Part shown: one piece after another, positions 1 through 64,000 of the stretch
How the letters are laid out: each line of letters begins with the position of its first letter
How positions within the stretch are numbered: the first letter of the stretch is position 1
DNA from: Nocardioides stalactiti
GTDB taxonomy: Bacteria; Actinomycetota; Actinomycetes; Propionibacteriales; Nocardioidaceae
DNA: 64,000 nt
Reading direction: 5' to 3'
Assembly: GCF_014180715.1 (NCBI RefSeq)
Contig: NZ_JACEFC010000002.1
Span: 18,793-82,792, forward strand
Made by a program: the position numbers and the translations under genes
The notes under the pieces: generated by a model
The model's input: only the letters and a program-made list of their open reading frames with translations
What the model was told of the DNA's origin: nothing
Databases searched by the model: none

Positions 1-507
1 CTGCGGGCCAGCGTCGGCCTCAACCTCGGGATCGACTTCCTGCCCGGCGCGTTCGGTTACGACGGCGACCTGGCGCCCCACGCCGGTGTCGCGGCCAAGG
101 TGCTCTGGCTCGACGCGTTCTGCGCCAACGTCGACCGTTCGTGGCGCAACCCCAACCTCCTGCTGTGGCACGACGACCTCTGGGTGATCGATCACGGCGC
201 GTCGCTCTACTTCCACCACGCCTGGGTGGGGGGAGTGACCGACCCGGAGCGGTTCGCCCGCCAGCCGTGGGACGTGTCCGACCACGTGCTGTCGACCTAC
301 CGCAGCGCGCTGCCGGCGGCCGATGCCGAGATCTCCGCGCTGCTCTCCGCCGCCGACCTCGAGGCGGTCGTGGCACAGGTCCCCGACACCTGGCTGGAGC
401 CCGTCCCCGGCGCCGAGACGCCGGAGGCGTTGCGGTCGGCGTACGTCTCGTTCCTCACCGCACGCCTGGCGACGCGTCAGTGGCTTCCTGGTGCAGGTGT
501 CGCGTGA
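1..507 (+). CDS. HipA-like kinase domain protein, 5' truncated
   Basis: The reading frame is open from base 1 to the TGA at 505-507, so the N-terminus lies outside the window. The visible 168 residues include LWLDAFCANVDR, then WRNPNLL and WVIDHGASLYF, which resemble the end of a HipA/APH-type kinase fold with a catalytic-loop N and an IDHG metal-binding D. It is followed by a DUF3037 gene with a GTGA overlap. The HipA_2 (HipA-like kinase) plus DUF3037 pairing is common in bacteria, but its role is unknown to me. The domain call rests on these motifs and the neighbour. Whether it phosphorylates a protein or a small molecule cannot be seen. Confidence 0.7.
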   Translation: MRASVGLNLGIDFLPGAFGYDGDLAPHAGVAAKVLWLDAFCANVDRSWRNPNLLLWHDDLWVIDHGASLYFHHAWVGGVTDPERFARQPWDVSDHVLSTYRSALPAADAEISALLSAADLEAVVAQVPDTWLEPVPGAETPEALRSAYVSFLTARLATRQWLPGAGVA

Positions 508-905
508 ACACCCAGCAAGGCATGAGCGCGCCGATGCCCTACCAGTACGTCGTCCTGCGCTGCGTGCCGCGCGTGGACCGCGAGGAGTTCCTCAACGTCG
601 GCGTCGTGCTCTACTGCCAGGCCGCGGACTATCTCGCCGTGACCTGGCACTGCGACGCCGACCGGCTCCGCGCCGTCGACCCGCGGCTCGACGTCGACCG
701 CGTGTGCGACGCGCTCGCGTTCGTCGACGGGGTCTGCGCCGGCGACGAGCGCGGGGGAGCGGTGTCCGACCAGCCGCTCACCCAGCGCTTCGGCTTCCTC
801 AAGGCCCCGAAGTCGACAGTGCTCCAGCCCGGCCCGGTCCACGGTGGTCTCACCGCGGACCCGGCTCGAGAGCTGGAGCACCTGTTCAGCCGACTGGTCG
901 GCTGA
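504..905 (+). CDS. DUF3037 domain protein
   Basis: A 133-residue protein carrying the family's N-terminal signature YQYVVLRCVPRVDREEFLNV followed by GVVLYC. The GTG at 504 overlaps the TGA of the kinase gene (GTGA), suggesting translational coupling. An ATG at 522 gives a 127-aa product and is an equally reasonable start. DUF3037 proteins usually sit next to HipA-like kinases, as here, and are presumed partners of them. No catalytic residues or membrane segments are evident. Function is not established. Confidence 0.8.
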   Translation: MNTQQGMSAPMPYQYVVLRCVPRVDREEFLNVGVVLYCQAADYLAVTWHCDADRLRAVDPRLDVDRVCDALAFVDGVCAGDERGGAVSDQPLTQRFGFLKAPKSTVLQPGPVHGGLTADPARELEHLFSRLVG

Positions 906-924
906 GTCGTTCGTTCAGGCCCGG

Positions 925-1668
925 TCAGACCGGGACGAGCTCGACCGCGCCGACCGCGTAGCGGGCCAGGACGGTGCGCGCGATCTCCGGGTGGGCGCCG
1001 AGGGGCTCGGACACCGCCACCGCACCGGCCTCGAAGGCCAGCTCGGTCGCCCGGTCCAGCAGGCTGCCGGGCGCGAGGAAGAGCGATGCGACGGCGATGT
1101 GCCGACGCCCCTCCGCGCGGAACGCGCGCACGGCCTCACCGGTCGCCGGCGGGGCGGCGGCGGCGTAGGCAGCGGTCACGGGCAGCTTGTGGTGCGTGCC
1201 CCAGACCCGCGCCAGCCGAGCGACGGCCTGGTTGGCGAGCGGGTCGGTCGAGCCGGCAGCCGCGAGCACGAGCGCGTCGAGCTCACGGACGCGGGCCTCC
1301 TTGAGAGCCTCGCGCATGCGCTCGTCGAGCACCTCGAGGAAGCGGGCCTCGAGCCCGAGCACCTCGGTCGCCCGGATCTGGAGACCCGGGTGACGCGTGG
1401 TGGCCTCGGCGATCGCCTCGGGGACGTCGACCTTGGCGTGGAACGCCTCGTTGAGGAGCAGTGGTACGACGACGATCTCGTCGTAGCCGGCCCGCACGAG
1501 CTTGTCGACCACCGTCTGGAAGCCGGGCTTCGCGAGCTCGAGGAACGCCTTCTCGATGCGGAGGTCGGGGCGCAGCGCCTTGACCTCGTCGACGAGGGCG
1601 GTGATCGTCGCGGATGAACGGGGGTCCCGGCTGCCATGAGCCAGGGCCACCAAAGCAGGAGCGGCCAT
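925..1668 (-). CDS. Sirohydrochlorin chelatase-like protein (CbiX family)
   Basis: 247 aa. It begins MAAPALVALAHGSRDPRS, and the LAHGSRD motif with its metal-binding His is typical of CbiX/SirB chelatases. The length fits a protein with two tandem CbiX-like halves (second half from about residue 125, with LDALVLAAAGSTDP). The family inserts Fe2+ or Co2+ into sirohydrochlorin. As the last gene after sulfite reductase and cysH, the likely job is to supply siroheme iron for the reductase. The start at 1668 is preferred because GAGGAG lies 8-13 nt upstream; a longer frame reaches 1773 and would overlap cysH. Ferro- versus cobalto-chelatase cannot be settled from sequence. Confidence 0.85.
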   Translation of the reverse strand: MAAPALVALAHGSRDPRSSATITALVDEVKALRPDLRIEKAFLELAKPGFQTVVDKLVRAGYDEIVVVPLLLNEAFHAKVDVPEAIAEATTRHPGLQIRATEVLGLEARFLEVLDERMREALKEARVRELDALVLAAAGSTDPLANQAVARLARVWGTHHKLPVTAAYAAAAPPATGEAVRAFRAEGRRHIAVASLFLAPGSLLDRATELAFEAGAVAVSEPLGAHPEIARTVLARYAVGAVELVPV

Positions 1669-1723
1669 CAGCAGCTGTCTCCTCTCGAGGGGTGCACGGA
1701 ATGAGTGAACGAACGGGTGCGGA

Positions 1724-2467
1724 TCACGAATGGATCCCGCACTCCGTCTTGTTGGTGCCCGCCCAGCGCCCACTGCGAGGGTCCTCGCCTGGAGCGACTC
1801 GGCGTGTGCACGGCCAGCACCCGATCGAGGGATAGCCGTCGTACACCAGGGGATTCACGAGGACTCCGTTGTCCGCGATGTAACGCTCCACCTGCTCGTC
1901 GGTCCAACGAGCGAGCGGAGAGACCTTGACCTTGCCCTTCTTGGCGTCCCAGCCGATGACCGGCGCGATGACCCGGTTGTGGGTCTCGGCGCGGCGCAGG
2001 CCGGTCGCCCAGGCGTCGTAGCCCGACAGCGACTCCTGCAGCGGCTGCACCTTGCGCAGCTTGCAGCACAGGTCGGGGTCGCGCTTGTAGAGATCTTTGC
2101 CGTACTCGGCGTCCTGCTCGGCCACGCTCTGCACGGGCGTGATCGTGATCAGGTTGACCGGCAACGTGTGCTTGACCGCGTCGGCCGTGCCGACGGTCTC
2201 GGCGAAGTGGTAGCCGGTGTCGAGGAAGACCACGTCGATGCCGGGGACGACCTTGGACGCGAGGTGCGCCAGCAGGGCGTCGCCCATCGACGACGTCACG
2301 CAGAAGCGCTCACCGAACGTGGCCGCGGCCCACTCGATGATGACCTCGGCCGGCGCGAGCTCGAGCTCGGCGCCCCAGTGGGACACGAGCTCGCGCAGCT
2401 CCTCGGGGGAGCGACCCGTGGCGTCGGTGCCCCGCGCGAGGCGCGCCTTGGCGGTGGAGACGCTCAT
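1724..2467 (-). CDS. cysH: Adenylyl-/phosphoadenylyl-sulfate reductase
   Basis: 247 aa. It reduces activated sulfate to sulfite in assimilation. The paired cysteines C134-C135 (DLCCKLRK) and C217/C220 (GCWPC) are the [4Fe-4S] ligands that mark the APS-using type. The C-terminal TECGIH supplies the catalytic C243. SSMGDALLAHL near residue 59 is the nucleotide-binding loop region. The start codon overlaps the stop of the small zinc-ribbon gene (ATGA), so the two are translationally coupled in the order sulfite reductase, zinc ribbon, cysH, chelatase. Because the Fe-S cysteines are all present, adenylyl sulfate is the expected substrate. Confidence 0.93.
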   Translation of the reverse strand: MSVSTAKARLARGTDATGRSPEELRELVSHWGAELELAPAEVIIEWAAATFGERFCVTSSMGDALLAHLASKVVPGIDVVFLDTGYHFAETVGTADAVKHTLPVNLITITPVQSVAEQDAEYGKDLYKRDPDLCCKLRKVQPLQESLSGYDAWATGLRRAETHNRVIAPVIGWDAKKGKVKVSPLARWTDEQVERYIADNGVLVNPLVYDGYPSIGCWPCTRRVAPGEDPRSGRWAGTNKTECGIHS

Positions 2468-2622
2468 GCGCGCTCACCTCCGGGACGCAGCAGGCCGAGC
2501 AGCTTGAGGGAGAACGCGCGCAGGCAGGAGCGGCACTCCCACGATCCGTGCTGCTCCTCGTGCGGCCAGAGGTTCTCGTCTCCGCAGTAAGGGCAGTGGA
2601 ACGGCACTGCGCGCTCGCTCAT
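2464..2622 (-). CDS. Small zinc-ribbon protein of the sulfite reductase operon
   Basis: 52 aa. It starts with ATG at 2622 and has two CxxC pairs, CPYC (residues 10-13) and CRSC (residues 30-33), spaced like a rubredoxin-type zinc ribbon, followed by a basic, leucine-rich tail. Its ATG overlaps the sulfite reductase stop and its TGA overlaps the cysH start, both as ATGA, which is strong evidence that it is a real coupled gene. I know small ORFs at this position in other actinobacterial cys operons. A role in electron transfer or metal/cofactor handling for the neighbouring enzymes is inference only. Confidence 0.88.
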   Translation of the reverse strand: MSERAVPFHCPYCGDENLWPHEEQHGSWECRSCLRAFSLKLLGLLRPGGERA

Positions 2623-4349
2623 GAGCCTGACTCCAATGACGCCAGCACCTTGTCGCCGCGCAGCAGGTCCTCGTCGGCGCGCGCGACCCAGTCGGCGAAC
2701 CGCTCGTCCTCCTTGCGGTCGGTCAGGTAGTTGCTGACGACGTTGCTCACGTAGTCGTCGAGCGCGACGCTGGTGACCTTGTGGGCCCGCAGCTTGCGAC
2801 CGAAGTTCGCACCGAGCCCGGTGGCACCGCCGAGGTGCACCTGGAAGCCCTCGACCTGGTTGCCGTCGTCGTCGAGGACGAGCTGGCCCTTGAGGCCGAT
2901 GTCGGCGACCTGGGTCCGGGCGCAGGCGTTGGGGCAGCCGTTGACGTTGACCGTGATCGGGCTGTCGAGGCCCGGGAAGCGGCGCTCGAGCTCGGAGATC
3001 AGGTCACGGGCACGGTTCTTGGTGTCGACGATCGCGAGCTTGCAGTACTCGATGCCGGTGCAGGCCATCGTGTTGCGGCGCCAGTTCGACGGCTCGGCGG
3101 ACAGGCCGATCTCGTCGAGGCGCACCTTGAGGTCGTCGACCTTGTCGCCGTCCACGCCGATGAGCACGATCTTCTGGTACGGCGTCAGGCGGGCGCCGTC
3201 GACTCCGAACTCCTCGAGCAGGTCGGCCAGCTGGACCAGCAGGGTGCCCGAGACGCGGCCCACGGTCGGCGCGACACCGACGTAGAACTTGCCGTCCTTC
3301 TGGGGGTGCACGCCGATGTGGTCGCGGTGACCGACCGGGGAGGCGGGGGACTCGAGGTTGACCAGCTTCTTGCCGAGGTACTCGTTCTCGAGGACCTCCT
3401 GGAACTTCTCGATGCCCCAGTCGGCGACGAGGAACTTCAGGCGGGCCCGCGAGCGCAGCCGGCGGTAGCCGTAGTCACGGAAGATCGAGGCAACGCCCTC
3501 CCAGACGTCAGGCACGTCCGCGAGCGGGATCCAGACGCCCATCTTCTGCGCGAGCATCGGGTTGGTCGAGAGACCGCCGCCGACCCACACGTCGAAGCCG
3601 GGGCCGAGCTCGGGGTGGACGGTGCCGACGAACGACACGTCGTTGGTCTCCGGGGAGACGTCGTGGCTCGGGTGACCGGTCAGCGCGGTCTTGAACTTCC
3701 GCGGCAGGTTGGAGAAGTCCTTGTTGCCGATGTAGCGGCGCTCGATCTCCTCGAGGGCGGAGGTGCCGTCGATGATCTCGTCGGCCGCGACGCCGGCGAC
3801 CGGCGAGCCCAGGAACGGACGGGGCGAGTCGCCGCACGCCTCGAGGGAGTGGAGTCCGACCTCGTCGAGCCGCTCCCAGATCGCCGGGACGTCCCTGACG
3901 TCGATCCAGTGGTACTGGATGTTCTGGCGATCGGTGACGTCGGCGGTGTCGCGAGCGAAGTCGACCCCGATCGTGCCGAGAGCGCGCACGGCTGCGGGGG
4001 AGAGCAGCTTGCCGTCCGAGCGGACGCGCAGCATGAAGTAGCTGTCGTCCAGCTCCTCCTCTTCGAGGGCGCCGGTCTTGCCGCCGTCGATGCCGGGCTT
4101 GCGCTGGGTGTAGAGACCCATCCAGCGGAAGCGGCCGCGGAGGTCGGCGGGGTCGATCGAGTCGAAGCCGCGCTTGGAGTAGATGTAGAGGATCCGGTCA
4201 CGCACGTTGAGCGCGTCGTCGTCCTTCTTGGACTGCTCGTTCTTGTTGAGCGGCTCGGTGTAGCCCAGCGACCACTGGCCCTCCGCGCGCCGAGGGCGGG
4301 GGATCTCGGTGTGCTGAGCGGGCTGGGACTGGAAGCGCAGGTCAGGCAT
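2619..4349 (-). CDS. sir: Ferredoxin-dependent assimilatory sulfite reductase
   Basis: 576 aa. It performs six-electron reduction of sulfite to sulfide with siroheme and a [4Fe-4S] cluster. The cluster/siroheme cysteines are C430 and C436 (CTGIEYC) and C472 and C476 (GCPNAC). Y80 (GLYTQR) and C172 (LEACGD) are 92 residues apart, the same spacing as the Tyr69-Cys161 covalent pair described in the Mycobacterium tuberculosis NirA/SirA enzyme. Both hemoprotein half-domains and both ferredoxin-like halves are present at full length. It is the first protein-coding gene of the operon after the leader peptide, and sulfide then feeds cysteine synthesis. A nitrite reductase is less likely given cysH next door. 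Confidence 0.95.
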   Translation of the reverse strand: MPDLRFQSQPAQHTEIPRPRRAEGQWSLGYTEPLNKNEQSKKDDDALNVRDRILYIYSKRGFDSIDPADLRGRFRWMGLYTQRKPGIDGGKTGALEEEELDDSYFMLRVRSDGKLLSPAAVRALGTIGVDFARDTADVTDRQNIQYHWIDVRDVPAIWERLDEVGLHSLEACGDSPRPFLGSPVAGVAADEIIDGTSALEEIERRYIGNKDFSNLPRKFKTALTGHPSHDVSPETNDVSFVGTVHPELGPGFDVWVGGGLSTNPMLAQKMGVWIPLADVPDVWEGVASIFRDYGYRRLRSRARLKFLVADWGIEKFQEVLENEYLGKKLVNLESPASPVGHRDHIGVHPQKDGKFYVGVAPTVGRVSGTLLVQLADLLEEFGVDGARLTPYQKIVLIGVDGDKVDDLKVRLDEIGLSAEPSNWRRNTMACTGIEYCKLAIVDTKNRARDLISELERRFPGLDSPITVNVNGCPNACARTQVADIGLKGQLVLDDDGNQVEGFQVHLGGATGLGANFGRKLRAHKVTSVALDDYVSNVVSNYLTDRKEDERFADWVARADEDLLRGDKVLASLESGS

Positions 4350-4415
4350 GGCGGCAGGTGGTCCTTCGCTGATGGGCGCGTGGAGCGCGCGGCTGAGGTG
4401 GAGGAGCGAGGCAGA

Positions 4416-4505
4416 TCAGCGGGGCCAACACATCATGCTGCCGGTGCGCCCGAGGTCGACGTGGCGACGTACCACGAGGAACGCATGGGTTGCACTGGAG
4501 ACCAT
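4416..4505 (-). CDS. Cysteine-responsive leader peptide upstream of sulfite reductase
   Basis: A 29-codon reading frame from the ATG at 4505 to the TGA at 4416, ending 66 nt before the sulfite reductase start. Its core RRHVDLGRTGSMMC matches the conserved leader peptides found ahead of sulfur-assimilation genes in actinobacteria, with a Cys near the end. A shorter version could start at the GTG coding residue 10 or 11. The presumed mechanism is ribosome stalling at the Cys codon when cysteine is scarce, opening expression of the operon. The peptide is visible in the sequence; the regulatory mode is taken from related leaders. A weak 5-bp stem (4376-4390) lies between leader and gene. Confidence 0.8.
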   Translation of the reverse strand: MVSSATHAFLVVRRHVDLGRTGSMMCWPR

Positions 4506-4690
4506 GTCAACCAGTCTCAGACTTCGGACGGCTGGTCCACAAATCGGGATCTCATGATGTGGACACCGATCTCGGAATGCGGACGAAAGGTACCGCTTAT
4601 CGCCGCCTGAGAGGCGGTCGTGCGACGGACGTCACACGCGACGCGGTGTCGAACAACGGGGGCCACGATGATCCGAACGCCCTTCAGCCC
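4506..4690. promoter_or_regulatory. Divergent control region between sulfur operon and glyA
   Basis: This stretch must hold the promoter of the minus-strand sulfur operon. It contains a perfect 7-bp inverted repeat, GTCCACA/TGTGGAC, around a 16-nt centre (about 4535-4564) that could be an operator. It also holds a CCGCCT/AGGCGG hairpin at 4603-4617. The glyA promoter appears to be the TACGAT at 4691-4696 just outside. No known riboswitch (glycine, ZTP, SAM) could be recognised. The assignment of the inverted repeat to a regulator is inference. Confidence 0.4.
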
Positions 4691-4703
4691 TACGATCTTC
4701 CGC

Positions 4704-6164
4704 ATGAGCGACCCCGTGTCTGGCCACGTCTCGAGCAACCTCGTCAGCAGCGCCTACAACCAGGCCCTGGAGGTGATCGCCTCTGTGGAGCCGCGGGTGG
4801 CCGAAGCCACCCGCAAGGAGCTGGCCGACCAGCGCGCCTCCCTCAAGCTGATCGCGAGCGAGAACTACGCCTCGCCGGCGGTCCTGCTCACGATGGGCTC
4901 CTGGTTCAGCGACAAGTACGCCGAGGGCACCATCGGCCACCGGTTCTACGCCGGCTGCCAGAACGTCGACACCGTCGAGGCGCTCGCCGCCGAGCACGCC
5001 CGCGAGCTGTTCGGCGCCGAGTACGCCTACGTCCAGCCGCACTCCGGCATCGACGCCAACCTGACGGCGTACTGGGCGATCCTCGCGCACCGGGTCGAGG
5101 GCCCCTGGCTCCAGAACCAGGGCGCCAAGAACATGAACGACCTGAGCGACGAGGACTGGGAGAAGCTCCGCAAGGAGCTCGGCAACCAGCGCCTGCTCGG
5201 CATGAGCCTCGACACGGGTGGTCACCTCACCCACGGCTTCCGCCCCAACATCAGCGGCAAGATGTTCCACCAGCAGCAGTACGGCACCGACCCGGAGACC
5301 GGGCTCATCGACTACGACGCGCTGCGCGCCAAGGCCAAGGAGTTCAAGCCGCTCATCCTGGTGGCCGGCTACTCCGCCTACCCGCGCCGGGTGAACTTCG
5401 CCACGATGCGCGAGATCGCCGACGAGGTCGGCGCCACCCTGATGGTCGACATGGCCCACTTCGCGGGCCTGGTGGCCGGCAAGGTCTTCACCGGTGACGA
5501 GGACCCGATCCCGCACGCCCACGTGGTCACCAGCACGTCGCACAAGTCGCTCCGCGGCCCGCGCGGCGGCTTCATCCTGGCCACCGAGGAGTACGCCCCC
5601 AGCGTCGACCGCGGTTGCCCGATGGTGCTCGGTGGTCCGCTCTCGCACGTGATGGCCGCCAAGGCCGTCGCGTTCGCCGAGGCCCGCCAGGAGTCCTTCC
5701 AGACCTACGCGCAGCAGATCGCCGACAACGCCAAGTCGCTCGCCGAGGGCTTCCTGACCCGTGGCGGCCGTCTCGTCACCGGCGGCACCGACAACCACCT
5801 GGTGCTCCTGGACGTCACGTCGTTCGGTCTGACGGGCCGCCAGGCCGAGTCGGCGCTGCTGGACGCCGGCGTCGTCACCAACCGCAACTCGATCCCGGCC
5901 GACCCCAACGGCGCCTGGTACACCTCGGGCATCCGCCTGGGCACCCCGGCGCTGACCACCCGCGGCTTCGGCCACGACGAGTTCGACCGCGTCGCCGAGC
6001 TGATCGTCCACGTCCTCCAGAACACGACCCCCGGCACCACCAAGGCCGGCGACCCCTCCAAGGCGTCGTACGTCCTGGCCGAGGGCGTCGCCGACAAGGT
6101 CAAGGACGCCTCCGCCGAGCTCCTCGACAAGCACCCGCTCTACCCCGGCCTCGAGCTCGCCTGA
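4704..6164 (+). CDS. glyA: Serine hydroxymethyltransferase
   Basis: 486 aa, PLP-dependent, interconverting serine plus tetrahydrofolate with glycine plus methylene-tetrahydrofolate. The PLP lysine is K281 in [13 protein letters not shown], and ASENYASP near residue 51 and [12 protein letters not shown] near 248 are family blocks. It is longer than the roughly 420-aa E. coli form because of an insertion around residues 135-200 ([19 protein letters not shown] region), as in a subset of actinobacterial enzymes. The ATG at 4704 is chosen because TACGAT (4691-4696) ends 7 nt upstream, consistent with a leaderless transcript. Upstream ATGs at 4620 and 4668 lack support. A short AGCGC/GCGCT hairpin at 6175-6187 follows. 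Confidence 0.95.
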
Positions 6165-6185
6165 GCCAGCCGACAGCGCCGGGCG

Positions 6186-7316
6186 CTAACCGGTCGCGTC
6201 GACCAGGTCGAGGCTGAAGCGGGCGATCTCGGCGCGGGCCGCGACGAGGTCTCGGACCGCTGGCGTCGGGTCCTGGCCGAGCACCTCGACGGGCAGGGAC
6301 GAGAGCCCGGTGTAGAGCAGCAACGTGAGCGCGTGGCTGCGGGCCACCGTCGCTGACGGCAGGTCGGTCCCGGCGGCGGTCAGGCCGTCGCCGTAGGCCG
6401 CGAGGCAGGCGGCGTGGCGCTCGGCGACGTCGTCGACCGGTCGGCGCCCGATCTGGATGTCACCGACGAGCAGCTGGTTGAGGTCGAACCCGACCGGCGT
6501 CGCGGCGAGGTAGCCGAAGTCGATGAGGGTGAAGCCCGGGCGGTCGGGGCGCACCAGCAGGTTGTTGGAGCAGGCGTCACCGTGCGCGACGAGCTCGGGG
6601 AGCCCGAGGACCTCCTCGACCAACGCGTCCATGCGGTCGGCGGCGTCGAGGAGCCGCGCGCGCAGCGGGCCGAACGACGAGGCGACCAGCGGGTGGTGCC
6701 AGATCCCCTCGTCGCGCAGCGTCGGCAGGACCTGGTGGGTGAGCCGCCCCGCGGCGTAGGAGCGAACGCCGACGTCGTGCCCGCCGATCCCGGCCAGGCC
6801 GCGGACACCCGGCGTGGCCGCGAACCGCCCGAGCAGCTCGGCCGCCTCGACGTCCCGGGTGAGGTCCCAGGCCGCCTCGACGGTCGGCACCAGCTCCAGC
6901 CAGACGGCGTACGACGACTCGTCGAGGTCGCGGACCGCCAGCGCCCGCGGCATCGACAAACCCTCGGGCAGGTGAGCCGCGAGGTCGGAGCGATAGACCG
7001 CGCCCTCGGTGCGCCACGGGACGGCGGCGCGGGCGACGTCGCGGATCTCCTCGGGGACGGCGGCGAAGTACGGGGAGCGGCTCCACTCCTGGACGTGCTT
7101 GACGAAGAGCGCGAACGGTCGCCGCTCGCCGCCGATCTCGGCCTCGCCCTCGACCAGGTAGCGCCCGGCCGTGGTGATGGCGGGGATGTCGTAGGGGACC
7201 GAGGAGGCGGTCGAGGACACCAGCCGCACGTCGGGCGCGCCGAGCAGGTCGGCGACCAACGCGGCGAGCTCCTCGTCGGAGACGTCGGCCGGTCCCAGCG
7301 CGCTGCGGTCGTGCAT
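6186..7316 (-). CDS. Aminoglycoside phosphotransferase-like kinase
   Basis: 376 aa. The catalytic loop ELVAHGDACSNNLL (HGD...N) and the metal-binding LIDFGY mark a choline kinase/APH-fold small-molecule kinase. VKHVQEW near the N-terminus contains the likely ATP-site Lys. The substrate is unknown and there is no reason to infer antibiotic resistance. The ATG at 7316 is preferred because TATCGT on the minus strand (7323-7328) ends 6 nt before it, matching the leaderless pattern of this genome. A GTG at 7358 overlapping the response regulator stop (GTGA) is the alternative and would add 14 residues. Confidence 0.78.
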   Translation of the reverse strand: MHDRSALGPADVSDEELAALVADLLGAPDVRLVSSTASSVPYDIPAITTAGRYLVEGEAEIGGERRPFALFVKHVQEWSRSPYFAAVPEEIRDVARAAVPWRTEGAVYRSDLAAHLPEGLSMPRALAVRDLDESSYAVWLELVPTVEAAWDLTRDVEAAELLGRFAATPGVRGLAGIGGHDVGVRSYAAGRLTHQVLPTLRDEGIWHHPLVASSFGPLRARLLDAADRMDALVEEVLGLPELVAHGDACSNNLLVRPDRPGFTLIDFGYLAATPVGFDLNQLLVGDIQIGRRPVDDVAERHAACLAAYGDGLTAAGTDLPSATVARSHALTLLLYTGLSSLPVEVLGQDPTPAVRDLVAARAEIARFSLDLVDATG

Positions 7317-7354
7317 GGCGGCACGATAGGGGGTGCCGACCGCGTCCGGGGCCG

Positions 7355-8056
7355 TCACGGCACGACGCGCCAGTGGTAGGCGACCTCGGGCCGACCGCCC
7401 CCGCCGCCGTACCGCGGCCGCCGGTCGGCGAGGCCGGTGCCGGCGAGGTGCTCCAGGTAGCGGCGCGCGGTGACGCGGGAAGTGCCGATCGCCGCGGCGA
7501 CCTCGCTCGCCGACAGGCCGTCGGCGGCACTGCGCACCGCGGAGGTCACGTCCTGGAGGGTCTCCGGGCTCATCCCCTTGGGCAGCGGCGCACTCCCGGT
7601 CGGTCGCAACGACCCGAGCAGCCGGTCGACCTCGTCCTGGACGACCTCGCGCGGCGAGGCGGCCAGGTTGTCGCGGTAGGCGGCGTACTGCTCGAGCTTG
7701 GACCGGAAGGTCGCGAACGTGAACGGCTTGAGCAGGTAGAGGACGACGCCCTGGGCGACCGCGTGCCGGACCACGTCGGTGTCGCGCGCCGCGGTGACCG
7801 CGATCACGTCACACAGGTGGCCCGCGGCGCGGACGGCGGTGAGCAGCCCGAGCCCGTGCCCGTCGGGCAGGTTCATGTCGAGGAGCAGCAGGTCGACCGG
7901 CTGGCCCTGGGTCCGTGCCGCATCGAGGAGGCGCAGGGTGTCGGTCACCGAGTGGGCGATCCCGGCGACCACGAAGCCGGGGACCCGTCCGACGTACGAC
8001 GCGTGCGCCTCGGCCACCCGCGCCTCGTCCTCGATGACGAGCGTCCGCACGGTCAC
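7355..8056 (-). CDS. CitB/DcuR-type response regulator
   Basis: 233 aa. The receiver domain has the phospho-acceptor D60 in LLLLDMNLPDG, acidic residues E9-D10 at the start (VIEDEA) and K110 (LLKPF). A C-terminal winged helix-turn-helix region around residues 175-215 (SASEVAAAIGTSRVTARRYL) fits the CitB/DctR class. Its GTG start overlaps the kinase stop (GTGA), so kinase and regulator are co-translated. The divergent dicarboxylate carrier gene is the obvious target, which is inference from family and position. Confidence 0.92.
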   Translation of the reverse strand: MTVRTLVIEDEARVAEAHASYVGRVPGFVVAGIAHSVTDTLRLLDAARTQGQPVDLLLLDMNLPDGHGLGLLTAVRAAGHLCDVIAVTAARDTDVVRHAVAQGVVLYLLKPFTFATFRSKLEQYAAYRDNLAASPREVVQDEVDRLLGSLRPTGSAPLPKGMSPETLQDVTSAVRSAADGLSASEVAAAIGTSRVTARRYLEHLAGTGLADRRPRYGGGGGRPEVAYHWRVVP

Positions 8057-9672
8057 GGTGCCTCCTCGCGGAGGGCGACGGTGAAGCGGGCGCCGCCGAG
8101 GTCGGAGCGGTCGACCGAGACCGTCCCGCCGTGGCGGCGGGCGACCTGGGCGACCAGGGCCAGCCCGAGTCCGCGTCCCTCGCCCGGCCCGGCCTTGGTC
8201 GTCCAGCCGCGTTCGAGCACGCGGGTCGCCGCCTCGGCATCCAGGCCGGCCCCGCTGTCCTCGACGGTGATCGTCAGCAGCGCCTCCTCGCGCTCGAGCC
8301 GGACGGCGACCCGGCGCTCGCCCGAGCCGGCGTCGGTGTTGGCGACAGGGGCCCCGCCGGACACCGCGTCGAGGGCGTTGTCGACCAGGTTGCCGATCAC
8401 CGTCACCAGGTCGCGACGGGGGAACCCGCCGACGTCGGTGACGTTGCCGCTGACCGCGAGGTCGATGCCGCGCTCGGCCGCCTCGGCCGACTTCCCCAGC
8501 AGCAGCGCGGCGACGACCGGGTCGTCCACGGCGTCGACGACCCGGTCGGCGAGGAGCTGGGCGACCTGGAGCTCCTCGGTCGCGAAGTCGACGGCGTCCT
8601 CGGGGCGCCCCATCTCGATGAGGGACACGACGGTGTGGAGCCGGTTGGCGGCCTCGTGGTTCTGGGAGCGGAGCGACTCGGTGAGCCGGTGGACCAGGTC
8701 GAGCTCGCCGGTGACCGCCCGGAGCTCGGTGTGGTCGCGCAGGCTGACGACCGACCCGACCTCGCGACCCTCCCAGCGGGCGGGCGCCGTGGAGACGACG
8801 AGCATCCGGTCGTCGGCCAGGTAGAGGTCGTCGGACTCCGCAGTCCGGCCGAGGGCGGCGGCGACCAGGCCCGGCGCCAGGCCGAGCTCGTCGACCCGGC
8901 GGCCGAGGACGTCGTCGGGCAGCCCGAGCAGGCGGCGCGCCTCGTCGTTGGCCAGCTCGACGCGACCGTCGGGGTCGAGGAGCAGGAGTCCCTCACGCAC
9001 GGCATGGAGCACGGCCGAGTAGTACTCGTACATGCGGGCGATCTCGCGCTCGCCCATCCCGTGGGTCATCCGGCGCAGCCGACGGCTGACGAGCGCCGCA
9101 CCGGTGAGGCCCACGCCGAGCACGGCCGCCGCGCACAGCAGGATCACCAGCACGTCGCGGCGCAGCTCACGGTCGATGTCGCTCACCGCGATCCCGACCG
9201 AGACCAGGGCGATCACCTCGCCCCCGTCCTCGACGGGGACGACCGCGCGCACCGACGGACCGAGCGTGCCCGTGTACTGCTGGGTGAAGACCTCCCCGTC
9301 CGGCGCCCCACCGAGGTCGCCGACGAACGGCTCGCCGATGTTGGAGGCGGTCGGGTGCGTGTAGCGGGTGCGGTCGAGCCCCATCACCACCACGAAGTCG
9401 GTGTCGGTGTCGGTCCGCACCTGCTCGGCGTAGGGCTGGAGCGCCGCCGTGATGTCCGCCGGGTCCGGCTGCCGCACCGCGCGTCGCACGTTGGGGGAGT
9501 CGGCCACCGCCTCGGCGACCGCGACCGCGCGGTCCGCAGCGTGCTCGCGGACGTCGCGGCGGGCGTCGTACGCCGTCAGCCCGAGCGCCGCGGCGACCAG
9601 GACCACGACCACCCCGACCTGCAGCAGCAGGATCTGCCGAGCGACCGAGAGGTCGGCGAGGGGCCGGGGCAC
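8053..9672 (-). CDS. CitA/DcuS-type sensor histidine kinase
   Basis: 539 aa. Two membrane helices (about residues 13-35 and 173-196) bracket an extracytoplasmic PDC-like sensor with RTRYTHPTASNIGEPF, the motif that binds citrate or C4-dicarboxylates in DcuS/CitA proteins. A cytoplasmic PAS-like region (about 220-310) is followed by the phosphorylated H339 in SQNHEAANRLH and an ATPase domain with NLVDNALDA, DSGAGL and GRGLGLALV. The start is GTG at 9672. Ligand identity (citrate, malate, fumarate, succinate) is not determined but the neighbouring carrier suggests a dicarboxylate. Confidence 0.92.
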   Translation of the reverse strand: MPRPLADLSVARQILLLQVGVVVVLVAAALGLTAYDARRDVREHAADRAVAVAEAVADSPNVRRAVRQPDPADITAALQPYAEQVRTDTDTDFVVVMGLDRTRYTHPTASNIGEPFVGDLGGAPDGEVFTQQYTGTLGPSVRAVVPVEDGGEVIALVSVGIAVSDIDRELRRDVLVILLCAAAVLGVGLTGAALVSRRLRRMTHGMGEREIARMYEYYSAVLHAVREGLLLLDPDGRVELANDEARRLLGLPDDVLGRRVDELGLAPGLVAAALGRTAESDDLYLADDRMLVVSTAPARWEGREVGSVVSLRDHTELRAVTGELDLVHRLTESLRSQNHEAANRLHTVVSLIEMGRPEDAVDFATEELQVAQLLADRVVDAVDDPVVAALLLGKSAEAAERGIDLAVSGNVTDVGGFPRRDLVTVIGNLVDNALDAVSGGAPVANTDAGSGERRVAVRLEREEALLTITVEDSGAGLDAEAATRVLERGWTTKAGPGEGRGLGLALVAQVARRHGGTVSVDRSDLGGARFTVALREEAP

Positions 9673-9724
9673 CGCGCCATTGTGTCCCAGTGGCCACCCG
9701 GCCGGGAGGCGTCGGTGTGGCGTG

Positions 9725-9763
9725 GGTCACGAACACAACGAACGCAACGGTGACGCAGGTCAC
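9725..9763. promoter_or_regulatory. Candidate operator between kinase and dicarboxylate carrier
   Basis: The 113-nt gap between the divergent kinase and carrier genes holds GGTCAC at 9725-9730, a short direct repeat (CGAACACAA / CGAACGCAA), and a perfect GTGAC-GCAG-GTCAC inverted repeat at 9750-9763. The position suits binding by the CitB-type regulator. The repeats are seen; the binding is inference. Confidence 0.4.
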
Positions 9764-9785
9764 TCCCGCCGGGACAGTCGGCGGC

Positions 9786-11159
9786 ATGAGCAACCACACC
9801 TCGTCCGCGGACCGGCAGGTACGCCGGGACCGCACCCACTACCTCTACCTCGCCGTCATCGGCGCCGTGGCCGCCGGCATCGCCGTCGGGTTGGTCGCGC
9901 CGTCGTTCGCTGTCGAGCTCAAGCCCCTCGGGCAGGCCTTCGTGGCCCTCATCAAGATGATGATCCAGCCGGTCATCTTCTGCACGATCGTCCTCGGCGT
10001 CGGGTCGGTGCGCAGCGCGGCGCGGGTCGGCAAGGTCGGCGGCCTCGCGCTCCTCTACTTCGTCACCATGTCGACGGTCGCCCTCGGCATCGGCCTGGCG
10101 GTGGGCAACCTGCTGCACCCGGGCGCCGGCCTGGACATCACCGAGGAGACCGCCTCGGCCGGCGCGGCGCAGGCCGCGGAGACCGGTCACGCGAGCACGA
10201 CCGAGTTCCTGCTCGGCATCGTGCCGGACTCGATGCTCTCGTCGCTGACGTCGGGCGAGGTGCTCCAGACGCTCCTGGTCGCGCTGCTGGTCGGGTTCGC
10301 GCTGCAGGCGATGGGCTCGGCGGGCGAGCCGGTGCTGCGCGGCGTCGGCCACGTCCAGCGGCTGGTCTTCCGAGTGCTGTCGATGATCATGTGGGCCGCG
10401 CCGATCGGCGCGTTCGGCGCGATCGCCGGCGTCGTGGGGGAGACCGGGGTCGACGCGCTCAAGAGCCTGGCCGTCCTCATGATCGGCTTCTACGTCACCT
10501 GCGCGCTCTTCGTCTTCGTCATGCTCGGCCTCGTCCTCAAGGTGACGACCGGCGTCAACATCTTCGCGCTGCTGCGCTACCTGGGGCGTGAGTTCCTGCT
10601 CATCCTGTCGACGTCCTCCTCGGAGTCCGCGCTTCCGCGCCTCATCGCCAAGATGGAGCACGCCGGCGTCGACAAGCCGACCGTGGGCGTCGTGGTGCCG
10701 ACCGGCTACTCGTTCAACCTCGACGGCACCGCGATCTACCTGACGATGGCCTCGCTCTTCATCGCCACCGCCATGGGCGACCCGCTGTCCATCGGCGAGC
10801 AGGTCTCGCTCCTGCTCTTCATGATGATCGCCTCCAAGGGCGCAGCCGGGGTCACCGGCGCCGGCATGGCGACGCTCGCCGGCGGGCTCAGCTCGCACCG
10901 GCCCGAGCTGCTCGACGGCGTCGGCCTCATCGTCGGGATCGACCGGTTCATGTCGGAGTGCCGCGCGTTGACCAACTTCGCCGGCAACGCCGTCGCCACC
11001 GTGCTCATCGGCAGCTGGACGGGTGGTCTCGACCGGGCCCAGCTCGACCGGGTCCTCGGCGGGGACGACCCGTTCGACGAGACCACGATGGTCGACGACC
11101 ACGGCTCTCCGCAGCCGGCCACGGTCCCGGCCGAGGAGAAGCCGCCGGTCCTGGTCTGA
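9786..11159 (+). CDS. dctA: Cation:dicarboxylate symporter (DctA/DAACS family)
   Basis: 457 aa with about eight membrane helices and the two re-entrant loops of the family. STSSSESALPRL is the serine-rich loop and GYSFNLDGTAIY the NxDGT substrate/cation site; GAAGVTGAGMATLAGG follows. Members import C4-dicarboxylates (or glutamate) with Na+ or H+. The divergent CitA/CitB system argues for a dicarboxylate. The start at the ATG 9786 gives the expected short N-terminus; a longer frame from 9690 has no support. The gene symbol is by family rather than proven specificity. Confidence 0.9.
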   Translation: MSNHTSSADRQVRRDRTHYLYLAVIGAVAAGIAVGLVAPSFAVELKPLGQAFVALIKMMIQPVIFCTIVLGVGSVRSAARVGKVGGLALLYFVTMSTVALGIGLAVGNLLHPGAGLDITEETASAGAAQAAETGHASTTEFLLGIVPDSMLSSLTSGEVLQTLLVALLVGFALQAMGSAGEPVLRGVGHVQRLVFRVLSMIMWAAPIGAFGAIAGVVGETGVDALKSLAVLMIGFYVTCALFVFVMLGLVLKVTTGVNIFALLRYLGREFLLILSTSSSESALPRLIAKMEHAGVDKPTVGVVVPTGYSFNLDGTAIYLTMASLFIATAMGDPLSIGEQVSLLLFMMIASKGAAGVTGAGMATLAGGLSSHRPELLDGVGLIVGIDRFMSECRALTNFAGNAVATVLIGSWTGGLDRAQLDRVLGGDDPFDETTMVDDHGSPQPATVPAEEKPPVLV

Positions 11160-11254
11160 GGCCCCTCGGAAGAGGGTGTGACACCGGCGAAGCCGGGAGT
11201 CCGTCTGCGCGAGGCGTGACGGTTCCCGGCGTCGCCGCCATTACCGTGGACCAT

Positions 11255-12292
11255 GTGGAGGCTGACGATCCGGCGGTGGCTGCTGCTGGCGTCCCCTCCG
11301 CCCGGGGGACCGCCGTCGCGACGCCGCTCCACCGGCGGATCCTGCACACGATCTGGCGGCTGATCGTCACCACCGTGGGCTCCTGCCTCAAGCATCGGGT
11401 CACCGGCCTGGCCGCGGAGGCGGCCTTCTTCGCCGTGCTGTCCGTGCCGCCGTTGATCTTCGCCCTCATCGGCGGGGTCGGCTACGTCTCCGACAGCTTC
11501 AGCGCCGCCCAGATCCAGGAGATCCGGGAGGCCGTCGTCGAGCTCTTCTCGACGTTCCTCACCGAGAAGGCCGTCAACCAGGTCATCGAGCCGACGCTCA
11601 ACCAGGTGCTGCGGGGCGGCCGGTTCGACGTCATCTCCGTCGGCTTCGTGCTCGCGCTGTGGTCGGGCTCGCGGGCGCTCAACGTCTTCGTCGACACCAT
11701 CACGATCATGCACGGGCTGGGCGGGCACCGGGGGATCGTGAAGACCCGGGCGCTGTCGTTCGTGCTCTACATCCTCGCGCTCATCACCGGCGCGATCTCG
11801 ATCCCGCTGGTGGTCGCCGGCCCGACGCTGGTCCGCGACTGGCTGCCCAACCGCGCCGACTTCCTGATGACCTTCTACTGGCCCACGGTCATCCTGATCT
11901 GCATCTGCTTCCTGGCCACGCTCTACCACGTGTCCGTGCCGGTCCGGACCAACTGGAGCTTCAACCTCCCCGGTGCGACGTTCTCGCTCGTCGCGTGGAT
12001 CCTCGGCTCCTACGTGCTGCGCTGGGTGCTCACCGTGACGGCCACCGACTCACGGTCGATCTACGGCCCCCTCGCGGCGCCGATCGCCGTCCTGCTCTGG
12101 CTCTACATCGTCGCGATCGCCGTCCTCATCGGCGCCGCGGTCAACGCCGCGTTCGACACCGTCTTCCCGCAGGAGGTCACGATCCGGGCCCGCCGCGAGC
12201 TCGTGATGCGGCTTCGCAACCGGATGGCCCAGGCGCGAGAACGGGGTTCGGCGAGCGACATGCCCGAGGCCACGGCGCCCGACCAGGCCTGA
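11255..12292 (+). CDS. YihY/BrkB-family inner membrane protein
   Basis: 345 aa with about six membrane helices. KHRVTGLAAEAAFFAVLSVP is the typical first segment of the YihY/virulence factor BrkB family (formerly mis-called RNase BN), and LWSGSRALNVFVDTI and YGPLAAPIAVLLWLYIVAIA are other family blocks. The transport or envelope role is not known. The GTG at 11255 is preferred because TACCGT at 11242-11247 ends 7 nt before it (leaderless). A GTG at 11246 and earlier codons are in frame but would place the promoter motif inside the gene. Confidence 0.87.
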   Translation: MEADDPAVAAAGVPSARGTAVATPLHRRILHTIWRLIVTTVGSCLKHRVTGLAAEAAFFAVLSVPPLIFALIGGVGYVSDSFSAAQIQEIREAVVELFSTFLTEKAVNQVIEPTLNQVLRGGRFDVISVGFVLALWSGSRALNVFVDTITIMHGLGGHRGIVKTRALSFVLYILALITGAISIPLVVAGPTLVRDWLPNRADFLMTFYWPTVILICICFLATLYHVSVPVRTNWSFNLPGATFSLVAWILGSYVLRWVLTVTATDSRSIYGPLAAPIAVLLWLYIVAIAVLIGAAVNAAFDTVFPQEVTIRARRELVMRLRNRMAQARERGSASDMPEATAPDQA

Positions 12293-12310
12293 TGGCCTAG
12301 ATTCGCGGCT

Positions 12311-13429
12311 GTGCGGGAGCCATCGAACCAGGGCGGGAAGCAGGCGCCGAGCCTGATCGCCCTGCCCGAGCGTGAGCGCTCGCCGTGGTGGGAGCTCGGC
12401 CGTCGGGTGCTGGCCGCCCTGGGCATCCTGGTCGGCACCGTCGCGCTGGTGATGATCGACCGCGGCGGCTACCGCGACGCCGGCGATGCCACCGCGGCGG
12501 ACCCGCTCGGGACGGTCTCTCTCATCGACGCGATCTACTACACCACCGTCACGCTCAGCACGACCGGTTACGGCGACATCGCCCCGGTCTCCGACCAGGC
12601 CCGCCTGGTCAACGCCTTCGTCATCACCCCGGCCCGCATCGCGTTCCTCGTGCTCCTGATCGGCACCACCCTCGAGGTGCTGGCGCAGCGCGGTCGCGAG
12701 ATGTTCCGCATCGCTCGTTGGAGGAAGCACATGGGACACCACGTGGTCGTCATCGGCTATGGCACCAAGGGACGCAGCGCCGTCGACACCCTGGTCAACA
12801 ACGGGCTGGACCGCGACCACGTCGTCGTCGTCGACCCCAGCCCCGAGGCACTCGCCGAGGCGCACGCCGACCAGCTCGCCGTCATCACCGGCGACGCCAC
12901 CCGGCGCGAGGTCCTGCGTCGCGCGGGGGTCGCGACCGCCGACCAGGTGATCGTGACGACCGACCGCGACGACACCAACGTGCTCGCCACCCTGACCGTG
13001 CGCCAGCTCAACCCCGACGCGTTCATCGTCGCCGCCGTGCGGGAGCAGGAGAACGCCCCGCTGATCCGTCAGTCGGGCGCCGACTCGGTCATCATCTCCG
13101 CCGACGCCGTCGGCCGGCTGCTCGGCCTCTCGACGCTCTCGCCCACGCTCGGGTCGGTCATGGAGGACCTGCTCACGTACGGCGACGGGCTCGAGGTCGC
13201 CGAGCGCGAGCTGCTCGTGACCGAGGTCGGCGTTCCGCCGCAGTCGCTGCCGGACCAGGTGATCGCGGTCGTGCGCGACGAGAAGGTCTATCGCTACTTC
13301 GACCCGGTGGTCACGCTGCTGGCGCGCGGTGACCGGCTGGTCGTCGTACGCCCGGCGAAGGAGCTGCCGTGGGCGCCGCGTCCCGGCACCCACAACGAGG
13401 ACTTCGCCAGCGACCACGGCGACGGCTGA
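12311..13429 (+). CDS. Two-TM potassium channel with RCK (TrkA-N) domain
   Basis: 372 aa. The selectivity filter TLSTTGYGDIAP sits between two membrane helices (about residues 32-52 and 95-120), and a cytosolic Rossmann RCK domain begins with VVIGYGTKGRSAV. This is the MthK/Kch architecture, gating K+ by a nucleotide or ion bound to RCK. A TrkA-C-like tail (about 290-355) is present. The GTG start at 12311 follows TAGATT (12298-12303) by 7 nt. It lies 18 nt after the YihY gene but with its own promoter. Confidence 0.92.
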   Translation: MREPSNQGGKQAPSLIALPERERSPWWELGRRVLAALGILVGTVALVMIDRGGYRDAGDATAADPLGTVSLIDAIYYTTVTLSTTGYGDIAPVSDQARLVNAFVITPARIAFLVLLIGTTLEVLAQRGREMFRIARWRKHMGHHVVVIGYGTKGRSAVDTLVNNGLDRDHVVVVDPSPEALAEAHADQLAVITGDATRREVLRRAGVATADQVIVTTDRDDTNVLATLTVRQLNPDAFIVAAVREQENAPLIRQSGADSVIISADAVGRLLGLSTLSPTLGSVMEDLLTYGDGLEVAERELLVTEVGVPPQSLPDQVIAVVRDEKVYRYFDPVVTLLARGDRLVVVRPAKELPWAPRPGTHNEDFASDHGDG

Positions 13430-13448
13430 GACCAGCTCCGCGGGGCGC

Positions 13449-14048
13449 TCAGGCGCTGGCGCCCTCGGGGGTCAGCATGACCTCGTCGATGTGGTGCGCC
13501 AGCAGGTCGAGGACCTGGCGCGCGCTGCGGTCGTCGCGACGGACGAGCCAGTCGAGGGTGACGCCGTCGATCATCGCCGCCAGGTAGCGGCCGACCACCT
13601 CGGGCGCGACCGCGGGCACGGCGCCGATCGCGTCGAGGAGCGCCACGAACGCGTGGGCGTAGTGCTCGTACTGCTGGCGGGCGACGCCGGCGTAGCCGGG
13701 GGTGCGCAGGCAGTACTGGGTGAGCTCGTAGGTCAGCAGGTGCTGGTCGGGGTTGGCCGCCACGTGGGCCCAGTAGGCCTCGAGCCCGGCGCGGATCATC
13801 TGCTGGCGGGTCGCCCCGGCGTCGAAGGACGCCTCGGCCAGGTTGACCGTCGTCCCGACCAGCGACTTGATGACGGCGTCGAGGAGCTCCTGCTTGGAGT
13901 CGAAGCAGTAGTGGAAGACGCTCAACGACGTGCCGGCCTCGGCGACGATCGCACGCGTGGTCGTCTTCGGCACCCCTTCGCGGGTGAGTACGGCGATCGC
14001 TGCGTCGACCAGCTGTTGACGGCGCTGCGCGAGCGGCATCCGGCCCAT
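13449..14048 (-). CDS. TetR-family transcriptional regulator
   Basis: 199 aa. The N-terminal helix-turn-helix contains TTTRAIVAEAGTSLSVFHYCF, typical of TetR. It is divergent from the flavin amine oxidase and is likely its regulator and its own. A minus-strand TAGGGT (14073-14078) suits its promoter, with a purine-rich ribosome site (AAAGGGGGG) before the ATG. The inducer is unknown, though the neighbouring oxidase would suggest an amine. Confidence 0.9.
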   Translation of the reverse strand: MGRMPLAQRRQQLVDAAIAVLTREGVPKTTTRAIVAEAGTSLSVFHYCFDSKQELLDAVIKSLVGTTVNLAEASFDAGATRQQMIRAGLEAYWAHVAANPDQHLLTYELTQYCLRTPGYAGVARQQYEHYAHAFVALLDAIGAVPAVAPEVVGRYLAAMIDGVTLDWLVRRDDRSARQVLDLLAHHIDEVMLTPEGASA

Positions 14049-14090
14049 CGGCCCCCCTTTACCTCGCGTCTCACCCTACGGTGTCGGACG

Positions 14091-14115
14091 TAACGAGCGC
14101 TCGGGCTTCTCGTTA
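14091..14115. promoter_or_regulatory. Candidate TetR operator
   Basis: A perfect 7-bp inverted repeat, TAACGAG (14091-14097) and CTCGTTA (14109-14115), with an 11-nt spacer lies midway between the divergent TetR and amine oxidase genes. It overlaps the 10-bp palindrome CGAGCGCTCG at 14094-14103. A GATAAT -10-like box for the oxidase follows at 14136-14141. Confidence 0.55.
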
Positions 14116-14155
14116 ATGTTCAGGACAAGTGACCTGATAATGCGAGGTAGTGAAC

Positions 14156-15652
14156 ATGGGAGCAGGACTCGGTCGCCGGCGGCTGCTGGGCGGACTGGCT
14201 GTGGGAGCCGCGGGCGCGGCAGGCGCGGTCGGCACGGGCGGGCTGTGGACACCGTCCCCGGCGGGCGCCGCGACGACCAGCGGGCCGCTCCCGGACCAGG
14301 TCGACGTGATCGTGGTCGGCGGTGGGATCTCGGGACTCACCGCCGCCCGCACGCTCAAGGCGCGGGGAGCGAAGGTCCTCGTCGTCGAGGCGCGTGACCG
14401 GGTGGGCGGCCGGGTGCTCAACCACCACCTGCGCTCCGGCGGCGTGATCGAGGCCGGCGGTGCGTTCGTCGGCCCGACCCAGGACCGCATCCTCAAGCTC
14501 GCCGACGACCTGGGCGTCAAGACGTTCAAGGAGTACGTCGAGGGCGAGAACGTCTACGTCAAGAACGGCAACCGCTCGACGTACACCGGCACCGTCCCGC
14601 CGGACCCGAGCATCCTGCTCGACGCGGCGCTGCTCCAGAACCGCATCAACACGATGGCCTCCGAGATCGACGTCAACGCGCCGTGGGACCACCCGCAGGC
14701 CGCGGCGTGGGACGCCATGACGGTCCGGGAGTGGGTCGCCGGACAGACGCTGTCCTCCGACACCGACACCCTCCTCGAGTGCTACTTCCAGCCGAGCTGG
14801 GGGTCCGACGGCGGCAACGTGTCGCTGCTCTTCCTCGCGTGGTTCATCGCGACCGCGGGCAACGAGGACAACCCGGGCACGTTCGAGCGCTCCTCCGGCA
14901 CGGCCGACGCCGCCCAGGACTCGCGCTTCAAGCTCGGCTCGCAGATGGTCCCGATCCGGATGGCGCGCGCGCTCGGCGACCGGGTCGCCCTGCGCGCTCC
15001 GGTCCGCCGGATCGTCCAGCGCGACGGCTGGGCCCACGTCCACACCGACCGCGGCACGGTGCGTGCGAAGCGCGTCATCGTCGCCTGCCCGCCGCCGCTG
15101 GTGCTCGACATCGACTGGCACCCGCAGCTGCCGCAACGGCGCCGTCAGCTCCTCACGAACATGCCGATGGGCCACCTGATGAAGTGCGACGCGGTCTATG
15201 AGACCCCCTTCTGGCGCGAGGCCGGCCTCTCCGGTTCGGGCCTGTCGCACTCCGGCGCGACCCGGACGGTGTTCGACAACACGCCGGCCTCGGGTGGCCC
15301 CGGCGTGCTGCTCGCGTTCGTCGGTGGCTCGACCTGGAAGGCCTACGGCCGGCTGCCCCGCGCGGAGCGCAAGCGCGCGGTGCTGGAGGGCTTCGCAGAG
15401 ATGTTCGGTGAGCAGGCGCTGCGCCCGATCGAGTACACCGAGCACGACTGGACCCTCGAGCCGTGGTCGACCGGCGGCCCGATCGCGCTGCCGCGCCCCG
15501 GCACCATCTCGACCGTCGGTCCGGAGATCCGCAAGCCGTTCGGCCGGGTCCACTGGGCCGGCACCGAGACGTCGACCTACTGGTCGGGCTTCATGGACGG
15601 CGCCGTGCGCGCCGGGCAGCGGGCCGCGGGCGAGGTGCTGGACAAGCCGTGA
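14156..15652 (+). CDS. Tat-exported flavin monoamine oxidase family protein
   Basis: 498 aa. The N-terminus GRRRLLGGLAVGAAGAAGAV is a twin-arginine signal, so the FAD protein is probably folded before export. The Rossmann motif VIVVGGGISGLTAARTL (about residue 55) and VEARDRVGGRV bind FAD. Near the end, GRVHWAGTETSTYWSGFMDG and the segment after it form the C-terminal MAO/FAD motif. The Cys that binds FAD covalently in animal MAO is absent (TYWSG), so FAD is likely non-covalent. The ATG at 14156 has GAGGTAG just upstream; an in-frame GTG two codons earlier is the alternative. The amine substrate is unknown. The next gene starts inside its stop codon (TGATG). Confidence 0.9.
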   Translation: MGAGLGRRRLLGGLAVGAAGAAGAVGTGGLWTPSPAGAATTSGPLPDQVDVIVVGGGISGLTAARTLKARGAKVLVVEARDRVGGRVLNHHLRSGGVIEAGGAFVGPTQDRILKLADDLGVKTFKEYVEGENVYVKNGNRSTYTGTVPPDPSILLDAALLQNRINTMASEIDVNAPWDHPQAAAWDAMTVREWVAGQTLSSDTDTLLECYFQPSWGSDGGNVSLLFLAWFIATAGNEDNPGTFERSSGTADAAQDSRFKLGSQMVPIRMARALGDRVALRAPVRRIVQRDGWAHVHTDRGTVRAKRVIVACPPPLVLDIDWHPQLPQRRRQLLTNMPMGHLMKCDAVYETPFWREAGLSGSGLSHSGATRTVFDNTPASGGPGVLLAFVGGSTWKAYGRLPRAERKRAVLEGFAEMFGEQALRPIEYTEHDWTLEPWSTGGPIALPRPGTISTVGPEIRKPFGRVHWAGTETSTYWSGFMDGAVRAGQRAAGEVLDKP

Positions 15653-16791
15653 TGCCGCTCCCTGTGATGCCGCTGCGTCGTACGTCGTTGGCCGGCGCGG
15701 GCGCGCTGGCTGCTGTCCTCTCCGTGCTCGTCGCCGTCCTGGTCCCCGTCGGTGGGTCCGGCACGGTCGCCGCTGAGCGTGAGCGTTGGCACACGAAGGT
15801 GCTCGCCATGGTCGAGGCACCGGGCCGGCCCGCCAACGTGGTCCTGCACCCCAACGGGCGCGTGTATGCCGGCACGTTCGCCAGCCCGCAGACCGACGGC
15901 GTCCCGTCGGTGGTGCGGGAGTGGTCGCGGCGCGGTGAGCTGCTCCGGGAGTGGGAGGTGCCGGGCCAGGACCTGTCGGTGAGCCACGGCGTGCAGGTCG
16001 CCCACGTGGACGCGCGGGGCCGCCTGATCGTCCTCGAGAAGAGCACGGGCAAGATCCTGCGGCTCCAGGTCCGCACGGGGCGCTGGTCGACGTACTCCCG
16101 CCTCGTCGACCTCCCTGCCTGCCCGCTCGGGATGCCGGGCGAGGGCTGCACGCCGAACCTCAGCGACGCCGGCCCGATCCCGAACTACGCGACGTGGGGC
16201 CCCGACGGGTCGCTCTACGTCAGCGACTACGGCCAGGCCGTCGTGTGGCGGGTGCCGCCCGGCGGGGGCAAGGCGCGGCCGTGGCTGGTGGACAAGAAGC
16301 TCGACGGGGTCGAGTTCGGCACCGCCGGACTGGTGCTCGGGCCGCGACGCAAGGCGCTCTACGTCATGCAGCAGACCTCGCTGGGCCTGGGGGACCCGAC
16401 GGTCGCGATGGGCAAGCTCTATCGGGTGCCGCTGCGCGGGGAGCGGACGCTCACCACGTTGTGGGAGTCGCTGCCGATGGACCTGCCCGACGGGTTCAGC
16501 TTCGCGCGGTCCGGGCGGATCTACGTCGCCAACGCCGGCAGCAACCAGCTCGTCGTCCTCGACGCCGACTTCGCCGAGGTCGAGCGGGTGCCGGCGACGC
16601 CGCTCACCGGCGAGAACGGCTCTCCGGTGCCGTTCGACACCCCCTCGAACATGACGTTCGCCGGGCGCAGCGTGCTCGTCGCCAACCAGGGCTTCTTCGG
16701 CAACCCGGCGCACCACGCGATCCTCGACGTGCACGTGGGGGAGCGGGGCGTCCCGCCGTACGTCCCGGAGGGTGCCGGCACCCGTCGGTGA
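15652..16791 (+). CDS. Secreted ScyD/SMP-30-like beta-propeller protein
   Basis: 379 aa with a signal peptide (basic MPLRR then about 22 hydrophobic residues, cleavage near VAAERER). The mature part has repeated blades of NHL/SMP-30 type: NVVLHPNGRVYAGTF, ATWGPDGSLYVSDYGQAVVW and FARSGRIYVANAGSNQLVVL. Such propellers are often lactonases or binding proteins, and no catalytic residue can be assigned. Its ATG overlaps the oxidase stop (TGATG), so it is co-expressed with the oxidase and both are probably extracytoplasmic. A joint role in processing an amine-containing compound is inference. Confidence 0.75.
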   Translation: MPLPVMPLRRTSLAGAGALAAVLSVLVAVLVPVGGSGTVAAERERWHTKVLAMVEAPGRPANVVLHPNGRVYAGTFASPQTDGVPSVVREWSRRGELLREWEVPGQDLSVSHGVQVAHVDARGRLIVLEKSTGKILRLQVRTGRWSTYSRLVDLPACPLGMPGEGCTPNLSDAGPIPNYATWGPDGSLYVSDYGQAVVWRVPPGGGKARPWLVDKKLDGVEFGTAGLVLGPRRKALYVMQQTSLGLGDPTVAMGKLYRVPLRGERTLTTLWESLPMDLPDGFSFARSGRIYVANAGSNQLVVLDADFAEVERVPATPLTGENGSPVPFDTPSNMTFAGRSVLVANQGFFGNPAHHAILDVHVGERGVPPYVPEGAGTRR

Positions 16792-16802
16792 CCCGGTCGG
16801 TC

Positions 16803-16880
16803 CGGTCGACGAACCAGCACGGTTCGGTCGACGAACCAGCACGCTTCGGTCGACGAACCGGCAGGGTTCGGTCGACGAGG
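16803..16880. repeat. 22-bp tandem repeat, about 3.5 copies
   Basis: Three near-identical 22-bp units (16803-16824, 16825-16846, 16847-16868) and a 12-bp partial unit lie between two converging genes. The core GGTTCGGTCGACGAACC is almost palindromic, so each copy junction can fold. It may act as a transcription end for both genes. No coding potential was accepted. Confidence 0.8.
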
Positions 16881-16885
16881 TGAGC

Positions 16886-17098
16886 TCAGCCGTAGAGCGA
16901 GCCGGTCTGGGGCGGGGCCTGGACCGGTCGCAGCTCCTCGGCGGGCACCCAGGCGGTGACGACCCGGCCGCGGGTCTCGACCCAGGTGACGAGAGCGCGC
17001 CAGGCGCCCTCGCCGTCGCGCCGCCACTCCAGGACGAGGCCCGGCATCTCCACGGGCGTGAAGGCCGGTCGTACCCACACGAACCGCGTCCTCGTCAC
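16886..17098 (-). CDS. Small hypothetical protein with LexA-type box upstream
   Basis: 70 aa, not recognised. It is tryptophan-rich and reads like a small beta-stranded domain (RFVWVRPAF, PGLVLEWRRD, RALVTWVETRG) with a proline-rich tail ending SLYG. The GTG at 17098 is preferred over the ATG at 17116 because minus-strand TATTGT (17105-17110) ends 6 nt before it. A near-consensus SOS box covers that promoter, so DNA-damage control is likely. It stands alone, with repeats downstream and a divergent NTF2-like gene upstream. Function unknown. Confidence 0.65.
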   Translation of the reverse strand: MTRTRFVWVRPAFTPVEMPGLVLEWRRDGEGAWRALVTWVETRGRVVTAWVPAEELRPVQAPPQTGSLYG

Positions 17099-17108
17099 CG
17101 ACCAACAA

Positions 17109-17124
17109 TAGAACACATGTTCGA
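17109..17124. promoter_or_regulatory. LexA (SOS) box
   Basis: TAGAACACATGTTCGA differs by one base from the actinobacterial LexA consensus TCGAAC-N4-GTTCGA. It overlaps the -10 element of the minus-strand 70-aa gene and lies about 15 nt before the -10 of the divergent NTF2-like gene. Confidence 0.7.
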
Positions 17125-17151
17125 ACGACGGTGCCGGACTAGGGTCAGCGC

Positions 17152-17547
17152 ATGCACCCGTTCCGCACGGCCGTCGAGGCCCGTGACCTCCAGGCGATGT
17201 ACGACTGCCTCGCCGACGACGTCGTCTTCACCAGCCCCGTCGCGTTCAAGCCGTACGCCGGCAAGGCCATCACCTCCGCGATCCTCGAGGCCGTCTTCCA
17301 GGTGTTCGAGAACTTCCGCTACGTCCGCGAGATCGGCGCGGAGGGCGCCGCCGACCACGCCCTCGTCTTCGCTGCCGACGTCGACGGCAAGTCGCTGACC
17401 GGCTGCGACTTCATCCACGTCAACCAGGACGGCCTGATCGACGACTTCATGGTGATGGTGCGCCCGCTCAGCGCCGCCCAGGCCCTCTCCGCCGCCATGG
17501 CCGCCCGGTTCGAGGACATCGCCAAGAAGGCGGCCGCCGCCGGCTGA
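17152..17547 (+). CDS. NTF2-like/SnoaL-type protein
   Basis: 131 aa with the cone-shaped NTF2-like pattern: RTAVEARDLQAMYDCLADDV, then a beta sheet ending GLIDDFMVMVRPLSA. Members range from isomerases to binding domains and no active-site set can be assigned. The ATG at 17152 follows TAGGGT (17140-17145) by 6 nt. The LexA-like box just upstream may also affect this promoter. Confidence 0.75.
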   Translation: MHPFRTAVEARDLQAMYDCLADDVVFTSPVAFKPYAGKAITSAILEAVFQVFENFRYVREIGAEGAADHALVFAADVDGKSLTGCDFIHVNQDGLIDDFMVMVRPLSAAQALSAAMAARFEDIAKKAAAAG

Positions 17548-17625
17548 CGGGAACCGCGCGACGGGGTGACCAGGTCGAGCGGAGGCGGTCAGCCCAGGTT
17601 TCAACGGATCGCGTAGGTTCCATCC

Positions 17626-18576
17626 GTGCTGCTCCGATCTCGCGTCCTGCGCGGCGTCCTCGTCGTCGTCCTGAGCTCGACCCTCGCCGCGTGTGGCGAG
17701 TCGGAAGGCTCGGCTGAGGACGAGGGGCCGGGCGTCGAGTTCTCCGGCGCCGTCGGCTCCGAGCTGGCGGTGGAGTGGTCGGAGGCCGACGACTGGCCCG
17801 AGGAGACCCAGACGACCGCGCTGGTCGAGGGGGACGGGGACGTCATCGGGGCCAGCGACACAGTCAACGCCTTCCTCTTCGTCGGGAACGCGACCGACCA
17901 GGAGCAGGTCTACAACGACTACGACAACGGCGCGCCCCAGCAGCTGCCCGTCGCTCAGATCACCGAAGGCGTCCTGGCGGACCTGCTCGACGGAGCGACC
18001 TACGGCTCGCGCGTGCAGGCGCTCACGACGGCGGAGGGGCTCTTCCCCGAAGGGCTCGAGGGCAACCCGCTCGGCCTGGTCGCTGGTGACGAGGTCGTCG
18101 TCGTCGTCGATCTGGTCTCGGCGGTGGAGCAGGCGCCGACCCCCACCTCCGACCGGCCGCAGGACGCGGACCCGTCGAGCCAGCCCACCGTTGTCGAGGA
18201 GGGTGGCCGTCCTGTCGGGCTGGACTTCACCGGTATCGAGGAACCTGCGCTCGACGCCCCCGTGCAGCGCGTCGTCCTGGATGAGGGCGACGGTCCGAAG
18301 GTCGGCGCCGGTGCCACGGTCACGGTCGACTACCTCGGCTCGACGTACGCCGCGGACGCCCCGTTCGACCAGAGCTATGCGACAGGCGATCCGCTGGTCT
18401 CCCCGCTCGGGGGCCTGATCCCGGGCTGGAGCATCGGGCTCACCGGCGTCCGCGTCGGCAGCCGGGTCCTGCTCCAGATCCCGCCCGCCTTCGGGTACGG
18501 CACCCAGGGCAGCGGTGCCGACATCCCCGGCAACTCCACGTTGTGGTTCCTCATCGACATCATCAAGGCCGAATAG
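17626..18576 (+). CDS. FKBP-type peptidyl-prolyl isomerase lipoprotein
   Basis: 316 aa. The signal peptide ends in the lipobox STLAAC with lipidated C23. The C-terminal FKBP domain (about 215-316) has VTVDYLGSTY, GLIPGWSIGLTGVRVGSRVL and IPPAFGYGTQG, so prolyl isomerase activity outside the membrane is likely. The central region (about 45-170) resembles a second, degenerate FKBP-like domain (VNAFLFVGNAT, AGDEVVVVVDLV). The GTG at 17626 follows TAGGTT (17614-17619) by 6 nt. Confidence 0.9.
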   Translation: MLLRSRVLRGVLVVVLSSTLAACGESEGSAEDEGPGVEFSGAVGSELAVEWSEADDWPEETQTTALVEGDGDVIGASDTVNAFLFVGNATDQEQVYNDYDNGAPQQLPVAQITEGVLADLLDGATYGSRVQALTTAEGLFPEGLEGNPLGLVAGDEVVVVVDLVSAVEQAPTPTSDRPQDADPSSQPTVVEEGGRPVGLDFTGIEEPALDAPVQRVVLDEGDGPKVGAGATVTVDYLGSTYAADAPFDQSYATGDPLVSPLGGLIPGWSIGLTGVRVGSRVLLQIPPAFGYGTQGSGADIPGNSTLWFLIDIIKAE

Positions 18577-18596
18577 GGGCGGGTCCGGAGCATGAC

Positions 18597-18634
18597 GCAG
18601 CCCCGGAGGCGTCTCGGGTCACCTGCGGGGCTGC
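18597..18634 (+). terminator. Hairpin after the FKBP gene
   Basis: A perfect 9-bp stem, GCAGCCCCG / CGGGGCTGC, encloses a 20-nt loop 20 nt past the FKBP stop. There is no strong T-run, as usual in high-GC actinobacteria. Confidence 0.55.
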
Positions 18635-18718
18635 TGCATCATTCTGGACACGAGCAAGGTCTGGTCGCTAGGGGCCAGGTCGCTTGTTCCGCTAAGCGCG
18701 ACGGTGCGAGCATGACAA

Positions 18719-18753
18719 AGGCCCCCGATCTGCGTTCCGCAGGTCAGGGGCCT
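18719..18753 (-). terminator. Terminator of the tRNA-Gly/Cys/Val cluster
   Basis: Read on the minus strand, an AGGCCCC...GGGGCCT stem extended by CTGCG/GCAG pairs around a GAAC loop is followed by TTTGTC. It lies 8 nt past the last tRNA. Confidence 0.75.
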
Positions 18754-18760
18754 CATGTGC

Positions 18761-18835
18761 TGGTGGGCGATACTGGGTTTGAACCAGTGACCTCTTCCGT
18801 GTCAAGGAAGCGCGCTACCGCTGCGCCAATCGCCC
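18761..18835 (-). tRNA. tRNA-Val (anticodon GAC)
   Basis: Acceptor GGGCGAT pairs with ATCGCCC, the anticodon stem CTTCC/GGAAG encloses the loop TTGACAC, and the CCA end is encoded (18761-18763). Last of three tRNAs on this strand. Confidence 0.95.
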
Positions 18836-18848
18836 GTGTGGAGTTGTT

Positions 18849-18922
18849 TGGAGGTGGGTACGGGATTTGAACCCGTGTAGACGGATTTGCAGTCCGTTGC
18901 CTCGCCTCTCGGCCAACCCACC
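18849..18922 (-). tRNA. tRNA-Cys (anticodon GCA)
   Basis: Acceptor GGTGGGT pairs with ACCCACC, the anticodon stem ACGGA/TCCGT encloses CTGCAAA, and CCA is encoded at 18849-18851. Middle gene of the Gly-Cys-Val cluster. Confidence 0.95.
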
Positions 18923-18948
18923 ATGGAGGCCTGGGTCTGACCTCTCCG

Positions 18949-19021
18949 AGCGGACGACGAGGCTCGAACTCGCGACCTCAACCTTGGCAAGGTTGCGCTC
19001 TACCAACTGAGCTACGTCCGC
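18949..19021 (-). tRNA. tRNA-Gly (anticodon GCC)
   Basis: Acceptor GCGGACG pairs with CGTCCGC, and the anticodon stem CAACC/GGTTG encloses TTGCCAA. CCA is not encoded. First gene of the cluster, whose promoter should lie in 19022-19150. Confidence 0.95.
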
Positions 19022-19185
19022 CTGCGACTACCTCCGCCCCGGTTCTCACCGGAGCGGCTGAGCGCGTGTGGAACAGTAGCCGATCTGGTGAACAGCGCCA
19101 AAACCGGGGTCCGTCTCGCCGTGTCGCGCGACTGCTCGCGGCGCGGTGGTGGGGCCGCGGCGGGTGCGTCCGTAGGGTGACTGAC

Positions 19186-20007
19186 ATGCGTGTGTGGATC
19201 AACGGAGCGCTCCTGGCGGACCCCAGTGCACCCGCCGTCCCCGTCACGGATCACGGACTCACCGTGGGTGATGCGGTCTTCGAGGCGGTCAAGGTGGTCG
19301 GCGGGCAGCCGTTCGCGCTCGGGCTGCACCTCGAGCGGCTCGGACGGTCGGCTACCGGGCTGGGCCTGGAGGGCGTCGACCTCGATGCTGTACGACGGGG
19401 CGTCGCCGCCGTCCTCGACGGTGTCCCGATGCCGCTCGGTCGGCTCCGGATCACCGTCACCGCGGGGCCGGCGCCGATGGGCTCGGGCCGGGGGAGCGGT
19501 GCGCCGACGGTGATCGTCGCCGCCTCCGCGATGGACCCCGCCGCCGAGACCACCACGGTGGTCACCGTGCCCTGGCCGCGCAACGAGCGGGCTGCGCTGG
19601 CCGGCCTCAAGACGACGTCGTACGCCGAGAACGTGGTCGCGCTCGCCGCAGCCCAGGAGAAGGGCGCGACCGAGGCCGTGTTCGCCAACCTCCGGGGCCA
19701 CCTGTGCGAGGGCACCGGGACCAACGTCTTCTACGTCGTCGACGGCGAGGTCCGGACGCCGACCTTGGCCAGCGGCTGCCTGGCCGGCGTGACCCGCCGG
19801 TTGGTGCTCGACTGGTTCGGCGGCACCGAGGTCGACGAGCCGATCGAGGTGGCCGCGGCCGCCGACGAGATCTTCCTCGTCTCCACCACTCGCGACGTCC
19901 AGGGCGTGAGCCGTTGGGACGACCGGACCCTCCCGGCGCCCGGCCCGGTCACGCGTCAGGCGATGACGGTGTGGCGTGAGCGGGAGCCGGAGCTCCTCGG
20001 CCGCTGA
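19186..20007 (+). CDS. Class IV aminotransferase (aminodeoxychorismate lyase-like)
   Basis: 273 aa, PLP fold type IV. It opens with VWINGALL and TDHGLTVGDAVFEAVKV, has the PLP lysine in AGLKTTSYAENV, and the cofactor-binding ANLRGHLCEGTGTNVFYVV. The short length fits 4-amino-4-deoxychorismate lyase (PabC), which makes p-aminobenzoate for folate, better than branched-chain transaminases. D-amino-acid transaminase remains possible. The ATG at 19186 follows TAGGGT (19173-19178) by 7 nt. Confidence 0.82.
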   Translation: MRVWINGALLADPSAPAVPVTDHGLTVGDAVFEAVKVVGGQPFALGLHLERLGRSATGLGLEGVDLDAVRRGVAAVLDGVPMPLGRLRITVTAGPAPMGSGRGSGAPTVIVAASAMDPAAETTTVVTVPWPRNERAALAGLKTTSYAENVVALAAAQEKGATEAVFANLRGHLCEGTGTNVFYVVDGEVRTPTLASGCLAGVTRRLVLDWFGGTEVDEPIEVAAAADEIFLVSTTRDVQGVSRWDDRTLPAPGPVTRQAMTVWREREPELLGR

Positions 20008-20008
20008 C

Positions 20009-20030
20009 GGGCCGCTGCGGTGCGCGGCCC
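20009..20030 (+). terminator. Hairpin after the class IV aminotransferase
   Basis: GGGCCGC / GCGGCCC, a perfect 7-bp stem with an 8-nt loop, starts 2 nt after the stop codon and precedes a T-containing stretch (TGATTCT). Confidence 0.65.
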
Positions 20031-20083
20031 TGATTCTGGGGAACGAGAAGCGATGCGTTAAAGTCGCGTCCGCATCATGATCC

Positions 20084-20155
20084 GGGCGATTGGCGCAGTG
20101 GTAGCGCGCTTCGTTCACACCGAAGAGGTCACTGGTTCGAACCCAGTATCGCCCA
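20084..20155 (+). tRNA. tRNA-Val (anticodon CAC)
   Basis: Acceptor GGGCGAT pairs with ATCGCCC, and the stem CTTCG/CGAAG encloses TTCACAC. CCA is not encoded. It is almost identical to the tRNA-Val(GAC) at 18761-18835 but on the other strand. Confidence 0.95.
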
Positions 20156-20201
20156 CCCAGATCTTCCCCCCAGATCTTCCGCGAGCGATAGCGTTCACGC
20201 C

Positions 20202-20900
20202 ATGCGTCGGATCGTTTCTGTCTTCGTCCTTGCGGTCGTGGCCGCTCTGTTCTCGGTCGTCGCGCCGCCGCAGGCGAACGCTGCGGCGCCGATCGTCGGC
20301 CGGCTGATCGACTTCACCACCGACGACCCGGTGCCGGGCACGGCGCTGCGGTTGCACGCCAACTCCTCGGGCACCCCGGGCGCAGTGGTCGCGACCGCCA
20401 CGACCGACGACACCGGCAGCTTCACCCTGACGCCGCCGTCCGCCGGGGACTACTGGGTCGAGGTCATCCGCAACAACCGGGTGCAGGGCGGCTACGTCTC
20501 CGAGGGCGACGGCGGACCGAGCTTCGTGCAGTACGAGTTCTTCGAGGCAGCGACGCTCATCTCCTCCGGCACCGACCTCGGCGACGTGTGGGACGCGCCG
20601 TCCTTCATCAGCGGCGTGGTCGTCAACGCTGCCAGCGGCAACCGCGTCCGCGGGGTCACGGTGAGCTATCGCGAGACCGACGCGCTCGGGGTCGTGCTCG
20701 GCAGCGACGTGACCGACGCCAACGGCTTCTTCCGGATCAACAACGTGTTCGGCGAGGAGTTCGGCATCCGGGTCAACGGCAGCGCCAAGGGCTACGAGAA
20801 CGGCTGGGTGGGCTGCCACAACGGCGTCGTCCCGACGTGGGGCGCGGCCTGCGCCGGCGGCCCCGGCCGAGTCGGCAAGATCCGGCTCGACAAGCTCTGA
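20202..20900 (+). CDS. Secreted protein with two carboxypeptidase-regulatory/Cna-B-like domains
   Basis: 232 aa. A classical signal peptide (MRRIVSVFVLAVVAALFSVV, cleavage after QANA) precedes two beta-sandwich repeats with the same plan: VGRLIDFTTDDPVPGTALRL...TDDTGSFTL and ISGVVVNAASGNRVRGVTVSY...TDANGFFRI. These transthyretin-like domains are structural or adhesive. Two Cys near the end (GCHNG, AACAGG) may form a disulfide. The ATG at 20202 follows TAGCGT (20189-20194) by 7 nt. It lies beside a glycosyltransferase pair and might be a substrate, which is speculation. Confidence 0.7.
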   Translation: MRRIVSVFVLAVVAALFSVVAPPQANAAAPIVGRLIDFTTDDPVPGTALRLHANSSGTPGAVVATATTDDTGSFTLTPPSAGDYWVEVIRNNRVQGGYVSEGDGGPSFVQYEFFEAATLISSGTDLGDVWDAPSFISGVVVNAASGNRVRGVTVSYRETDALGVVLGSDVTDANGFFRINNVFGEEFGIRVNGSAKGYENGWVGCHNGVVPTWGAACAGGPGRVGKIRLDKL

Positions 20901-20987
20901 GCGACGGAGCCGTCTGTTCGGTCGACGTTCCGCAGGCGTTAGGCGGCAGTTCCGCGGCGACGGCACCGTGCCCGTCATCGTGCCCGC

Positions 20988-21908
20988 ATGCTGTGGGTGG
21001 TGGTGCCGGCGTTCAACGAGGCCGAGGCGCTCCCGACGGTCGTCCCCTGGATCCTCGAGCAGGTCCGCGCGGTCGACCCGAAGGGACAGGTCCTCGTCGT
21101 CGACGACGGCTCGACGGACAGGACGTCCGAGGTGGTGCGCGGGCTGGTCGCCGAGCACGAGGGCGTCCGCCTGGAGACACTGCGGCACAACCGTGGCAAG
21201 GCCGCGGCGCTGCAACGCGGGTTCGCGGCGGCCCTCGCGGAAGGCGCCACCGAGATCGCGATGATGGACGCCGACGGGCAGGACGATCCCGGTGAGCTCT
21301 CGAGGCTGCTCGCGCGGCTCGACGAGGGCGCCGACCTCGTCACCGGCGCCCGGCTGGTCCGGCGCGACCGGTTCGTCAAGCGCACCACGTCGCGGTTCTA
21401 CAACTCCACCACCGCGCTGATCAGCGGCGCACCCGGCCGTGACTTCAACTCCGGCTTCAAGCTGATGCGGGCCGAGGTCGCCGAGGACGTCTCTCCGATG
21501 CTGTACGGCGAGATGCACCGCTACCTCACGGTCATCGCGCACCACTCCGGCCACCGGGTCGCCGAGGTCCCGGTCGAGCACCACCCCCGGATCGCGGGAA
21601 GCTCGAAGTACGGCATCGCCCGGTTCTGGCGGGGGTTCGCCGACCTGGTGACGGTCCGGTTCCTCCTCGCCTACGAGAACCGCCCGTCCCACCTGTTCAG
21701 CGGCGTCGGCCTGGCCAGCATGCTGCTCGGCACGCTCGCCCTGGCCTACCTCGGTGTCCTCAAGGTGACGGGCGACGCGATCGGCGGCCGGCCGCTGCTC
21801 ATCACCGCTGTGATGCTGGTGACGGTCGGTCTCCAGCTGGTCCTGTTCGGGCTGCTCGCCGAGCTCGTCGTCCACGCGCGCAACGTCAACCGGCGGGAGC
21901 GGCTGTGA
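20988..21908 (+). CDS. Polyprenyl-phosphate glycosyltransferase (GT2, DPM1/ArnC-like)
   Basis: 306 aa. The GT-A domain has VVVPAFNEAEALPTVV, LVVDDGSTDRT and the DXD-like MMDADGQDD. Two C-terminal membrane helices (about 230-255 and 263-290) anchor it. The family moves a sugar from a nucleotide donor to undecaprenyl or decaprenyl phosphate at the inner face. The downstream GT-C gene overlaps its stop (GTGA) and would use the lipid-linked sugar on the outer face. Confidence 0.87.
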   Translation: MLWVVVPAFNEAEALPTVVPWILEQVRAVDPKGQVLVVDDGSTDRTSEVVRGLVAEHEGVRLETLRHNRGKAAALQRGFAAALAEGATEIAMMDADGQDDPGELSRLLARLDEGADLVTGARLVRRDRFVKRTTSRFYNSTTALISGAPGRDFNSGFKLMRAEVAEDVSPMLYGEMHRYLTVIAHHSGHRVAEVPVEHHPRIAGSSKYGIARFWRGFADLVTVRFLLAYENRPSHLFSGVGLASMLLGTLALAYLGVLKVTGDAIGGRPLLITAVMLVTVGLQLVLFGLLAELVVHARNVNRRERL

Positions 21909-23488
21909 TCCCGAAGGCTCCGCCGCGGATCCTGTCCGCCGCGGCGCTCGGAGTGGTCCTCGCGTGCGTGCTGATGACCTTCGTCGGGGGCTGGGGGACC
22001 GGCATCTCCTGGGACGAGACCTTCCACGTCCAACGACTCGGCAGCTACCTGGACCACGGCTGGTACGTCCTCCCGTGGGACCTCGAGGGCGGCGAGCCCG
22101 AGCCCGGGCACAAGGCATCCCACGTCTACGCGCCGGTCACGGCCCTCCTCGCGCACGGCGTCGCGATCCTGTGGGGCACCGACACCGCGAGCACCGTGGG
22201 CACGACGCCGGAGGCCTTCGCCGTCCGCCACCTGGTGGTGAGCGCACTGTCGGTGGTGGGGCTCGCCGCGACGGCCGTCACCGCCCGGATCGCCCTGCGC
22301 TCCTGGCAGTGGGGTGCGATCGCCGCGGCAGTCCTGGTGGCGACGCCGATGTGGACCGGCCACGCGATGTGGAACATCAAGGACGTCCCGGTCGCCGCCG
22401 GGTATGCCGTCGTCACCCTCGGCCTGGTGCTGCTCGTCCGGAGCCGGCAGGGCGACCGCACCCCGTACGTCGGCGCCGCGGTGCTGTTCGCCGGCGCCGT
22501 CCTCATGGTCGGCACCCGACCCGGGATGTGGGCGGGCCTGGCCGCCAGCTCCGGGATCGCCCTCCTGCTGCTCTGGTTCGGCGGCCGCCGTCGACGCATC
22601 CCGCTCCTCGTCGGGTCGCTGGTGGCGGTCTACCTCGCGCTCTGGGCGATCTACCCCCAGGCCTTCGGCAACCCGGTCGACCTGCTGTGGGGCTCCGCGA
22701 CCGAGTCCGCCGACTTCAACGAGACCGAGGGCCACTGGTGGTGGATCCCGGCGAACGTCTTCACCGAAGTGCCGTGGCTGCTTCTCGCCGCCTCCGTGCC
22801 CGGCGTGGCGGTGCTCCAGCGCGAGGTCCGGGAACGGACCGAGCTGGGGGAGGTCGGGGCGCTTCTCGCCACCCAGGCCCTGGTGCTCCCGATCGTCGCG
22901 ATCGTCATGGACTCCAACGTCTACACCGGCCTGCGCCAGTTCCTCTTCGTCGCGCCGGCGATGGCCGTCGTCGCCGCGATCGGGCTCGCCCACGTGACAG
23001 GGCTCGATCGCTGGTGGCGGTTGGGGCCTCGAGCGCTGCTGGCCTTCGCCGTGGCCACCGTCGTCCTACCGACACTCGACCAGGCGCGCCTGTTCCCCTA
23101 CAACTACGCGTGGGCGGCGCCGGTGCCCGACGCCGTCGGTCTCGGCTTCACCACCGACTACTGGCGCACCAGCGTCCGGGCGCTGGCGCCGTCGATACCG
23201 GCCGACGCGACGGTCGTCTGCGGTCCTGAGCTCCAGGACGACCACACGGTGAACCCCGACGAGGTCAAGGCCCGCAACTGCCCGGCCGACGGCATCGGCC
23301 CGCTGCGGCCCTACCGTGAGGAGATGGCGGGGGAGTGGAGCGGCATCGCCGACCACTTCATCATCGTCGTCAGCGGCGAGCAGTTCCTGCCCGACAACTG
23401 CGCGGTCCTCGACGCCGTCGACCGGTGGGCGCACTTCCGGCGGCAGCGGATGGGGTACGTCGCGGAGTGCTGGCCCGCGGACGGGTGA
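21905..23488 (+). CDS. GT-C fold membrane glycosyltransferase (ArnT/PMT-like)
   Basis: 527 aa with about 9-11 membrane helices. The first external loop has [12 protein letters not shown], with acidic D37-E38 at the usual place of the catalytic acid in polyprenyl-phosphate-sugar transferases. A C-terminal soluble part (about 400-527) contains four Cys (VVCGPE, ARNCP, DNCAV, AECWP). Its GTG start overlaps the GT2 stop, so the pair forms a two-step pathway. The acceptor (protein, glycan or lipid) is unknown. Confidence 0.82.
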
Positions 23489-23552
23489 GCCCTGGTGCCG
23501 CGAACGCCGAACTCGCGCGCGGAGCCGGGGAGGCGGTCGATACGCTGGAGCC

Positions 23553-25553
23553 ATGTCTGAGATCAAGGTCGCCGTCCTGTCCGCTGATGCGCGCCAGGAC
23601 TCGACCGTGACCACGGGCACCAAGGCCTGGGAGCTGTTCAAGGACACCCCGGACGTCATCGCGGCCCGCGTGGGCGGCGCGCTCAAGGACCTCGCCTACG
23701 AGCTCGCCGACGGCGATGAGGTCGAGGGCGTCGCGATCGACAGCCCGGACGGGCGCGACATCCTGCGGCACTCCTGCGCCCACGTGCTCGCGCAGGCGGT
23801 GCAGGACCTGTTCCCGGACGCCAAGCTCGGCATCGGCCCGCCGATCAAGGACGGCTTCTACTACGACTTCGACGTCGAGACCCCGTTCACCCCGGCCGAC
23901 CTCGACAAGCTCGAGACCCGGATGCGCAAGATCATCAAGGACAACCAGCGGTTCTCCCGTCGGGTCACCACCGACGAGGACGCGCTGGTCGAGCTGGCCG
24001 GCGAGCCCTACAAGGTCGAGCTGATCGGGCTCAAGGGTGGCGGCAACGCCGAGGACGCGGCCCAGGAAATTGCAGAGGGTGCCGGCGCCGAGGTCGGCGC
24101 GGGCGAGCTCACCATCTACGACAACATCGACCGCAACGGCGAGGTCGCCTGGAAGGACCTGTGCCGCGGGCCGCACCTGCCCACCACCAAGCGGATCCCG
24201 GCGTTCAAGCTGATGCGCTCCGCGGCGGCGTACTGGCGCGGCGACGAGAAGAACAAGCAGCTGCAGCGCGTTTACGGCACCGCCTGGGAGACCAAGGAGG
24301 CGCTGGAGGACCACCTGCACCGGCTCGAGGAGGCCGAGCGGCGCGACCACCGCAAGCTCGGTCGCGAGCTCGACCTGTTCAGCTTCCCCGACGAGATCGG
24401 GTCCGGCCTCGCGGTCTTCCACCCCAAGGGCGGGGTCATCAAGCGGGAGATGGAGGACTACGTCCGCCGCCGGCACATCGAGGAGGGTTTCTCCTACGTC
24501 GGTACCCCCCACATCACCAAGGACCAGCTCTTCTACACCTCGGGGCACCTGCCGTACTACGCGGACACCATGTTCCCGCCCATGGAGTTCGAGGGCTCGA
24601 ACTACATGATCAAGCCGATGAACTGCCCGATGCACAACCTGATCTACCGGTCGCGCGGACGGTCCTACCGCGAGCTGCCGCTGCGGCTCTTCGAGTTCGG
24701 CTCGGTCTACCGCTACGAGAAGTCGGGCGTGATCCACGGCCTCACCCGGGTCCGCGGCCTCACCCAGGACGACTCGCACTCCTACGTGACCCCCGAGCAG
24801 GCACCTGGCGAGGTCAAGCACCTGCTCGAGTTCGTGCTCGGCCTGCTGCGCGACTTCGGGATCGACGACTACTACCTGGAGCTCTCGACCCGCGACGACT
24901 CCAAGCCCGACAAGTTCATCGGCGCTGAGGAGGAATGGGCGGTCGCGACCAAGGTGCTGGAGGACGTCGCGATCGAGTCCGGCCTCGAGCTCGTGGCCGA
25001 CCCCGGCGGCGCGGCCTTCTACGGCCCGAAGATCTCCGTGCAGGCCAAGGACGCCATCGGCCGGACCTGGCAGATGTCGACGATCCAGTACGACTTCAGC
25101 CAGCCCAAGGGCTTCGACCTGGAGTACGTCGCCTCCGACGGCACCAAGCAGCAGCCGGTGATGATCCACTCGGCGAAGTTCGGTTCGCTCGAGCGGTTCT
25201 TCGGCGTGCTCGTCGAGCACTACGCCGGTGCCTTCCCCCCGTGGCTGGCGCCGGTCCAGGTCGAGGCGATCCCGGTCGCCGACGCCTTCTCCGACTATCT
25301 GCACGACGTGGCGAGGCAGATGCGCGCCCGCGGGATCCGGGTCGAGGTCGACGACTCCGACGACCGGATGCAGAAGAAGATCCGCAACGCACAGCTCCAG
25401 AAGGTGCCGTTCATGCTGATCGCCGGGGCCGAGGACGTCGAGAAGGGCGCGGTCTCGTTCCGCTACCGGGACGGGCGGCAGGACAACGGCGTGCCGATCG
25501 CCGAAGCGATCGAACGGGTGGCCGCGGCCATCGCGTCCCGCGAGCAGGTCTGA
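23553..25553 (+). CDS. thrS: Threonyl-tRNA synthetase
   Basis: 666 aa, full length. An N-terminal TGS-like region (1-60) is followed by the editing domain with [12 protein letters not shown] (HxxxH). The class II core has motif 2 [16 protein letters not shown] and the Zn ligand region PMNCPMHNL, then an anticodon-binding domain (about 560-660). The ATG at 23553 follows TACGCT (23541-23546) by 6 nt, so the mRNA is probably leaderless and a T-box is excluded. Confidence 0.97.
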
Positions 25554-25563
25554 GAAGCCGGCG

Positions 25564-26538
25564 ATGGCGGGGGGCGCGGCACGTCAGGTCGGGCTCGGCC
25601 TCCTGCTGAGCCTGGCCCTGGGCCTGACCGCGGCGTGCAGCGAGGACGACGCGACCCCCGAGGCCGCTCCGACGACGACCGAGCCCACGAAGGACAAGAA
25701 GCAGCGCAACCGCGACAACGGCCAGCAGGGCCAGCCCGGGGACGAGGCCGGCGACCTGGCCGACATGGCCGAGGACCTGGCCAACGACGCGCGCGGCACC
25801 ATCCCGCCGCGCGCCGGCGAGGTGCTGGGCGCGGACATCAGCTGGCCGCAGTGCCCGAAGGGGATGGGGATCCCCGAGAAGCAGTCGCTGGGCCTGCCGA
25901 TGCCGGTCGACGAGGCGGAGTTCGTCGTCGTCGGGCTCACCAACGGGCCGGGGTTCACCCCGAACCCGTGCCTGGCCGACCAGGTCGCGTGGGTGGAGGA
26001 GCGCGAGCTGATGATCTCCGCCTACGCCGTCGCGAGCTATCCCGACGACGCGACCCTCGCCCGCTACGAGTGGGACGGCCCTTTCGACGGCACCCGACTG
26101 GCGGGGCGGCTCCGCAACGTCGGCTACCAGCAGGCGCGGTTCAACGTCGTCTCGATGATCGAGGCCGGACTCGAGACGCCGATCGTCTGGATCGACGTGG
26201 AGCCGGTGCCGGACTTCGAGTGGAGTGCCGACAAGGCCGCCAACGCCGCCGTCGTCGAGGGTGCGGCGCGGGCCTACACGGAGGCCGGATACTCGATCGG
26301 CGTGTACTCGACGCCGTACCTCTGGGACGGCGTGGTCGGCGATTTCGAGCTCGGCGTGCCCGAGTGGCGGGCCGCGGGCCGGACGTCGCGCGACGAGGCC
26401 CTCGCCCGGTGCGGTGACGACTGGTCGATCCAGGGCGGCACGGCTGTGCTGGGGCAGTGGGTCGCCGACAACCGCGACCACAACGTCACTTGTCCCGGGA
26501 TCGCGCAGGACCTCGGACGCTGGTTCCACCGTTCGTGA
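25564..26538 (+). CDS. Lipoprotein with GH25-like (lysozyme-type) domain
   Basis: 324 aa. The lipobox LTAAC lipidates C25. A charged, low-complexity linker (about 30-80, with KDKKQRNRDNGQQGQPGDEA) leads to a TIM-barrel-like domain beginning GADISWPQCPKG, with VWIDVEPVPDFEW and SIGVYSTPYLW, and a GQWVADN end. The DxE in WIDVEP sits where GH25 lysozymes carry catalytic acids. Whether it cuts peptidoglycan is not certain. It follows thrS by 10 nt and could be co-transcribed. Confidence 0.7.
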   Translation: MAGGAARQVGLGLLLSLALGLTAACSEDDATPEAAPTTTEPTKDKKQRNRDNGQQGQPGDEAGDLADMAEDLANDARGTIPPRAGEVLGADISWPQCPKGMGIPEKQSLGLPMPVDEAEFVVVGLTNGPGFTPNPCLADQVAWVEERELMISAYAVASYPDDATLARYEWDGPFDGTRLAGRLRNVGYQQARFNVVSMIEAGLETPIVWIDVEPVPDFEWSADKAANAAVVEGAARAYTEAGYSIGVYSTPYLWDGVVGDFELGVPEWRAAGRTSRDEALARCGDDWSIQGGTAVLGQWVADNRDHNVTCPGIAQDLGRWFHRS

Positions 26539-26565
26539 GCCCGGCGACCGGGATACGCTGATCCG

Positions 26566-27294
26566 GTGACCGACGAGCGGGGCGACGACCGCGAGTACGG
26601 CGGCGATGGACGCCGCCTTCGTTGGCTCGCCCACAACCAGGCTCGCCGCCGGGTGATCATCGACGCCGCGATCCGGGTGCTCGAGCGGGCCGAGCCGGGC
26701 GAGGACATCCAGGTCCAGCTCATCGCGGAGGAGGCCGGCCTCGCGCGGACGGTCCTGTACCGGCACTTCCACGACCGGGTCGACCTCGACCTGGCCGTCC
26801 AGCAGAAGATCTGCAAGGACGTCGGCAAGGTGCTGCTGCCCTCGCTGTCCTTCAACGGCGAGCCGGTCGTCATCATCCGCCGCGTGGTCGACGCCTTCGT
26901 GAAGTGGGCGGTCGCTCACCCGACGCTGTTCTGGTTCGTCGAGCTCGAGCTGCCCGGCCCGGGACCGCACCCGCTCTCCGAGGCGATCGAGGGGGTCGGG
27001 GAGCAGATCGAGACCCTGATGAACACGGTCGTCAACTTCTACGGCGTCGAGCTGAGCGCCGACGACCGTGCGGGCCTGGACCCGTGGGTGTTCGGGCTCA
27101 TCGGCCAGGTCTTCTCCAGCGTGCGGCGCTGGTCGTCGCGGCTGGAGGTCACGCCGGGAGCCGACCACCTGGTGAGCATGCTCGCGGAGTCGCTGTGGCA
27201 CCAGATCGACGGCATCGCGCGGTCGCGCGGCATCGAGGTCCCCGACGTACCGCTCAACGAGCTGCTCGTCACGCTGGAGCAGCCGGCGCCGTGA
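26566..27294 (+). CDS. TetR-family transcriptional regulator
   Basis: 242 aa. The DNA-binding region is DIQVQLIAEEAGLARTVLYRHF. The ligand domain has no recognisable motif. The GTG at 26566 follows TACGCT (26554-26559) by 6 nt. Its stop overlaps the HIT gene start (GTGA). It is inserted between thrS and HIT, which are direct neighbours in mycobacteria. Target unknown. Confidence 0.88.
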   Translation: MTDERGDDREYGGDGRRLRWLAHNQARRRVIIDAAIRVLERAEPGEDIQVQLIAEEAGLARTVLYRHFHDRVDLDLAVQQKICKDVGKVLLPSLSFNGEPVVIIRRVVDAFVKWAVAHPTLFWFVELELPGPGPHPLSEAIEGVGEQIETLMNTVVNFYGVELSADDRAGLDPWVFGLIGQVFSSVRRWSSRLEVTPGADHLVSMLAESLWHQIDGIARSRGIEVPDVPLNELLVTLEQPAP

Positions 27295-27824
27295 CCGACC
27301 CCGACGGCCTGGAGCGTCTCTGGACGCCCCACCGGATGGCCTACGTCCGAACGGCAGCGGACGAGCCCGCTCCCGACCCCGACCTGCCCGCCTGCCCGTT
27401 CTGCCGGATCACGGTCGACCCGGCGACCTCGCGCGACGACGCGCTCGTCGTGGCCCGCGGCGCGTCGGCGTACGCCGTGCTCAACCTGTATCCGTACAAC
27501 CCCGGCCACCTGATGGTGCTGCCCTACCGGCACGTGGCCGACTACACCGACCTCGACGCGGCCGAGACCGCGGAGGTCGCCGACCTCACCAAGCAGGCCC
27601 TCGAGACGATCCGGCGCGTCGCGCAGCCGCACGCCTTCAACGTGGGGATCAACCTCGGCGGGGTCGCCGGGGGCTCCCTGTCGGGACACCTGCACCAGCA
27701 CGTCGTCCCGCGCTGGTCCGGCGACGCGAACTTCATGACGGTCGTCGCCGGCACCAAGACGCTGCCACAGCTCCTCGAGGAGACCCGCGACCTGCTCGCC
27801 GCGGCCTGGGTCCAGGACGGCTAG
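27291..27824 (+). CDS. HIT-family nucleotide phosphorylase/hydrolase
   Basis: 177 aa. The histidine triad GHLHQHVVPRW is intact, and an N-terminal CPFC (about residues 36-39) may bind zinc. The position between thrS and pgsA matches M. tuberculosis Rv2613c, described as a diadenosine tetraphosphate phosphorylase, and Ap4A is a by-product of aminoacyl-tRNA synthetases. The start overlaps the TetR stop (GTGA). Confidence 0.9.
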   Translation: MTDPDGLERLWTPHRMAYVRTAADEPAPDPDLPACPFCRITVDPATSRDDALVVARGASAYAVLNLYPYNPGHLMVLPYRHVADYTDLDAAETAEVADLTKQALETIRRVAQPHAFNVGINLGGVAGGSLSGHLHQHVVPRWSGDANFMTVVAGTKTLPQLLEETRDLLAAAWVQDG

Positions 27825-28594
27825 AACGGCACCTGGACGGCGAGCAGCCCGGGGGCGTCGGCGCGTCCGCTGATCGCACGGCAGAAGCCGACCGCGTCCA
27901 TCGAGATCCGCTCGCCGCCGTTGCCACGCTGCCAGTGGCCTCCTGCCGGCCCGGTGAGCTCGAGGTCGTACGACGCGTCGTGACGGCGGGACCACTCGTC
28001 GACGACGTCGGCCACGATCGCTCCGTCGTGCTCGGCGGTGAGCACCGGCTCGGTCCCGGTCGCGGCCGCGATGTCCATCCGGTGCAGCCAGGGGTCGCGG
28101 GTGAGGATGACGTCACTTAGGAAGCCGATCACCCAGTGCTCGTCCTGGCCGTTGAGGTGTTGAGGGTCCGGGAACGGGCGGCTGCGGATGAACGGTGGCG
28201 TGAACCGGCGGCCTCGGGCTGCGCGCGGCCCGATGCTCCGGGCTGCGTCGGCGATCCGGGCCGGTGACCAGTCGGCGCGCTCGGCGACCTGCAACCCGGT
28301 GAGCGCGTCGATCGCCACGAGGCCGTCGGCCCGTGCGATCGCGGTCGCCTTCTTCTGCTGACGCGCCATCTCCCAGGGCGTGCTGACCATGGTCGCCATG
28401 CCGACCATGTGGCAGGCGAGCTGACGGACGTCCCACTCGGTGCAGGGGGTCGGGCGCGACCAGTCGGCAGCGCTGAGGGCCGCCAGGGTCGCGGTGGTGC
28501 GCTCGTACTCGGTGGCGGCGAGCCTCATGGCCAGCCGGCGGGGGATCTGGGGGCGGACGAGTCGCTCGGCGTCCGTCGGGGTGGTGGTCTTCAT
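27821..28594 (-). CDS. Maleylpyruvate isomerase/mycothiol-dependent (DinB-like) protein
   Basis: 257 aa. The N-terminal four-helix domain carries LSAADWSRPTPCTEWDVRQL and CHMVG, the signature of the actinobacterial MDMPI family, and DPWLHRMDIAAA holds the downstream metal His. Members use a metal and mycothiol in transferase or isomerase reactions. The exact reaction is not visible. It lies 27 nt after a TetR gene on the same strand and overlaps the end of the HIT gene by 4 nt. Confidence 0.8.
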   Translation of the reverse strand: MKTTTPTDAERLVRPQIPRRLAMRLAATEYERTTATLAALSAADWSRPTPCTEWDVRQLACHMVGMATMVSTPWEMARQQKKATAIARADGLVAIDALTGLQVAERADWSPARIADAARSIGPRAARGRRFTPPFIRSRPFPDPQHLNGQDEHWVIGFLSDVILTRDPWLHRMDIAAATGTEPVLTAEHDGAIVADVVDEWSRRHDASYDLELTGPAGGHWQRGNGGERISMDAVGFCRAISGRADAPGLLAVQVPF

Positions 28595-28621
28595 GGTCGG
28601 GCTCCGGGAGTGGGTAGTGGG

Positions 28622-29227
28622 TCAGTCGGAGGAGAGCGGAAGGCCGACGCTGTCGGCCCACATGTCGACGGCGCGTCGGACGACCGCGGTCACCCGGGTG
28701 CCGCCGGGGTCGTTGGCGAAGTGCTGGTTGATGAGGCCACCGATGACGGCGAACCAGATCAGGAACTCGTCGTCGGCGACGTCAGCGAGGGAGGCGACGG
28801 TCGCGCGGGCGTGCGCGACGACCCGCTCCGACGGCGCGAAGGCTTCGGGGGATGGCTCGAACCCGGGGATCAGCCGTTCGTTCATGAGCTGGTAGCGGGG
28901 CTGGTCGGCAATCGCGTAGTCGTAGAAGTGACGTGAGAGCTGGTGGACGGCGGTGCGAGGATCGGCGGAGAGGCCGTCGACCAGCGGCGGCAGCGTGGAC
29001 TCGTAGTCGGTCCAGGCGTCGCCGAACATCGCATCGTAGATCGCCATCTTGGAGTCGAAGTGCGTGTAGAGGGACGGTGCCTGCATCCCGACCCGGGCAG
29101 CGACGTCGCGCAGCGTGATCTGGGTGAGGCCCACCTCACGGGCGATGTCCCAGGCCGCGTCGACGATCTCGCGGCGCACGGCCTCACGGCGTTCGGCTTT
29201 CCGATCACGAGTAGGCGTTCCTAACAC
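28622..29227 (-). CDS. TetR-family regulator of the DinB-like gene
   Basis: 201 aa. The helix-turn-helix is ITLRDVAARVGMQAPSLYTHF. The GTG start at 29227 lies inside a perfect 17-bp palindrome, which fits autorepression. The downstream MDMPI gene is probably in the same transcript. A later start would shorten the lead-in to helix 1 too far. Confidence 0.88.
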   Translation of the reverse strand: MLGTPTRDRKAERREAVRREIVDAAWDIAREVGLTQITLRDVAARVGMQAPSLYTHFDSKMAIYDAMFGDAWTDYESTLPPLVDGLSADPRTAVHQLSRHFYDYAIADQPRYQLMNERLIPGFEPSPEAFAPSERVVAHARATVASLADVADDEFLIWFAVIGGLINQHFANDPGGTRVTAVVRRAVDMWADSVGLPLSSD

Positions 29228-29235
29228 AGTTAGGA
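29219..29235. promoter_or_regulatory. TetR operator palindrome
   Basis: TCCTAAC-ACA-GTTAGGA, 7-bp perfect arms with a 3-nt centre, overlaps the start codon of the TetR gene and lies 62 nt before the phosphatidyltransferase start on the other strand. Confidence 0.7.
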
Positions 29236-29296
29236 GAATGCTCCGAGGGAGGTCGCGATGTCAAGGGTGGCGCCGGGATTCGTTACCGTTCGCGTC

Positions 29297-29950
29297 GTGC
29301 TCGACCGGTTCAAGGACTTCTGGCAGGGCGTCGTCCTCATGCCCTTCGTCAAGCTGTTCATCAAGCTCGGGATCAGTCCCGACACGGTGACGTTCGTCGG
29401 CACGCTCGGCGTGGTCGTCGGAGCGCTGGCGTTCTTCCCACGCGGGGAGCTGCTGGGCGGCGTCCTCTTCATCACCGCGTTCGTCTTCAGCGACCTCATC
29501 GACGGCAAGATGGCGCGGATCCTGGAGCGCAAGTCGCGATTCGGCGCGTTCTGGGACTCCACCCTCGACCGGATCGGGGACGGCGCGATCTTCGGCGGCC
29601 TGGCGCTCTACTTCGCCGGCCCCGGGGACGACTACGTCTACCTCTGCGTCTCGCTGTGGTGCCTGGTCATGGGGTCCGTCACGTCGTACGCCCGGGCGCG
29701 GGCCGAGTCGCTCGGCATGGACGCCAAGGGCGGCCTGGCCGAGCGCGCCGACCGGCTGGTCGCGATCCTCGTGATGACCGGTCTCGGCGACCTGCTCGAC
29801 CTCCCGATCCTGATGGAGGTCACGCTCTGGACACTGGCGCTGGCCAGCACCTACACGGTGATCTTCCGGGTACGGAAGGTCTACCTCCAGGCGATCGTCC
29901 TGGACGCCCCGGGGACGACCGAGGCCGATGCGGGGGACAAGCCCGCATAG
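29297..29950 (+). CDS. pgsA: CDP-alcohol phosphatidyltransferase (phosphatidylinositol-phosphate synthase candidate)
   Basis: 217 aa with about six membrane helices. The catalytic motif reads DLIDGKMAR then [10 protein letters not shown], the complete D-x2-D-G-x2-A-R...G-x3-D-x3-D set. Position after thrS/HIT and sequence shape match mycobacterial PgsA1, which makes phosphatidylinositol phosphate from CDP-diacylglycerol and inositol phosphate. The GTG at 29297 follows TACCGT (29284-29289) by 7 nt; an ATG at 29258 would add 13 residues. The acyltransferase and pimA genes that follow it in mycobacteria are absent here. Confidence 0.87.
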
Positions 29951-29966
29951 ACCTAGAATCGTGCCC

Positions 29967-30860
29967 ATGAGCGAGCAGCACGAACTGGGCACCACGAAGG
30001 TCAAGCGCGGCATGGCCGAGATGCTCAAGGGCGGCGTGATCATGGACGTGGTCAACGCCGAGCAGGCCAAGATCGCCGAGGACGCCGGTGCCGTCGCCGT
30101 GATGGCGCTGGAGCGCGTTCCCGCCGACATCCGCGCCCAGGGCGGCGTCTCGCGGATGAGCGACCCGGACATGATCGACGGCATCATCGAGGCCGTCTCG
30201 ATCCCGGTGATGGCCAAGGCGCGCATCGGCCACTTCGCCGAGGCGCAGGTCCTGCAGAGCCTCGGTGTCGACTACATCGACGAGTCCGAGGTCCTCACCC
30301 CGGCCGACTACGCGAACCACATCGACAAGTGGAGCTTCACGGTTCCCTTCGTCTGCGGCGCGACCAACCTGGGTGAGGCGCTGCGGCGGATCACCGAGGG
30401 TGCGGCGATGATCCGCTCCAAGGGCGAGGCCGGCACCGGTGACGTCTCCAACGCGGTCACCCACATGCGGACCATCCGCGGCGAGCTCCGTCGCCTCGGC
30501 TCGCTGGCCGACGACGAGCTCTTCGTCGCGGCCAAGGAGCTGCAGGCGCCGTACGACCTCGTCGTCGAGGTCGCCCGCACCGGCAAGCTGCCCGTGGTCC
30601 TCTTCACCGCCGGCGGCATCGCGACGCCCGCCGACGCGGCGATGATGATGCAGCTCGGCGCCGAGGGCGTCTTCGTGGGCTCGGGCATCTTCAAGTCCGG
30701 CAACCCTGCACAGCGCGCCGAGGCGATCGTCAAGGCGACGACGTTCTTCGACGACCCCGACGTGGTCGCCAAGGTCTCCCGCGGTCTCGGCGAGGCCATG
30801 GTCGGCATCAACGTCGAGGACATCCCTCAGCCGCACCGGCTCGCCGAGCGCGGCTGGTAG
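29967..30860 (+). CDS. pdxS: Pyridoxal 5'-phosphate synthase subunit PdxS
   Basis: 297 aa, the (beta/alpha)8 synthase that makes PLP from ribose 5-phosphate, glyceraldehyde 3-phosphate and ammonia. D27, K84 (AKARIGHF) and K152 (RSKGEAGTG) match the B. subtilis residues D24, K81 and K149. The ATG at 29967 follows TAGAAT (29954-29959) by 7 nt. Its ammonia-supplying partner pdxT is 4.3 kb away at 35131. Confidence 0.97.
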
Positions 30861-30873
30861 TCCCCGGGGCGAC

Positions 30874-31653
30874 CTAGCGCCGGAGCTCCGGGCAGGCGAG
30901 CTCGGCGCGGTCGTCCGCGTCGAGCGCGTCGTAGTCGCCGACCAGCTCGAGGACCGAGCCGTCGACCGGGTCGAGGTAGACGCGGAAGTCGTAGGGGTCC
31001 TGCGCCCACCAGAGCTGGGGCTCACCTCCGTCGGACACGGTGTACTCACCGGACGGCGGGCCCATCAGCGCGACGATCTCGTCGCGGGACTGGTCGGGTG
31101 AGAGCAGGCACCACGCATCGACCCAACGGGCCGCCTCATCGTCGCCCGCCCGGCTCTCGGTGGAGAACACCCGCCAGCGAGCGCGGTGATAGACCATGCG
31201 CACGGTGACGTCGGCGGTGACGTCGGCGGTGACGTCGGGGTCGGCGGACGCCCTGAGACGGACAGCGAGCAGCGCGTCCTCCTCGGTCTGCTGGGTCACC
31301 TCGAGGTCGACGACATCGCTCGCGAAGCCAGGGTCCTCCCACAGCAGCGCCTCGAACCCCGCGCACGGGTCGCCCAGCTCGGCCCGGTCCACCAGGATCG
31401 CCTGGTAGCGCAGGTCGATGGTGAGCTCGGGCGCCTGGAGCGCGCATGCCGCCTCGGCGTCCTGAGCGGCCAGCGCGGCGAGCCAGGCACGATAGGCCGC
31501 CTCCGGTCCGTCCGGGACCTCCGGGCTGAGGGTCCCGACGACGTCGCGGCGCACCTCGCCCCGACTGGGCTCGGGATCGTCCCCGCAGGCGCTCAGGGTT
31601 GCGAGAAGGCTGCCGATCACCAACGTGGTGAGTCCTGCGCGCACGACCCGCAA
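30874..31653 (-). CDS. Hypothetical lipoprotein
   Basis: 259 aa, not recognised beyond being a lipoprotein with lipobox LSAC. The N-terminus LRVVRAGLTTLVIGSLLATL is the signal. The TTG at 31653 is preferred because AGGAGG lies 6 nt upstream; the frame extends to 31716 without a ribosome site. The first half looks like an NTF2-type fold (AAYRAWLAALAAQDAEAAC), common in actinobacterial lipoproteins. A 12-bp tandem repeat encodes TADVTADVT. Transcribed divergently from the SipW operon. Confidence 0.72.
   Translation of the reverse strand: MRVVRAGLTTLVIGSLLATLSACGDDPEPSRGEVRRDVVGTLSPEVPDGPEAAYRAWLAALAAQDAEAACALQAPELTIDLRYQAILVDRAELGDPCAGFEALLWEDPGFASDVVDLEVTQQTEEDALLAVRLRASADPDVTADVTADVTVRMVYHRARWRVFSTESRAGDDEAARWVDAWCLLSPDQSRDEIVALMGPPSGEYTVSDGGEPQLWWAQDPYDFRVYLDPVDGSVLELVGDYDALDADDRAELACPELRR
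31205..31240. repeat. 12-bp tandem repeat inside lipoprotein gene
   Basis: GTGACGTCGGCG is repeated three times (the last copy degenerate), adding in-frame TADV units. Confidence 0.75.
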
Positions 31654-31716
31654 GGCATTCCTCCTCAGAGTTGGATCCGCCGTTCCGAAGATTAAAGCGG
31701 GACGGTGGAGGACCAT

Positions 31717-31736
31717 CGTCCCAAGGGACGTCTTGG
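31717..31736. promoter_or_regulatory. Overlapping palindromes ahead of the SipW operon
   Basis: CGTCCC-AA-GGGACG (31717-31730) and CCAA...TTGG (31721-31736) lie 26 nt before the first gene of the operon and could be an operator or 5' hairpin. Confidence 0.4.
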
Positions 31737-31761
31737 GAGGGACGCCCCGGGAGGGAACATC

Positions 31762-32313
31762 ATGAACAAGTCAACGAAGGGCGCCCTGGCTGCCGGAGCA
31801 GCCGCGGTCCTCTTGGTCGGCGGTGCCGGGACGCTCGCGTTCTGGGCCGACGACGAGACCGTGCCCGGCGGCACCATCGACGCCGGCCACCTCGACCTGA
31901 CCACCGATGGCACCAACACCGGGTGCGGTGTCTGGGAGCTCGACTCGGGAGAGGCGGCGCCCGTCACCTGGAACGACGGCGACCCGCTCGTGCCCGGGGA
32001 CGTTCTCGCCATGGAGTGCGCGTTCACGATCGACGCGCAGGGCAACCACCTGCGCGCCACCGTGTCGGCGTCCGCCCCCAACCTCACCGGCAGTCTCGCA
32101 GCGGGGCTCGACATCGATGCGGTCGGCCTGACCGTCAACAACGTCGCGGCCACGGAGTTCACCGAGGCCAACGACGGCCAGGCGCTCGGCGTGACCGTGA
32201 CGGTGACCTTCACCGACCCCGGGAGCGTCGACAACACCTACAACGACCCGGCCACGGACGTCTCGGCAGTGCTCGACGACATCACCGTGACCGCCACCCA
32301 GGTCCACAGCTAG
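31762..32313 (+). CDS. Alternate-type signal peptide exported protein (SipW-dependent type)
   Basis: 183 aa. The N-terminus KSTKGALAAGAAAVLLVGG leads to GTLAFWADDETVPGG, the alternate signal peptide style processed by SipW-like signal peptidases and seen in TasA/camelysin relatives. The mature part is beta-rich, Asp/Thr-rich and carries two Cys (GCGVW and MECAF). The ATG at 31762 has GAGGGA upstream. It is the first gene of a five-gene operon, 4 nt before its signal peptidase. Likely a cell-surface or fibre-forming subunit, by analogy. Confidence 0.8.
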   Translation: MNKSTKGALAAGAAAVLLVGGAGTLAFWADDETVPGGTIDAGHLDLTTDGTNTGCGVWELDSGEAAPVTWNDGDPLVPGDVLAMECAFTIDAQGNHLRATVSASAPNLTGSLAAGLDIDAVGLTVNNVAATEFTEANDGQALGVTVTVTFTDPGSVDNTYNDPATDVSAVLDDITVTATQVHS

Positions 32314-32317
32314 CGTC

Positions 32318-32881
32318 ATGCGCGCGGCGCTCGGGTTCGGGCGCCTCGTGCTGGCCTGGTGCGTGATCCTCGGCGCCGGCAGCGTGCTGCTGGCGGCCGT
32401 GGTCGTGCCGCGGCTCGTGGGGGCGACGACGTACGACGTACAGACCGGGTCCATGCGGCCCGGCCTGCCTCCCGGCACGCTCGTCGTGGTGCGTCCGGTC
32501 GAGCCCGAGCAGATCGGGATCGGGACGGTGGTCACCTACCAGCTCGTGTCGGGGGAACCGACGGTCGTCACCCACCGGGTGGTCGAGGTCGGCGTCAACC
32601 ACGTGACCGGCGACCGGCTGTTCCGGACCCAGGGCGACGCCAACGACGCGGTCGACCCGGGGCTCGTCCGACCGGTCCAGGTGCGGGGCGAGGTCTGGTA
32701 CGCGGTGCCGTACGTCGGACGGCTGAACGACCTGTTCGCCGGTCGGCCAGGCCTTCCGCTGCTCGCCGTGGTCGCCGGGCTGCTGGGCTACGCGGCCTGG
32801 ATGTTCGGGGGAGCAGCGCGCGAGCGGCGCACGCGCCGCGCGCCCGTCACCGCGGAGGAAGGGGAGCTGGTCGGGTCATGA
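32318..32881 (+). CDS. SipW-type signal peptidase I (first copy)
   Basis: 187 aa. An N-terminal membrane helix (about 8-35) precedes the catalytic TGSMRPGLPPGTLVVV with S45. VVTHRVVEV places H86 where bacterial SPases have Lys, which defines the ER/SipW-type Ser-His subgroup. QGDANDAVDP and a C-terminal helix (about 142-165) follow. It probably cuts the alternate signal peptides of the exported proteins on either side. Its stop overlaps the next start (ATGA). Confidence 0.92.
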   Translation: MRAALGFGRLVLAWCVILGAGSVLLAAVVVPRLVGATTYDVQTGSMRPGLPPGTLVVVRPVEPEQIGIGTVVTYQLVSGEPTVVTHRVVEVGVNHVTGDRLFRTQGDANDAVDPGLVRPVQVRGEVWYAVPYVGRLNDLFAGRPGLPLLAVVAGLLGYAAWMFGGAARERRTRRAPVTAEEGELVGS

Positions 32882-33510
32882 AGGTCCGTTGGTTGGTGCT
32901 CGCAGCAGTCCTGGCACCGGTCGCGTTCGCGACCGCGGCCGGTCCTGCGCGCGCCGCCGACGACCCGATCGCGCTCAGCGCCGACGGCGTGACCTGGGGC
33001 CATGCCCTCTCCTCCCCGCTGTTCACCCGCGACCACGTCTGGGTGCCGGGTGACGTCCAGACCCGCTCGTTCTACGTCCGCAACGACGGCCCGACAGGCG
33101 CCCGGCTCACCGTCGCCCTCCAGGCCGGGGACAGCGACCGCCTCCTCTCCGACCGCGACCTGGCGCTGTCGGCGCGGGCAGCGACCGGTCCGTGGACCCG
33201 GGTCCGCAACGGCGGTGACGTCGCGCCGCTCGTGCGCGACGCCCTCGAGCAGGGCGAGTCGGTCCGGGTCGACCTGCGGGCCTCGTTCCGCTGGCGGTCG
33301 ACGAACGAGTCGATGGTCGACCAGGTGCCGCTCCAGGTCGTGGTGGTGCTGCGTCAGGACGGCCACCTCACCGACGACGAGACCGACGTGACCCTGCCCG
33401 GTGTGGGCAGCACCGTGCCGTGGTGGCTGCTCACCGTCGCGGTCTGCTGCCTGCTCGGCGGCGTCACGATCGTGCTCATCTCCCGGCACCGGGAGGAGCG
33501 CCATGAGTAG
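32878..33510 (+). CDS. Cell-surface protein with C-terminal membrane anchor
   Basis: 210 aa, family not recognised. A signal peptide (cleavage near PARAADDP), an extracellular beta-sandwich-like domain (TRSFYVRNDGPTGARLTVAL, then VDQVPLQVVVVLRQDG), and a final helix (WWLLTVAVCCLLGG) with basic tail HREERHE. There is no LPXTG, so it is a plain membrane anchor. Flanked by signal peptidase and substrate genes with overlaps (4 nt before, 8 nt after), it may tether or assemble the exported subunits; that is inference. Confidence 0.72.
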   Translation: MKVRWLVLAAVLAPVAFATAAGPARAADDPIALSADGVTWGHALSSPLFTRDHVWVPGDVQTRSFYVRNDGPTGARLTVALQAGDSDRLLSDRDLALSARAATGPWTRVRNGGDVAPLVRDALEQGESVRVDLRASFRWRSTNESMVDQVPLQVVVVLRQDGHLTDDETDVTLPGVGSTVPWWLLTVAVCCLLGGVTIVLISRHREERHE

Positions 33511-34108
33511 GCACGTCGCGGCCCGTCGTACCGGTCGGATCAGGGCGGTCCTCTGCCTCGCGCTGCTGGCAGGCCTCGGGGCCACGACCAGCCTCGCCTA
33601 CTGGACCGACGACGTGGCGATCTCGGGATCGACCTTCACCGCGGCGACGCTGGACCTCGAGGTCGACAACGCCGACCCGTTCGCAGGAGCGACCGTGCTG
33701 TCGATGACCGACATGGTCCCGGGAGCGACCTCGGCGCAGGTGCTCACGATCAAGAACGCCGGCACCGCACCGCTGAAGTACACCCTGGTCGGCGGGCTGA
33801 CCGGCGGTGGGGCTTCGGCCTACAACACCGCGGCCGCGCTCCGGCTCACCGTCGTCCTCAACGGCACCAAGTCCGGGTCCGGCAACACCAGCACGTGCAC
33901 CGGTGGCACCGTCCTCTACGGACCGACCGCGCTGACCAGCACGACGACCACCTCGATCCTCGCCAAGCGCCCGGCATCCCCGCTCGCGACCACGGCCACG
34001 GAGTCCCTGTGCTTCCAGGTCACCTTCGACTCCGCCGCCCCGTCCTCGCTCCAGGGCGCCTCCGTCAACGCGGTGTTCACCGCGACCGGCACCTCGGACA
34101 CCTCGTGA
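33503..34108 (+). CDS. Second alternate-signal exported protein (TasA/camelysin-like)
   Basis: 201 aa. A basic start (MSRHVAARRTGRIR), one hydrophobic stretch (AVLCLALLAGLGA) and then TTSLAYWTDDVAISGSTF, the W-x-D-D border shared with the first exported protein. The mature domain is beta-sandwich-like (AGATVLSMTDMVPG, AQVLTIKNAG) and Thr/Ser-rich with one CxG and one CFQ cysteine. The ATG at 33503 follows GGGAGGAG. Its stop overlaps the fusion peptidase start (GTGA). Confidence 0.78.
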   Translation: MSRHVAARRTGRIRAVLCLALLAGLGATTSLAYWTDDVAISGSTFTAATLDLEVDNADPFAGATVLSMTDMVPGATSAQVLTIKNAGTAPLKYTLVGGLTGGGASAYNTAAALRLTVVLNGTKSGSGNTSTCTGGTVLYGPTALTSTTTTSILAKRPASPLATTATESLCFQVTFDSAAPSSLQGASVNAVFTATGTSDTS

Positions 34109-35106
34109 GCAGGCTGCGCAGCATCGCCGGTCTCGCCCGCGACCTCCTGCTCTCGGCCGGCGCGGCGCTCGGGCTGCTCGTCCTCGTCGCGATGGTCGTG
34201 GGACTCGCCGTCGGAGTGCGGCCCGTGGTCATCACCTCCGGGTCGATGGAGCCGTCGATCGGGACCGGCGCGCTCGTCCTGTCCCGGACGGTGCCCGCCG
34301 GCGACGTCGACGTCGGCGACGTGGTCACCGTCCGTTCGCCGACCGGCTCCCGGGTCACCCACCGCGTGGTCGACGTCGACCGCGACGGCGGGCTCGTCGT
34401 GCTGCGGCTCAAGGGCGACGCCAACGCGGGCGCGGACCCGATGGGCTATCCCGCGAGCGAGGTCGGCGAGGCCGTGGTCCACGTGCCCTACGTCGGATAC
34501 GCGTTGATGGCGGTCCGGACACCCGTCGGGCTGGTGGTGCTCGGCGCGCTCGTCATGCTGCTCGTGCTCGTGGCCGTGCGGGGGAGCGCCGGTCGTCGGG
34601 AGCCGAAGCGGGGCAGGCACGCCGGCGGAACGCCCAGGGGCCGGTCTTCTGGGCACTCTTCTGGGCACTCTTCTGGACACCGCGCAGCGCACGGTGCGCG
34701 GCGCCGTGCGCGTGGTCGTCGTACGGCGGTCGCGGCAGCGACAGCCGCGGTCGTGGCTGCGACGCCGGGCGTCGCCGACGCGGCGCCGTGGACCGACGAC
34801 GTCGCGGTGAGCGGGACGTCGTTCTCCGCCTACACCCTCCCCGCGCCGACGCTCAGCTGCGGAGGGCTCGGCGTGCTGTCGGTGACCTTCAACTGGACCG
34901 CTGTCGCGGGTGCGACCGGCTACGAGCTGACGGCCGGCGGGACGACGTACCCCGTCCAGGCGACGACCAGCAGGACGATCGTCGCCGCGATCACCGGTGG
35001 GACCGCCACGGTCCGCGCGGTGCGGGACTTCGGTTCGACGACCTGGACGTCCGTCGCCTCCAACCAGCGCACCTACACGGTTGCGGTGGTCAGTCTCTGC
35101 TCCTGA
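34105..35106 (+). CDS. SipW-type signal peptidase fused to a substrate-like C-terminal domain
   Basis: 333 aa. Residues 1-160 are a full SipW-type signal peptidase: S47 in TSGSMEPSIGTG, H86 in RVTHRVVDV, and helices at about 15-38 and 138-158. A basic linker with three SGHS-type repeats (about 170-205) follows. Then a new hydrophobic segment (TAVAAATAAVVAATPGVADA) ends at AAPWTDDVAVSGTSF, matching the W-T-D-D border of the exported neighbour, and about 90 beta-rich residues resembling a fibronectin-like domain. No in-frame ATG or GTG lies in the linker region, so this is a real fusion rather than two genes. It may process itself. Confidence 0.85.
   Translation: MSRLRSIAGLARDLLLSAGAALGLLVLVAMVVGLAVGVRPVVITSGSMEPSIGTGALVLSRTVPAGDVDVGDVVTVRSPTGSRVTHRVVDVDRDGGLVVLRLKGDANAGADPMGYPASEVGEAVVHVPYVGYALMAVRTPVGLVVLGALVMLLVLVAVRGSAGRREPKRGRHAGGTPRGRSSGHSSGHSSGHRAAHGARRRARGRRTAVAAATAAVVAATPGVADAAPWTDDVAVSGTSFSAYTLPAPTLSCGGLGVLSVTFNWTAVAGATGYELTAGGTTYPVQATTSRTIVAAITGGTATVRAVRDFGSTTWTSVASNQRTYTVAVVSLCS
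34645..34680 (+). repeat. 12-bp tandem repeat in the fusion peptidase linker
   Basis: Three copies of TCTTCTGGGCAC (the last with one change) encode the SSGHSSGHSSGH linker. Confidence 0.85.
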
Positions 35107-35130
35107 GGACGCGACGACTAACCTCCTCCC

Positions 35131-35727
35131 GTGCCTCGTCCCGTGCCTCGTCCCGTGCCGGTGATCGGTGTCTTCGCGCTCCAGGGCGACGTCCGCGAGC
35201 ACCTCGCGACGCTCACGGAGCTCGGTGTGGAAGCGATCCCGGTCCGGCGCCCGGTCGAGCTGGAGCGCTGCGACGGCCTGGTGCTGCCGGGCGGCGAGTC
35301 CACCACCATGGCCAAGCTGGCCCGCACCTTCGAGCTGCTCGAGCCGCTGCGGGAGCGGGTGCGCGCGGGCATGCCGACCTTCGGCACCTGCGCCGGCATG
35401 ATCCTGCTCGCCGACCGGATCCTCGACGGGGCGGTCGGCCAGGAGACCATCGGCGGGCTCGACGTGACCGTGCGGCGCAACGCGTTCGGCCGGCAGGTCG
35501 ACTCCTTCGAGGCGGACCTCGACGTGCGCGGTCTCGACGCACCCGTCCACGCCGTGTTCATCCGCGCGCCGTGGGTGGAGGAGGTCGGTGCCGACGTCGA
35601 GGTGCTCGCCGAGGCCGAGGGGCATCCGGTCGCCGTACGGCAGGGGCACCTGATGGCCACGTCGTTCCACCCCGAGGTCGCGGACGACGGTCGCATCCAC
35701 CGGCTCTTCCTGGACCTGGTGGGCTAG
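35131..35727 (+). CDS. pdxT: Pyridoxal 5'-phosphate synthase glutaminase PdxT
   Basis: 198 aa, class I-type glutaminase that feeds ammonia to PdxS. The triad is C87 (FGTCAGM), H180 and E182 (SFHPEVA), and LPGGESTTM is present. The GTG at 35131 follows TAACCT (35119-35124) by 6 nt. The first codons are a 12-bp tandem repeat holding three in-frame GTGs (35131, 35143, 35155), with a fourth at 35161; the later ones would still leave an intact enzyme. Confidence 0.95.
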
Positions 35728-35772
35728 GTAGACTCGCCCGCTGGCAGGGACGGTAGGACGGAAGAGGGACAC

Positions 35773-36540
35773 ATGTCGGGCCACTCCAAATGGGCGACCA
35801 CGAAGCACAAGAAGGCCGCGATCGACGCCAAGCGCGGCAAGCTCTTCGCGAAGCTGATCAAGAACATTGAGATCGCCGCGAAGATGGGCGGTCCCGACCC
35901 GGCTGGCAACCCGACCCTCTACGACGCGATCCAGAAGGCGAAGAAGCAGTCGGTCCCCAACAAGAACATCGACTCCGCGGTCAAGCGCGGCGGTGGCCTC
36001 GAGGGCGGCGGCGTCAACTACGAGACGATCATGTACGAGGTCTACGGACCTCAAGGCGTGGCGCTCCTCGTCGAGTGCCTCACCGACAACAAGAACCGTG
36101 CCGCGATGGAGGTCCGCACCGCGGTCACCCGCAACGGCGGCACCATGGCTGACCCCGGCTCCGTCTCCCGGCTGTTCACCCGCAAGGGCGTGGTCGTCGT
36201 GGCGAAGTCCCAGGAGGGCAAGGACGTCTCGGAGGATGACGTGCTCGAGGCCACCCTCGACGCGGGCGCCGAGGAGGTCGCCGACCTCGGTGAGGCCTTC
36301 GAGGTCCAGTCCGAGGCCTCCGACGTCGTCGCGGTCCGTACGGCGCTCCAGGCCGCCGGCATCGACTACGACTCCGCCGAGGTCCAGTTCGTGGCCTCGA
36401 TGGACATCCCGGTCGCCGACGCCGACGCCGCCGGCAAGGTCTTCAAGCTGATCGACGCCGTCGACGACCTCGACGACGTCCAGAACGTGTTCACCAACGC
36501 CGACGTCCCGGACGAGGTCATGGAGGCCGTCGACGCCTGA
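35773..36540 (+). CDS. YebC/PmpR family protein
   Basis: 255 aa with the family opening [20 protein letters not shown] and [19 protein letters not shown]. YebC proteins bind DNA as regulators in some bacteria and relieve ribosome stalling at proline tracts in others. It has a separate promoter (TAGACT at 35729-35734) and GAGGGA ribosome site. Conserved neighbour of ruvC in actinobacteria. Confidence 0.95.
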
Positions 36541-36590
36541 CCGGGGCCCCGCGTGTCGCGCTGAATCGGGGCGTCGCCTCGGGCTAGCCT

Positions 36591-36606
36591 GCGAACAGAT
36601 GTTCGA
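36591..36606. promoter_or_regulatory. LexA (SOS) box of ruvCAB
   Basis: GCGAACAGATGTTCGA differs by one base from TCGAAC-N4-GTTCGA. It abuts the TAGCCT -10 element (36585-36590), covering the expected start of transcription of ruvCAB. Confidence 0.75.
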
Positions 36607-36623
36607 CAGGAAGGTGAGCGCGG

Positions 36624-37148
36624 ATGCGTGTGCTCGGGATCGATCCCGGTCTGACCCGCTGCGGGATGGGCGTGGTCGAGGGCGACGTGGGTCGTCCGCT
36701 TCGCCTCGTCGACGTCAACGTCCTCCGTACGTCGTCGCACCTGGCGGTCCCTGAGCGGCTGGTCTCCATCGAGAAGGGCATCGATGCCTGGATCGACGAG
36801 CACCAGCCCGACGCGGTCGCCGTGGAGCGGGTGTTCGCCCGCTCCGACGTCAGCACCGTGATGGGCACCGCCCAGGCCAGCGGGATCGCGATGGTGTGTG
36901 CAGCGCGGCGGGGGATCCCGGTCGCGCTGCACACCCCCAGCGAGGTCAAGGCGGCCGTCTCCGGCAACGGACGCGCCGACAAGGCCCAGGTCGGCGCGAT
37001 GGTCACCCGCATCCTGCGCCTCGACGCCATGCCGAAGCCGGCCGACGCCGCCGATGCGCTGGCGCTGGCGATCACCCACATCTGGCGGGGCGGTGCCCAG
37101 GCCAGGATCGACGCCGCCGTCGCTGCGGCAGGGAAGGGGCGCCGATGA
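36624..37148 (+). CDS. ruvC: Holliday junction resolvase RuvC
   Basis: 174 aa. [10 protein letters not shown] holds catalytic D7, VAVERVF the Glu, and the C-terminal [12 protein letters not shown] the last acids. It cuts four-way junctions moved by RuvAB. AGGAAGG precedes the ATG at 36624. Its stop overlaps ruvA (ATGA). Confidence 0.97.
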
Positions 37149-37744
37149 TCGCGCACGTCCGGGGCCGGGTCGCGGCCGTCACGCTCTCCAGCGCCGTGCT
37201 CGAGGTCGGGGGAGTCGGGCTCGAGCTCATGTGCACGCCCGGCACGCTCGCCGGGCTGCGGACCGGTCACGAGGCGACCCTGCCGACCAGCCTCGTGGTC
37301 CGCGAGGACTCGCTGACCCTCTTCGGGTTCGCCGACGACGAGGAGAAGACGGTCTTCGAGCTCGTCCAGACCGCGTCGGGAGTGGGGCCCAAGCTCGCCC
37401 AGGCGATCCTCGCGGTGCTCTCGCCCGACGGGGTCCGCGCCGCGATCACCTCCGACGACGTCAAGACGCTCACGAAGGTCCCCGGGATCGGCCAGAAGGG
37501 CGCGCAGCGGATCATCCTCGAGCTCAAGGACCGGATCGGCGCGCCGGTCGGCCGCGCCGGTGCCGCCGTCGCGGTCGCCGCGGCCGAGCCGTGGCGCGAC
37601 CAGGTGGCGCAGGGCCTGATGGGCCTGGGCTACCACCCCAAGGACGCCGACAAGGCGGTCGAGGCGGTCTCCGGCGACGTCGGCGACAGCCCCGATGTCG
37701 GCCTGCTGCTGCGCGCGGCCCTCCGGACCCTGTCGAAGGCCTGA
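37145..37744 (+). CDS. ruvA: Holliday junction branch-migration subunit RuvA
   Basis: 199 aa. The OB fold (1-62), the helix-hairpin-helix pair ([13 protein letters not shown] and [16 protein letters not shown]) and the C-terminal RuvB-binding domain ([20 protein letters not shown]) are all present, joined by an Ala-rich linker. Confidence 0.97.
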
Positions 37745-37749
37745 TCGCC

Positions 37750-38829
37750 ATGCCCTTCCACGAGGACGAGCTCGACGTCGCCGAGGAGAGCCACCTCCGC
37801 TCGCTCACCGCGGTCGAGGCCGAGGGTGACGAGCGCGCCATCGAAGCGGCTCTGCGCCCCCGCAGCCTCGATGAGGTCGTCGGCCAGACCCGCGTCCGCG
37901 ACCAGCTCGGCCTGGTCCTCGAGGCCGCCCGCCGACGGGGGCGCGCGCCTGACCACGTGCTGCTCTCCGGCCCGCCGGGGCTCGGCAAGACCACGCTCTC
38001 GATGATCATCGCCCACGAGATGAACGCCGCGCTCCGCCTCACCAGCGGCCCGGCCATCACTCACGCCGGTGACCTCGCGGCGATCCTGTCCGGCCTCAAC
38101 GAGGGCGACGTCCTCTTCGTCGACGAGATCCACCGGATGTCCCGGCCGGCCGAGGAGATGCTCTACCTCGCCATGGAGGACTTCCGGGTCGACGTCATCA
38201 TCGGCAAGGGCCCCGGCGCGACGGCGATCCCGCTGGAGATCCCGCCGTTCACCCTCGTCGGCGCGACCACCCGGGCCGGCCTGCTGCCGGGACCGCTGCG
38301 CGACCGCTTCGGGTTCACCGCCCACCTGGAGTTCTACGAGCCGGCCGACCTCGACACGATCGTGCACCGATCCGCGGGACTGCTCGACGTGCCCCTCACG
38401 CCCGAGGGCTCGGCGGAGATCGCGTCTCGCTCACGGGGCACGCCCCGGATCGCCAACCGGCTGCTGCGCCGGGTCCGTGACTTCGCCCAGGTCCGCGCCG
38501 ACGGGATCGTCACGCACGCCGTGGCTCATGCCGCGCTCGACCTCTACGAGGTCGACGAGCTCGGGCTCGACCGGCTTGACCGTGCGGTCGTCGACGCGCT
38601 GTGCCGCCGCTTCGGCGGGGGACCGGTCGGCGTCTCGACCCTCGCCGTCGCTGTCGGCGAGGAGCGGGAGACCGTCGAGGAGGTCGCGGAGCCCTTCCTC
38701 GTCCGGATGGGCTTCCTGGCGCGGACGCCGCGCGGCCGGATCGCCACGCCTGCGGCGTGGGCGCACCTGGGACTCGTACCGCCTCCGGCAACGGTCGACG
38801 CGGTCGACCCGACCCTGTTCGAGGAGTAG
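37750..38829 (+). CDS. ruvB: Holliday junction branch-migration ATPase RuvB
   Basis: 359 aa. Walker A is [12 protein letters not shown], Walker [11 protein letters not shown], sensor 1 LVGATTRAG, and [20 protein letters not shown] is sensor 2. The winged-helix C-terminus ends PTLFEE. It starts 5 nt after ruvA, completing a ruvCAB operon. Confidence 0.97.
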
Positions 38830-38989
38830 CCGCGGCGCCGTTCGCAACCGGATCCCGCTTCCGCCGTACGGCGATGTGGGCTGGCTAACACGCGCGGCTA
38901 CACTTGCCCGTCGGCCCGCCCGGGCACCGTGCGCCCCGCCCGGAACCGGTCGTGAGCCGCGTCCAGGTAGACCCTCGGAAGGCTCTTTG

Positions 38990-39334
38990 GTGAAGGAAAT
39001 CGCTCCCCTGCTGTGGATCGTCGCGATCGTCGCGATCTTCTGGCTGCTGATCATCCGGCCCGCCCAGCGGCGCCAGCGAGAGATCTCCCAGGTGCAGGCC
39101 TCCATCGTCCCCGGAGAGACGGTCGTCCTGACCTCCGGCATCTTCGCCACCGTGAGCGAGGTCGACGACGCGTTCCTCATGCTGGAGGTCGCTCCGGGCG
39201 TCGTCATCAAGGTCGCGCGTGCCGCCGTCGGCTCGGTCGTGCGTTCCGAGGACGCCTTCGACGAGGAGGCCCCGGACGCGGCGGAGCCGACCGACTCCGA
39301 GACCTTCGAGACCACCGACACCGAGGAGCGCTGA
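38990..39334 (+). CDS. yajC: Preprotein translocase subunit YajC
   Basis: 114 aa. One membrane helix (APLLWIVAIVAIFWLLIIRP) is followed by QRRQREISQVQASIVPGETV and a Glu/Thr-rich tail. The GTG at 38990 has GGAAGG upstream. A TACACT -10-like box lies at 38899-38904. First gene of yajC-secD-secF. Confidence 0.93.
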   Translation: MKEIAPLLWIVAIVAIFWLLIIRPAQRRQREISQVQASIVPGETVVLTSGIFATVSEVDDAFLMLEVAPGVVIKVARAAVGSVVRSEDAFDEEAPDAAEPTDSETFETTDTEER

Positions 39335-39335
39335 C

Positions 39336-41111
39336 GTGGCTGCGCGTCGCCACCGGCCCGGCCGGACCCTGATCGTCTTCTTCCTGGGCGTCGCCGTGAT
39401 GTTCGGACTGGTCGCCCTGGCCGGGTCGTGGAAGCCGGCTCTCGGTCTCGACCTGCAGGGTGGCCTCAGGGTGACCCTGACAGCGAAGGGCGACCCGAGC
39501 CCGGAGAACTTCGAGGAAGCCCGCCGGATCATCGACCAGCGCGTCAACGGATCCGGCATCTCCGAGGCCGAGGTCACGGCGCAGTCAGGGCGCTTCATCG
39601 TGGTCGAGATCCCTGGCTCGACCGAGAACCGGCGCGAGCTCGAGGAGCTCGTCAAGCGGCAGGCCCAGCTGCGGTTCCGGCTCGTCGCCTGCGTCGAGGG
39701 CGCTGCTGACGCGTGTGCGACCGGCAGCCCGCTCGGCCGGGCACCGCTGGCGATCGACCACGAGCCCGGCCACGAGGGCAGGAAGGGCGGCAAGAAGGGC
39801 GACAAGGGCACCGACGAGCCCACCGACACCGCCAGCCCGACCGACGAGCCGTCGGACACCCCGACCGACGAGCCCACCGATACCCCGACCGACGTGCCCA
39901 CCGAGGAGCCGGCCGCCGACGGCCCGCGCACGGCCGACGACGAGCTGGCCTGGGCGGCCTCGCCCGACGCGGAGTCCGTCGCGCTGTTCAACAGCCTCCA
40001 GTGCACCGAGGACGGCGGCACCGTCACCACCGACGAGCAGGGCGCGACCGTCCCCGCTCCGCAGGAGGACGACCCGGACCAGCCGCTGGTCGCCTGCGAG
40101 ATCGGCGAAGACGGCGGTGTCATCAAGTACCTGCTGTCGCGCTCGGTCATCGAGGGTGCTGAGCTCGACGACGCCGGCGCCGGCATCCCGCAGGGCGAGG
40201 TCGAGTGGGCCGTCACCCTGGACCTCGGCAACGACAAGGACAAGGCCCGGCCCAAGGGCTCGACGGGTGCCGAGGACGACTTCGAGGTCATCTCCGAGCG
40301 GCTCGTCGGGAGCGGTGGACAGTTCGCGATCGTGCTCGACGGGGTCGTGCTCTCGGCTCCGCAGATGGAGGCGGTGATCCGGGACGGCCGGTCCCAGATC
40401 ACGGGCAACTTCACCGAGGAGAGCGCCACCGACCTGGGCAACAGCCTGAAGTTCGGTGCGCTCCCGATCGCGTTCGATGACGAGGCGACGACCGACGACA
40501 TCGGTCCGTCGCTGGCGGGCGACCAGCTCACCGCAGGGCTCACCGCGGGTGGCATCGGTCTTGGCCTGGTCATGCTCTACTGCCTGCTCTACTACCGCGG
40601 CCTCGGCCTGGTGGTCGTCAGCTCGCTGTTCGTGGCGGCTGGCATCACCTACGGGATGGTGCTGCTGCTGAGCGAGTCGGCCGGCTTCACGCTGACCCTT
40701 CCCGGCATCGCCGGCTTCATCATCGCCGTCGGCATCACCGCGGACTCGTTCGTCATCTACTTCGAACGCATCCGCGACGAGATGCGCGAAGGGAAGTCGA
40801 TGCGGGTCGCGGTCGAGACCGGCTGGGCACGGGCCCGGGTCACCCGGTTCGCGGCCAACACGGTCAACCTGCTCGCGGCCCTGATCCTCTACCTGTTCGC
40901 CACTGGCGCGGTGAAGGGCTTCGGTTTCGCGCTCGGCCTGTCGACCCTGATCGACCTCGCCGTGCTGTTCTGGTTCACCAAGCCGCTGGTCTCCTGGCTG
41001 GCACAGTTCAAGATGTTCAACTCGGGTCACCGGCTCTCCGGTCTCAGCCCCGAGACGCTGGGTCTCGACGTACCGAAGGCCCGGACCGCGACGGCTGGAG
41101 GTAAGGCCTGA
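39336..41111 (+). CDS. secD: Protein translocase subunit SecD
   Basis: 591 aa, six membrane helices. GLDLQGGLRVTL is the D1 motif and LPGIAGFIIAVGITADSFVIYFERI (shown here only in part of the family signature, about 455-480) marks the D5/D6 region. Together with SecF it drives late steps of export with the proton gradient. The P1 head carries an unusual Thr/Asp/Glu/Pro insertion (about 158-190, repeated DEPTDT units) after a Lys/Gly-rich stretch. The GTG at 39336 lies 2 nt past the yajC stop. Confidence 0.95.
   Translation: MAARRHRPGRTLIVFFLGVAVMFGLVALAGSWKPALGLDLQGGLRVTLTAKGDPSPENFEEARRIIDQRVNGSGISEAEVTAQSGRFIVVEIPGSTENRRELEELVKRQAQLRFRLVACVEGAADACATGSPLGRAPLAIDHEPGHEGRKGGKKGDKGTDEPTDTASPTDEPSDTPTDEPTDTPTDVPTEEPAADGPRTADDELAWAASPDAESVALFNSLQCTEDGGTVTTDEQGATVPAPQEDDPDQPLVACEIGEDGGVIKYLLSRSVIEGAELDDAGAGIPQGEVEWAVTLDLGNDKDKARPKGSTGAEDDFEVISERLVGSGGQFAIVLDGVVLSAPQMEAVIRDGRSQITGNFTEESATDLGNSLKFGALPIAFDDEATTDDIGPSLAGDQLTAGLTAGGIGLGLVMLYCLLYYRGLGLVVVSSLFVAAGITYGMVLLLSESAGFTLTLPGIAGFIIAVGITADSFVIYFERIRDEMREGKSMRVAVETGWARARVTRFAANTVNLLAALILYLFATGAVKGFGFALGLSTLIDLAVLFWFTKPLVSWLAQFKMFNSGHRLSGLSPETLGLDVPKARTATAGGKA
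39815..39915 (+). repeat. Degenerate Thr-Asp-Glu-Pro repeat within secD
   Basis: Repeated 12-24-nt units (core ACCGACGAGCC) encode (T/S)DEP(T/S)DTPTD, a flexible acidic insertion in the periplasm-facing domain. Confidence 0.65.
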
Positions 41112-42385
41112 TGGGCAAGATGTCGAGGCTCGGCAACGACCTCTACAACGGGCACAAGTCGATCGACTTCGTCGGTCGCCGCGGCCTCTTCTACGCGGTC
41201 TCGCTCGTGATCGTCGGGCTCGCGATCGCGGCGCTCTTCGTCAAGCCGCTCAACTTCGGCGTCGAGTTCCGTGGCGGCACCGAGCAGAAGATCACGGTCG
41301 CCTCCGGCGTCGACCAGGCCGACGCCGACGACCTGCGAGAGGCGATCGCCGACGCGGGCATCGAGAACGCCGAGAACCCGACGGTCACGACCGCAGGCAG
41401 CGACTCGCTGGTGCTGACGACGGACACGCTGTCCGACGAGGGCGATCAGCAGTCCGAGGAGGTCATCCTCGACCTGTTCCCCGACGTCGACCCCGAGGAG
41501 GACATCTCCGTCCAAAAGGTCGGCCCCAGCTGGGGTGAGGAGGTCGCGCAGCGCGCCCTCCTCGGCATCGGGGTCTTCCTCGTGATCGTGGTGCTCTTCA
41601 TCGGCCTGTACTTCCGGGAGTGGAAGATGTCGGTGGGTGCCCTCGTCGCGCTGTTCCACGACGTCGCCATCACCATCGGTGTCTATGCGCTCTCGGGCTT
41701 CCAGGTGACGCCCGCAGCCGTGACCGGCCTGCTCGCCATCCTCGGCTTCTCGCTCTACGACACCGTCGTCGTGTTCGACAAGATCAAGGAGAACACCACC
41801 ACGCTGCGCAAGAGCACGGAGTCCTATTCCGACGCGGCCAACCTCGCGGTCAACCAGACGCTGGTGCGCTCGATCAACACCAGCATCGTGGCGCTGATCC
41901 CGATCGGCGCGATCCTCTACGTGAGCGCCGTCCAGCTCGGCGCGAGCTCGCTGCAGGACCTCGCCCTCGCGCAGTTCGTCGGCATGGGTGCCGGCGTCTA
42001 CTCGTCGGTCTTCCTCGCTCCCCGCATCGTGGTCCACCTCAAGTCCCGCGAGACGGAGATCGTCGAGCAGGCCCGGCGGGCCAAGGCGAAGAAGCGGGCC
42101 CTCGCCGATCGCTACGCTGCGGTCCCGTCGTTCCGCGAGAACATGCCGGTGATGGACCGCGCCGAGGGCGAGGACGCGCCGAGCGCGGCCGAGCGCGCTG
42201 CGGCACGCGCCGAAGCGGCCCGCAGCGACGAGGGCGTCGAGACCGGCAACAAGGCCCAGGCCTCCGACGATGCGATGGGCAAGGGCCGGACGGCTCCGGT
42301 GGCCCAGCGTCCGGTCTCCAAGAGCGCGAGCTCGGGTCGGCAGCAGCCGGCACGTCAGTCGCGCTCCAAGCGCGGCAAGAAGTAG
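41111..42385 (+). CDS. secF: Protein translocase subunit SecF
   Basis: 424 aa. FVGRRGLFYAVSLVIVG, GVEFRGGTEQKI and GFSLYDTVVVFDKIKEN are the family blocks. A long basic, Ala-rich cytosolic tail (about 320-424) ends SKRGKK, longer than in E. coli. The ATG overlaps the secD stop (TGATG). Confidence 0.96.
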   Translation: MGKMSRLGNDLYNGHKSIDFVGRRGLFYAVSLVIVGLAIAALFVKPLNFGVEFRGGTEQKITVASGVDQADADDLREAIADAGIENAENPTVTTAGSDSLVLTTDTLSDEGDQQSEEVILDLFPDVDPEEDISVQKVGPSWGEEVAQRALLGIGVFLVIVVLFIGLYFREWKMSVGALVALFHDVAITIGVYALSGFQVTPAAVTGLLAILGFSLYDTVVVFDKIKENTTTLRKSTESYSDAANLAVNQTLVRSINTSIVALIPIGAILYVSAVQLGASSLQDLALAQFVGMGAGVYSSVFLAPRIVVHLKSRETEIVEQARRAKAKKRALADRYAAVPSFRENMPVMDRAEGEDAPSAAERAAARAEAARSDEGVETGNKAQASDDAMGKGRTAPVAQRPVSKSASSGRQQPARQSRSKRGKK

Positions 42386-42397
42386 CGGACGCCGGGC

Positions 42398-42943
42398 GTG
42401 GTGGTCGAGGCTGCTCGCGAGGCCCTTGGGCGGCTGGTGCGTGACGTCGTCGACTTCCCCGAACCGGGGATCGTCTTCAAGGACATCACGCCACTGCTCG
42501 CCGACCACGCCGGCTTCACGGCGGTCGTCGCGGGCCTGGCTGCGGCCGGCCGGGACACGGACGGGCTGCCGGTGGTCGACAAGGTCGTCGGCATGGAGGC
42601 GCGCGGCTTCATCTTCGCGGCTCCGGTGGCCCTGGCCCTCGGTGTCGGCTTCGTCCCGGTCCGCAAGGTCGGCAAGCTGCCCGGCGAGACGCACGCCGTG
42701 GCCTACGCCCTGGAGTACGGCGAGGCGACCCTCGAGGTGCATCGCGACGCGATCGCGCCGGGGGAGCGGGTCCTCGTCATCGACGACGTCCTCGCCACGG
42801 GCGGCACCGCTCGCGCGACCGTCGACCTGGTCGAGGCCTGCGGCGGCGAGGTGGTCGCGACGACGTTCCTGATGGAGCTCTCGTTCCTCCCCGGACGCGC
42901 CGCCCTGGGCGCCGTACCGGTCACGGCCCTGGCCGTGATCTGA
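42398..42943 (+). CDS. apt: Adenine phosphoribosyltransferase
   Basis: 181 aa. It salvages adenine to AMP with PRPP. FPEPGIVFKDITPLL, MEARGFIFAAPVAL and the PRPP loop VLVIDDVLATGGTA are intact. The GTG at 42398 is used. Conserved place between secF and relA. Confidence 0.95.
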   Translation: MVVEAAREALGRLVRDVVDFPEPGIVFKDITPLLADHAGFTAVVAGLAAAGRDTDGLPVVDKVVGMEARGFIFAAPVALALGVGFVPVRKVGKLPGETHAVAYALEYGEATLEVHRDAIAPGERVLVIDDVLATGGTARATVDLVEACGGEVVATTFLMELSFLPGRAALGAVPVTALAVI

Positions 42944-42973
42944 CGGTGACCAGGGCCGCATAGACTCGCGCCC

Positions 42974-45301
42974 ATGAGCGAGGAACGGGCCAGCGACCGG
43001 CCGGTTCCTGCGCGCGCTCCCGAGGTTCCGGCGGGTGCCAGCGACATCGTCGGGGGCGGTCGGGGCATGCGGGCGCGGCTCGCGCGGATGGGGACCCGGA
43101 CGCCGACGTCCAACCCGGTCCTCGAGCCGCTGTTCCGCGCGGTCCGGGCCAACCACCCCAAGGCCGACCTGCCGCTGCTGGAGCGGGCCTACGCCACCGC
43201 CGAGCGGCTCCACGGCACCCAGATGCGCAAGAGCGGCGATCCCTACATCACCCACCCGCTCGCGGTGACGACGATCCTCGCCGGGATCGGCATGACCGAG
43301 GCGACCCTGGTGGCCGCGCTCCTCCACGACACCGTCGAGGACACGCCGTACACGCTCGAGGAGTGTCGTCGCGACTTCGGTGACGAGGTCGCCCGGCTCG
43401 TCGACGGGGTGACCAAGCTCGACAAGGTGGTCTACGGCGACTCGGCACAGGCCGAGACGATCCGCAAGATGATCGTGGCGATGTCGCGCGACATCCGGGT
43501 CCTCGTCATCAAGCTCGCCGACCGCCTCCACAACATGCGGACCCTGCGCTACGTGCCGCAGAAGAGCCAGGAGCGCACGGCCCGCGAGACCCTCGACATC
43601 TACGCGCCGCTGGCCCACCGGCTCGGCATGAACACGATCAAGTGGGAGCTGGAGGACCTCGCCTTCGCGACCCTGCACCCCAAGATCTACGACGAGATCG
43701 TGCGGATGGTCGCCGAGCGCGCGCCGTCGCGCGACCAGTTCCTCGCCGAGGTGATCACCCAGGTCGAGAAGGACCTGCGCGAGGCCAAGATCAAGGCGAC
43801 CGTGACCGGGCGGCCGAAGCACTACTACTCGATCTACCAGAAGATGATCGTCGGCGGCCGCGACTTCTCCGACATCTACGACCTGGTCGGCATCCGGATC
43901 CTCGTCGAGGAGGACCGCGACTGCTACGGCGTCCTCGGCGTGCTGCACTCGCGCTGGAACCCGGTGCTCGGCCGGTTCAAGGACTACGTCGCGATGCCGA
44001 AGTTCAACATGTACCAGTCGCTGCACACCTCGGTGATCGGCCCGCAGGGCAAGCCGGTCGAGATGCAGATCCGGACCTTCTCGATGCACCGGCGGGCCGA
44101 GTACGGCGTCGCGGCGCACTGGAAGTACAAGGAGGACGGCCGCACCGGCACTGACACCGACAAGCGTGGCGACATGGACGACATGTCCTGGGTCCGCCAG
44201 CTCCTCGACTGGCAGAGCGAGGTGGACGACCCGGGGGAGTTCCTGGAGTCGCTGCGCTTCGAGATCAACCAGACCGAGACCTACGTCTTCACGCCGCGTG
44301 GCGACGTGATCGCGCTGCCGTCGAGCTCGACGCCGGTGGACTTCGCCTACGCCGTCCACACCGAGGTCGGTCACCACACGATCGGTGCCCGGGTCAACGG
44401 TCGCCTGGTCCCGCTGGAGTCGACCCTCGAGAACGGCGACGTGGTCGAGGTCTTCACCTCGAAGTCGCCGACGGCCGCGCCGTCGCGCGACTGGCTGAAC
44501 TTCGTGCAGTCGCAGCGGGCCCGCTCCAAGATCAAGCAGTGGTTCACCAAGGAGCGGCGCGAGGAGGCGATCGACCACGGCAAGGACGAGATCGCCAAGC
44601 TCATGCGCAAGGAGGGCCTGCCCCTCAAGCGGCTGCTCACCCATGACTCGCTCAACCTGGTGGCGGAGCACTTCCGACTGGCCGACGTCTCCGCTCTGTA
44701 CGCCGCCGTCGGCGAGGGCAACCTCGGGGCCCAGGCGGTCGTCCGCCGCGTCATCGAGATGCACGGCGGCGACGAGGGGGCCCAGGAGGACCTGGCCGAG
44801 GCGGTCACCATCACCGGGCGGCGCGGTCGCCCGCGCCGGCTCGCGCCGGGCACCGACGCAGGCGTCGTGGTCAAGGGTGCGCCCGACGTGTGGGTCAAGC
44901 TGGCCAAGTGCTGCACCCCGGTGCCTCCGGACCCGATCCTCGGCTTCGTCACGAAGGGCGGGGGCGTCTCGGTCCACCGGCGCGACTGCACCAACGCCGA
45001 GAACCTGATGGGGCAGCCGGAGAAGGTGCTCGAGGTCGAGTGGGCGCCGACGGGTCAGACGACGTTCCTGGTCAACATCCAGGTCGAGGCGCTCGACCGC
45101 TCACGTCTGCTGTCGGACATCACGATGGTGCTCTCCGACGCCCACGTGAACATCCTGTCGGCCAACCTGACCACCACCCGCGACCGGGTCGCCAAGACCC
45201 GGTTCACCTTCGAGATGGCCGACGCCAAGCACCTCGACACCGTGCTCAAGAACGTCAGGAGCATCCCCGGCGTCTTCGACGCCTACCGCGTCACCCAGTA
45301 G
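42974..45301 (+). CDS. relA: Bifunctional (p)ppGpp synthetase/hydrolase
   Basis: 775 aa, long RSH enzyme. The hydrolase HD domain has [13 protein letters not shown], the synthetase domain [12 protein letters not shown] and [20 protein letters not shown], followed by TGS ([10 protein letters not shown]), a Cys-containing region ([10 protein letters not shown]) and a C-terminal ACT domain (about 700-775). Both active sites look intact, so it makes and degrades the alarmone. The ATG at 42974 follows TAGACT (42961-42966) by 7 nt. Confidence 0.96.
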
Positions 45302-45309
45302 TCCCAGTC

Positions 45310-45490
45310 GAATCCGTACCTACCTGGGCCGAATCCGTACCTACCTGAGTCGAATCGGGCGCTATCGGCGTACTGCTCGCGGCTCGACAGCGGTAGGTCC
45401 GGATTCGACAGCGGTAGGTACGGATTCGACAGCGGTAGGTACGGATTCGACTCAGGAAGGTACGGATTCGGCTCAGGAAGGTACGGATTC
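45310..45490. repeat. 21-bp repeats in opposed orientation between relA and DUF349 genes
   Basis: Two and a half 21-bp units (45310-45358) face five units of the same family in reverse orientation (45386-45490; unit GACAGCGGTAGGTACGGATTC with variants). The two arms can pair into a long interrupted hairpin with about 27 nt between. It fills the gap between two converging genes and may end transcription both ways. No spacers of CRISPR type are present. Confidence 0.85.
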
Positions 45491-45495
45491 GCGGG

Positions 45496-46737
45496 TCAGC
45501 TGTAGTCGGCGGACGCTCGCTTCGCCATGTCGAGGAAGGAGCGGCGGCCCTCGAGGTTCTCCTCGAGCTCCTTGATCCGCTTCTGGTCGCCGGCGGCGCG
45601 AGCCTTCTCGAGCTTGGCCTCGGCCTCGGCGATGGCGGTCTCGAGCTTGACGACCATGTCGTCGGCACGAGCCGACTTCTCGGGGTCGGTGCGCTTCCAG
45701 TGCTCGTCCTCGACCTTGCGGATCGCCTGCTCGACGGTGCGCATCCGGCCCTCGAGGTCCTTGATGCGGTCGCGGGGGACCTTGCCGGCCTCGTCCCAGC
45801 GGTCGGCGACGTCGCGGAAGCTGCGCTTGATCGCGTCCAGGTCGCCGGTGCCGTCCTGGAGCGCGGGCAGCAGTGCCTCCGCCTCGACGATGAGCTGCTC
45901 CTTCACCGCGGCGTTGGCAGCGAACTCCTCGTCGAGCGCGGCGTTGGCGGCGTCGCGGGCACCGAAGAAGGTGTCCTGGGCGCCGCGGAAGCGCTTCCAC
46001 AGCTCGTCGTCGACTCCCTTCGGCGCCGGACCGGCGGCCTTCCACTGCCGCATCAGCTCGCGGTACTGGCCGGCGGTGGGCCCCCACTCGGTGGAGGATG
46101 CGAGGGCCTCGGCCTCCCTGGCGAGGCGCTCCTTGACCACACGGGCCACCTCGCGCTTCTCGTCCTGCTCGGCGAAATGGACCTTGCGTGCCTTGGTGTA
46201 GGCCGACCGTGCGGAGGAGAACCGCTTCCACAGGGCGTCGTCGGCGGCCTTGTCGATCCGCGGCAGCTGCTTCCACTGGTCGAGCAGCTCACGGAGCCGG
46301 TTGGCGCCGTTCTTCCAGTCACGGCCCTGAGCGATGCCCTCCGCCTCAGCCGCGAGCGTCTCCTTCTGCTCCTTGGCCTCGGTGTTCTTGCGGGCCTTCT
46401 CGGCCCGGCGCGCCTCGCGCTGGGTGGCGATGACGGGGCCGAGCTCGTCGAGCCGGGCACCGAGGCCGGCGAGGTCGCCGACCGCGTGGGCGTCGACGAG
46501 CTGGGCCCGGACGGTCTTGACCGCGCTGACGGCTTCCTCGGGTGACAGCACGCCCGAGTTGACCCGCTTGTGGAGCAGGTCGACCTCGAGCGCGAGCGCT
46601 TCATAACGTCGTACGTAGAACGCCATCGCCTCCTCGGCGGTGGCATCAGGCATCTGTCCGACCGAACGTTCACCGTCGGCGGTCTTGACATAGACGGTGC
46701 CGTCGCCATCGACGCGGCCCCACTCGCTGGCAGTCAC
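45496..46737 (-). CDS. DUF349 repeat protein
   Basis: 413 aa, almost entirely helical and charged. Four DUF349-like units recur, each with a W-K or W-G motif (GRDWKNGANRLRELLDQWKQL, STEWGPTAGQYRELMRQWKAA, LKRSF-like region, then a coiled-coil end). Function is unknown, though RNA or nucleic-acid binding is often suggested. The GTG at 46737 follows minus-strand TAGCAT by 8 nt; the frame upstream to 46824 is not used. Confidence 0.87.
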   Translation of the reverse strand: MTASEWGRVDGDGTVYVKTADGERSVGQMPDATAEEAMAFYVRRYEALALEVDLLHKRVNSGVLSPEEAVSAVKTVRAQLVDAHAVGDLAGLGARLDELGPVIATQREARRAEKARKNTEAKEQKETLAAEAEGIAQGRDWKNGANRLRELLDQWKQLPRIDKAADDALWKRFSSARSAYTKARKVHFAEQDEKREVARVVKERLAREAEALASSTEWGPTAGQYRELMRQWKAAGPAPKGVDDELWKRFRGAQDTFFGARDAANAALDEEFAANAAVKEQLIVEAEALLPALQDGTGDLDAIKRSFRDVADRWDEAGKVPRDRIKDLEGRMRTVEQAIRKVEDEHWKRTDPEKSARADDMVVKLETAIAEAEAKLEKARAAGDQKRIKELEENLEGRRSFLDMAKRASADYS

Positions 46738-46783
46738 AATGGGCAATGCTAAGGGAGAGGTGCCTGGCCGATAGGGTGGGTCG

Positions 46784-47512
46784 GTGCTGATCGCTGGCTT
46801 CCCCGCAGGACCGTGGGGCACCAACTGCTACGTCGCGGCCACCGCCGCGGGCGCTGAGTGCGTCGTCATCGACCCCGGCAAGGACGCTGCGCCGGGCGTG
46901 GCCGAGGTCATCCGGGAGCACCGGTTGAAGCCGGTCGCCGTCCTGCTGACCCACGGCCACATCGACCACATGTGGAGCGTGACCCCGGTCGCCGGGACGT
47001 ACGACGCCACCGCGTGGATCCACCCCGAGGACCGGCACCTGCTGTCCGACCCGCTGGCCGGGATCTCGCGCGAGTCCGCCGCGATGATGCTCGGGATGCC
47101 GGAGGGCAAATTCGAGTTCGCCGAGCCCGACGACGTCCGCGAGCTGGCCGACGGCGTCGACCTGGAGCTCGCCGGCCTGCGGTTCGTCGTCGACCACACG
47201 CCCGGCCACACGCCGGGTTCGGTCACGTTCCGCACGCCGTACGACCACGCCGACGTCAGCGAGGTCATGTTCTCCGGCGACCTCCTGTTCGAGGGCTCGA
47301 TCGGGCGGACCGACCTGCCGGGTGGCGACCACCCGGCAATGCTGCGCAGCCTGGCCAGCAAGGTGCTGACCCTGCCCGACGACATCGTGGTGCTCCCCGG
47401 GCACGGCGGCCAGACGTCGATCGGACGTGAGCGCGCGATCAACCCCTTCCTGCGCGAGCTCCAGGACCCCGTCGATGGCGGCACCGCAGGACGAGTCACC
47501 CGAGGTCTGTGA
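46784..47512 (+). CDS. MBL-fold (glyoxalase II-like) metallohydrolase
   Basis: 242 aa. LLTHGHIDHMWSVTPVA is the metal motif, with further ligands in VDHTPGHTPGSV, FSGDLLFEGSIGRTD and VLPGHGGQTSI. It resembles glyoxalase II-type thioester hydrolases and sits directly before hisS in many actinobacteria. Substrate unknown. The GTG at 46784 follows TAGGGT (46772-46777) by 6 nt. Confidence 0.9.
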   Translation: MLIAGFPAGPWGTNCYVAATAAGAECVVIDPGKDAAPGVAEVIREHRLKPVAVLLTHGHIDHMWSVTPVAGTYDATAWIHPEDRHLLSDPLAGISRESAAMMLGMPEGKFEFAEPDDVRELADGVDLELAGLRFVVDHTPGHTPGSVTFRTPYDHADVSEVMFSGDLLFEGSIGRTDLPGGDHPAMLRSLASKVLTLPDDIVVLPGHGGQTSIGRERAINPFLRELQDPVDGGTAGRVTRGL

Positions 47513-47524
47513 GTTGAGCCAGAG

Positions 47525-48889
47525 TTGAGCAAGCCCGCACCGCTGAGCGGTTTCCCCGAGTTCCTGCCTGCGCAGCGGGTGGTCGAACAGCACGTCGTCG
47601 CGACGTTGGCGGCGACCTTCGAGCTCCACGGCTTCGCCAACGTGGAGACCCGCGCCGTCGAGCCGATGGACCAGCTGCTGCGCAAGGGCGACACCTCCAA
47701 GGAGGTCTACGTCCTCAAGCGGCTGCACGACGAGACCGGGGACGCGGGCATGGGCCTGCACTTCGACCTGACCGTCCCGTTCGCCCGCTACGTGCTGGAG
47801 AACGCCGGCAAGCTCGAGTTCCCGTTCCGCCGCTACCAGATCCAGAAGGTGTGGCGCGGCGAGCGGCCGCAGGAGGGCCGGTTCCGGGAGTTCCTCCAGG
47901 CCGACATCGACATCGTCGGTCGCGACGTGCTGCCGTTCCACCACGACGTCGAGGTCACCCGGGTGATGCTCGACGCGCTGCGCCGACTGACGTTCCTGCC
48001 GGGCTTCCGGCTCCAGGTCAACAACCGCAAGCTGATCCAGGGCTTCTACCTCGGGCTCGGCGCGAGCGACGTCGACGAGGTCATGCGCCTGGTCGACAAG
48101 CTCGACAAGCTGCCGGCCGAACAGGTGGCGAAGCTGTTGGTGGCCGACGCCGGTCTGAGCGAGGAGCAGGCCGCGCAGTGCCTGGCGCTCGCCACGATCC
48201 GCACCTCCGACGACTCCTTCGTCGAGCGGGTGCGTGCGCTCGGCGTCGAGCACCCGCTCCTCGACGAGGGCCTCGACGAGCTCGCCCGGTTGGTGCGCGG
48301 TACGACGGCGCTGGCGACCGACAAGGTCCGGATCGAGGCCGACCTGTCGATCGCCCGTGGCCTCGACTACTACACCGGCACCGTCTTCGAGACCCGGCTC
48401 GACGGCTACGAGTCGCTGGGCTCGATCTGCTCCGGGGGTCGGTACGACGCCCTCGCGAGCGACGGCCGTACGACGTACCCGGGCGTCGGCATCTCCCTCG
48501 GCGTGAGCCGGGTGCTGGTCCCGCTGGTCCAGCGTGGCGTCGTGACCGGGGACCGATCGGTGCCGAGCGCCGTCCTGGTGGCCCTGAGCGACGAGGAGTC
48601 CCGCGACCAGGCGGACGCGGTCGCCACTGCGCTCCGCGAGCGTGGCATCGCCTGCGAGGTCGCTCCGTCGGCGGCCAAGTTCGGCAAGCAGATCCGTCAC
48701 GCCGACCGGCGTGGCATCCCCTACGTGTGGTTCTCGACCACCGACCCGGATGCACCGGGCGGCGTCACCACGCACGAGGTCAAGGACATCCGCAGCGGAA
48801 ACCAGGTGCCGGCCGACCCGGCGACCTGGGAGCCTCCTGCAGAGGACCTGCGACCCGCCATCACCACCATCAAGGAGACAGACCAGTGA
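47525..48889 (+). CDS. hisS: Histidyl-tRNA synthetase
   Basis: 454 aa. Class II motif 1/2 regions ([30 protein letters not shown]) and the HisA motif [12 protein letters not shown] are present, with an anticodon-binding C-terminal domain. The only in-frame start after the upstream stop is TTG at 47525, 12 nt past the MBL gene, with a weak GAG-rich ribosome site. A TTG start may keep expression low. Confidence 0.95.
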
Positions 48890-50658
48890 TCCGCACCCAC
48901 GACGCCGGCGCCCTGCGCGCCGACCACGTCGGCCAGACCGTGACCCTCGCCGGCTGGGTGGCCAACCGGCGTGATCACGGCGGGGTGGCGTTCATCGACC
49001 TCCGCGAGGCGAGCGGTGTCGTCCAGGTCGTCATCCGTGACGAGGCCGTCGCCCACGCGCTGCGCGCCGAGTACTGCCTCAAGGTCACCGGTGAGGTCAC
49101 CGCCCGCAAGGAGGGCAACGAGAACCCGAACCTCCCCACGGGCGCGATCGAGATCGTCGCCACCGACGTGGAGGTGCTCTCGGCGGCCGCGCCGCTGCCG
49201 TTCCCCATCAGCGACCACGTCGAGGTGGGGGAGGAGGCGCGCCTGCGCCACCGCTACCTCGACCTGCGTCGCAGCGGCCCCGGCGGCGCCCTGCGCCTGC
49301 GGAGCAAGGTCAACCGCGCTGCCCGCGAGGTGTTGGACAACCACGGCTTCGTCGAGATCGAGACCCCGACGCTGACCCGCAGCACGCCGGAGGGTGCGCG
49401 CGACTTCCTGGTGCCCGCCCGGCTCCAGCCCGGCAGCTGGTACGCCCTGCCGCAGAGCCCGCAGCTGTTCAAGCAGCTGCTGATGGTTGCCGGCATGGAG
49501 CGCTACTACCAGATCGCACGTTGCTACCGGGACGAGGACTTCCGCGCCGACCGGCAGCCGGAGTTCACCCAGCTCGACGTCGAGATGAGCTTCGTCGAGC
49601 AGGACGACGTGCTCGCCCTGTCCGAGGAGATCCTGGCCGCCCTGTGGTCGCTCGTCGGCTACGACCTGCCGCGCCCGATCCCGCGGATGACCTTCGCTGA
49701 CGCGATGGCCCGGTTCGGCTCGGACAAGCCGGACCTGCGGATGGGTCAGGAGCTCGTCGAGTGCACGGCGTACTTCAAGGACACCCCGTTCCGCGTCTTC
49801 CAGGCCGAGTACGTCGGCGCCGTGGTGATGCCGGGCGGCGCGAGCCAGCCGCGCAAGCAGCTCGACGCCTGGCAGGAGTGGGCCAAGCAGCGGGGTGCCC
49901 GCGGTCTGGCCTACGTGCTGGTCCAGGAGGACGGTGAGCTCGGCGGCCCGGTCGCCAAGAACCTGTCCGACGAGGAGAAGGCGGGCCTGGCCGCGCACGT
50001 CGGCGCACAGCCCGGCGACTGCGTGTTCTTCGCTGCCGGCGCCACCAAGTCGAGCCGGGCGCTCCTCGGCGCCGCGCGTCTGGAGATCGGCCGCCGCGGC
50101 GGTCTCATCGACGAGAGCGCGTGGAGCTTCGTCTGGGTCGTCGACGCGCCGCTCCTCGAGCCGGCTTCCGACGCGACCGCTGCGGGTGACGTCGCCGTCG
50201 GCCAGGGGGAGTGGACGGCGGTGCACCACGCCTTCACCAGCCCGCAGGAGCCCGAGACGTTCGACCAGGACCCGGGCAACGCGCTGGCGTGGGCCTACGA
50301 CATCGTCTGCAACGGCAACGAGATCGGTGGCGGCTCGATCCGTATCCACCGCGAGGACATCCAGAAGCGCGTGTTCGCGCTGATGGGCATCGGTGAGGCC
50401 GAGGCGGAGGAGAAGTTCGGCTTCCTCCTCGAGGCGTTCAAGTACGGCGCCCCGCCGCACGGCGGCATCGCGTTCGGCTGGGACCGGATCACGGCGCTCC
50501 TCGCGGGCACCGACTCGATCCGCGAGGTCATCGCGTTCCCCAAGTCCGGTGGCGGGTTCGACCCGCTGACGGCAGCGCCTGCGCCGATCAGCCCGGAGCA
50601 GCGCAAGGAGGCCGGGGTCGACGCGGTTCCTGCGGAGGATGTCGCGCCGGAGGCCTGA
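48886..50658 (+). CDS. aspS: Aspartyl-tRNA synthetase
   Basis: 590 aa, bacterial type with OB anticodon domain (1-105), class II core ([40 protein letters not shown]) and the GAD insertion (about 285-420), ending with motif 3 GIAFGWDRI. The GTG start overlaps the hisS stop (GTGA). Discriminating versus Asn-tolerant behaviour cannot be read here. Confidence 0.96.
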
Positions 50659-50664
50659 CATCGA

Positions 50665-50694
50665 CGGAAGGCCTCCCCTCGGAGGGGCCTTCCG
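50665..50694 (+). terminator. Terminator after aspS
   Basis: CGGAAGGCC / GGCCTTCCG, a perfect 9-bp stem with a 12-nt loop 6 nt past the stop codon. Confidence 0.8.
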
Positions 50695-50833
50695 CCGGAC
50701 GCGGTGACCGTGACCACATCGTTACCGCTCGGTGATCCCCAACGCAGTCACGCTCGCCTAGAGTCACGGACGGCGCCTGCATCGGGCAGCGTGCTGCCGG
50801 GCCTGTCCGGCGACTGGCTGCGAAGGGGATCGG
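50695..50833 (+). promoter_or_regulatory. Promoter region of the oligopeptide transporter operon
   Basis: A TAGAGT -10-like box (50759-50764) and a GAAGGGG ribosome site before the ATG at 50834 are visible; the direct repeat GTGACC-GTGACC lies at about 50704-50715. No regulator gene is nearby. Confidence 0.4.
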
Positions 50834-51841
50834 ATGGCACTGCCGGCGACCGAGCTCGTAGGTCACGACGAGCAGAGCGCTCCGCCCTCGGAGGGTGAGC
50901 GACGTGCCATCGCCGGGCGGTCACCGCTCCGGATCGCGTTCGACCGGCTCCGCAAGGACCCGATCGCGGTCGTCTGCTTCATCGTCGTCCTCTTCTTCGT
51001 CCTGATCGCGATCTTCGCCGACCAGTGGTGCGACCTGCTCGGCGTCTCCACCGAGACCGTGCGCGCGAGCGACTTCATCGACTTCAGCAACCAGCTGCCG
51101 AAGAAGGGTCCGCCCAACCACGGCTTCGACCCCGAGCACCCGTTCGGCGTCGCCCCGGGCACCGGCACCGACAACCTCGCGGTCTGGATCAAGGGCTGCC
51201 AGACCTCGATGTTCCTGGCGACCATGGCAGCGGTGCTCTCGACGATCATCGGGGTGACGCTCGGTCTCATCGCCGGTTTCCTCGGCGGCATCGTCGACTC
51301 GATCATCTCCTTCGCCACCGACCTGTTCCTCACCTTCCCGTTCCTCGTCGGCGCGCTGGCGATCGCCCCGATCCTCAACGAGCGGTTCGCGACCGATCCG
51401 GAGAAGCTGCGCACGGTGAGCTTCTGGGCCCTCATCGCGATCCTCACGTTCTTCGGCTGGATGGGCGTGGCCCGCCTGGTGCGCGGTGAGGTGATCTCGC
51501 TGCGCGAGCGCGAGTTCGTCAAGGCTGCCCGGGTGATCGGGGCTCCGACGCGGCGGATCCTGGTCAAGGAGATGCTGCCCAACCTGATCGCGCCGATCGT
51601 CATCTCCTTCTCCCTCGGCCTGCCGGCCTACGTCGCCGCCGAGGCCGGTCTGTCCTACCTCGGTATCGGCGTCTTCCAGCGCGAGTCGTGGGGTCGGACG
51701 ATCGCCGCAGCCACCAACTGGTGGGAGCTCTACCCGCAGTACCTCCTCGCGCCGGTGATCGGCATCGCGATCCTCGTGGTCGCCCTCAACCTGCTCGGCG
51801 ATGCGATTCGGGACGCGTTCGACCCGAAGACCCGCCGTTAG
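50834..51841 (+). CDS. Oligopeptide ABC transporter permease (OppC/DppC type)
   Basis: 335 aa. The first helix (VVCFIVVLFFVLIAIFA) is separated from the rest by an external loop with HPFGVAPGTGTDNL, as in OppC. VKAARVIGAPTRRILVKEML is the EAA loop that contacts the ATPases. First gene of the operon, ahead of the binding protein. Confidence 0.93.
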   Translation: MALPATELVGHDEQSAPPSEGERRAIAGRSPLRIAFDRLRKDPIAVVCFIVVLFFVLIAIFADQWCDLLGVSTETVRASDFIDFSNQLPKKGPPNHGFDPEHPFGVAPGTGTDNLAVWIKGCQTSMFLATMAAVLSTIIGVTLGLIAGFLGGIVDSIISFATDLFLTFPFLVGALAIAPILNERFATDPEKLRTVSFWALIAILTFFGWMGVARLVRGEVISLREREFVKAARVIGAPTRRILVKEMLPNLIAPIVISFSLGLPAYVAAEAGLSYLGIGVFQRESWGRTIAAATNWWELYPQYLLAPVIGIAILVVALNLLGDAIRDAFDPKTRR

Positions 51842-51899
51842 CACCCTTCGTCGGCGGCCTGACCGTGCCGCCAACGCAACAGAAAGAAAGGCTGGACAC

Positions 51900-53696
51900 A
51901 TGAAACGCACCAAGGCGTTCGCCGCCGGCATCAGCGCCACCGCGCTGGCGCTGACCCTCGCCGCTTGTGGAGGAGGAGGCGACGACGACACCTCGTCCAA
52001 CTCCGCCAACAACGACGACCTCAGCAAGGGCGCGACGACCTCGGGGGGCAAGAACCCCGACGCCGTGGGTCCGGCCCCCGAGCTCGAGGGCCAGCAGGAG
52101 GGCGGCGAGCTCACCGTCCTCGCCCCGGACCCGGACGACGGCCCCGCGCTGCTCGACCCGGCCGCCCTGTGGTCGGTGACCGACAACGGCATCGCGCAGG
52201 ACCTCCTGTTCCGCTCGCTCACCACGTTCCGCCAGGGCGAGGACGGCAGCTACGAGCTCGTCCCCGACCTCGCGACCGACCTCGGTACGCCCAACGAGGA
52301 CTTCACCGAGTGGCGATTCACGCTCAAGGACGGCATCAAGTGGGAGACCGGCGACCCGGTCACCGCTGAGGAGGTCGCCTTCGGCATCAAGCGTTCCTTC
52401 GACGGCGACGCGTTCGCCACCGGCCCCGGTACGTCGTACTCCAAGCCGTACTTCGAGGGCGGCGAGGACTACAACGGTCCGTACGCCTCCGGCGACGACT
52501 TCCCGGGTGTCACGGTCGAGGGCAACGACATCGTGATGAAGTTCAGCACCCCGTTCCCGGAGATGGACTACTACTCCATCTTCCCGGCGATCGGCCCGGT
52601 CCCGCTCGACGCCAAGGCTGCCGACTACGGTCTCAACCCGCTGTCGACCGGCCCCTACAAGGTCGAGCGCTTCGTCCCGAACCAGGAGCTCGTCCTGGTC
52701 CCCAACGACCAGTGGGACCCGGCCACGGACCCTGCTCGTCGCCAGCTCGTGGACAAGTACACCTTCAAGTTCGACTTCAACCCGCAGATCGCGGGCGAGA
52801 CGGTCCTCAGCGACGCGGGTGCGACCACGGTCGTCACGGCCCTGCAGTCGACCGACTACAACAAGGCCCAGCAGGACGGCCTGACCGACCAGATCCTGGT
52901 CGGCCCGCAGCCCTGCACCGGCTTCGTGATGCCGAACTTCGACAAGATCCCCGAGGTCGAGGTCCGGCGCGCGCTGGCCTACGCCTACGACTACGAGAAC
53001 ATCTGGTCGGCCGCTGGTGAGGTCGTCGGTGTCACGCTCGCCAACGGCGTGACCGACCCCGACCTCGGCTTCGGCCTCCTGCCCCCGGGCATGGCCGGTC
53101 GTACGCCGTTCCAGGGCTTCGACGGCGAGGGCATCTCCTTCGACCCCGACAAGTCCAAGGAGTTGCTGGCCGAGGCCGGCTTCGAGCCGGGCGAGTACGA
53201 GGTCTCCTTCGTCTACGACGCGTCGACCCCCGAGGGCGAGGCGGCCGCGGAGCAGCGGCAGCGTGGCTACGAGGAGGGTGGCTTCGCGGTGAAGAAGTAC
53301 CCCTACACCGCGGGCAGCCTCTACGACGTGTGGACCGACCCGGAGAACGCGCTGTACAAGAAGATCAACCTTCTCGGTACGGCGTGGTGCCAGGACTGGC
53401 CGTCGGCCTCGACGTTCATGCCGGTCATCATCGGCACGGGCTCTGCCTACAACACCGGTAACTTCTCGGTGCCGGAGGTCGACGCCGAGATCGAGCGGAT
53501 CAAGCTCCTCCCGGTCGACGAGCAGGCGGACGCGTGGGGTGCCCTGGAGCAGTCGGCGATGACGGACTACCAGCCCGTCATCAACACCGGCTACTACCAG
53601 AACATCTTCGGCTTCGGCACGTCGATCCAGGGGCTCGCCAACGACACTTCCGTCGGTGGCGCGCCGGACTACCGCACCATCTTCATCAGCGAGTGA
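51900..53696 (+). CDS. Oligopeptide-binding lipoprotein (SBP_bac_5)
   Basis: 598 aa. The lipobox LTLAACG lipidates C23. Typical cluster C features are WRFTLKDGIKWETGDPVTAE, VAFGIKRSF and the lobe-crossing GPYKVERFVPNQELVLV. Ligand is probably a peptide, though nickel or sugars cannot be excluded. AAAGAAAGG precedes the ATG at 51900. A strong hairpin follows, allowing more binding protein than permease. Confidence 0.93.
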   Translation: MKRTKAFAAGISATALALTLAACGGGGDDDTSSNSANNDDLSKGATTSGGKNPDAVGPAPELEGQQEGGELTVLAPDPDDGPALLDPAALWSVTDNGIAQDLLFRSLTTFRQGEDGSYELVPDLATDLGTPNEDFTEWRFTLKDGIKWETGDPVTAEEVAFGIKRSFDGDAFATGPGTSYSKPYFEGGEDYNGPYASGDDFPGVTVEGNDIVMKFSTPFPEMDYYSIFPAIGPVPLDAKAADYGLNPLSTGPYKVERFVPNQELVLVPNDQWDPATDPARRQLVDKYTFKFDFNPQIAGETVLSDAGATTVVTALQSTDYNKAQQDGLTDQILVGPQPCTGFVMPNFDKIPEVEVRRALAYAYDYENIWSAAGEVVGVTLANGVTDPDLGFGLLPPGMAGRTPFQGFDGEGISFDPDKSKELLAEAGFEPGEYEVSFVYDASTPEGEAAAEQRQRGYEEGGFAVKKYPYTAGSLYDVWTDPENALYKKINLLGTAWCQDWPSASTFMPVIIGTGSAYNTGNFSVPEVDAEIERIKLLPVDEQADAWGALEQSAMTDYQPVINTGYYQNIFGFGTSIQGLANDTSVGGAPDYRTIFISE

Positions 53697-53725
53697 CCTC
53701 GCTGACGCGGTAGCCGCAACATCCA

Positions 53726-53760
53726 CGTGCTGGGTGGGGCCTCAGGCCCCACCCAGCACG
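53726..53760 (+). terminator. Strong intra-operon hairpin after the binding-protein gene
   Basis: CGTGCTGGGTGGGGCC-TCA-GGCCCCACCCAGCACG, a perfect 16-bp stem with a 3-nt loop. It has no T-run, so it may act by partial termination and 3' end protection. Confidence 0.8.
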
Positions 53761-53797
53761 GTGGCCGCAACTCTTCTTGTCCCGGAGGGACCTCTCG

Positions 53798-54799
53798 ATG
53801 TTCTCTTTCCTCGTCAAGCGGGTCCTCGCCGGCTCGCTGATCGTGGTGATGGTCTCGATCCTCGTCTACGCGCTCTTCTGGTACGGGCCCAAGAGCCCGG
53901 CGCTGGAGCTGTGCCGCCGGGACACCAACAACAGATGCACAGACGCGAAGCTCGTGGACTACGAGCAGAAGCTCGGCTATGACAACCCCATCTACTCCGA
54001 GTACGGCAAGTGGGCCAAGGGCCTGGTCTCGGAGCGGAAGATCGAGTTCGGGACCACCGAGTACGTCTGCGCAGCACCCTGCCTCGGCCTCTCCTACCGA
54101 GACCGCAGCCAGGTCACCGAACAGCTCAAGGACCGGTTCCCGGTCACCCTGAGCCTCGCGCTCGGCGCCTCGACCCTCTATCTCCTCATCGGGGTGTCGA
54201 CGGGCGTGCTCGCGGCGAGACGCAGAGGCACGCTCGCTGACAAGGTGCTGGTCGCCTCGACCCTCGTCTTCAGCTCGCTGCCCTACTACCTCGTCGCGCT
54301 CCTGAGCTTCCTGCTCCTGACCCTCTCGACCTCGGCGTTCCCCGAGGTGCAGTACGTCTCCTTCTTCGACAACCCAGCATCGTGGTTCTCCGGACTGTTG
54401 CTGGTGTGGCTGGTGATGGGCCTCTACGGCGCCACCGCCTATACCCGCTACTCCCGCGGCGCGATGGTCGAGGCGTTGAGCGAGGACTACGTCCGAACAG
54501 CCAAGGCCAAGGGGCTGAGATCGAGGACCGTCGTGTTCAAGCACGGGCTGAGGTCCGCGTTGGTGCCCGTGGTCACGATCTTCGGCCTCGACGTCGCCTT
54601 CCTGCTCTCCGGCACGGTGTTCACCGAGGCGATCTTCGACCTCGAGGGCATCGGCAAGTGGGGTGTCGAGGCCACCTACATCAAGGACCTTCCCGTCGTG
54701 CAGGCGACCTCGCTCATCCTCGCGGTGTCGGTCGTCGTCATGAACGTGATCGTCGACATCGTCTACAGCGTGCTCGACCCGAGAGTGAGGCTTTCGTGA
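53798..54799 (+). CDS. Oligopeptide ABC transporter permease (OppB/DppB type)
   Basis: 333 aa with six helices and the EAA loop VRTAKAKGLRSRTVVFKHGL. The external loop after helix 1 has two CxxxC-like pairs (LCRRDTNNRC and CAAPC). GGAGGGA precedes the ATG at 53798. Its stop overlaps the first ATPase gene (GTGA). Confidence 0.93.
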   Translation: MFSFLVKRVLAGSLIVVMVSILVYALFWYGPKSPALELCRRDTNNRCTDAKLVDYEQKLGYDNPIYSEYGKWAKGLVSERKIEFGTTEYVCAAPCLGLSYRDRSQVTEQLKDRFPVTLSLALGASTLYLLIGVSTGVLAARRRGTLADKVLVASTLVFSSLPYYLVALLSFLLLTLSTSAFPEVQYVSFFDNPASWFSGLLLVWLVMGLYGATAYTRYSRGAMVEALSEDYVRTAKAKGLRSRTVVFKHGLRSALVPVVTIFGLDVAFLLSGTVFTEAIFDLEGIGKWGVEATYIKDLPVVQATSLILAVSVVVMNVIVDIVYSVLDPRVRLS

Positions 54800-55869
54800 C
54801 GTCGGTCGAGGGCAACGAGCCCTACCTCAAGGTGACGGACCTGACGGTCCGCTTCCCGACGGCCGACGGCCTCGTCCAGGCGGTGACCGACCTGTCCTAC
54901 GGCGTCGACCTCGGCAAGACCCTGGGCATCGTCGGTGAGTCCGGGTCCGGCAAGTCGGTGTCGAGCATGGCCGTGCTAGGCCTGCACGACCGCCGTTCGG
55001 CCCAGATCGACGGGTCGATCGTGGTCGGCGGCACCGAGGTGGTCGGCCTGTCCGAGGACAAGATGCGGTCGCTGCGGGGCAACTCGGTCGCGATGATCTT
55101 CCAGGACGCGCTGGCCGCGCTCCACCCGTTCTACAAGATCGGCAAGCAGCTCTCCGAGGCCTACCTCGTCCACCACAAGGGTGCGACGAAGCGGGAGGCC
55201 CGAGCGCGCGCCATCGAGATGCTCGACCGGGTCGGCATCCCGCAGCCGGACCGTCGGGTCGACAACTACCCGCACCAGTTCTCCGGCGGCATGCGTCAGC
55301 GCGCGATGATCGCGATGGGCCTGATCAACAACCCGTCGCTCCTCATCGCCGACGAGCCGACCACCGCGCTCGACGTGACGGTGCAGGCCCAGATCCTCGA
55401 CCTGCTCCAGGACCTGCAGCGGGAGTTCAACTCCGCGGTCATCATCATCACCCACGACCTCGGCGTCGTGGCGGAGATGGCTGACGACGTCCTCGTCATG
55501 TACGGCGGCCGGGCGGTCGAGTACGGCCCGTGCAAGGACATCCTGACGCACCCGGAGATGCCCTACACCTGGGGCCTGCTCTCGAGCGTGCCCGACGTCA
55601 GCGCCGACACCAACGCCCGGATGATCCCGATCCCGGGCAACCCGCCCAGCCTGTTGGCACCGCCGACGGGCTGTGCCTTCCACCCCCGCTGCGTGCACGC
55701 GTCGAAGGTGCAGGGCGACCTCTGCCGGACGACCCTGCCCGAGCTGCTGCCCGGTGTCCGCGGCGAGAACCATCTCAAGCGCTGCCACCTGGCCAACCCC
55801 GACGCGATCTACGAGGCCGAGGTCCTCCCTGAGATCGCGCCCGAGATCATGGAGGGAGGGCTCCGTTGA
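54796..55869 (+). CDS. Oligopeptide ABC transporter ATPase (OppD/DppD type)
   Basis: 357 aa. Walker A GESGSGKSV, signature FSGGMRQRAMIA, Walker B SLLIADEPTTALD and H-loop IITHDLGVVAEM are intact. The C-terminal GCAFHPRC...C...C motif fits the Fe-S-binding tail of the family. The GTG start overlaps oppB. Confidence 0.94.
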   Translation: MTSVEGNEPYLKVTDLTVRFPTADGLVQAVTDLSYGVDLGKTLGIVGESGSGKSVSSMAVLGLHDRRSAQIDGSIVVGGTEVVGLSEDKMRSLRGNSVAMIFQDALAALHPFYKIGKQLSEAYLVHHKGATKREARARAIEMLDRVGIPQPDRRVDNYPHQFSGGMRQRAMIAMGLINNPSLLIADEPTTALDVTVQAQILDLLQDLQREFNSAVIIITHDLGVVAEMADDVLVMYGGRAVEYGPCKDILTHPEMPYTWGLLSSVPDVSADTNARMIPIPGNPPSLLAPPTGCAFHPRCVHASKVQGDLCRTTLPELLPGVRGENHLKRCHLANPDAIYEAEVLPEIAPEIMEGGLR

Positions 55870-57140
55870 CCACCGACGCTGAGCTGCCCGGACCCGAGGC
55901 CGAGGCCCCGACGGGCGCTGCGCCCTTTCAGCAGTACGACGAGCCCGTCGCGTTCCAGGACCTGGTCGGGCAGACCCACGCCGCCGCGGAGCTCAACCCG
56001 GACGCCGAGGCGGTGCTGAGCGTCGACAACCTGCGGATGTACTTCCCGATCAAGACGGCGCTGATGCGCCGGACGGTCGGGCACGTCCAGGCCGTCGACG
56101 GGGTGTCGTTCGAGGTGCCCAAGGGCGGGTCCCTCGGCCTGGTCGGGGAGTCGGGCTGTGGCAAGTCGACGACCGGTCAGCTGATCACCCGGCTCTACAA
56201 GCCGACCGGCGGCTCGATGCTGTTCGAAGGTGCCGACCTCGCCACGATGAGCGAAGGCACCCTCAAGCCGTTGCGCCGGGAGATCCAGATGATCTTCCAG
56301 GATCCCTACAGCTCGCTGAACCCGCGCCACACCGTCGGTGCGATCGTCGGAGCACCCCTGCGGATCCACAACGTGGTGCCGAAGAACAAGGTGCTCTCCC
56401 GGGTCCAGGAGCTGCTCGAGGTCGTCGGTCTGAACCCCGAGCACTACAACCGCTATCCCAACGAGTTCTCCGGCGGTCAGCGCCAGCGCATCGGCATCGC
56501 CCGCGCACTCGCCCTCCAGCCGAAGCTGATGGTGGCCGACGAGCCGGTCTCGGCCCTCGACGTGTCGATCCAGGCCCAGGTGATCAACCTCCTGCAGGAC
56601 CTGCAGAAGGAGTTCGGGATCGCGTTCCTCTTCATCGCGCACGACCTCGCGGTCGTGCGGCACTTCTGTCCCGAGGTGGCGGTGATGTATCTCGGCAAGA
56701 TCGTCGAGATCGGCGACCGGGCGAGCATCTACAGCAACGCACACCACCCCTACACGCAGGCGTTGCTGTCGGCGGTGCCGGACATCAAGCAGGCGGCGAC
56801 GGGCGGTCGGCGCGAGCGGATCCGCCTCACCGGCGACGTCCCCAGCCCGATCGACCCGCCCTCGGGGTGCCGGTTCCGGACCCGGTGCCCGATCGCGCAG
56901 GAGATCTGCACCCGGCACGAGCCGCCGCTGCTCCAGATCGGCAAGCGGCACAAGGTCGCCTGCCACTTCCCGGGCCGGCTCGGTGCTCACCCTCGTGAGC
57001 CGATCACCGCGCGTCTGCTCGGGGTCGACACCACGGGTGCTCCGGACCCGGGCGCCAGCCCGGCCACGGACCTGCGCCAGCAGCCCGGCTACGCCGACAC
57101 CTGGTTCGACCTGGACGCGAAGTCGATCGGCAGAGCCTGA
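55866..57140 (+). CDS. Oligopeptide ABC transporter ATPase (OppF/DppF type)
   Basis: 424 aa. Walker [10 protein letters not shown], signature [17 protein letters not shown], Walker [14 protein letters not shown] and the [11 protein letters not shown] tail are intact. An N-terminal extension of about 45 acidic residues precedes the domain. The TTG start overlaps the OppD stop (TTGA). Last gene of the operon. Confidence 0.94.
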
Positions 57141-57157
57141 ACGACGACAATGGCGGC

Positions 57158-58543
57158 GTGTCCGACGACGCGCTGTTCGATGCTCCCGACGCCGGCCGGT
57201 CCGGCGTTGGTGCCGGCACGGCCGGTGGGTCGTTGTCGGACGCCGTGCACGCGGCTGCGCCGCTGGCGGTCCGGATGCGTCCTCGGACGCTCGACGAGCT
57301 CGTCGGACAGCCGCAGCTCCGCGCACCCGGGTCCCCGCTCCGCCAGCTGATCGAGGGCGACCGGGCGATGTCGCTGCTGCTCTGGGGGCCGCCCGGCACC
57401 GGCAAGACCACGATCGCGTCGATCCTCAGCCGGCACACAGGGCGTCGCTTCGTCGAGGTCTCCGCCGTCTCGGCCGGGGTGAAGGAGGTCCGAGCGGCGA
57501 TCGACGCCGCGCGCGCCACCCTGGTCGGGTCCGGCCGCGAGACGGTGCTGTTCGTCGACGAGGTGCACCGGTTCAGCAAGGCCCAGCAGGACGCGCTCCT
57601 GCCCGGCGTCGAGAACCGCTGGGTCACCCTGGTGGCCGCGACCACCGAGAACCCGTCGTTCAGCGTCATCTCCCCGCTGCTCTCGCGCAGCCTGCTGCTC
57701 CGGCTCGAGTCGTTGACCGACGACGACGTCCGGGCGCTCCTCGAACGGGCCGCGACCGACGAGCGCGGGCTCGCGGACGGGTACGACGTGGACGCCGCGG
57801 CGCTCGACCACGTCGTCCGGCTGGCCGGCGGCGATGCCCGCCGGGCGCTGACCTACCTCGAGGCCGCTGCCGGGGCGGCCTCGCTCCAGGCGGGGGCCGG
57901 CGCCCGGCCGACGATCGACGTGGGCACCGCGGAGACGGCGGCGGACCAGGCCGCGGTGCGCTACGACCGCGACGGCGACCAGCACTACGACGTGATCAGC
58001 GCGTTCATCAAGTCGGTGCGCGGTTCCGACGCCGACGCGGCGCTGCACTACCTGGCGCGGATGCTGGAGGCGGGGGAGGACCCGCGATTCATCGCCCGTC
58101 GGCTGATGATCCTCGCGAGCGAGGACATCGGGCTGGCGGACCCGATGGCGCTCCCGACCGCCGTCGCCGCGGCCCAGACGGTCCAGCTCATCGGGATGCC
58201 GGAGGCCCAGCTGACCCTCGCGCACGCCACCATCGCGCTGGCGGTGGCACCGAAGTCCAACGCGGTGACGACCGCGATCGGGGCGGCCGTCGCCGACGTC
58301 CGGGCCGGGAAGATCGGGCAGGTCCCTCCGCACCTGCGGGATGCGCACTACGCCGGGGCGAAGAAGCTCGGCCACGGCACGTCGTACGTCTATGCCCACG
58401 ACGAGCCGTTCGGTGTGGCCGAGCAGCAGTACCTCCCGGACGTCGTCCTGGACGCGGCGTACTACCAGCCGACCGAGCTCGGCGCCGAGGCCGGAGTGAA
58501 GCAGCGGTGGGAGCGAGTTCGGCGGATCATCCGAGGCCGATAG
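57158..58543 (+). CDS. rarA: Replication-associated recombination protein RarA (MgsA/WRNIP1 family)
   Basis: 461 aa. Walker [17 protein letters not shown], Walker [21 protein letters not shown], sensor [11 protein letters not shown], and the C-terminal tetramerisation domain ([18 protein letters not shown]). It acts at stalled forks. The GTG at 57158 lies 17 nt past the transporter operon. Confidence 0.95.
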
Positions 58544-58554
58544 TCTTGGGTCCC

Positions 58555-59121
58555 ATGACGAGTGCGCTGGTGGTCCCCGGGTGGTTGGCCTTCCTGACCG
58601 TCCTCGTCGTCATCGGCCTGGCCGTCGCGGTCGCGCGGCTCTCGAGCGAGCTGCGGCGCACCCGCGAGCAGGGCGAGGAGGTCCTCTCCAACGCGGCCGC
58701 CGACGTCGACGCCCTCCGCGAGGAGCTCGACGCGCTCCAGGCCCAGCTCCTGGAGGAGGCCCAGCAGCTGGAGGAGGCGCGCCGCACGCTGCGGCTCTCC
58801 GACCTCACGATCGTCGACGACAAGGACTACGTCATCACCCAGCTGGGGCAGCGCAAGGCAGCCGGAGGGCCGTTGGCCCTGGTGCCGACCGTCCCCGGCC
58901 CGGTCTTCGTCGACATCCTGCTGCGGGAGAGCCTGGTCCGCACCGCCTCGTTGGCGGCCGGCCTGCGCCGAGCGATGGCCCCGGAGGTCCGCAACCGGAT
59001 CCGCTTCGAGATGAAGCGTGAGGTCAAGCGTTCCCGCAAGCAGCGCAAGGTCGACACCAAGCAGGCTGTGCGCGAGTGGGAGGCACGCCAGCGAGCGGCG
59101 CTCCCGGAAGTGACGCGATGA
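58555..59121 (+). CDS. Membrane-anchored coiled-coil protein
   Basis: 188 aa, not recognised. One N-terminal helix (WLAFLTVLVVIGLAVAVARL), a coiled coil (about 28-85, QQLEEARRTL), then a basic C-terminal region (FEMKREVKRSRKQRKVDTKQ). The ATG at 58555 follows TAGTCT (58541-58546) by 8 nt. It lies 10 nt before the DUF6167 gene and may be co-transcribed with alaS; a DUF948-type gene often occupies this place in other actinobacteria. Confidence 0.75.
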   Translation: MTSALVVPGWLAFLTVLVVIGLAVAVARLSSELRRTREQGEEVLSNAAADVDALREELDALQAQLLEEAQQLEEARRTLRLSDLTIVDDKDYVITQLGQRKAAGGPLALVPTVPGPVFVDILLRESLVRTASLAAGLRRAMAPEVRNRIRFEMKREVKRSRKQRKVDTKQAVREWEARQRAALPEVTR

Positions 59122-59131
59122 GGCAACACCC

Positions 59132-59398
59132 GTGAGGCGGGGCCTCTGGTTCGTCGCCGGAGCCGCCGCCGGCGTCTACGGCGTCGTCAAGGCCCAGCGG
59201 GTCGCCGAGGCGTTCACCCCCGACGGGATGAAGGACCGCGCCAGCGCCGCGTCGCTGGGCGCCCGGATGTTCCGGGACGAGTTCCACCAAGGCATGGTCG
59301 ACTCCGAGAACCACCTGCGGCAGCGTTATGAGGTCGCCGCCGCACGCCACCGGGCACTAGCGTCCGGTGGCGGACCCACCGAGAGAGGCAACGACTGA
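59132..59398 (+). CDS. DUF6167 family protein
   Basis: 88 aa. [20 protein letters not shown], a short membrane helix, and [12 protein letters not shown] match the family that precedes alaS in actinobacteria. Function unknown. GTG start; its TGA overlaps the alaS ATG (TGATG). Confidence 0.85.
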
Positions 59399-62103
59399 TG
59401 GACAGCGGCTTGAGCACCGCGGAGATCCGCACGCGGTTCCTGGCGCACTTCGAGGCGGCCGGGCACACCCCTGTCCCGTCGGCGTCGCTGCTCCTCGACG
59501 ACCCGAACCTGCTGTTCGTCAACGCGGGCATGGTCCCGTTCAAGCCCTACTTCCTCGGCCAGGAGACCCCGCCGTACGAGCGGGCGACGAGCGTCCAGAA
59601 GTGCATCCGCACGCCTGACATCGAGGACGTCGGCAAGACCACCCGGCACGGCACGTTCTTCGAGATGTGCGGCAACTTCTCGTTCGGCGACTACTTCAAG
59701 GCCGGCGCGATCGAGCTGGCGTGGGACCTGGTGACCAAGTCCGTCGCCGACGGCGGGTTCGGCCTCGAGGAGGGCCGGCTGTGGCCGTCGATCCTGCACG
59801 GGGACGACGAGGCGCTCGAGCACTGGATGCAGGTCACCGGCTTGCCCGCGGAGCGGATCGTCAAGCTCGGCAAGCGCGAGAACTACTGGTCGATGGGCGT
59901 CCCCGGCCCCGGTGGACCGTGCTCGGAGATCCTCTACGACCGCGGCCCGTCGTACGGCCCGGACGGCGAGTTCGCCACCACCGAGCGGCTCGCGATGCCG
60001 ACCGAGCTCGAGGACCGCTACCTCGAGATCTGGAACCTGGTCTTCATGCAGGACGAGCTCTCCGCCGTCCGCAGCAAGGAGGACTTCGACATCGCGGGGT
60101 CCCTGCCGAAGAAGAACATCGACACCGGCATGGGTCTCGAGCGCGTCGCCTTCCTGCTCCAGGGCAAGGAGAACATGTACGAGATCGACGTCATGTTCCC
60201 CGTGATCGAGAAGGCCGAGCAGCTCACCGGCAAGAAGTACGGCGCGAACCCGGCCGACGACGTCCGGTTCCGGGTCATCGCCGACCACATCCGCTCCTCG
60301 ATGATGCTCATCAACGACGGCGTCACGCCGGGCAACGAAGGCCGCGGCTACGTGCTGCGCCGGCTCGCCCGGCGCGTGGTCCGATCGGTCCGGCTGCTCG
60401 GCTACGAGGACCCCTGCCTCCCCGAGCTGCTCCCCGTCAGCCGCGACAAGATGGGGGAGACCTACACCGACCTGCTCACCAACTGGGAGCGGATCTCGAC
60501 GGTCGCCTACGCCGAGGAGGACGCGTTCCGCGCGACCCTCAAGTCGGGCACCAGCATCTTCGACCTCGCCGCGGGTGAGGTGAAGACCTCCGGTGGGACC
60601 GTGTTCTCCGGTGACAAGGCGTTCCAGCTCCACGACACCTATGGCTTCCCGATCGACCTCACCCTCGAGATGGCCGCCGAGAAGGGGCTCCAGGTCGACG
60701 AGGAAGGCTTCCGCCGCCTCATGACCGAGCAGCGGGAGCGGGCCAAGGCCGACGCGAAGGCCAAGAAGGGCTCGCACCGCAACACCGACTCCTACCGGGC
60801 GATCGCCGACGGTCTCGGCCGGTCGGTCGAGTTCACCGGCTATGACACGGTCGTCGACGAGGGCACCGTGCGCGGCATCGTCGTCGACGGCGCGGTCGTC
60901 GGCTCCGCCCAGCAGGGCGACGAGGTCGAGCTGGTCCTCGACCGCACGCCGTTCTATGCCGAGGGCGGCGGCCAGCTCTCCGACCAGGGCGTCATCGAGC
61001 TGGCGAACGGCGCTGTCCTCGAGGTCCGTGACGTCCAGTCGCCGATCTCCGGCCTGGTCGTCCACAAGGTGAAGGTGCTCGCGGGCGAGGTCGCGGCCGG
61101 CGTCGCCGGCCAGGCCAAGGTCGACACCGAGCGTCGGCTGGCGATCTCGCGGTCGCACACCGCCACCCACATGGTCCACAAGGCGTTCCGCGAGGCGCTC
61201 GGCGAGACCGCGACGCAGGCGGGTTCGGAGAACTCCCCGGGGCGCTTCCGGTTCGACTTCTCGGCCACGGGTGCGGTGCCCGCGTCGGTGATGGCCGACG
61301 TCGAGGCGCGCGTCAACGCGGTCGTCCTCGACGACCTCGCCGTGCAGGCCGAGGTGATGACCCAGAAGGAGGCCGTCGCGTCCGGCGCGATGGCCCTCTT
61401 CGGCGAGAAGTACGGCGACCAGGTGCGGGTCGTCTCCGTGGGCGACTGGGCGCGGGAGCTCTGCGGCGGCACGCACGCCCAGAGCTCGGGCCGCCTCGGC
61501 GTCATCAAGCTCCTCGGCGAGGCGTCGATCGGCTCCGGGGTGCGTCGGGTCGAGGCGCTCGTCGGCACCGACGCCTACCAGTTCCTCGCGCGCGAGCACC
61601 TGCTCGTCGCGCAGCTCGCCGAGACCCTGAAGGCGCGGCCGGAGGACCTGCCGGAGCGCGTCAACGACCTGGTCGAGAAGCTGCGGGTCGCGGAGAAGGA
61701 GATCGAGAAGGTCCGGATGGGCCAGCTCCTCGCCGGGGGTGCTGCCCTCGCCGCGGGTGCCGTGGAGGTCAACGGCGTCAACGTCGTCGCCCACCACGTC
61801 GACGGGGCCGGCGGCGGCGACGTCCGTACGCTCGCCCTCGACGTCCGCGGGCGGCTGCCCGGCGACGCCCCGGGTGTCGCGGTCGTCATCGGCGTGGCTA
61901 ACGGCAAGGTCTCGGTCGTCGCAGCGGTCAACGACGCCGGCCGGGCGCGCGGCGTGTCTGCCAACGAGCTCGTCCGCGCGGTCGCGCCGTTCGTCGACGG
62001 CCGCGGCGGCGGCAAGGACGACGTGGCCCAGGGCGGCGGGACCGACGCGACGCGGATCTCCGAGGCGCTCGCCGCGGTGACCGCTGCGGTCGCCGGGTCC
62101 TAG
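59398..62103 (+). CDS. alaS: Alanyl-tRNA synthetase
   Basis: 901 aa. Catalytic core with [15 protein letters not shown] and [15 protein letters not shown], editing domain with [10 protein letters not shown] and [13 protein letters not shown] (zinc-binding H...H, C...H), and a C-terminal C-Ala domain (about 760-901). Coupled to DUF6167 upstream; ruvX follows 3 nt after the stop. Confidence 0.97.
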
Positions 62104-62106
62104 ACC

Positions 62107-62607
62107 GTGCGGCGGGGTGTGCGCCTCGGCGTCGACCCGGGCGACGCCCGGATCGGCGTCGCGCGCAGCGACCCGTCCGGGATCCTGGCGACGCCCGTGG
62201 AGACGGTACGACGGGGCAAGGGCGACCTGCGCCGGTTGAAGCAGCTGGTCGTGGCCGAGGAGGCTGTCGAGGTCGTCGTGGGCCTGCCGCGCTCGATGTC
62301 GGGCACCGAGGGCCCGGCGGCGGTGAAGACCCGGCTGTTCGCCCGCCTGTTGGCCGAGCGCGTCGCGCCGGTCCCGGTGCGGCTGGTCGACGAGCGCCTC
62401 ACGACCGTGACGGCGGAGGCTATGCTCCGCGATCAGCGCAAGGGACAGCATCGGCGCGCCGTGGTCGACCAGGTCGCGGCCGTCGTGATCCTGCAGCACG
62501 CGCTCGACACCGAGCGGGGGACGGGCACCCCGCCGGGCGAGGTGGTCGCGCTGGTAGAAACCGGGGACGCCCCCCAGGGCAACGACGTCGAGGAGACGCA
62601 TGAGTGA
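62107..62607 (+). CDS. ruvX: Holliday junction resolvase-like protein RuvX (YqgF)
   Basis: 166 aa. RLGVDPGDARIGVARSDP is the RNase H-fold start, VVVGLPRSMSGTEG and LVDERLTTVTAEAML the later motifs. YqgF proteins act in 16S rRNA 5' maturation. It overlaps mltG by 8 nt. Confidence 0.94.
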   Translation: MRRGVRLGVDPGDARIGVARSDPSGILATPVETVRRGKGDLRRLKQLVVAEEAVEVVVGLPRSMSGTEGPAAVKTRLFARLLAERVAPVPVRLVDERLTTVTAEAMLRDQRKGQHRRAVVDQVAAVVILQHALDTERGTGTPPGEVVALVETGDAPQGNDVEETHE

Positions 62608-63742
62608 CGAGTACGTCCTGACCGAGGACGCGACGCGCGGCCAGCGACGGCGCAAGCGCCGCTTCTCGGGCTGCCTGCCGATGCTCGTGTTCGTGGTGAT
62701 CGCCGGCGTGCTCATCGCTGCGGCGGCCAACTACGTGGTGCGGCCGTGGTTCGAGGACCTCTTCGGCGAGGCCGAGGACTACCCGGGCCCGGGCAAGGGC
62801 CAGGTCATGTTCGTCGTCGACCCCGGGCAGACGATCAAGTCGATGGGCGACGAGCTCGAGGAGCTCGGCGTCGTGGCGTCCTCCGAGGCGTTCGTCGACG
62901 CCGCGTCGTCCAACGACGGCGCGACCGGGATCCAGGCGGGCAGCTACGTGCTCAAGAAGGAGATGAAGGCCTCCGACGTCGTCGACGTCCTGGTCGACCC
63001 CGGCAACCTCGCCCAGGACACGGTGACGATCCCCGAGGGCCTGCGGGTGGCGGACGTGGTGGACCGGATCGCCGAGGCGACCGACTTCAAGAAGAAGGCG
63101 ATCCGTGCCGCGCTCGCGGACACGGCGATGCTCGGTCTGCCGGACTACGCCCGGGGCAACCCGGAGGGCTACCTCTTCCCCGCCACCTACGTCGTGACGC
63201 CGCAGGACACGGCTGCGACCCTCGTCAAGGGCATGGTCGAGCGCTGGGAGCAGGCCGCTGCCGACCTCGACCTCGAGGCCGCCGCCGAGGAGATCGGCTA
63301 CACCCCCCACGAGGTGATGACGGTCGCGGCGCTGGTCGAGGCGGAGGGACGCGGGTCCGACATGCCCAAGATCGCCCGGGTGGTCTACAACCGCGTCGAG
63401 AACCCCGGCACCGCCGGTCAGGCCGGCTTCCTGCAGATCGACGCCACCGTCGACTTCGCGCTGGGCCGCCCGTTGACCGTCGGCCTCACCCAGGAGGAGC
63501 GGGAGACCGCGCCCGGCCCCTACAACACCTTCACCAACAAGGGCCTGCCGCCCGGCCCGATCGGCAACCCGGGCGAGGACGCGATCCGCGCGGCGCTCAA
63601 CCCCAAGAACGGTGACTGGTACTACTACGTGACGGTCAACCTGCGGACCGGCAAGACGAAGTTCGCGGAGTCCTACGAGGAGTTCCTGCAGTACCAGGCC
63701 GAGCTCCGGGAGTACTGCGACACCCAGTCCCGCGCCTGCTGA
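62600..63742 (+). CDS. mltG: Endolytic transglycosylase MltG
   Basis: 380 aa. A basic cytosolic start (TRGQRRRKRRFSG), one membrane helix (LPMLVFVVIAGVLIAA), a LysM-like segment and the YceG domain with the catalytic Glu in VAALVEAEGRG and TYNTFTNKGLPPGPI-like GPYNTFTNKGLPPGPIGNPG. It ends growing glycan strands. Conserved alaS-ruvX-mltG-aroE order. Confidence 0.94.
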   Translation: MSDEYVLTEDATRGQRRRKRRFSGCLPMLVFVVIAGVLIAAAANYVVRPWFEDLFGEAEDYPGPGKGQVMFVVDPGQTIKSMGDELEELGVVASSEAFVDAASSNDGATGIQAGSYVLKKEMKASDVVDVLVDPGNLAQDTVTIPEGLRVADVVDRIAEATDFKKKAIRAALADTAMLGLPDYARGNPEGYLFPATYVVTPQDTAATLVKGMVERWEQAAADLDLEAAAEEIGYTPHEVMTVAALVEAEGRGSDMPKIARVVYNRVENPGTAGQAGFLQIDATVDFALGRPLTVGLTQEERETAPGPYNTFTNKGLPPGPIGNPGEDAIRAALNPKNGDWYYYVTVNLRTGKTKFAESYEEFLQYQAELREYCDTQSRAC

Positions 63743-63758
63743 GGGCGGCGATCTCCTC

Positions 63759-64000
63759 ATGGTGAAGTGCGCGGTGCTCGGCGATCCGATCGCCCACTCG
63801 CTGTCGCCCGTCCTGCACACGACCGGCTACGCGGCGGTCGGGCTCGACTGGGACTACGAGGCGGTCCGGGTGACCGCCGGCGACCTGTCGGGCTTCGTGC
63901 GCGGACTCGGGGCCGAGTGGCGCGGCCTGTCGGTCACCGCGCCCCTCAAGCGCGAGGCACTGGTGCTCGCCGACGTCGTGAGCCCCCGGGCCCGCCTCGT
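63759..64000 (+). CDS. aroE: Shikimate dehydrogenase, 3' truncated by the window
   Basis: 80 codons are visible. VLGDPIAHSLSPVLHT is the shikimate-binding motif and GLSVTAPLKREAL holds the catalytic Lys. It reduces 3-dehydroshikimate with NADPH. The ATG at 63759 and the GTG at 63762 are both possible starts; the gene begins 16 nt after mltG. Confidence 0.93.
   Translation, partial: MVKCAVLGDPIAHSLSPVLHTTGYAAVGLDWDYEAVRVTAGDLSGFVRGLGAEWRGLSVTAPLKREALVLADVVSPRARL

What the first reader, a model, noticed from the sequence alone, without database searches (positions are those of the whole stretch)
34105..35106. Signal peptidase fused to a copy of its substrates' N-terminal region
Residues 1-160 form a complete SipW-type signal peptidase (S47, H86). 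After a basic SGHS-repeat linker comes a second hydrophobic stretch ending AAPWTDDVAVSGTSF. The same W-x-D-D border occurs in the exported neighbours: AFWADDETVPGGTID (31762 gene) and AYWTDDVAISGSTF (33503 gene). Seen: the motif match and an uninterrupted frame with no internal ATG or GTG start in the linker. Inference: the enzyme may release its own C-terminal domain, making a protease that is also a subunit.
Basis: partly seen in the sequence, partly recalled or inferred. Interest (0 to 1): 0.7.

Follow-up and report, generated by a model that had tools for sequence, protein, structure and literature searches.

The report
Signal peptidase carrying its own filament-starter
In Nocardioides-type bacteria, an enzyme of the kind that trims exported proteins is joined in one chain to a tail that copies an N-terminal stretch of its neighbour, a protein predicted to build surface filaments; the tail is likely cut free and would then start such filaments, which would put cutter and starter in a single gene.

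Summary
Window 34105-35106 encodes 333 aa: a SipW-type signal peptidase with S47 and H86, a basic linker, a second signal-peptide-like stretch, AAPWTDDVAVSGTSF, and a predicted fibronectin-III domain. It is no sequencing error: 119 of the 120 listed homologues carry the tail, and all 11 loci of this fused clade follow a TasA/camelysin-type gene, 8 with overlapping stop and start codons. The copy of the neighbour's N-terminus runs about 18 residues without gaps, past the cleavage site, over the stretch that in Bacillus TasA is the donor strand joining subunits. The tail has a predicted complete domain of its own, as has Bacillus TapA, which starts TasA filaments by lending its strand. In a related genome (L026) a similar tail is a separate, predicted secreted protein at the same site. 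A usable cleavage site is kept in 118 of 120 members, its register shifting when proline stands at the usual +1. My reading: a SipW joined to a TapA-like filament starter. Architecture, conservation and pairing are shown; cleavage, strand donation and nucleation are inferred. Self-release is plausible but untested; another SipW gene in the cassette could also cut.

The parts
34105..34584 (+). SipW/SEC11-type signal peptidase part (residues 1-160): TM1, outer catalytic domain with S47, H86, D105/D111, TM2
   Evidence: TIGR02228 86.3 bits; A1 profile against SEC11A 7p2p E 2.4e-12; catalytic columns kept
34585..34719 (+). Basic linker (residues 161-205) with SGHS repeat; predicted cytoplasmic
   Evidence: Net charge of residues 160-205 is +12 here and positive in 115 of 120 rows; length 6-66 aa
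34720..34782 (+). Second hydrophobic stretch (residues 206-226), signal-peptide-like, ending A-D-A; predicted cut after A226
   Evidence: Hydropathy like camelysin signal peptides and below TM1/TM2; cleavage-site counts
34783..34839 (+). Copy of the neighbour's N-terminal strand (residues 227-245, APWTDDVAVSGTSFSAYTL); predicted donor strand
   Evidence: Ungapped column match to camelysin residues 32-50; profile hit at residues 229-245, 27.0 bits; pLDDT under 50 at 219-232 and 234-236
34840..35103 (+). Predicted complete fibronectin-III domain (fold match 243-327) with near-invariant C252 and C332
33503..34108 (+). TasA/camelysin-type exported protein (201 aa), presumed main filament subunit; its strand W34-L50 is at 33602-33652
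34105..34108 (+). GTGA overlap of the fused gene's start with the camelysin stop
   Evidence: same overlap type in 8 of 11 loci of the fused clade
31762..32313 (+). SipW-dependent exported protein, TIGR04089 type
   Evidence: 130.3 bits, cut-off 60
32318..32881 (+). Second, unfused SipW-type signal peptidase (187 aa)
   Evidence: TIGR02228 63.6 bits, cut-off 51.85
32878..33510 (+). Predicted secreted, perhaps wall-anchored protein (LPGVGST near its C-terminus)
   Evidence: NF058582 24.7 bits, just under its cut-off of 27

Best explanation
The gene joins a SipW-type signal peptidase to a second signal-peptide-like stretch, a copy of the neighbouring TasA/camelysin-family protein's N-terminal strand and a predicted complete fibronectin-III domain; the tail is likely cut free near residue 226/227 by this enzyme or its unfused partner and would then start a TasA-like filament by lending its strand, as TapA does in Bacillus subtilis. 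Steps: (1) shown: one open frame, conserved fusion, conserved neighbour, shared strand, catalytic residues in place. (2) Predicted: the chain crosses the membrane three times, with catalytic domain and tail outside and the basic linker inside. (3) Inferred: cleavage at A-D-A|A-P-W in this protein, and mostly at A|[A/F]-W-T-D in relatives without proline there. (4) Inferred: the freed, or briefly tethered, strand W-T-D-x-V-x-V-x-G-x-x-F fills the groove of the first camelysin subunit; since the fibronectin-III domain looks complete it should not accept a strand and would sit only at the filament's start, next to the membrane enzyme that matures the subunits. (5) Inferred: making starter and peptidase as one chain, with overlapping codons to the subunit gene, would fix their ratio and place.
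Confidence: 0.5

Rival explanations
1. The shared border is only a recognition motif for the peptidase: the enzyme releases a fibronectin-III adhesin or sensor domain, and the strand has no role in filaments.
For: Enzyme and substrates would share a border if one peptidase cuts both; in the LamG class the fused border resembles its own upstream partner's instead of the WTDD type. Positions nearest the cut carry more of the pairing signal than the distal ones (n=11: p 0.001 against 0.03).
Against: The match runs to about +17, further than signal-peptidase contacts are expected to reach (recalled). Hydrophobic spacing W-V-V-F/L is kept. In L023 a WTDEAPVETG + FN3-like module, which the fused-family profile matches (E 1.9e-13), sits at the end of a camelysin-type protein with no signal peptide before it; a single case.
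Confidence: 0.3
2. The second hydrophobic stretch is not cut: it is a third membrane anchor, and the peptidase stays attached to a filament base or surface sensor through its own tail.
For: P228 stands at the +1 of the common register in 47 of 120 members, including this one. TapA is reported to colocalise with the membrane (PMC10151520, passages).
Against: The stretch has the hydropathy of camelysin signal peptides (median 1.62 against 1.76), below TM1 2.48 and TM2 2.16. P228 members almost always offer the alternative site (45 of 47). L026 carries a similar tail behind an ordinary N-terminal signal peptide.
Confidence: 0.2
3. Two genes joined by a sequencing or assembly error.
For: The linker holds a 12-base repeat, and the split state exists in other loci.
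Against: The same architecture appears in 119 of 120 listed homologues from several sources, and in 11 loci of different genomes.
Confidence: 0.01

Closest known systems
Bacillus subtilis tapA-sipW-tasA operon (TapA, SipW, TasA)
   Same: SipW-type peptidase, TasA/camelysin-type subunit, and a third protein with signal peptide, TasA-like N-terminal strand and a complete beta-sandwich; tight gene overlap. TapA and TasA facts from passages of PMC10151520 and PMC9674648.
   Different: In Bacillus the starter is a separate protein with an Ig V-set fold; here peptidase and starter-like domain are one chain and the domain is predicted fibronectin-III. No sequence match to a TapA family found.
Archaeal thread Saci_0406 with putative cap Saci_0405
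   Same: Minor subunit with a donor strand but no acceptor site beside the main subunit (PMC9715654, passages).
   Different: No SipW-type peptidase fused is mentioned in the passages seen; Saci_0405 is not predicted to be Sec-exported.
SipW-LamG fusions in relatives (L013, L031)
   Same: SipW-type peptidase joined to a signal-peptide-like stretch, a border resembling the upstream substrate's, and a further domain.
   Different: LamG-like domain (my reading of the sequence), another border motif (FTGHTRNSG), no camelysin-profile hit upstream, and a separate clade (100/99), though a common origin is not rejected (AU p 0.22).
Unfused SipW-type signal peptidases of the same cassettes
   Same: Same peptidase family.
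   Different: Mostly tails of 13-51 residues with no border; L012, L019 and L033 have longer tails, also without one.

Membership tests
Archaeal/ER/SipW-type signal peptidase I (TIGR02228) | Score over curated cut-off and Ser-His catalytic residues | tested here: met
   86.3 bits against 51.85; S47, H86, D105, D111 kept; SEC11A match E 2.4e-12
Bacillus SipW equivalog (NF046067) | Score over curated cut-off of 190 bits | tested here: not met
   64.5 bits: SipW-type, not the Bacillus orthologue model
SipW-dependent signal peptide (TIGR04088) | Score over 19 bits in the tail | tested here: not met
   No hit at E up to 1 in this protein; 1 of 120 members at E 0.06. The camelysin profile does hit it
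TasA/camelysin family (33503 gene) | PF12389 over gathering score | tested here: met
   28.4 bits against 22.5, residues 11-91
TasA/camelysin family (33503 gene) | TasA fibre fold with free N-terminal donor strand | tested here: inconclusive
Fibronectin type III domain (tail) | FN3 fold | tested here: met
TapA | Sequence match to a TapA family | tested here: not met
   No TapA-named family among the hits of this protein in NCBIfam or Pfam
TapA-like filament starter (works like) | Strand copy of the main subunit in front of a complete beta-sandwich, beside sipW and subunit genes | tested here: met
   Strand; predicted fold; neighbourhood
TapA-like filament starter (works like) | Donates its strand and nucleates filaments | not testable with these tools
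   Needs complex modelling or biochemistry

The most novel reading that the evidence does not exclude
A self-maturing filament initiator: a membrane protease whose own tail is both its substrate and the first donor strand of the fibre it builds, so that making the enzyme makes the nucleation site. The same solution may have arisen a second time with LamG domains.
Probability: 0.4. Interest if true: 0.85.

Novelty: new variant of a known kind. Interest (0 to 1): 0.68.

Why it matters
In the papers I saw, TasA-type donor-strand filaments are worked out in Bacillus and archaea, and how such fibres are started and tied to the cell is still being settled. A natural fusion of maturation peptidase and starter-like domain in Actinobacteria, with a relative in which a similar starter is a separate gene, ties the two roles together genetically and gives a small, testable system. 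Seven paper searches that paired SipW, TasA, camelysin or signal-peptidase terms with actinobacteria, Nocardioides, fibronectin or fusion wording, or that sought the family names, listed no paper whose title or abstract start describes it (one search listed 15 of 277).

Tried and rejected
Artefact: rejected by the conserved architecture. Internal restart making a separate tail: no start codon in the linker; the GTG at codon 217 would leave only a truncated signal peptide. Partner-specific co-evolution of the strands: seen, but not separable from kinship. Two independent fusions (FN3 class and LamG class): separate clades, but one origin not rejected. The first tree had two fused proteins, cut repeats L003_2643 and L020_1913, mislabelled unfused; one search replaces it. 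TapA, TasA and other folds absent from the VIA list of the fused model say nothing, because FN3 fills that list. A search for more camelysin+FN3 proteins like L023 found one protein, 100% identical to the query over the part searched. Promoter and terminator scan: nothing found. Distribution is sampled thinly.

Full report

THE FUSION IS REAL. Of 175 homologues 120 were listed, and 119 of these keep the tail; P0120 (184 aa) ends after TM2 and was left out of alignment A1. In genomes, fused copies of this type occur in the window's own, in Nocardioides immobilis (L004), and in 9 of 48 other genomes drawn from the same order (G003, G004, G009, G010, G013, G021, G035, G043, G044). I saw none in the 19 loci fetched from 47 genomes outside the order; one of these, L048, has a long trailing frame that I judged out of frame by eye and did not follow. 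One listed homologue, P0108, is labelled Mycobacterium by its source, so the order may not be the limit. Five weaker matches in other genomes had no locus fetched and were not examined. The 11 fused peptidases form one clade (100/99).

THE SHARED STRAND. Columns A227-T244 of the fused family line up without gaps with A32-T49 of the camelysins: A-x-W-T-D-x-V-x-[VI]-[ST]-G-[TS]-T-[FL]-T-A-x-T. The strand profile gives a hit in 70 of 120 fused proteins, over 10 bits in 62, in 0 of 1,200 shuffles and 2 of 120 reversed sequences. The whole-camelysin profile hits the window's fused frame (E 1.2e-5; 3.1e-5), but only 1 of the 11 fused frames at E 1e-3 in the larger set. In TasA the stretch 28-38 is the donor strand, with F29, I32 and F39 in contact with the next subunits (PMC9674648, passages). 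Partner-specific matching exists across 11 diverse loci (p 0.007 ungapped, 0.001 gapped) but fades when kinship is removed (p 0.22). Adding the two LamG loci gives p 5e-5 overall and 0.003 within classes (ungapped).

CLEAVAGE. The second hydrophobic stretch resembles camelysin signal peptides in hydropathy (medians 1.62 and 1.76 over 120 and 117 rows), not the anchors TM1 (2.48, 116 rows) and TM2 (2.16, 120 rows). A site with small residues at -3/-1 and no proline at +1 is present in 118 of 120; shuffled segments give a mean of 64 and a maximum of 85 in 500 runs. Where residue 228 is proline (47 of 120, this protein included) the site one residue earlier fits in 45 of 47, against 15 of 73 otherwise; at 60% clustering 16 of 16 against 3 of 29, at 55% 8 of 9 against 3 of 20. 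That pattern is what selection for a cuttable site would leave; it is not proof of cutting. That proline at +1 hinders signal peptidase is recalled.

SEPARATE COUNTERPARTS. In L026 (G022, a one-contig genome) the order is a substrate resembling the 31762 protein (my reading), unfused SipW, camelysin, then, overlapping the camelysin stop by GTGA, a 156-aa gene with its own signal peptide, AAWNDEVTVAAGT and a further domain, and then pdxT; there is no peptidase in that gene. The A1 profile hits it at E 1.7e-8 (search size set to 1,000), over profile positions 187-257 of 316: the signal stretch, the strand and the start of the domain; that the rest is also fibronectin-III is not shown. The window and L004 have pdxT next too (pdxT is my reading). 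So the tail is equivalent to an exported protein in its own right. Ten further loci have SipW followed by a separate protein with signal peptide, a border of the aromatic kind and, by my reading, Ig-like domains (no domain search was run): L002 (own genome), L012, L014, L025, L027, L029, L041, L043, L055, L056, out of 51 other peptidase frames (58 rows less 7 repeats of fused genes; recounted; one of the 51, in L010, is a cut repeat). L023 carries a WTDEAPVETG + FN3-like module at the end of a camelysin-type protein, with no signal peptide in front; the fused-family profile matches it (E 1.9e-13, best stretch profile 188-303). The one protein found identical to it over the part searched is named from Nocardioides mangrovi.

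HOW IT LIKELY WORKS. TapA of B. subtilis has a TasA-like N-terminal strand in front of a complete Ig fold, cannot accept a strand itself, and starts filaments; tapA overlaps sipW (PMC10151520, passages). The tail here has the same plan with another fold. I therefore read the protein as SipW joined to a TapA-like starter for filaments of the 33503 protein: cut at A226|A227 (inferred), strand handed to the first subunit (inferred). The proposal is that it works like TapA; it is not shown to be a TapA homologue. Whether the enzyme cuts itself, another copy, or is cut by the unfused SipW at 32318-32881 is open. An unfused SipW lies near the fused gene in 9 of the 11 loci.

NOVELTY. Nine paper searches were run; seven bear on the fusion or on TasA/SipW systems outside the usual hosts, and none listed a paper whose title or abstract start describes such a fusion. 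Four papers were opened, by passages only. I rate it a new variant of a known kind.

Mended on recount: rows (58, not 57), block pLDDT of the end domain (76-97), the reach of the L026 match, the hits of the whole-camelysin profile, the P0108 label.

Noticed in passing
L013:1270-2865 and L031:1321-2898: SipW-type peptidases joined to a signal-peptide-like stretch and a LamG-like domain (my reading), each behind a small substrate gene whose border (FTGQTRNSG, FTGTTNNTG) resembles the fused border: a second class of peptidase-substrate fusion.
   Followed up: partly
L023:1979-2755: A camelysin-type protein with a WTDEAPVETG + FN3-like module at its C-terminus and no signal peptide before the module; only one such protein found.
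   Followed up: partly
L002 (own genome, G000:C225): A separate three-gene set: camelysin-like gene, unfused SipW, then a protein with signal peptide, ATFTATTQN border and repeated Ig-like stretches (my reading).
   Followed up: partly
window 29928-35727: The five-gene cassette lies between a pdxS-like gene (29928-30860) and a pdxT-like gene (35131-35727), with one minus-strand gene between; pdxT follows the cassette in L004 and L026 too (names are my reading).
   Followed up: partly
window 34645-34680: 12-base tandem repeat (two exact copies of TCTTCTGGGCAC and one variant) encoding SGHS in the linker, its columns nearly empty in relatives; perhaps a recent slippage expansion.
   Followed up: no
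window 32878-33510: Gene between the two SipW-type peptidases codes for a predicted secreted protein with an LPGVGST end; it may anchor cassette products to the wall.
   Followed up: no
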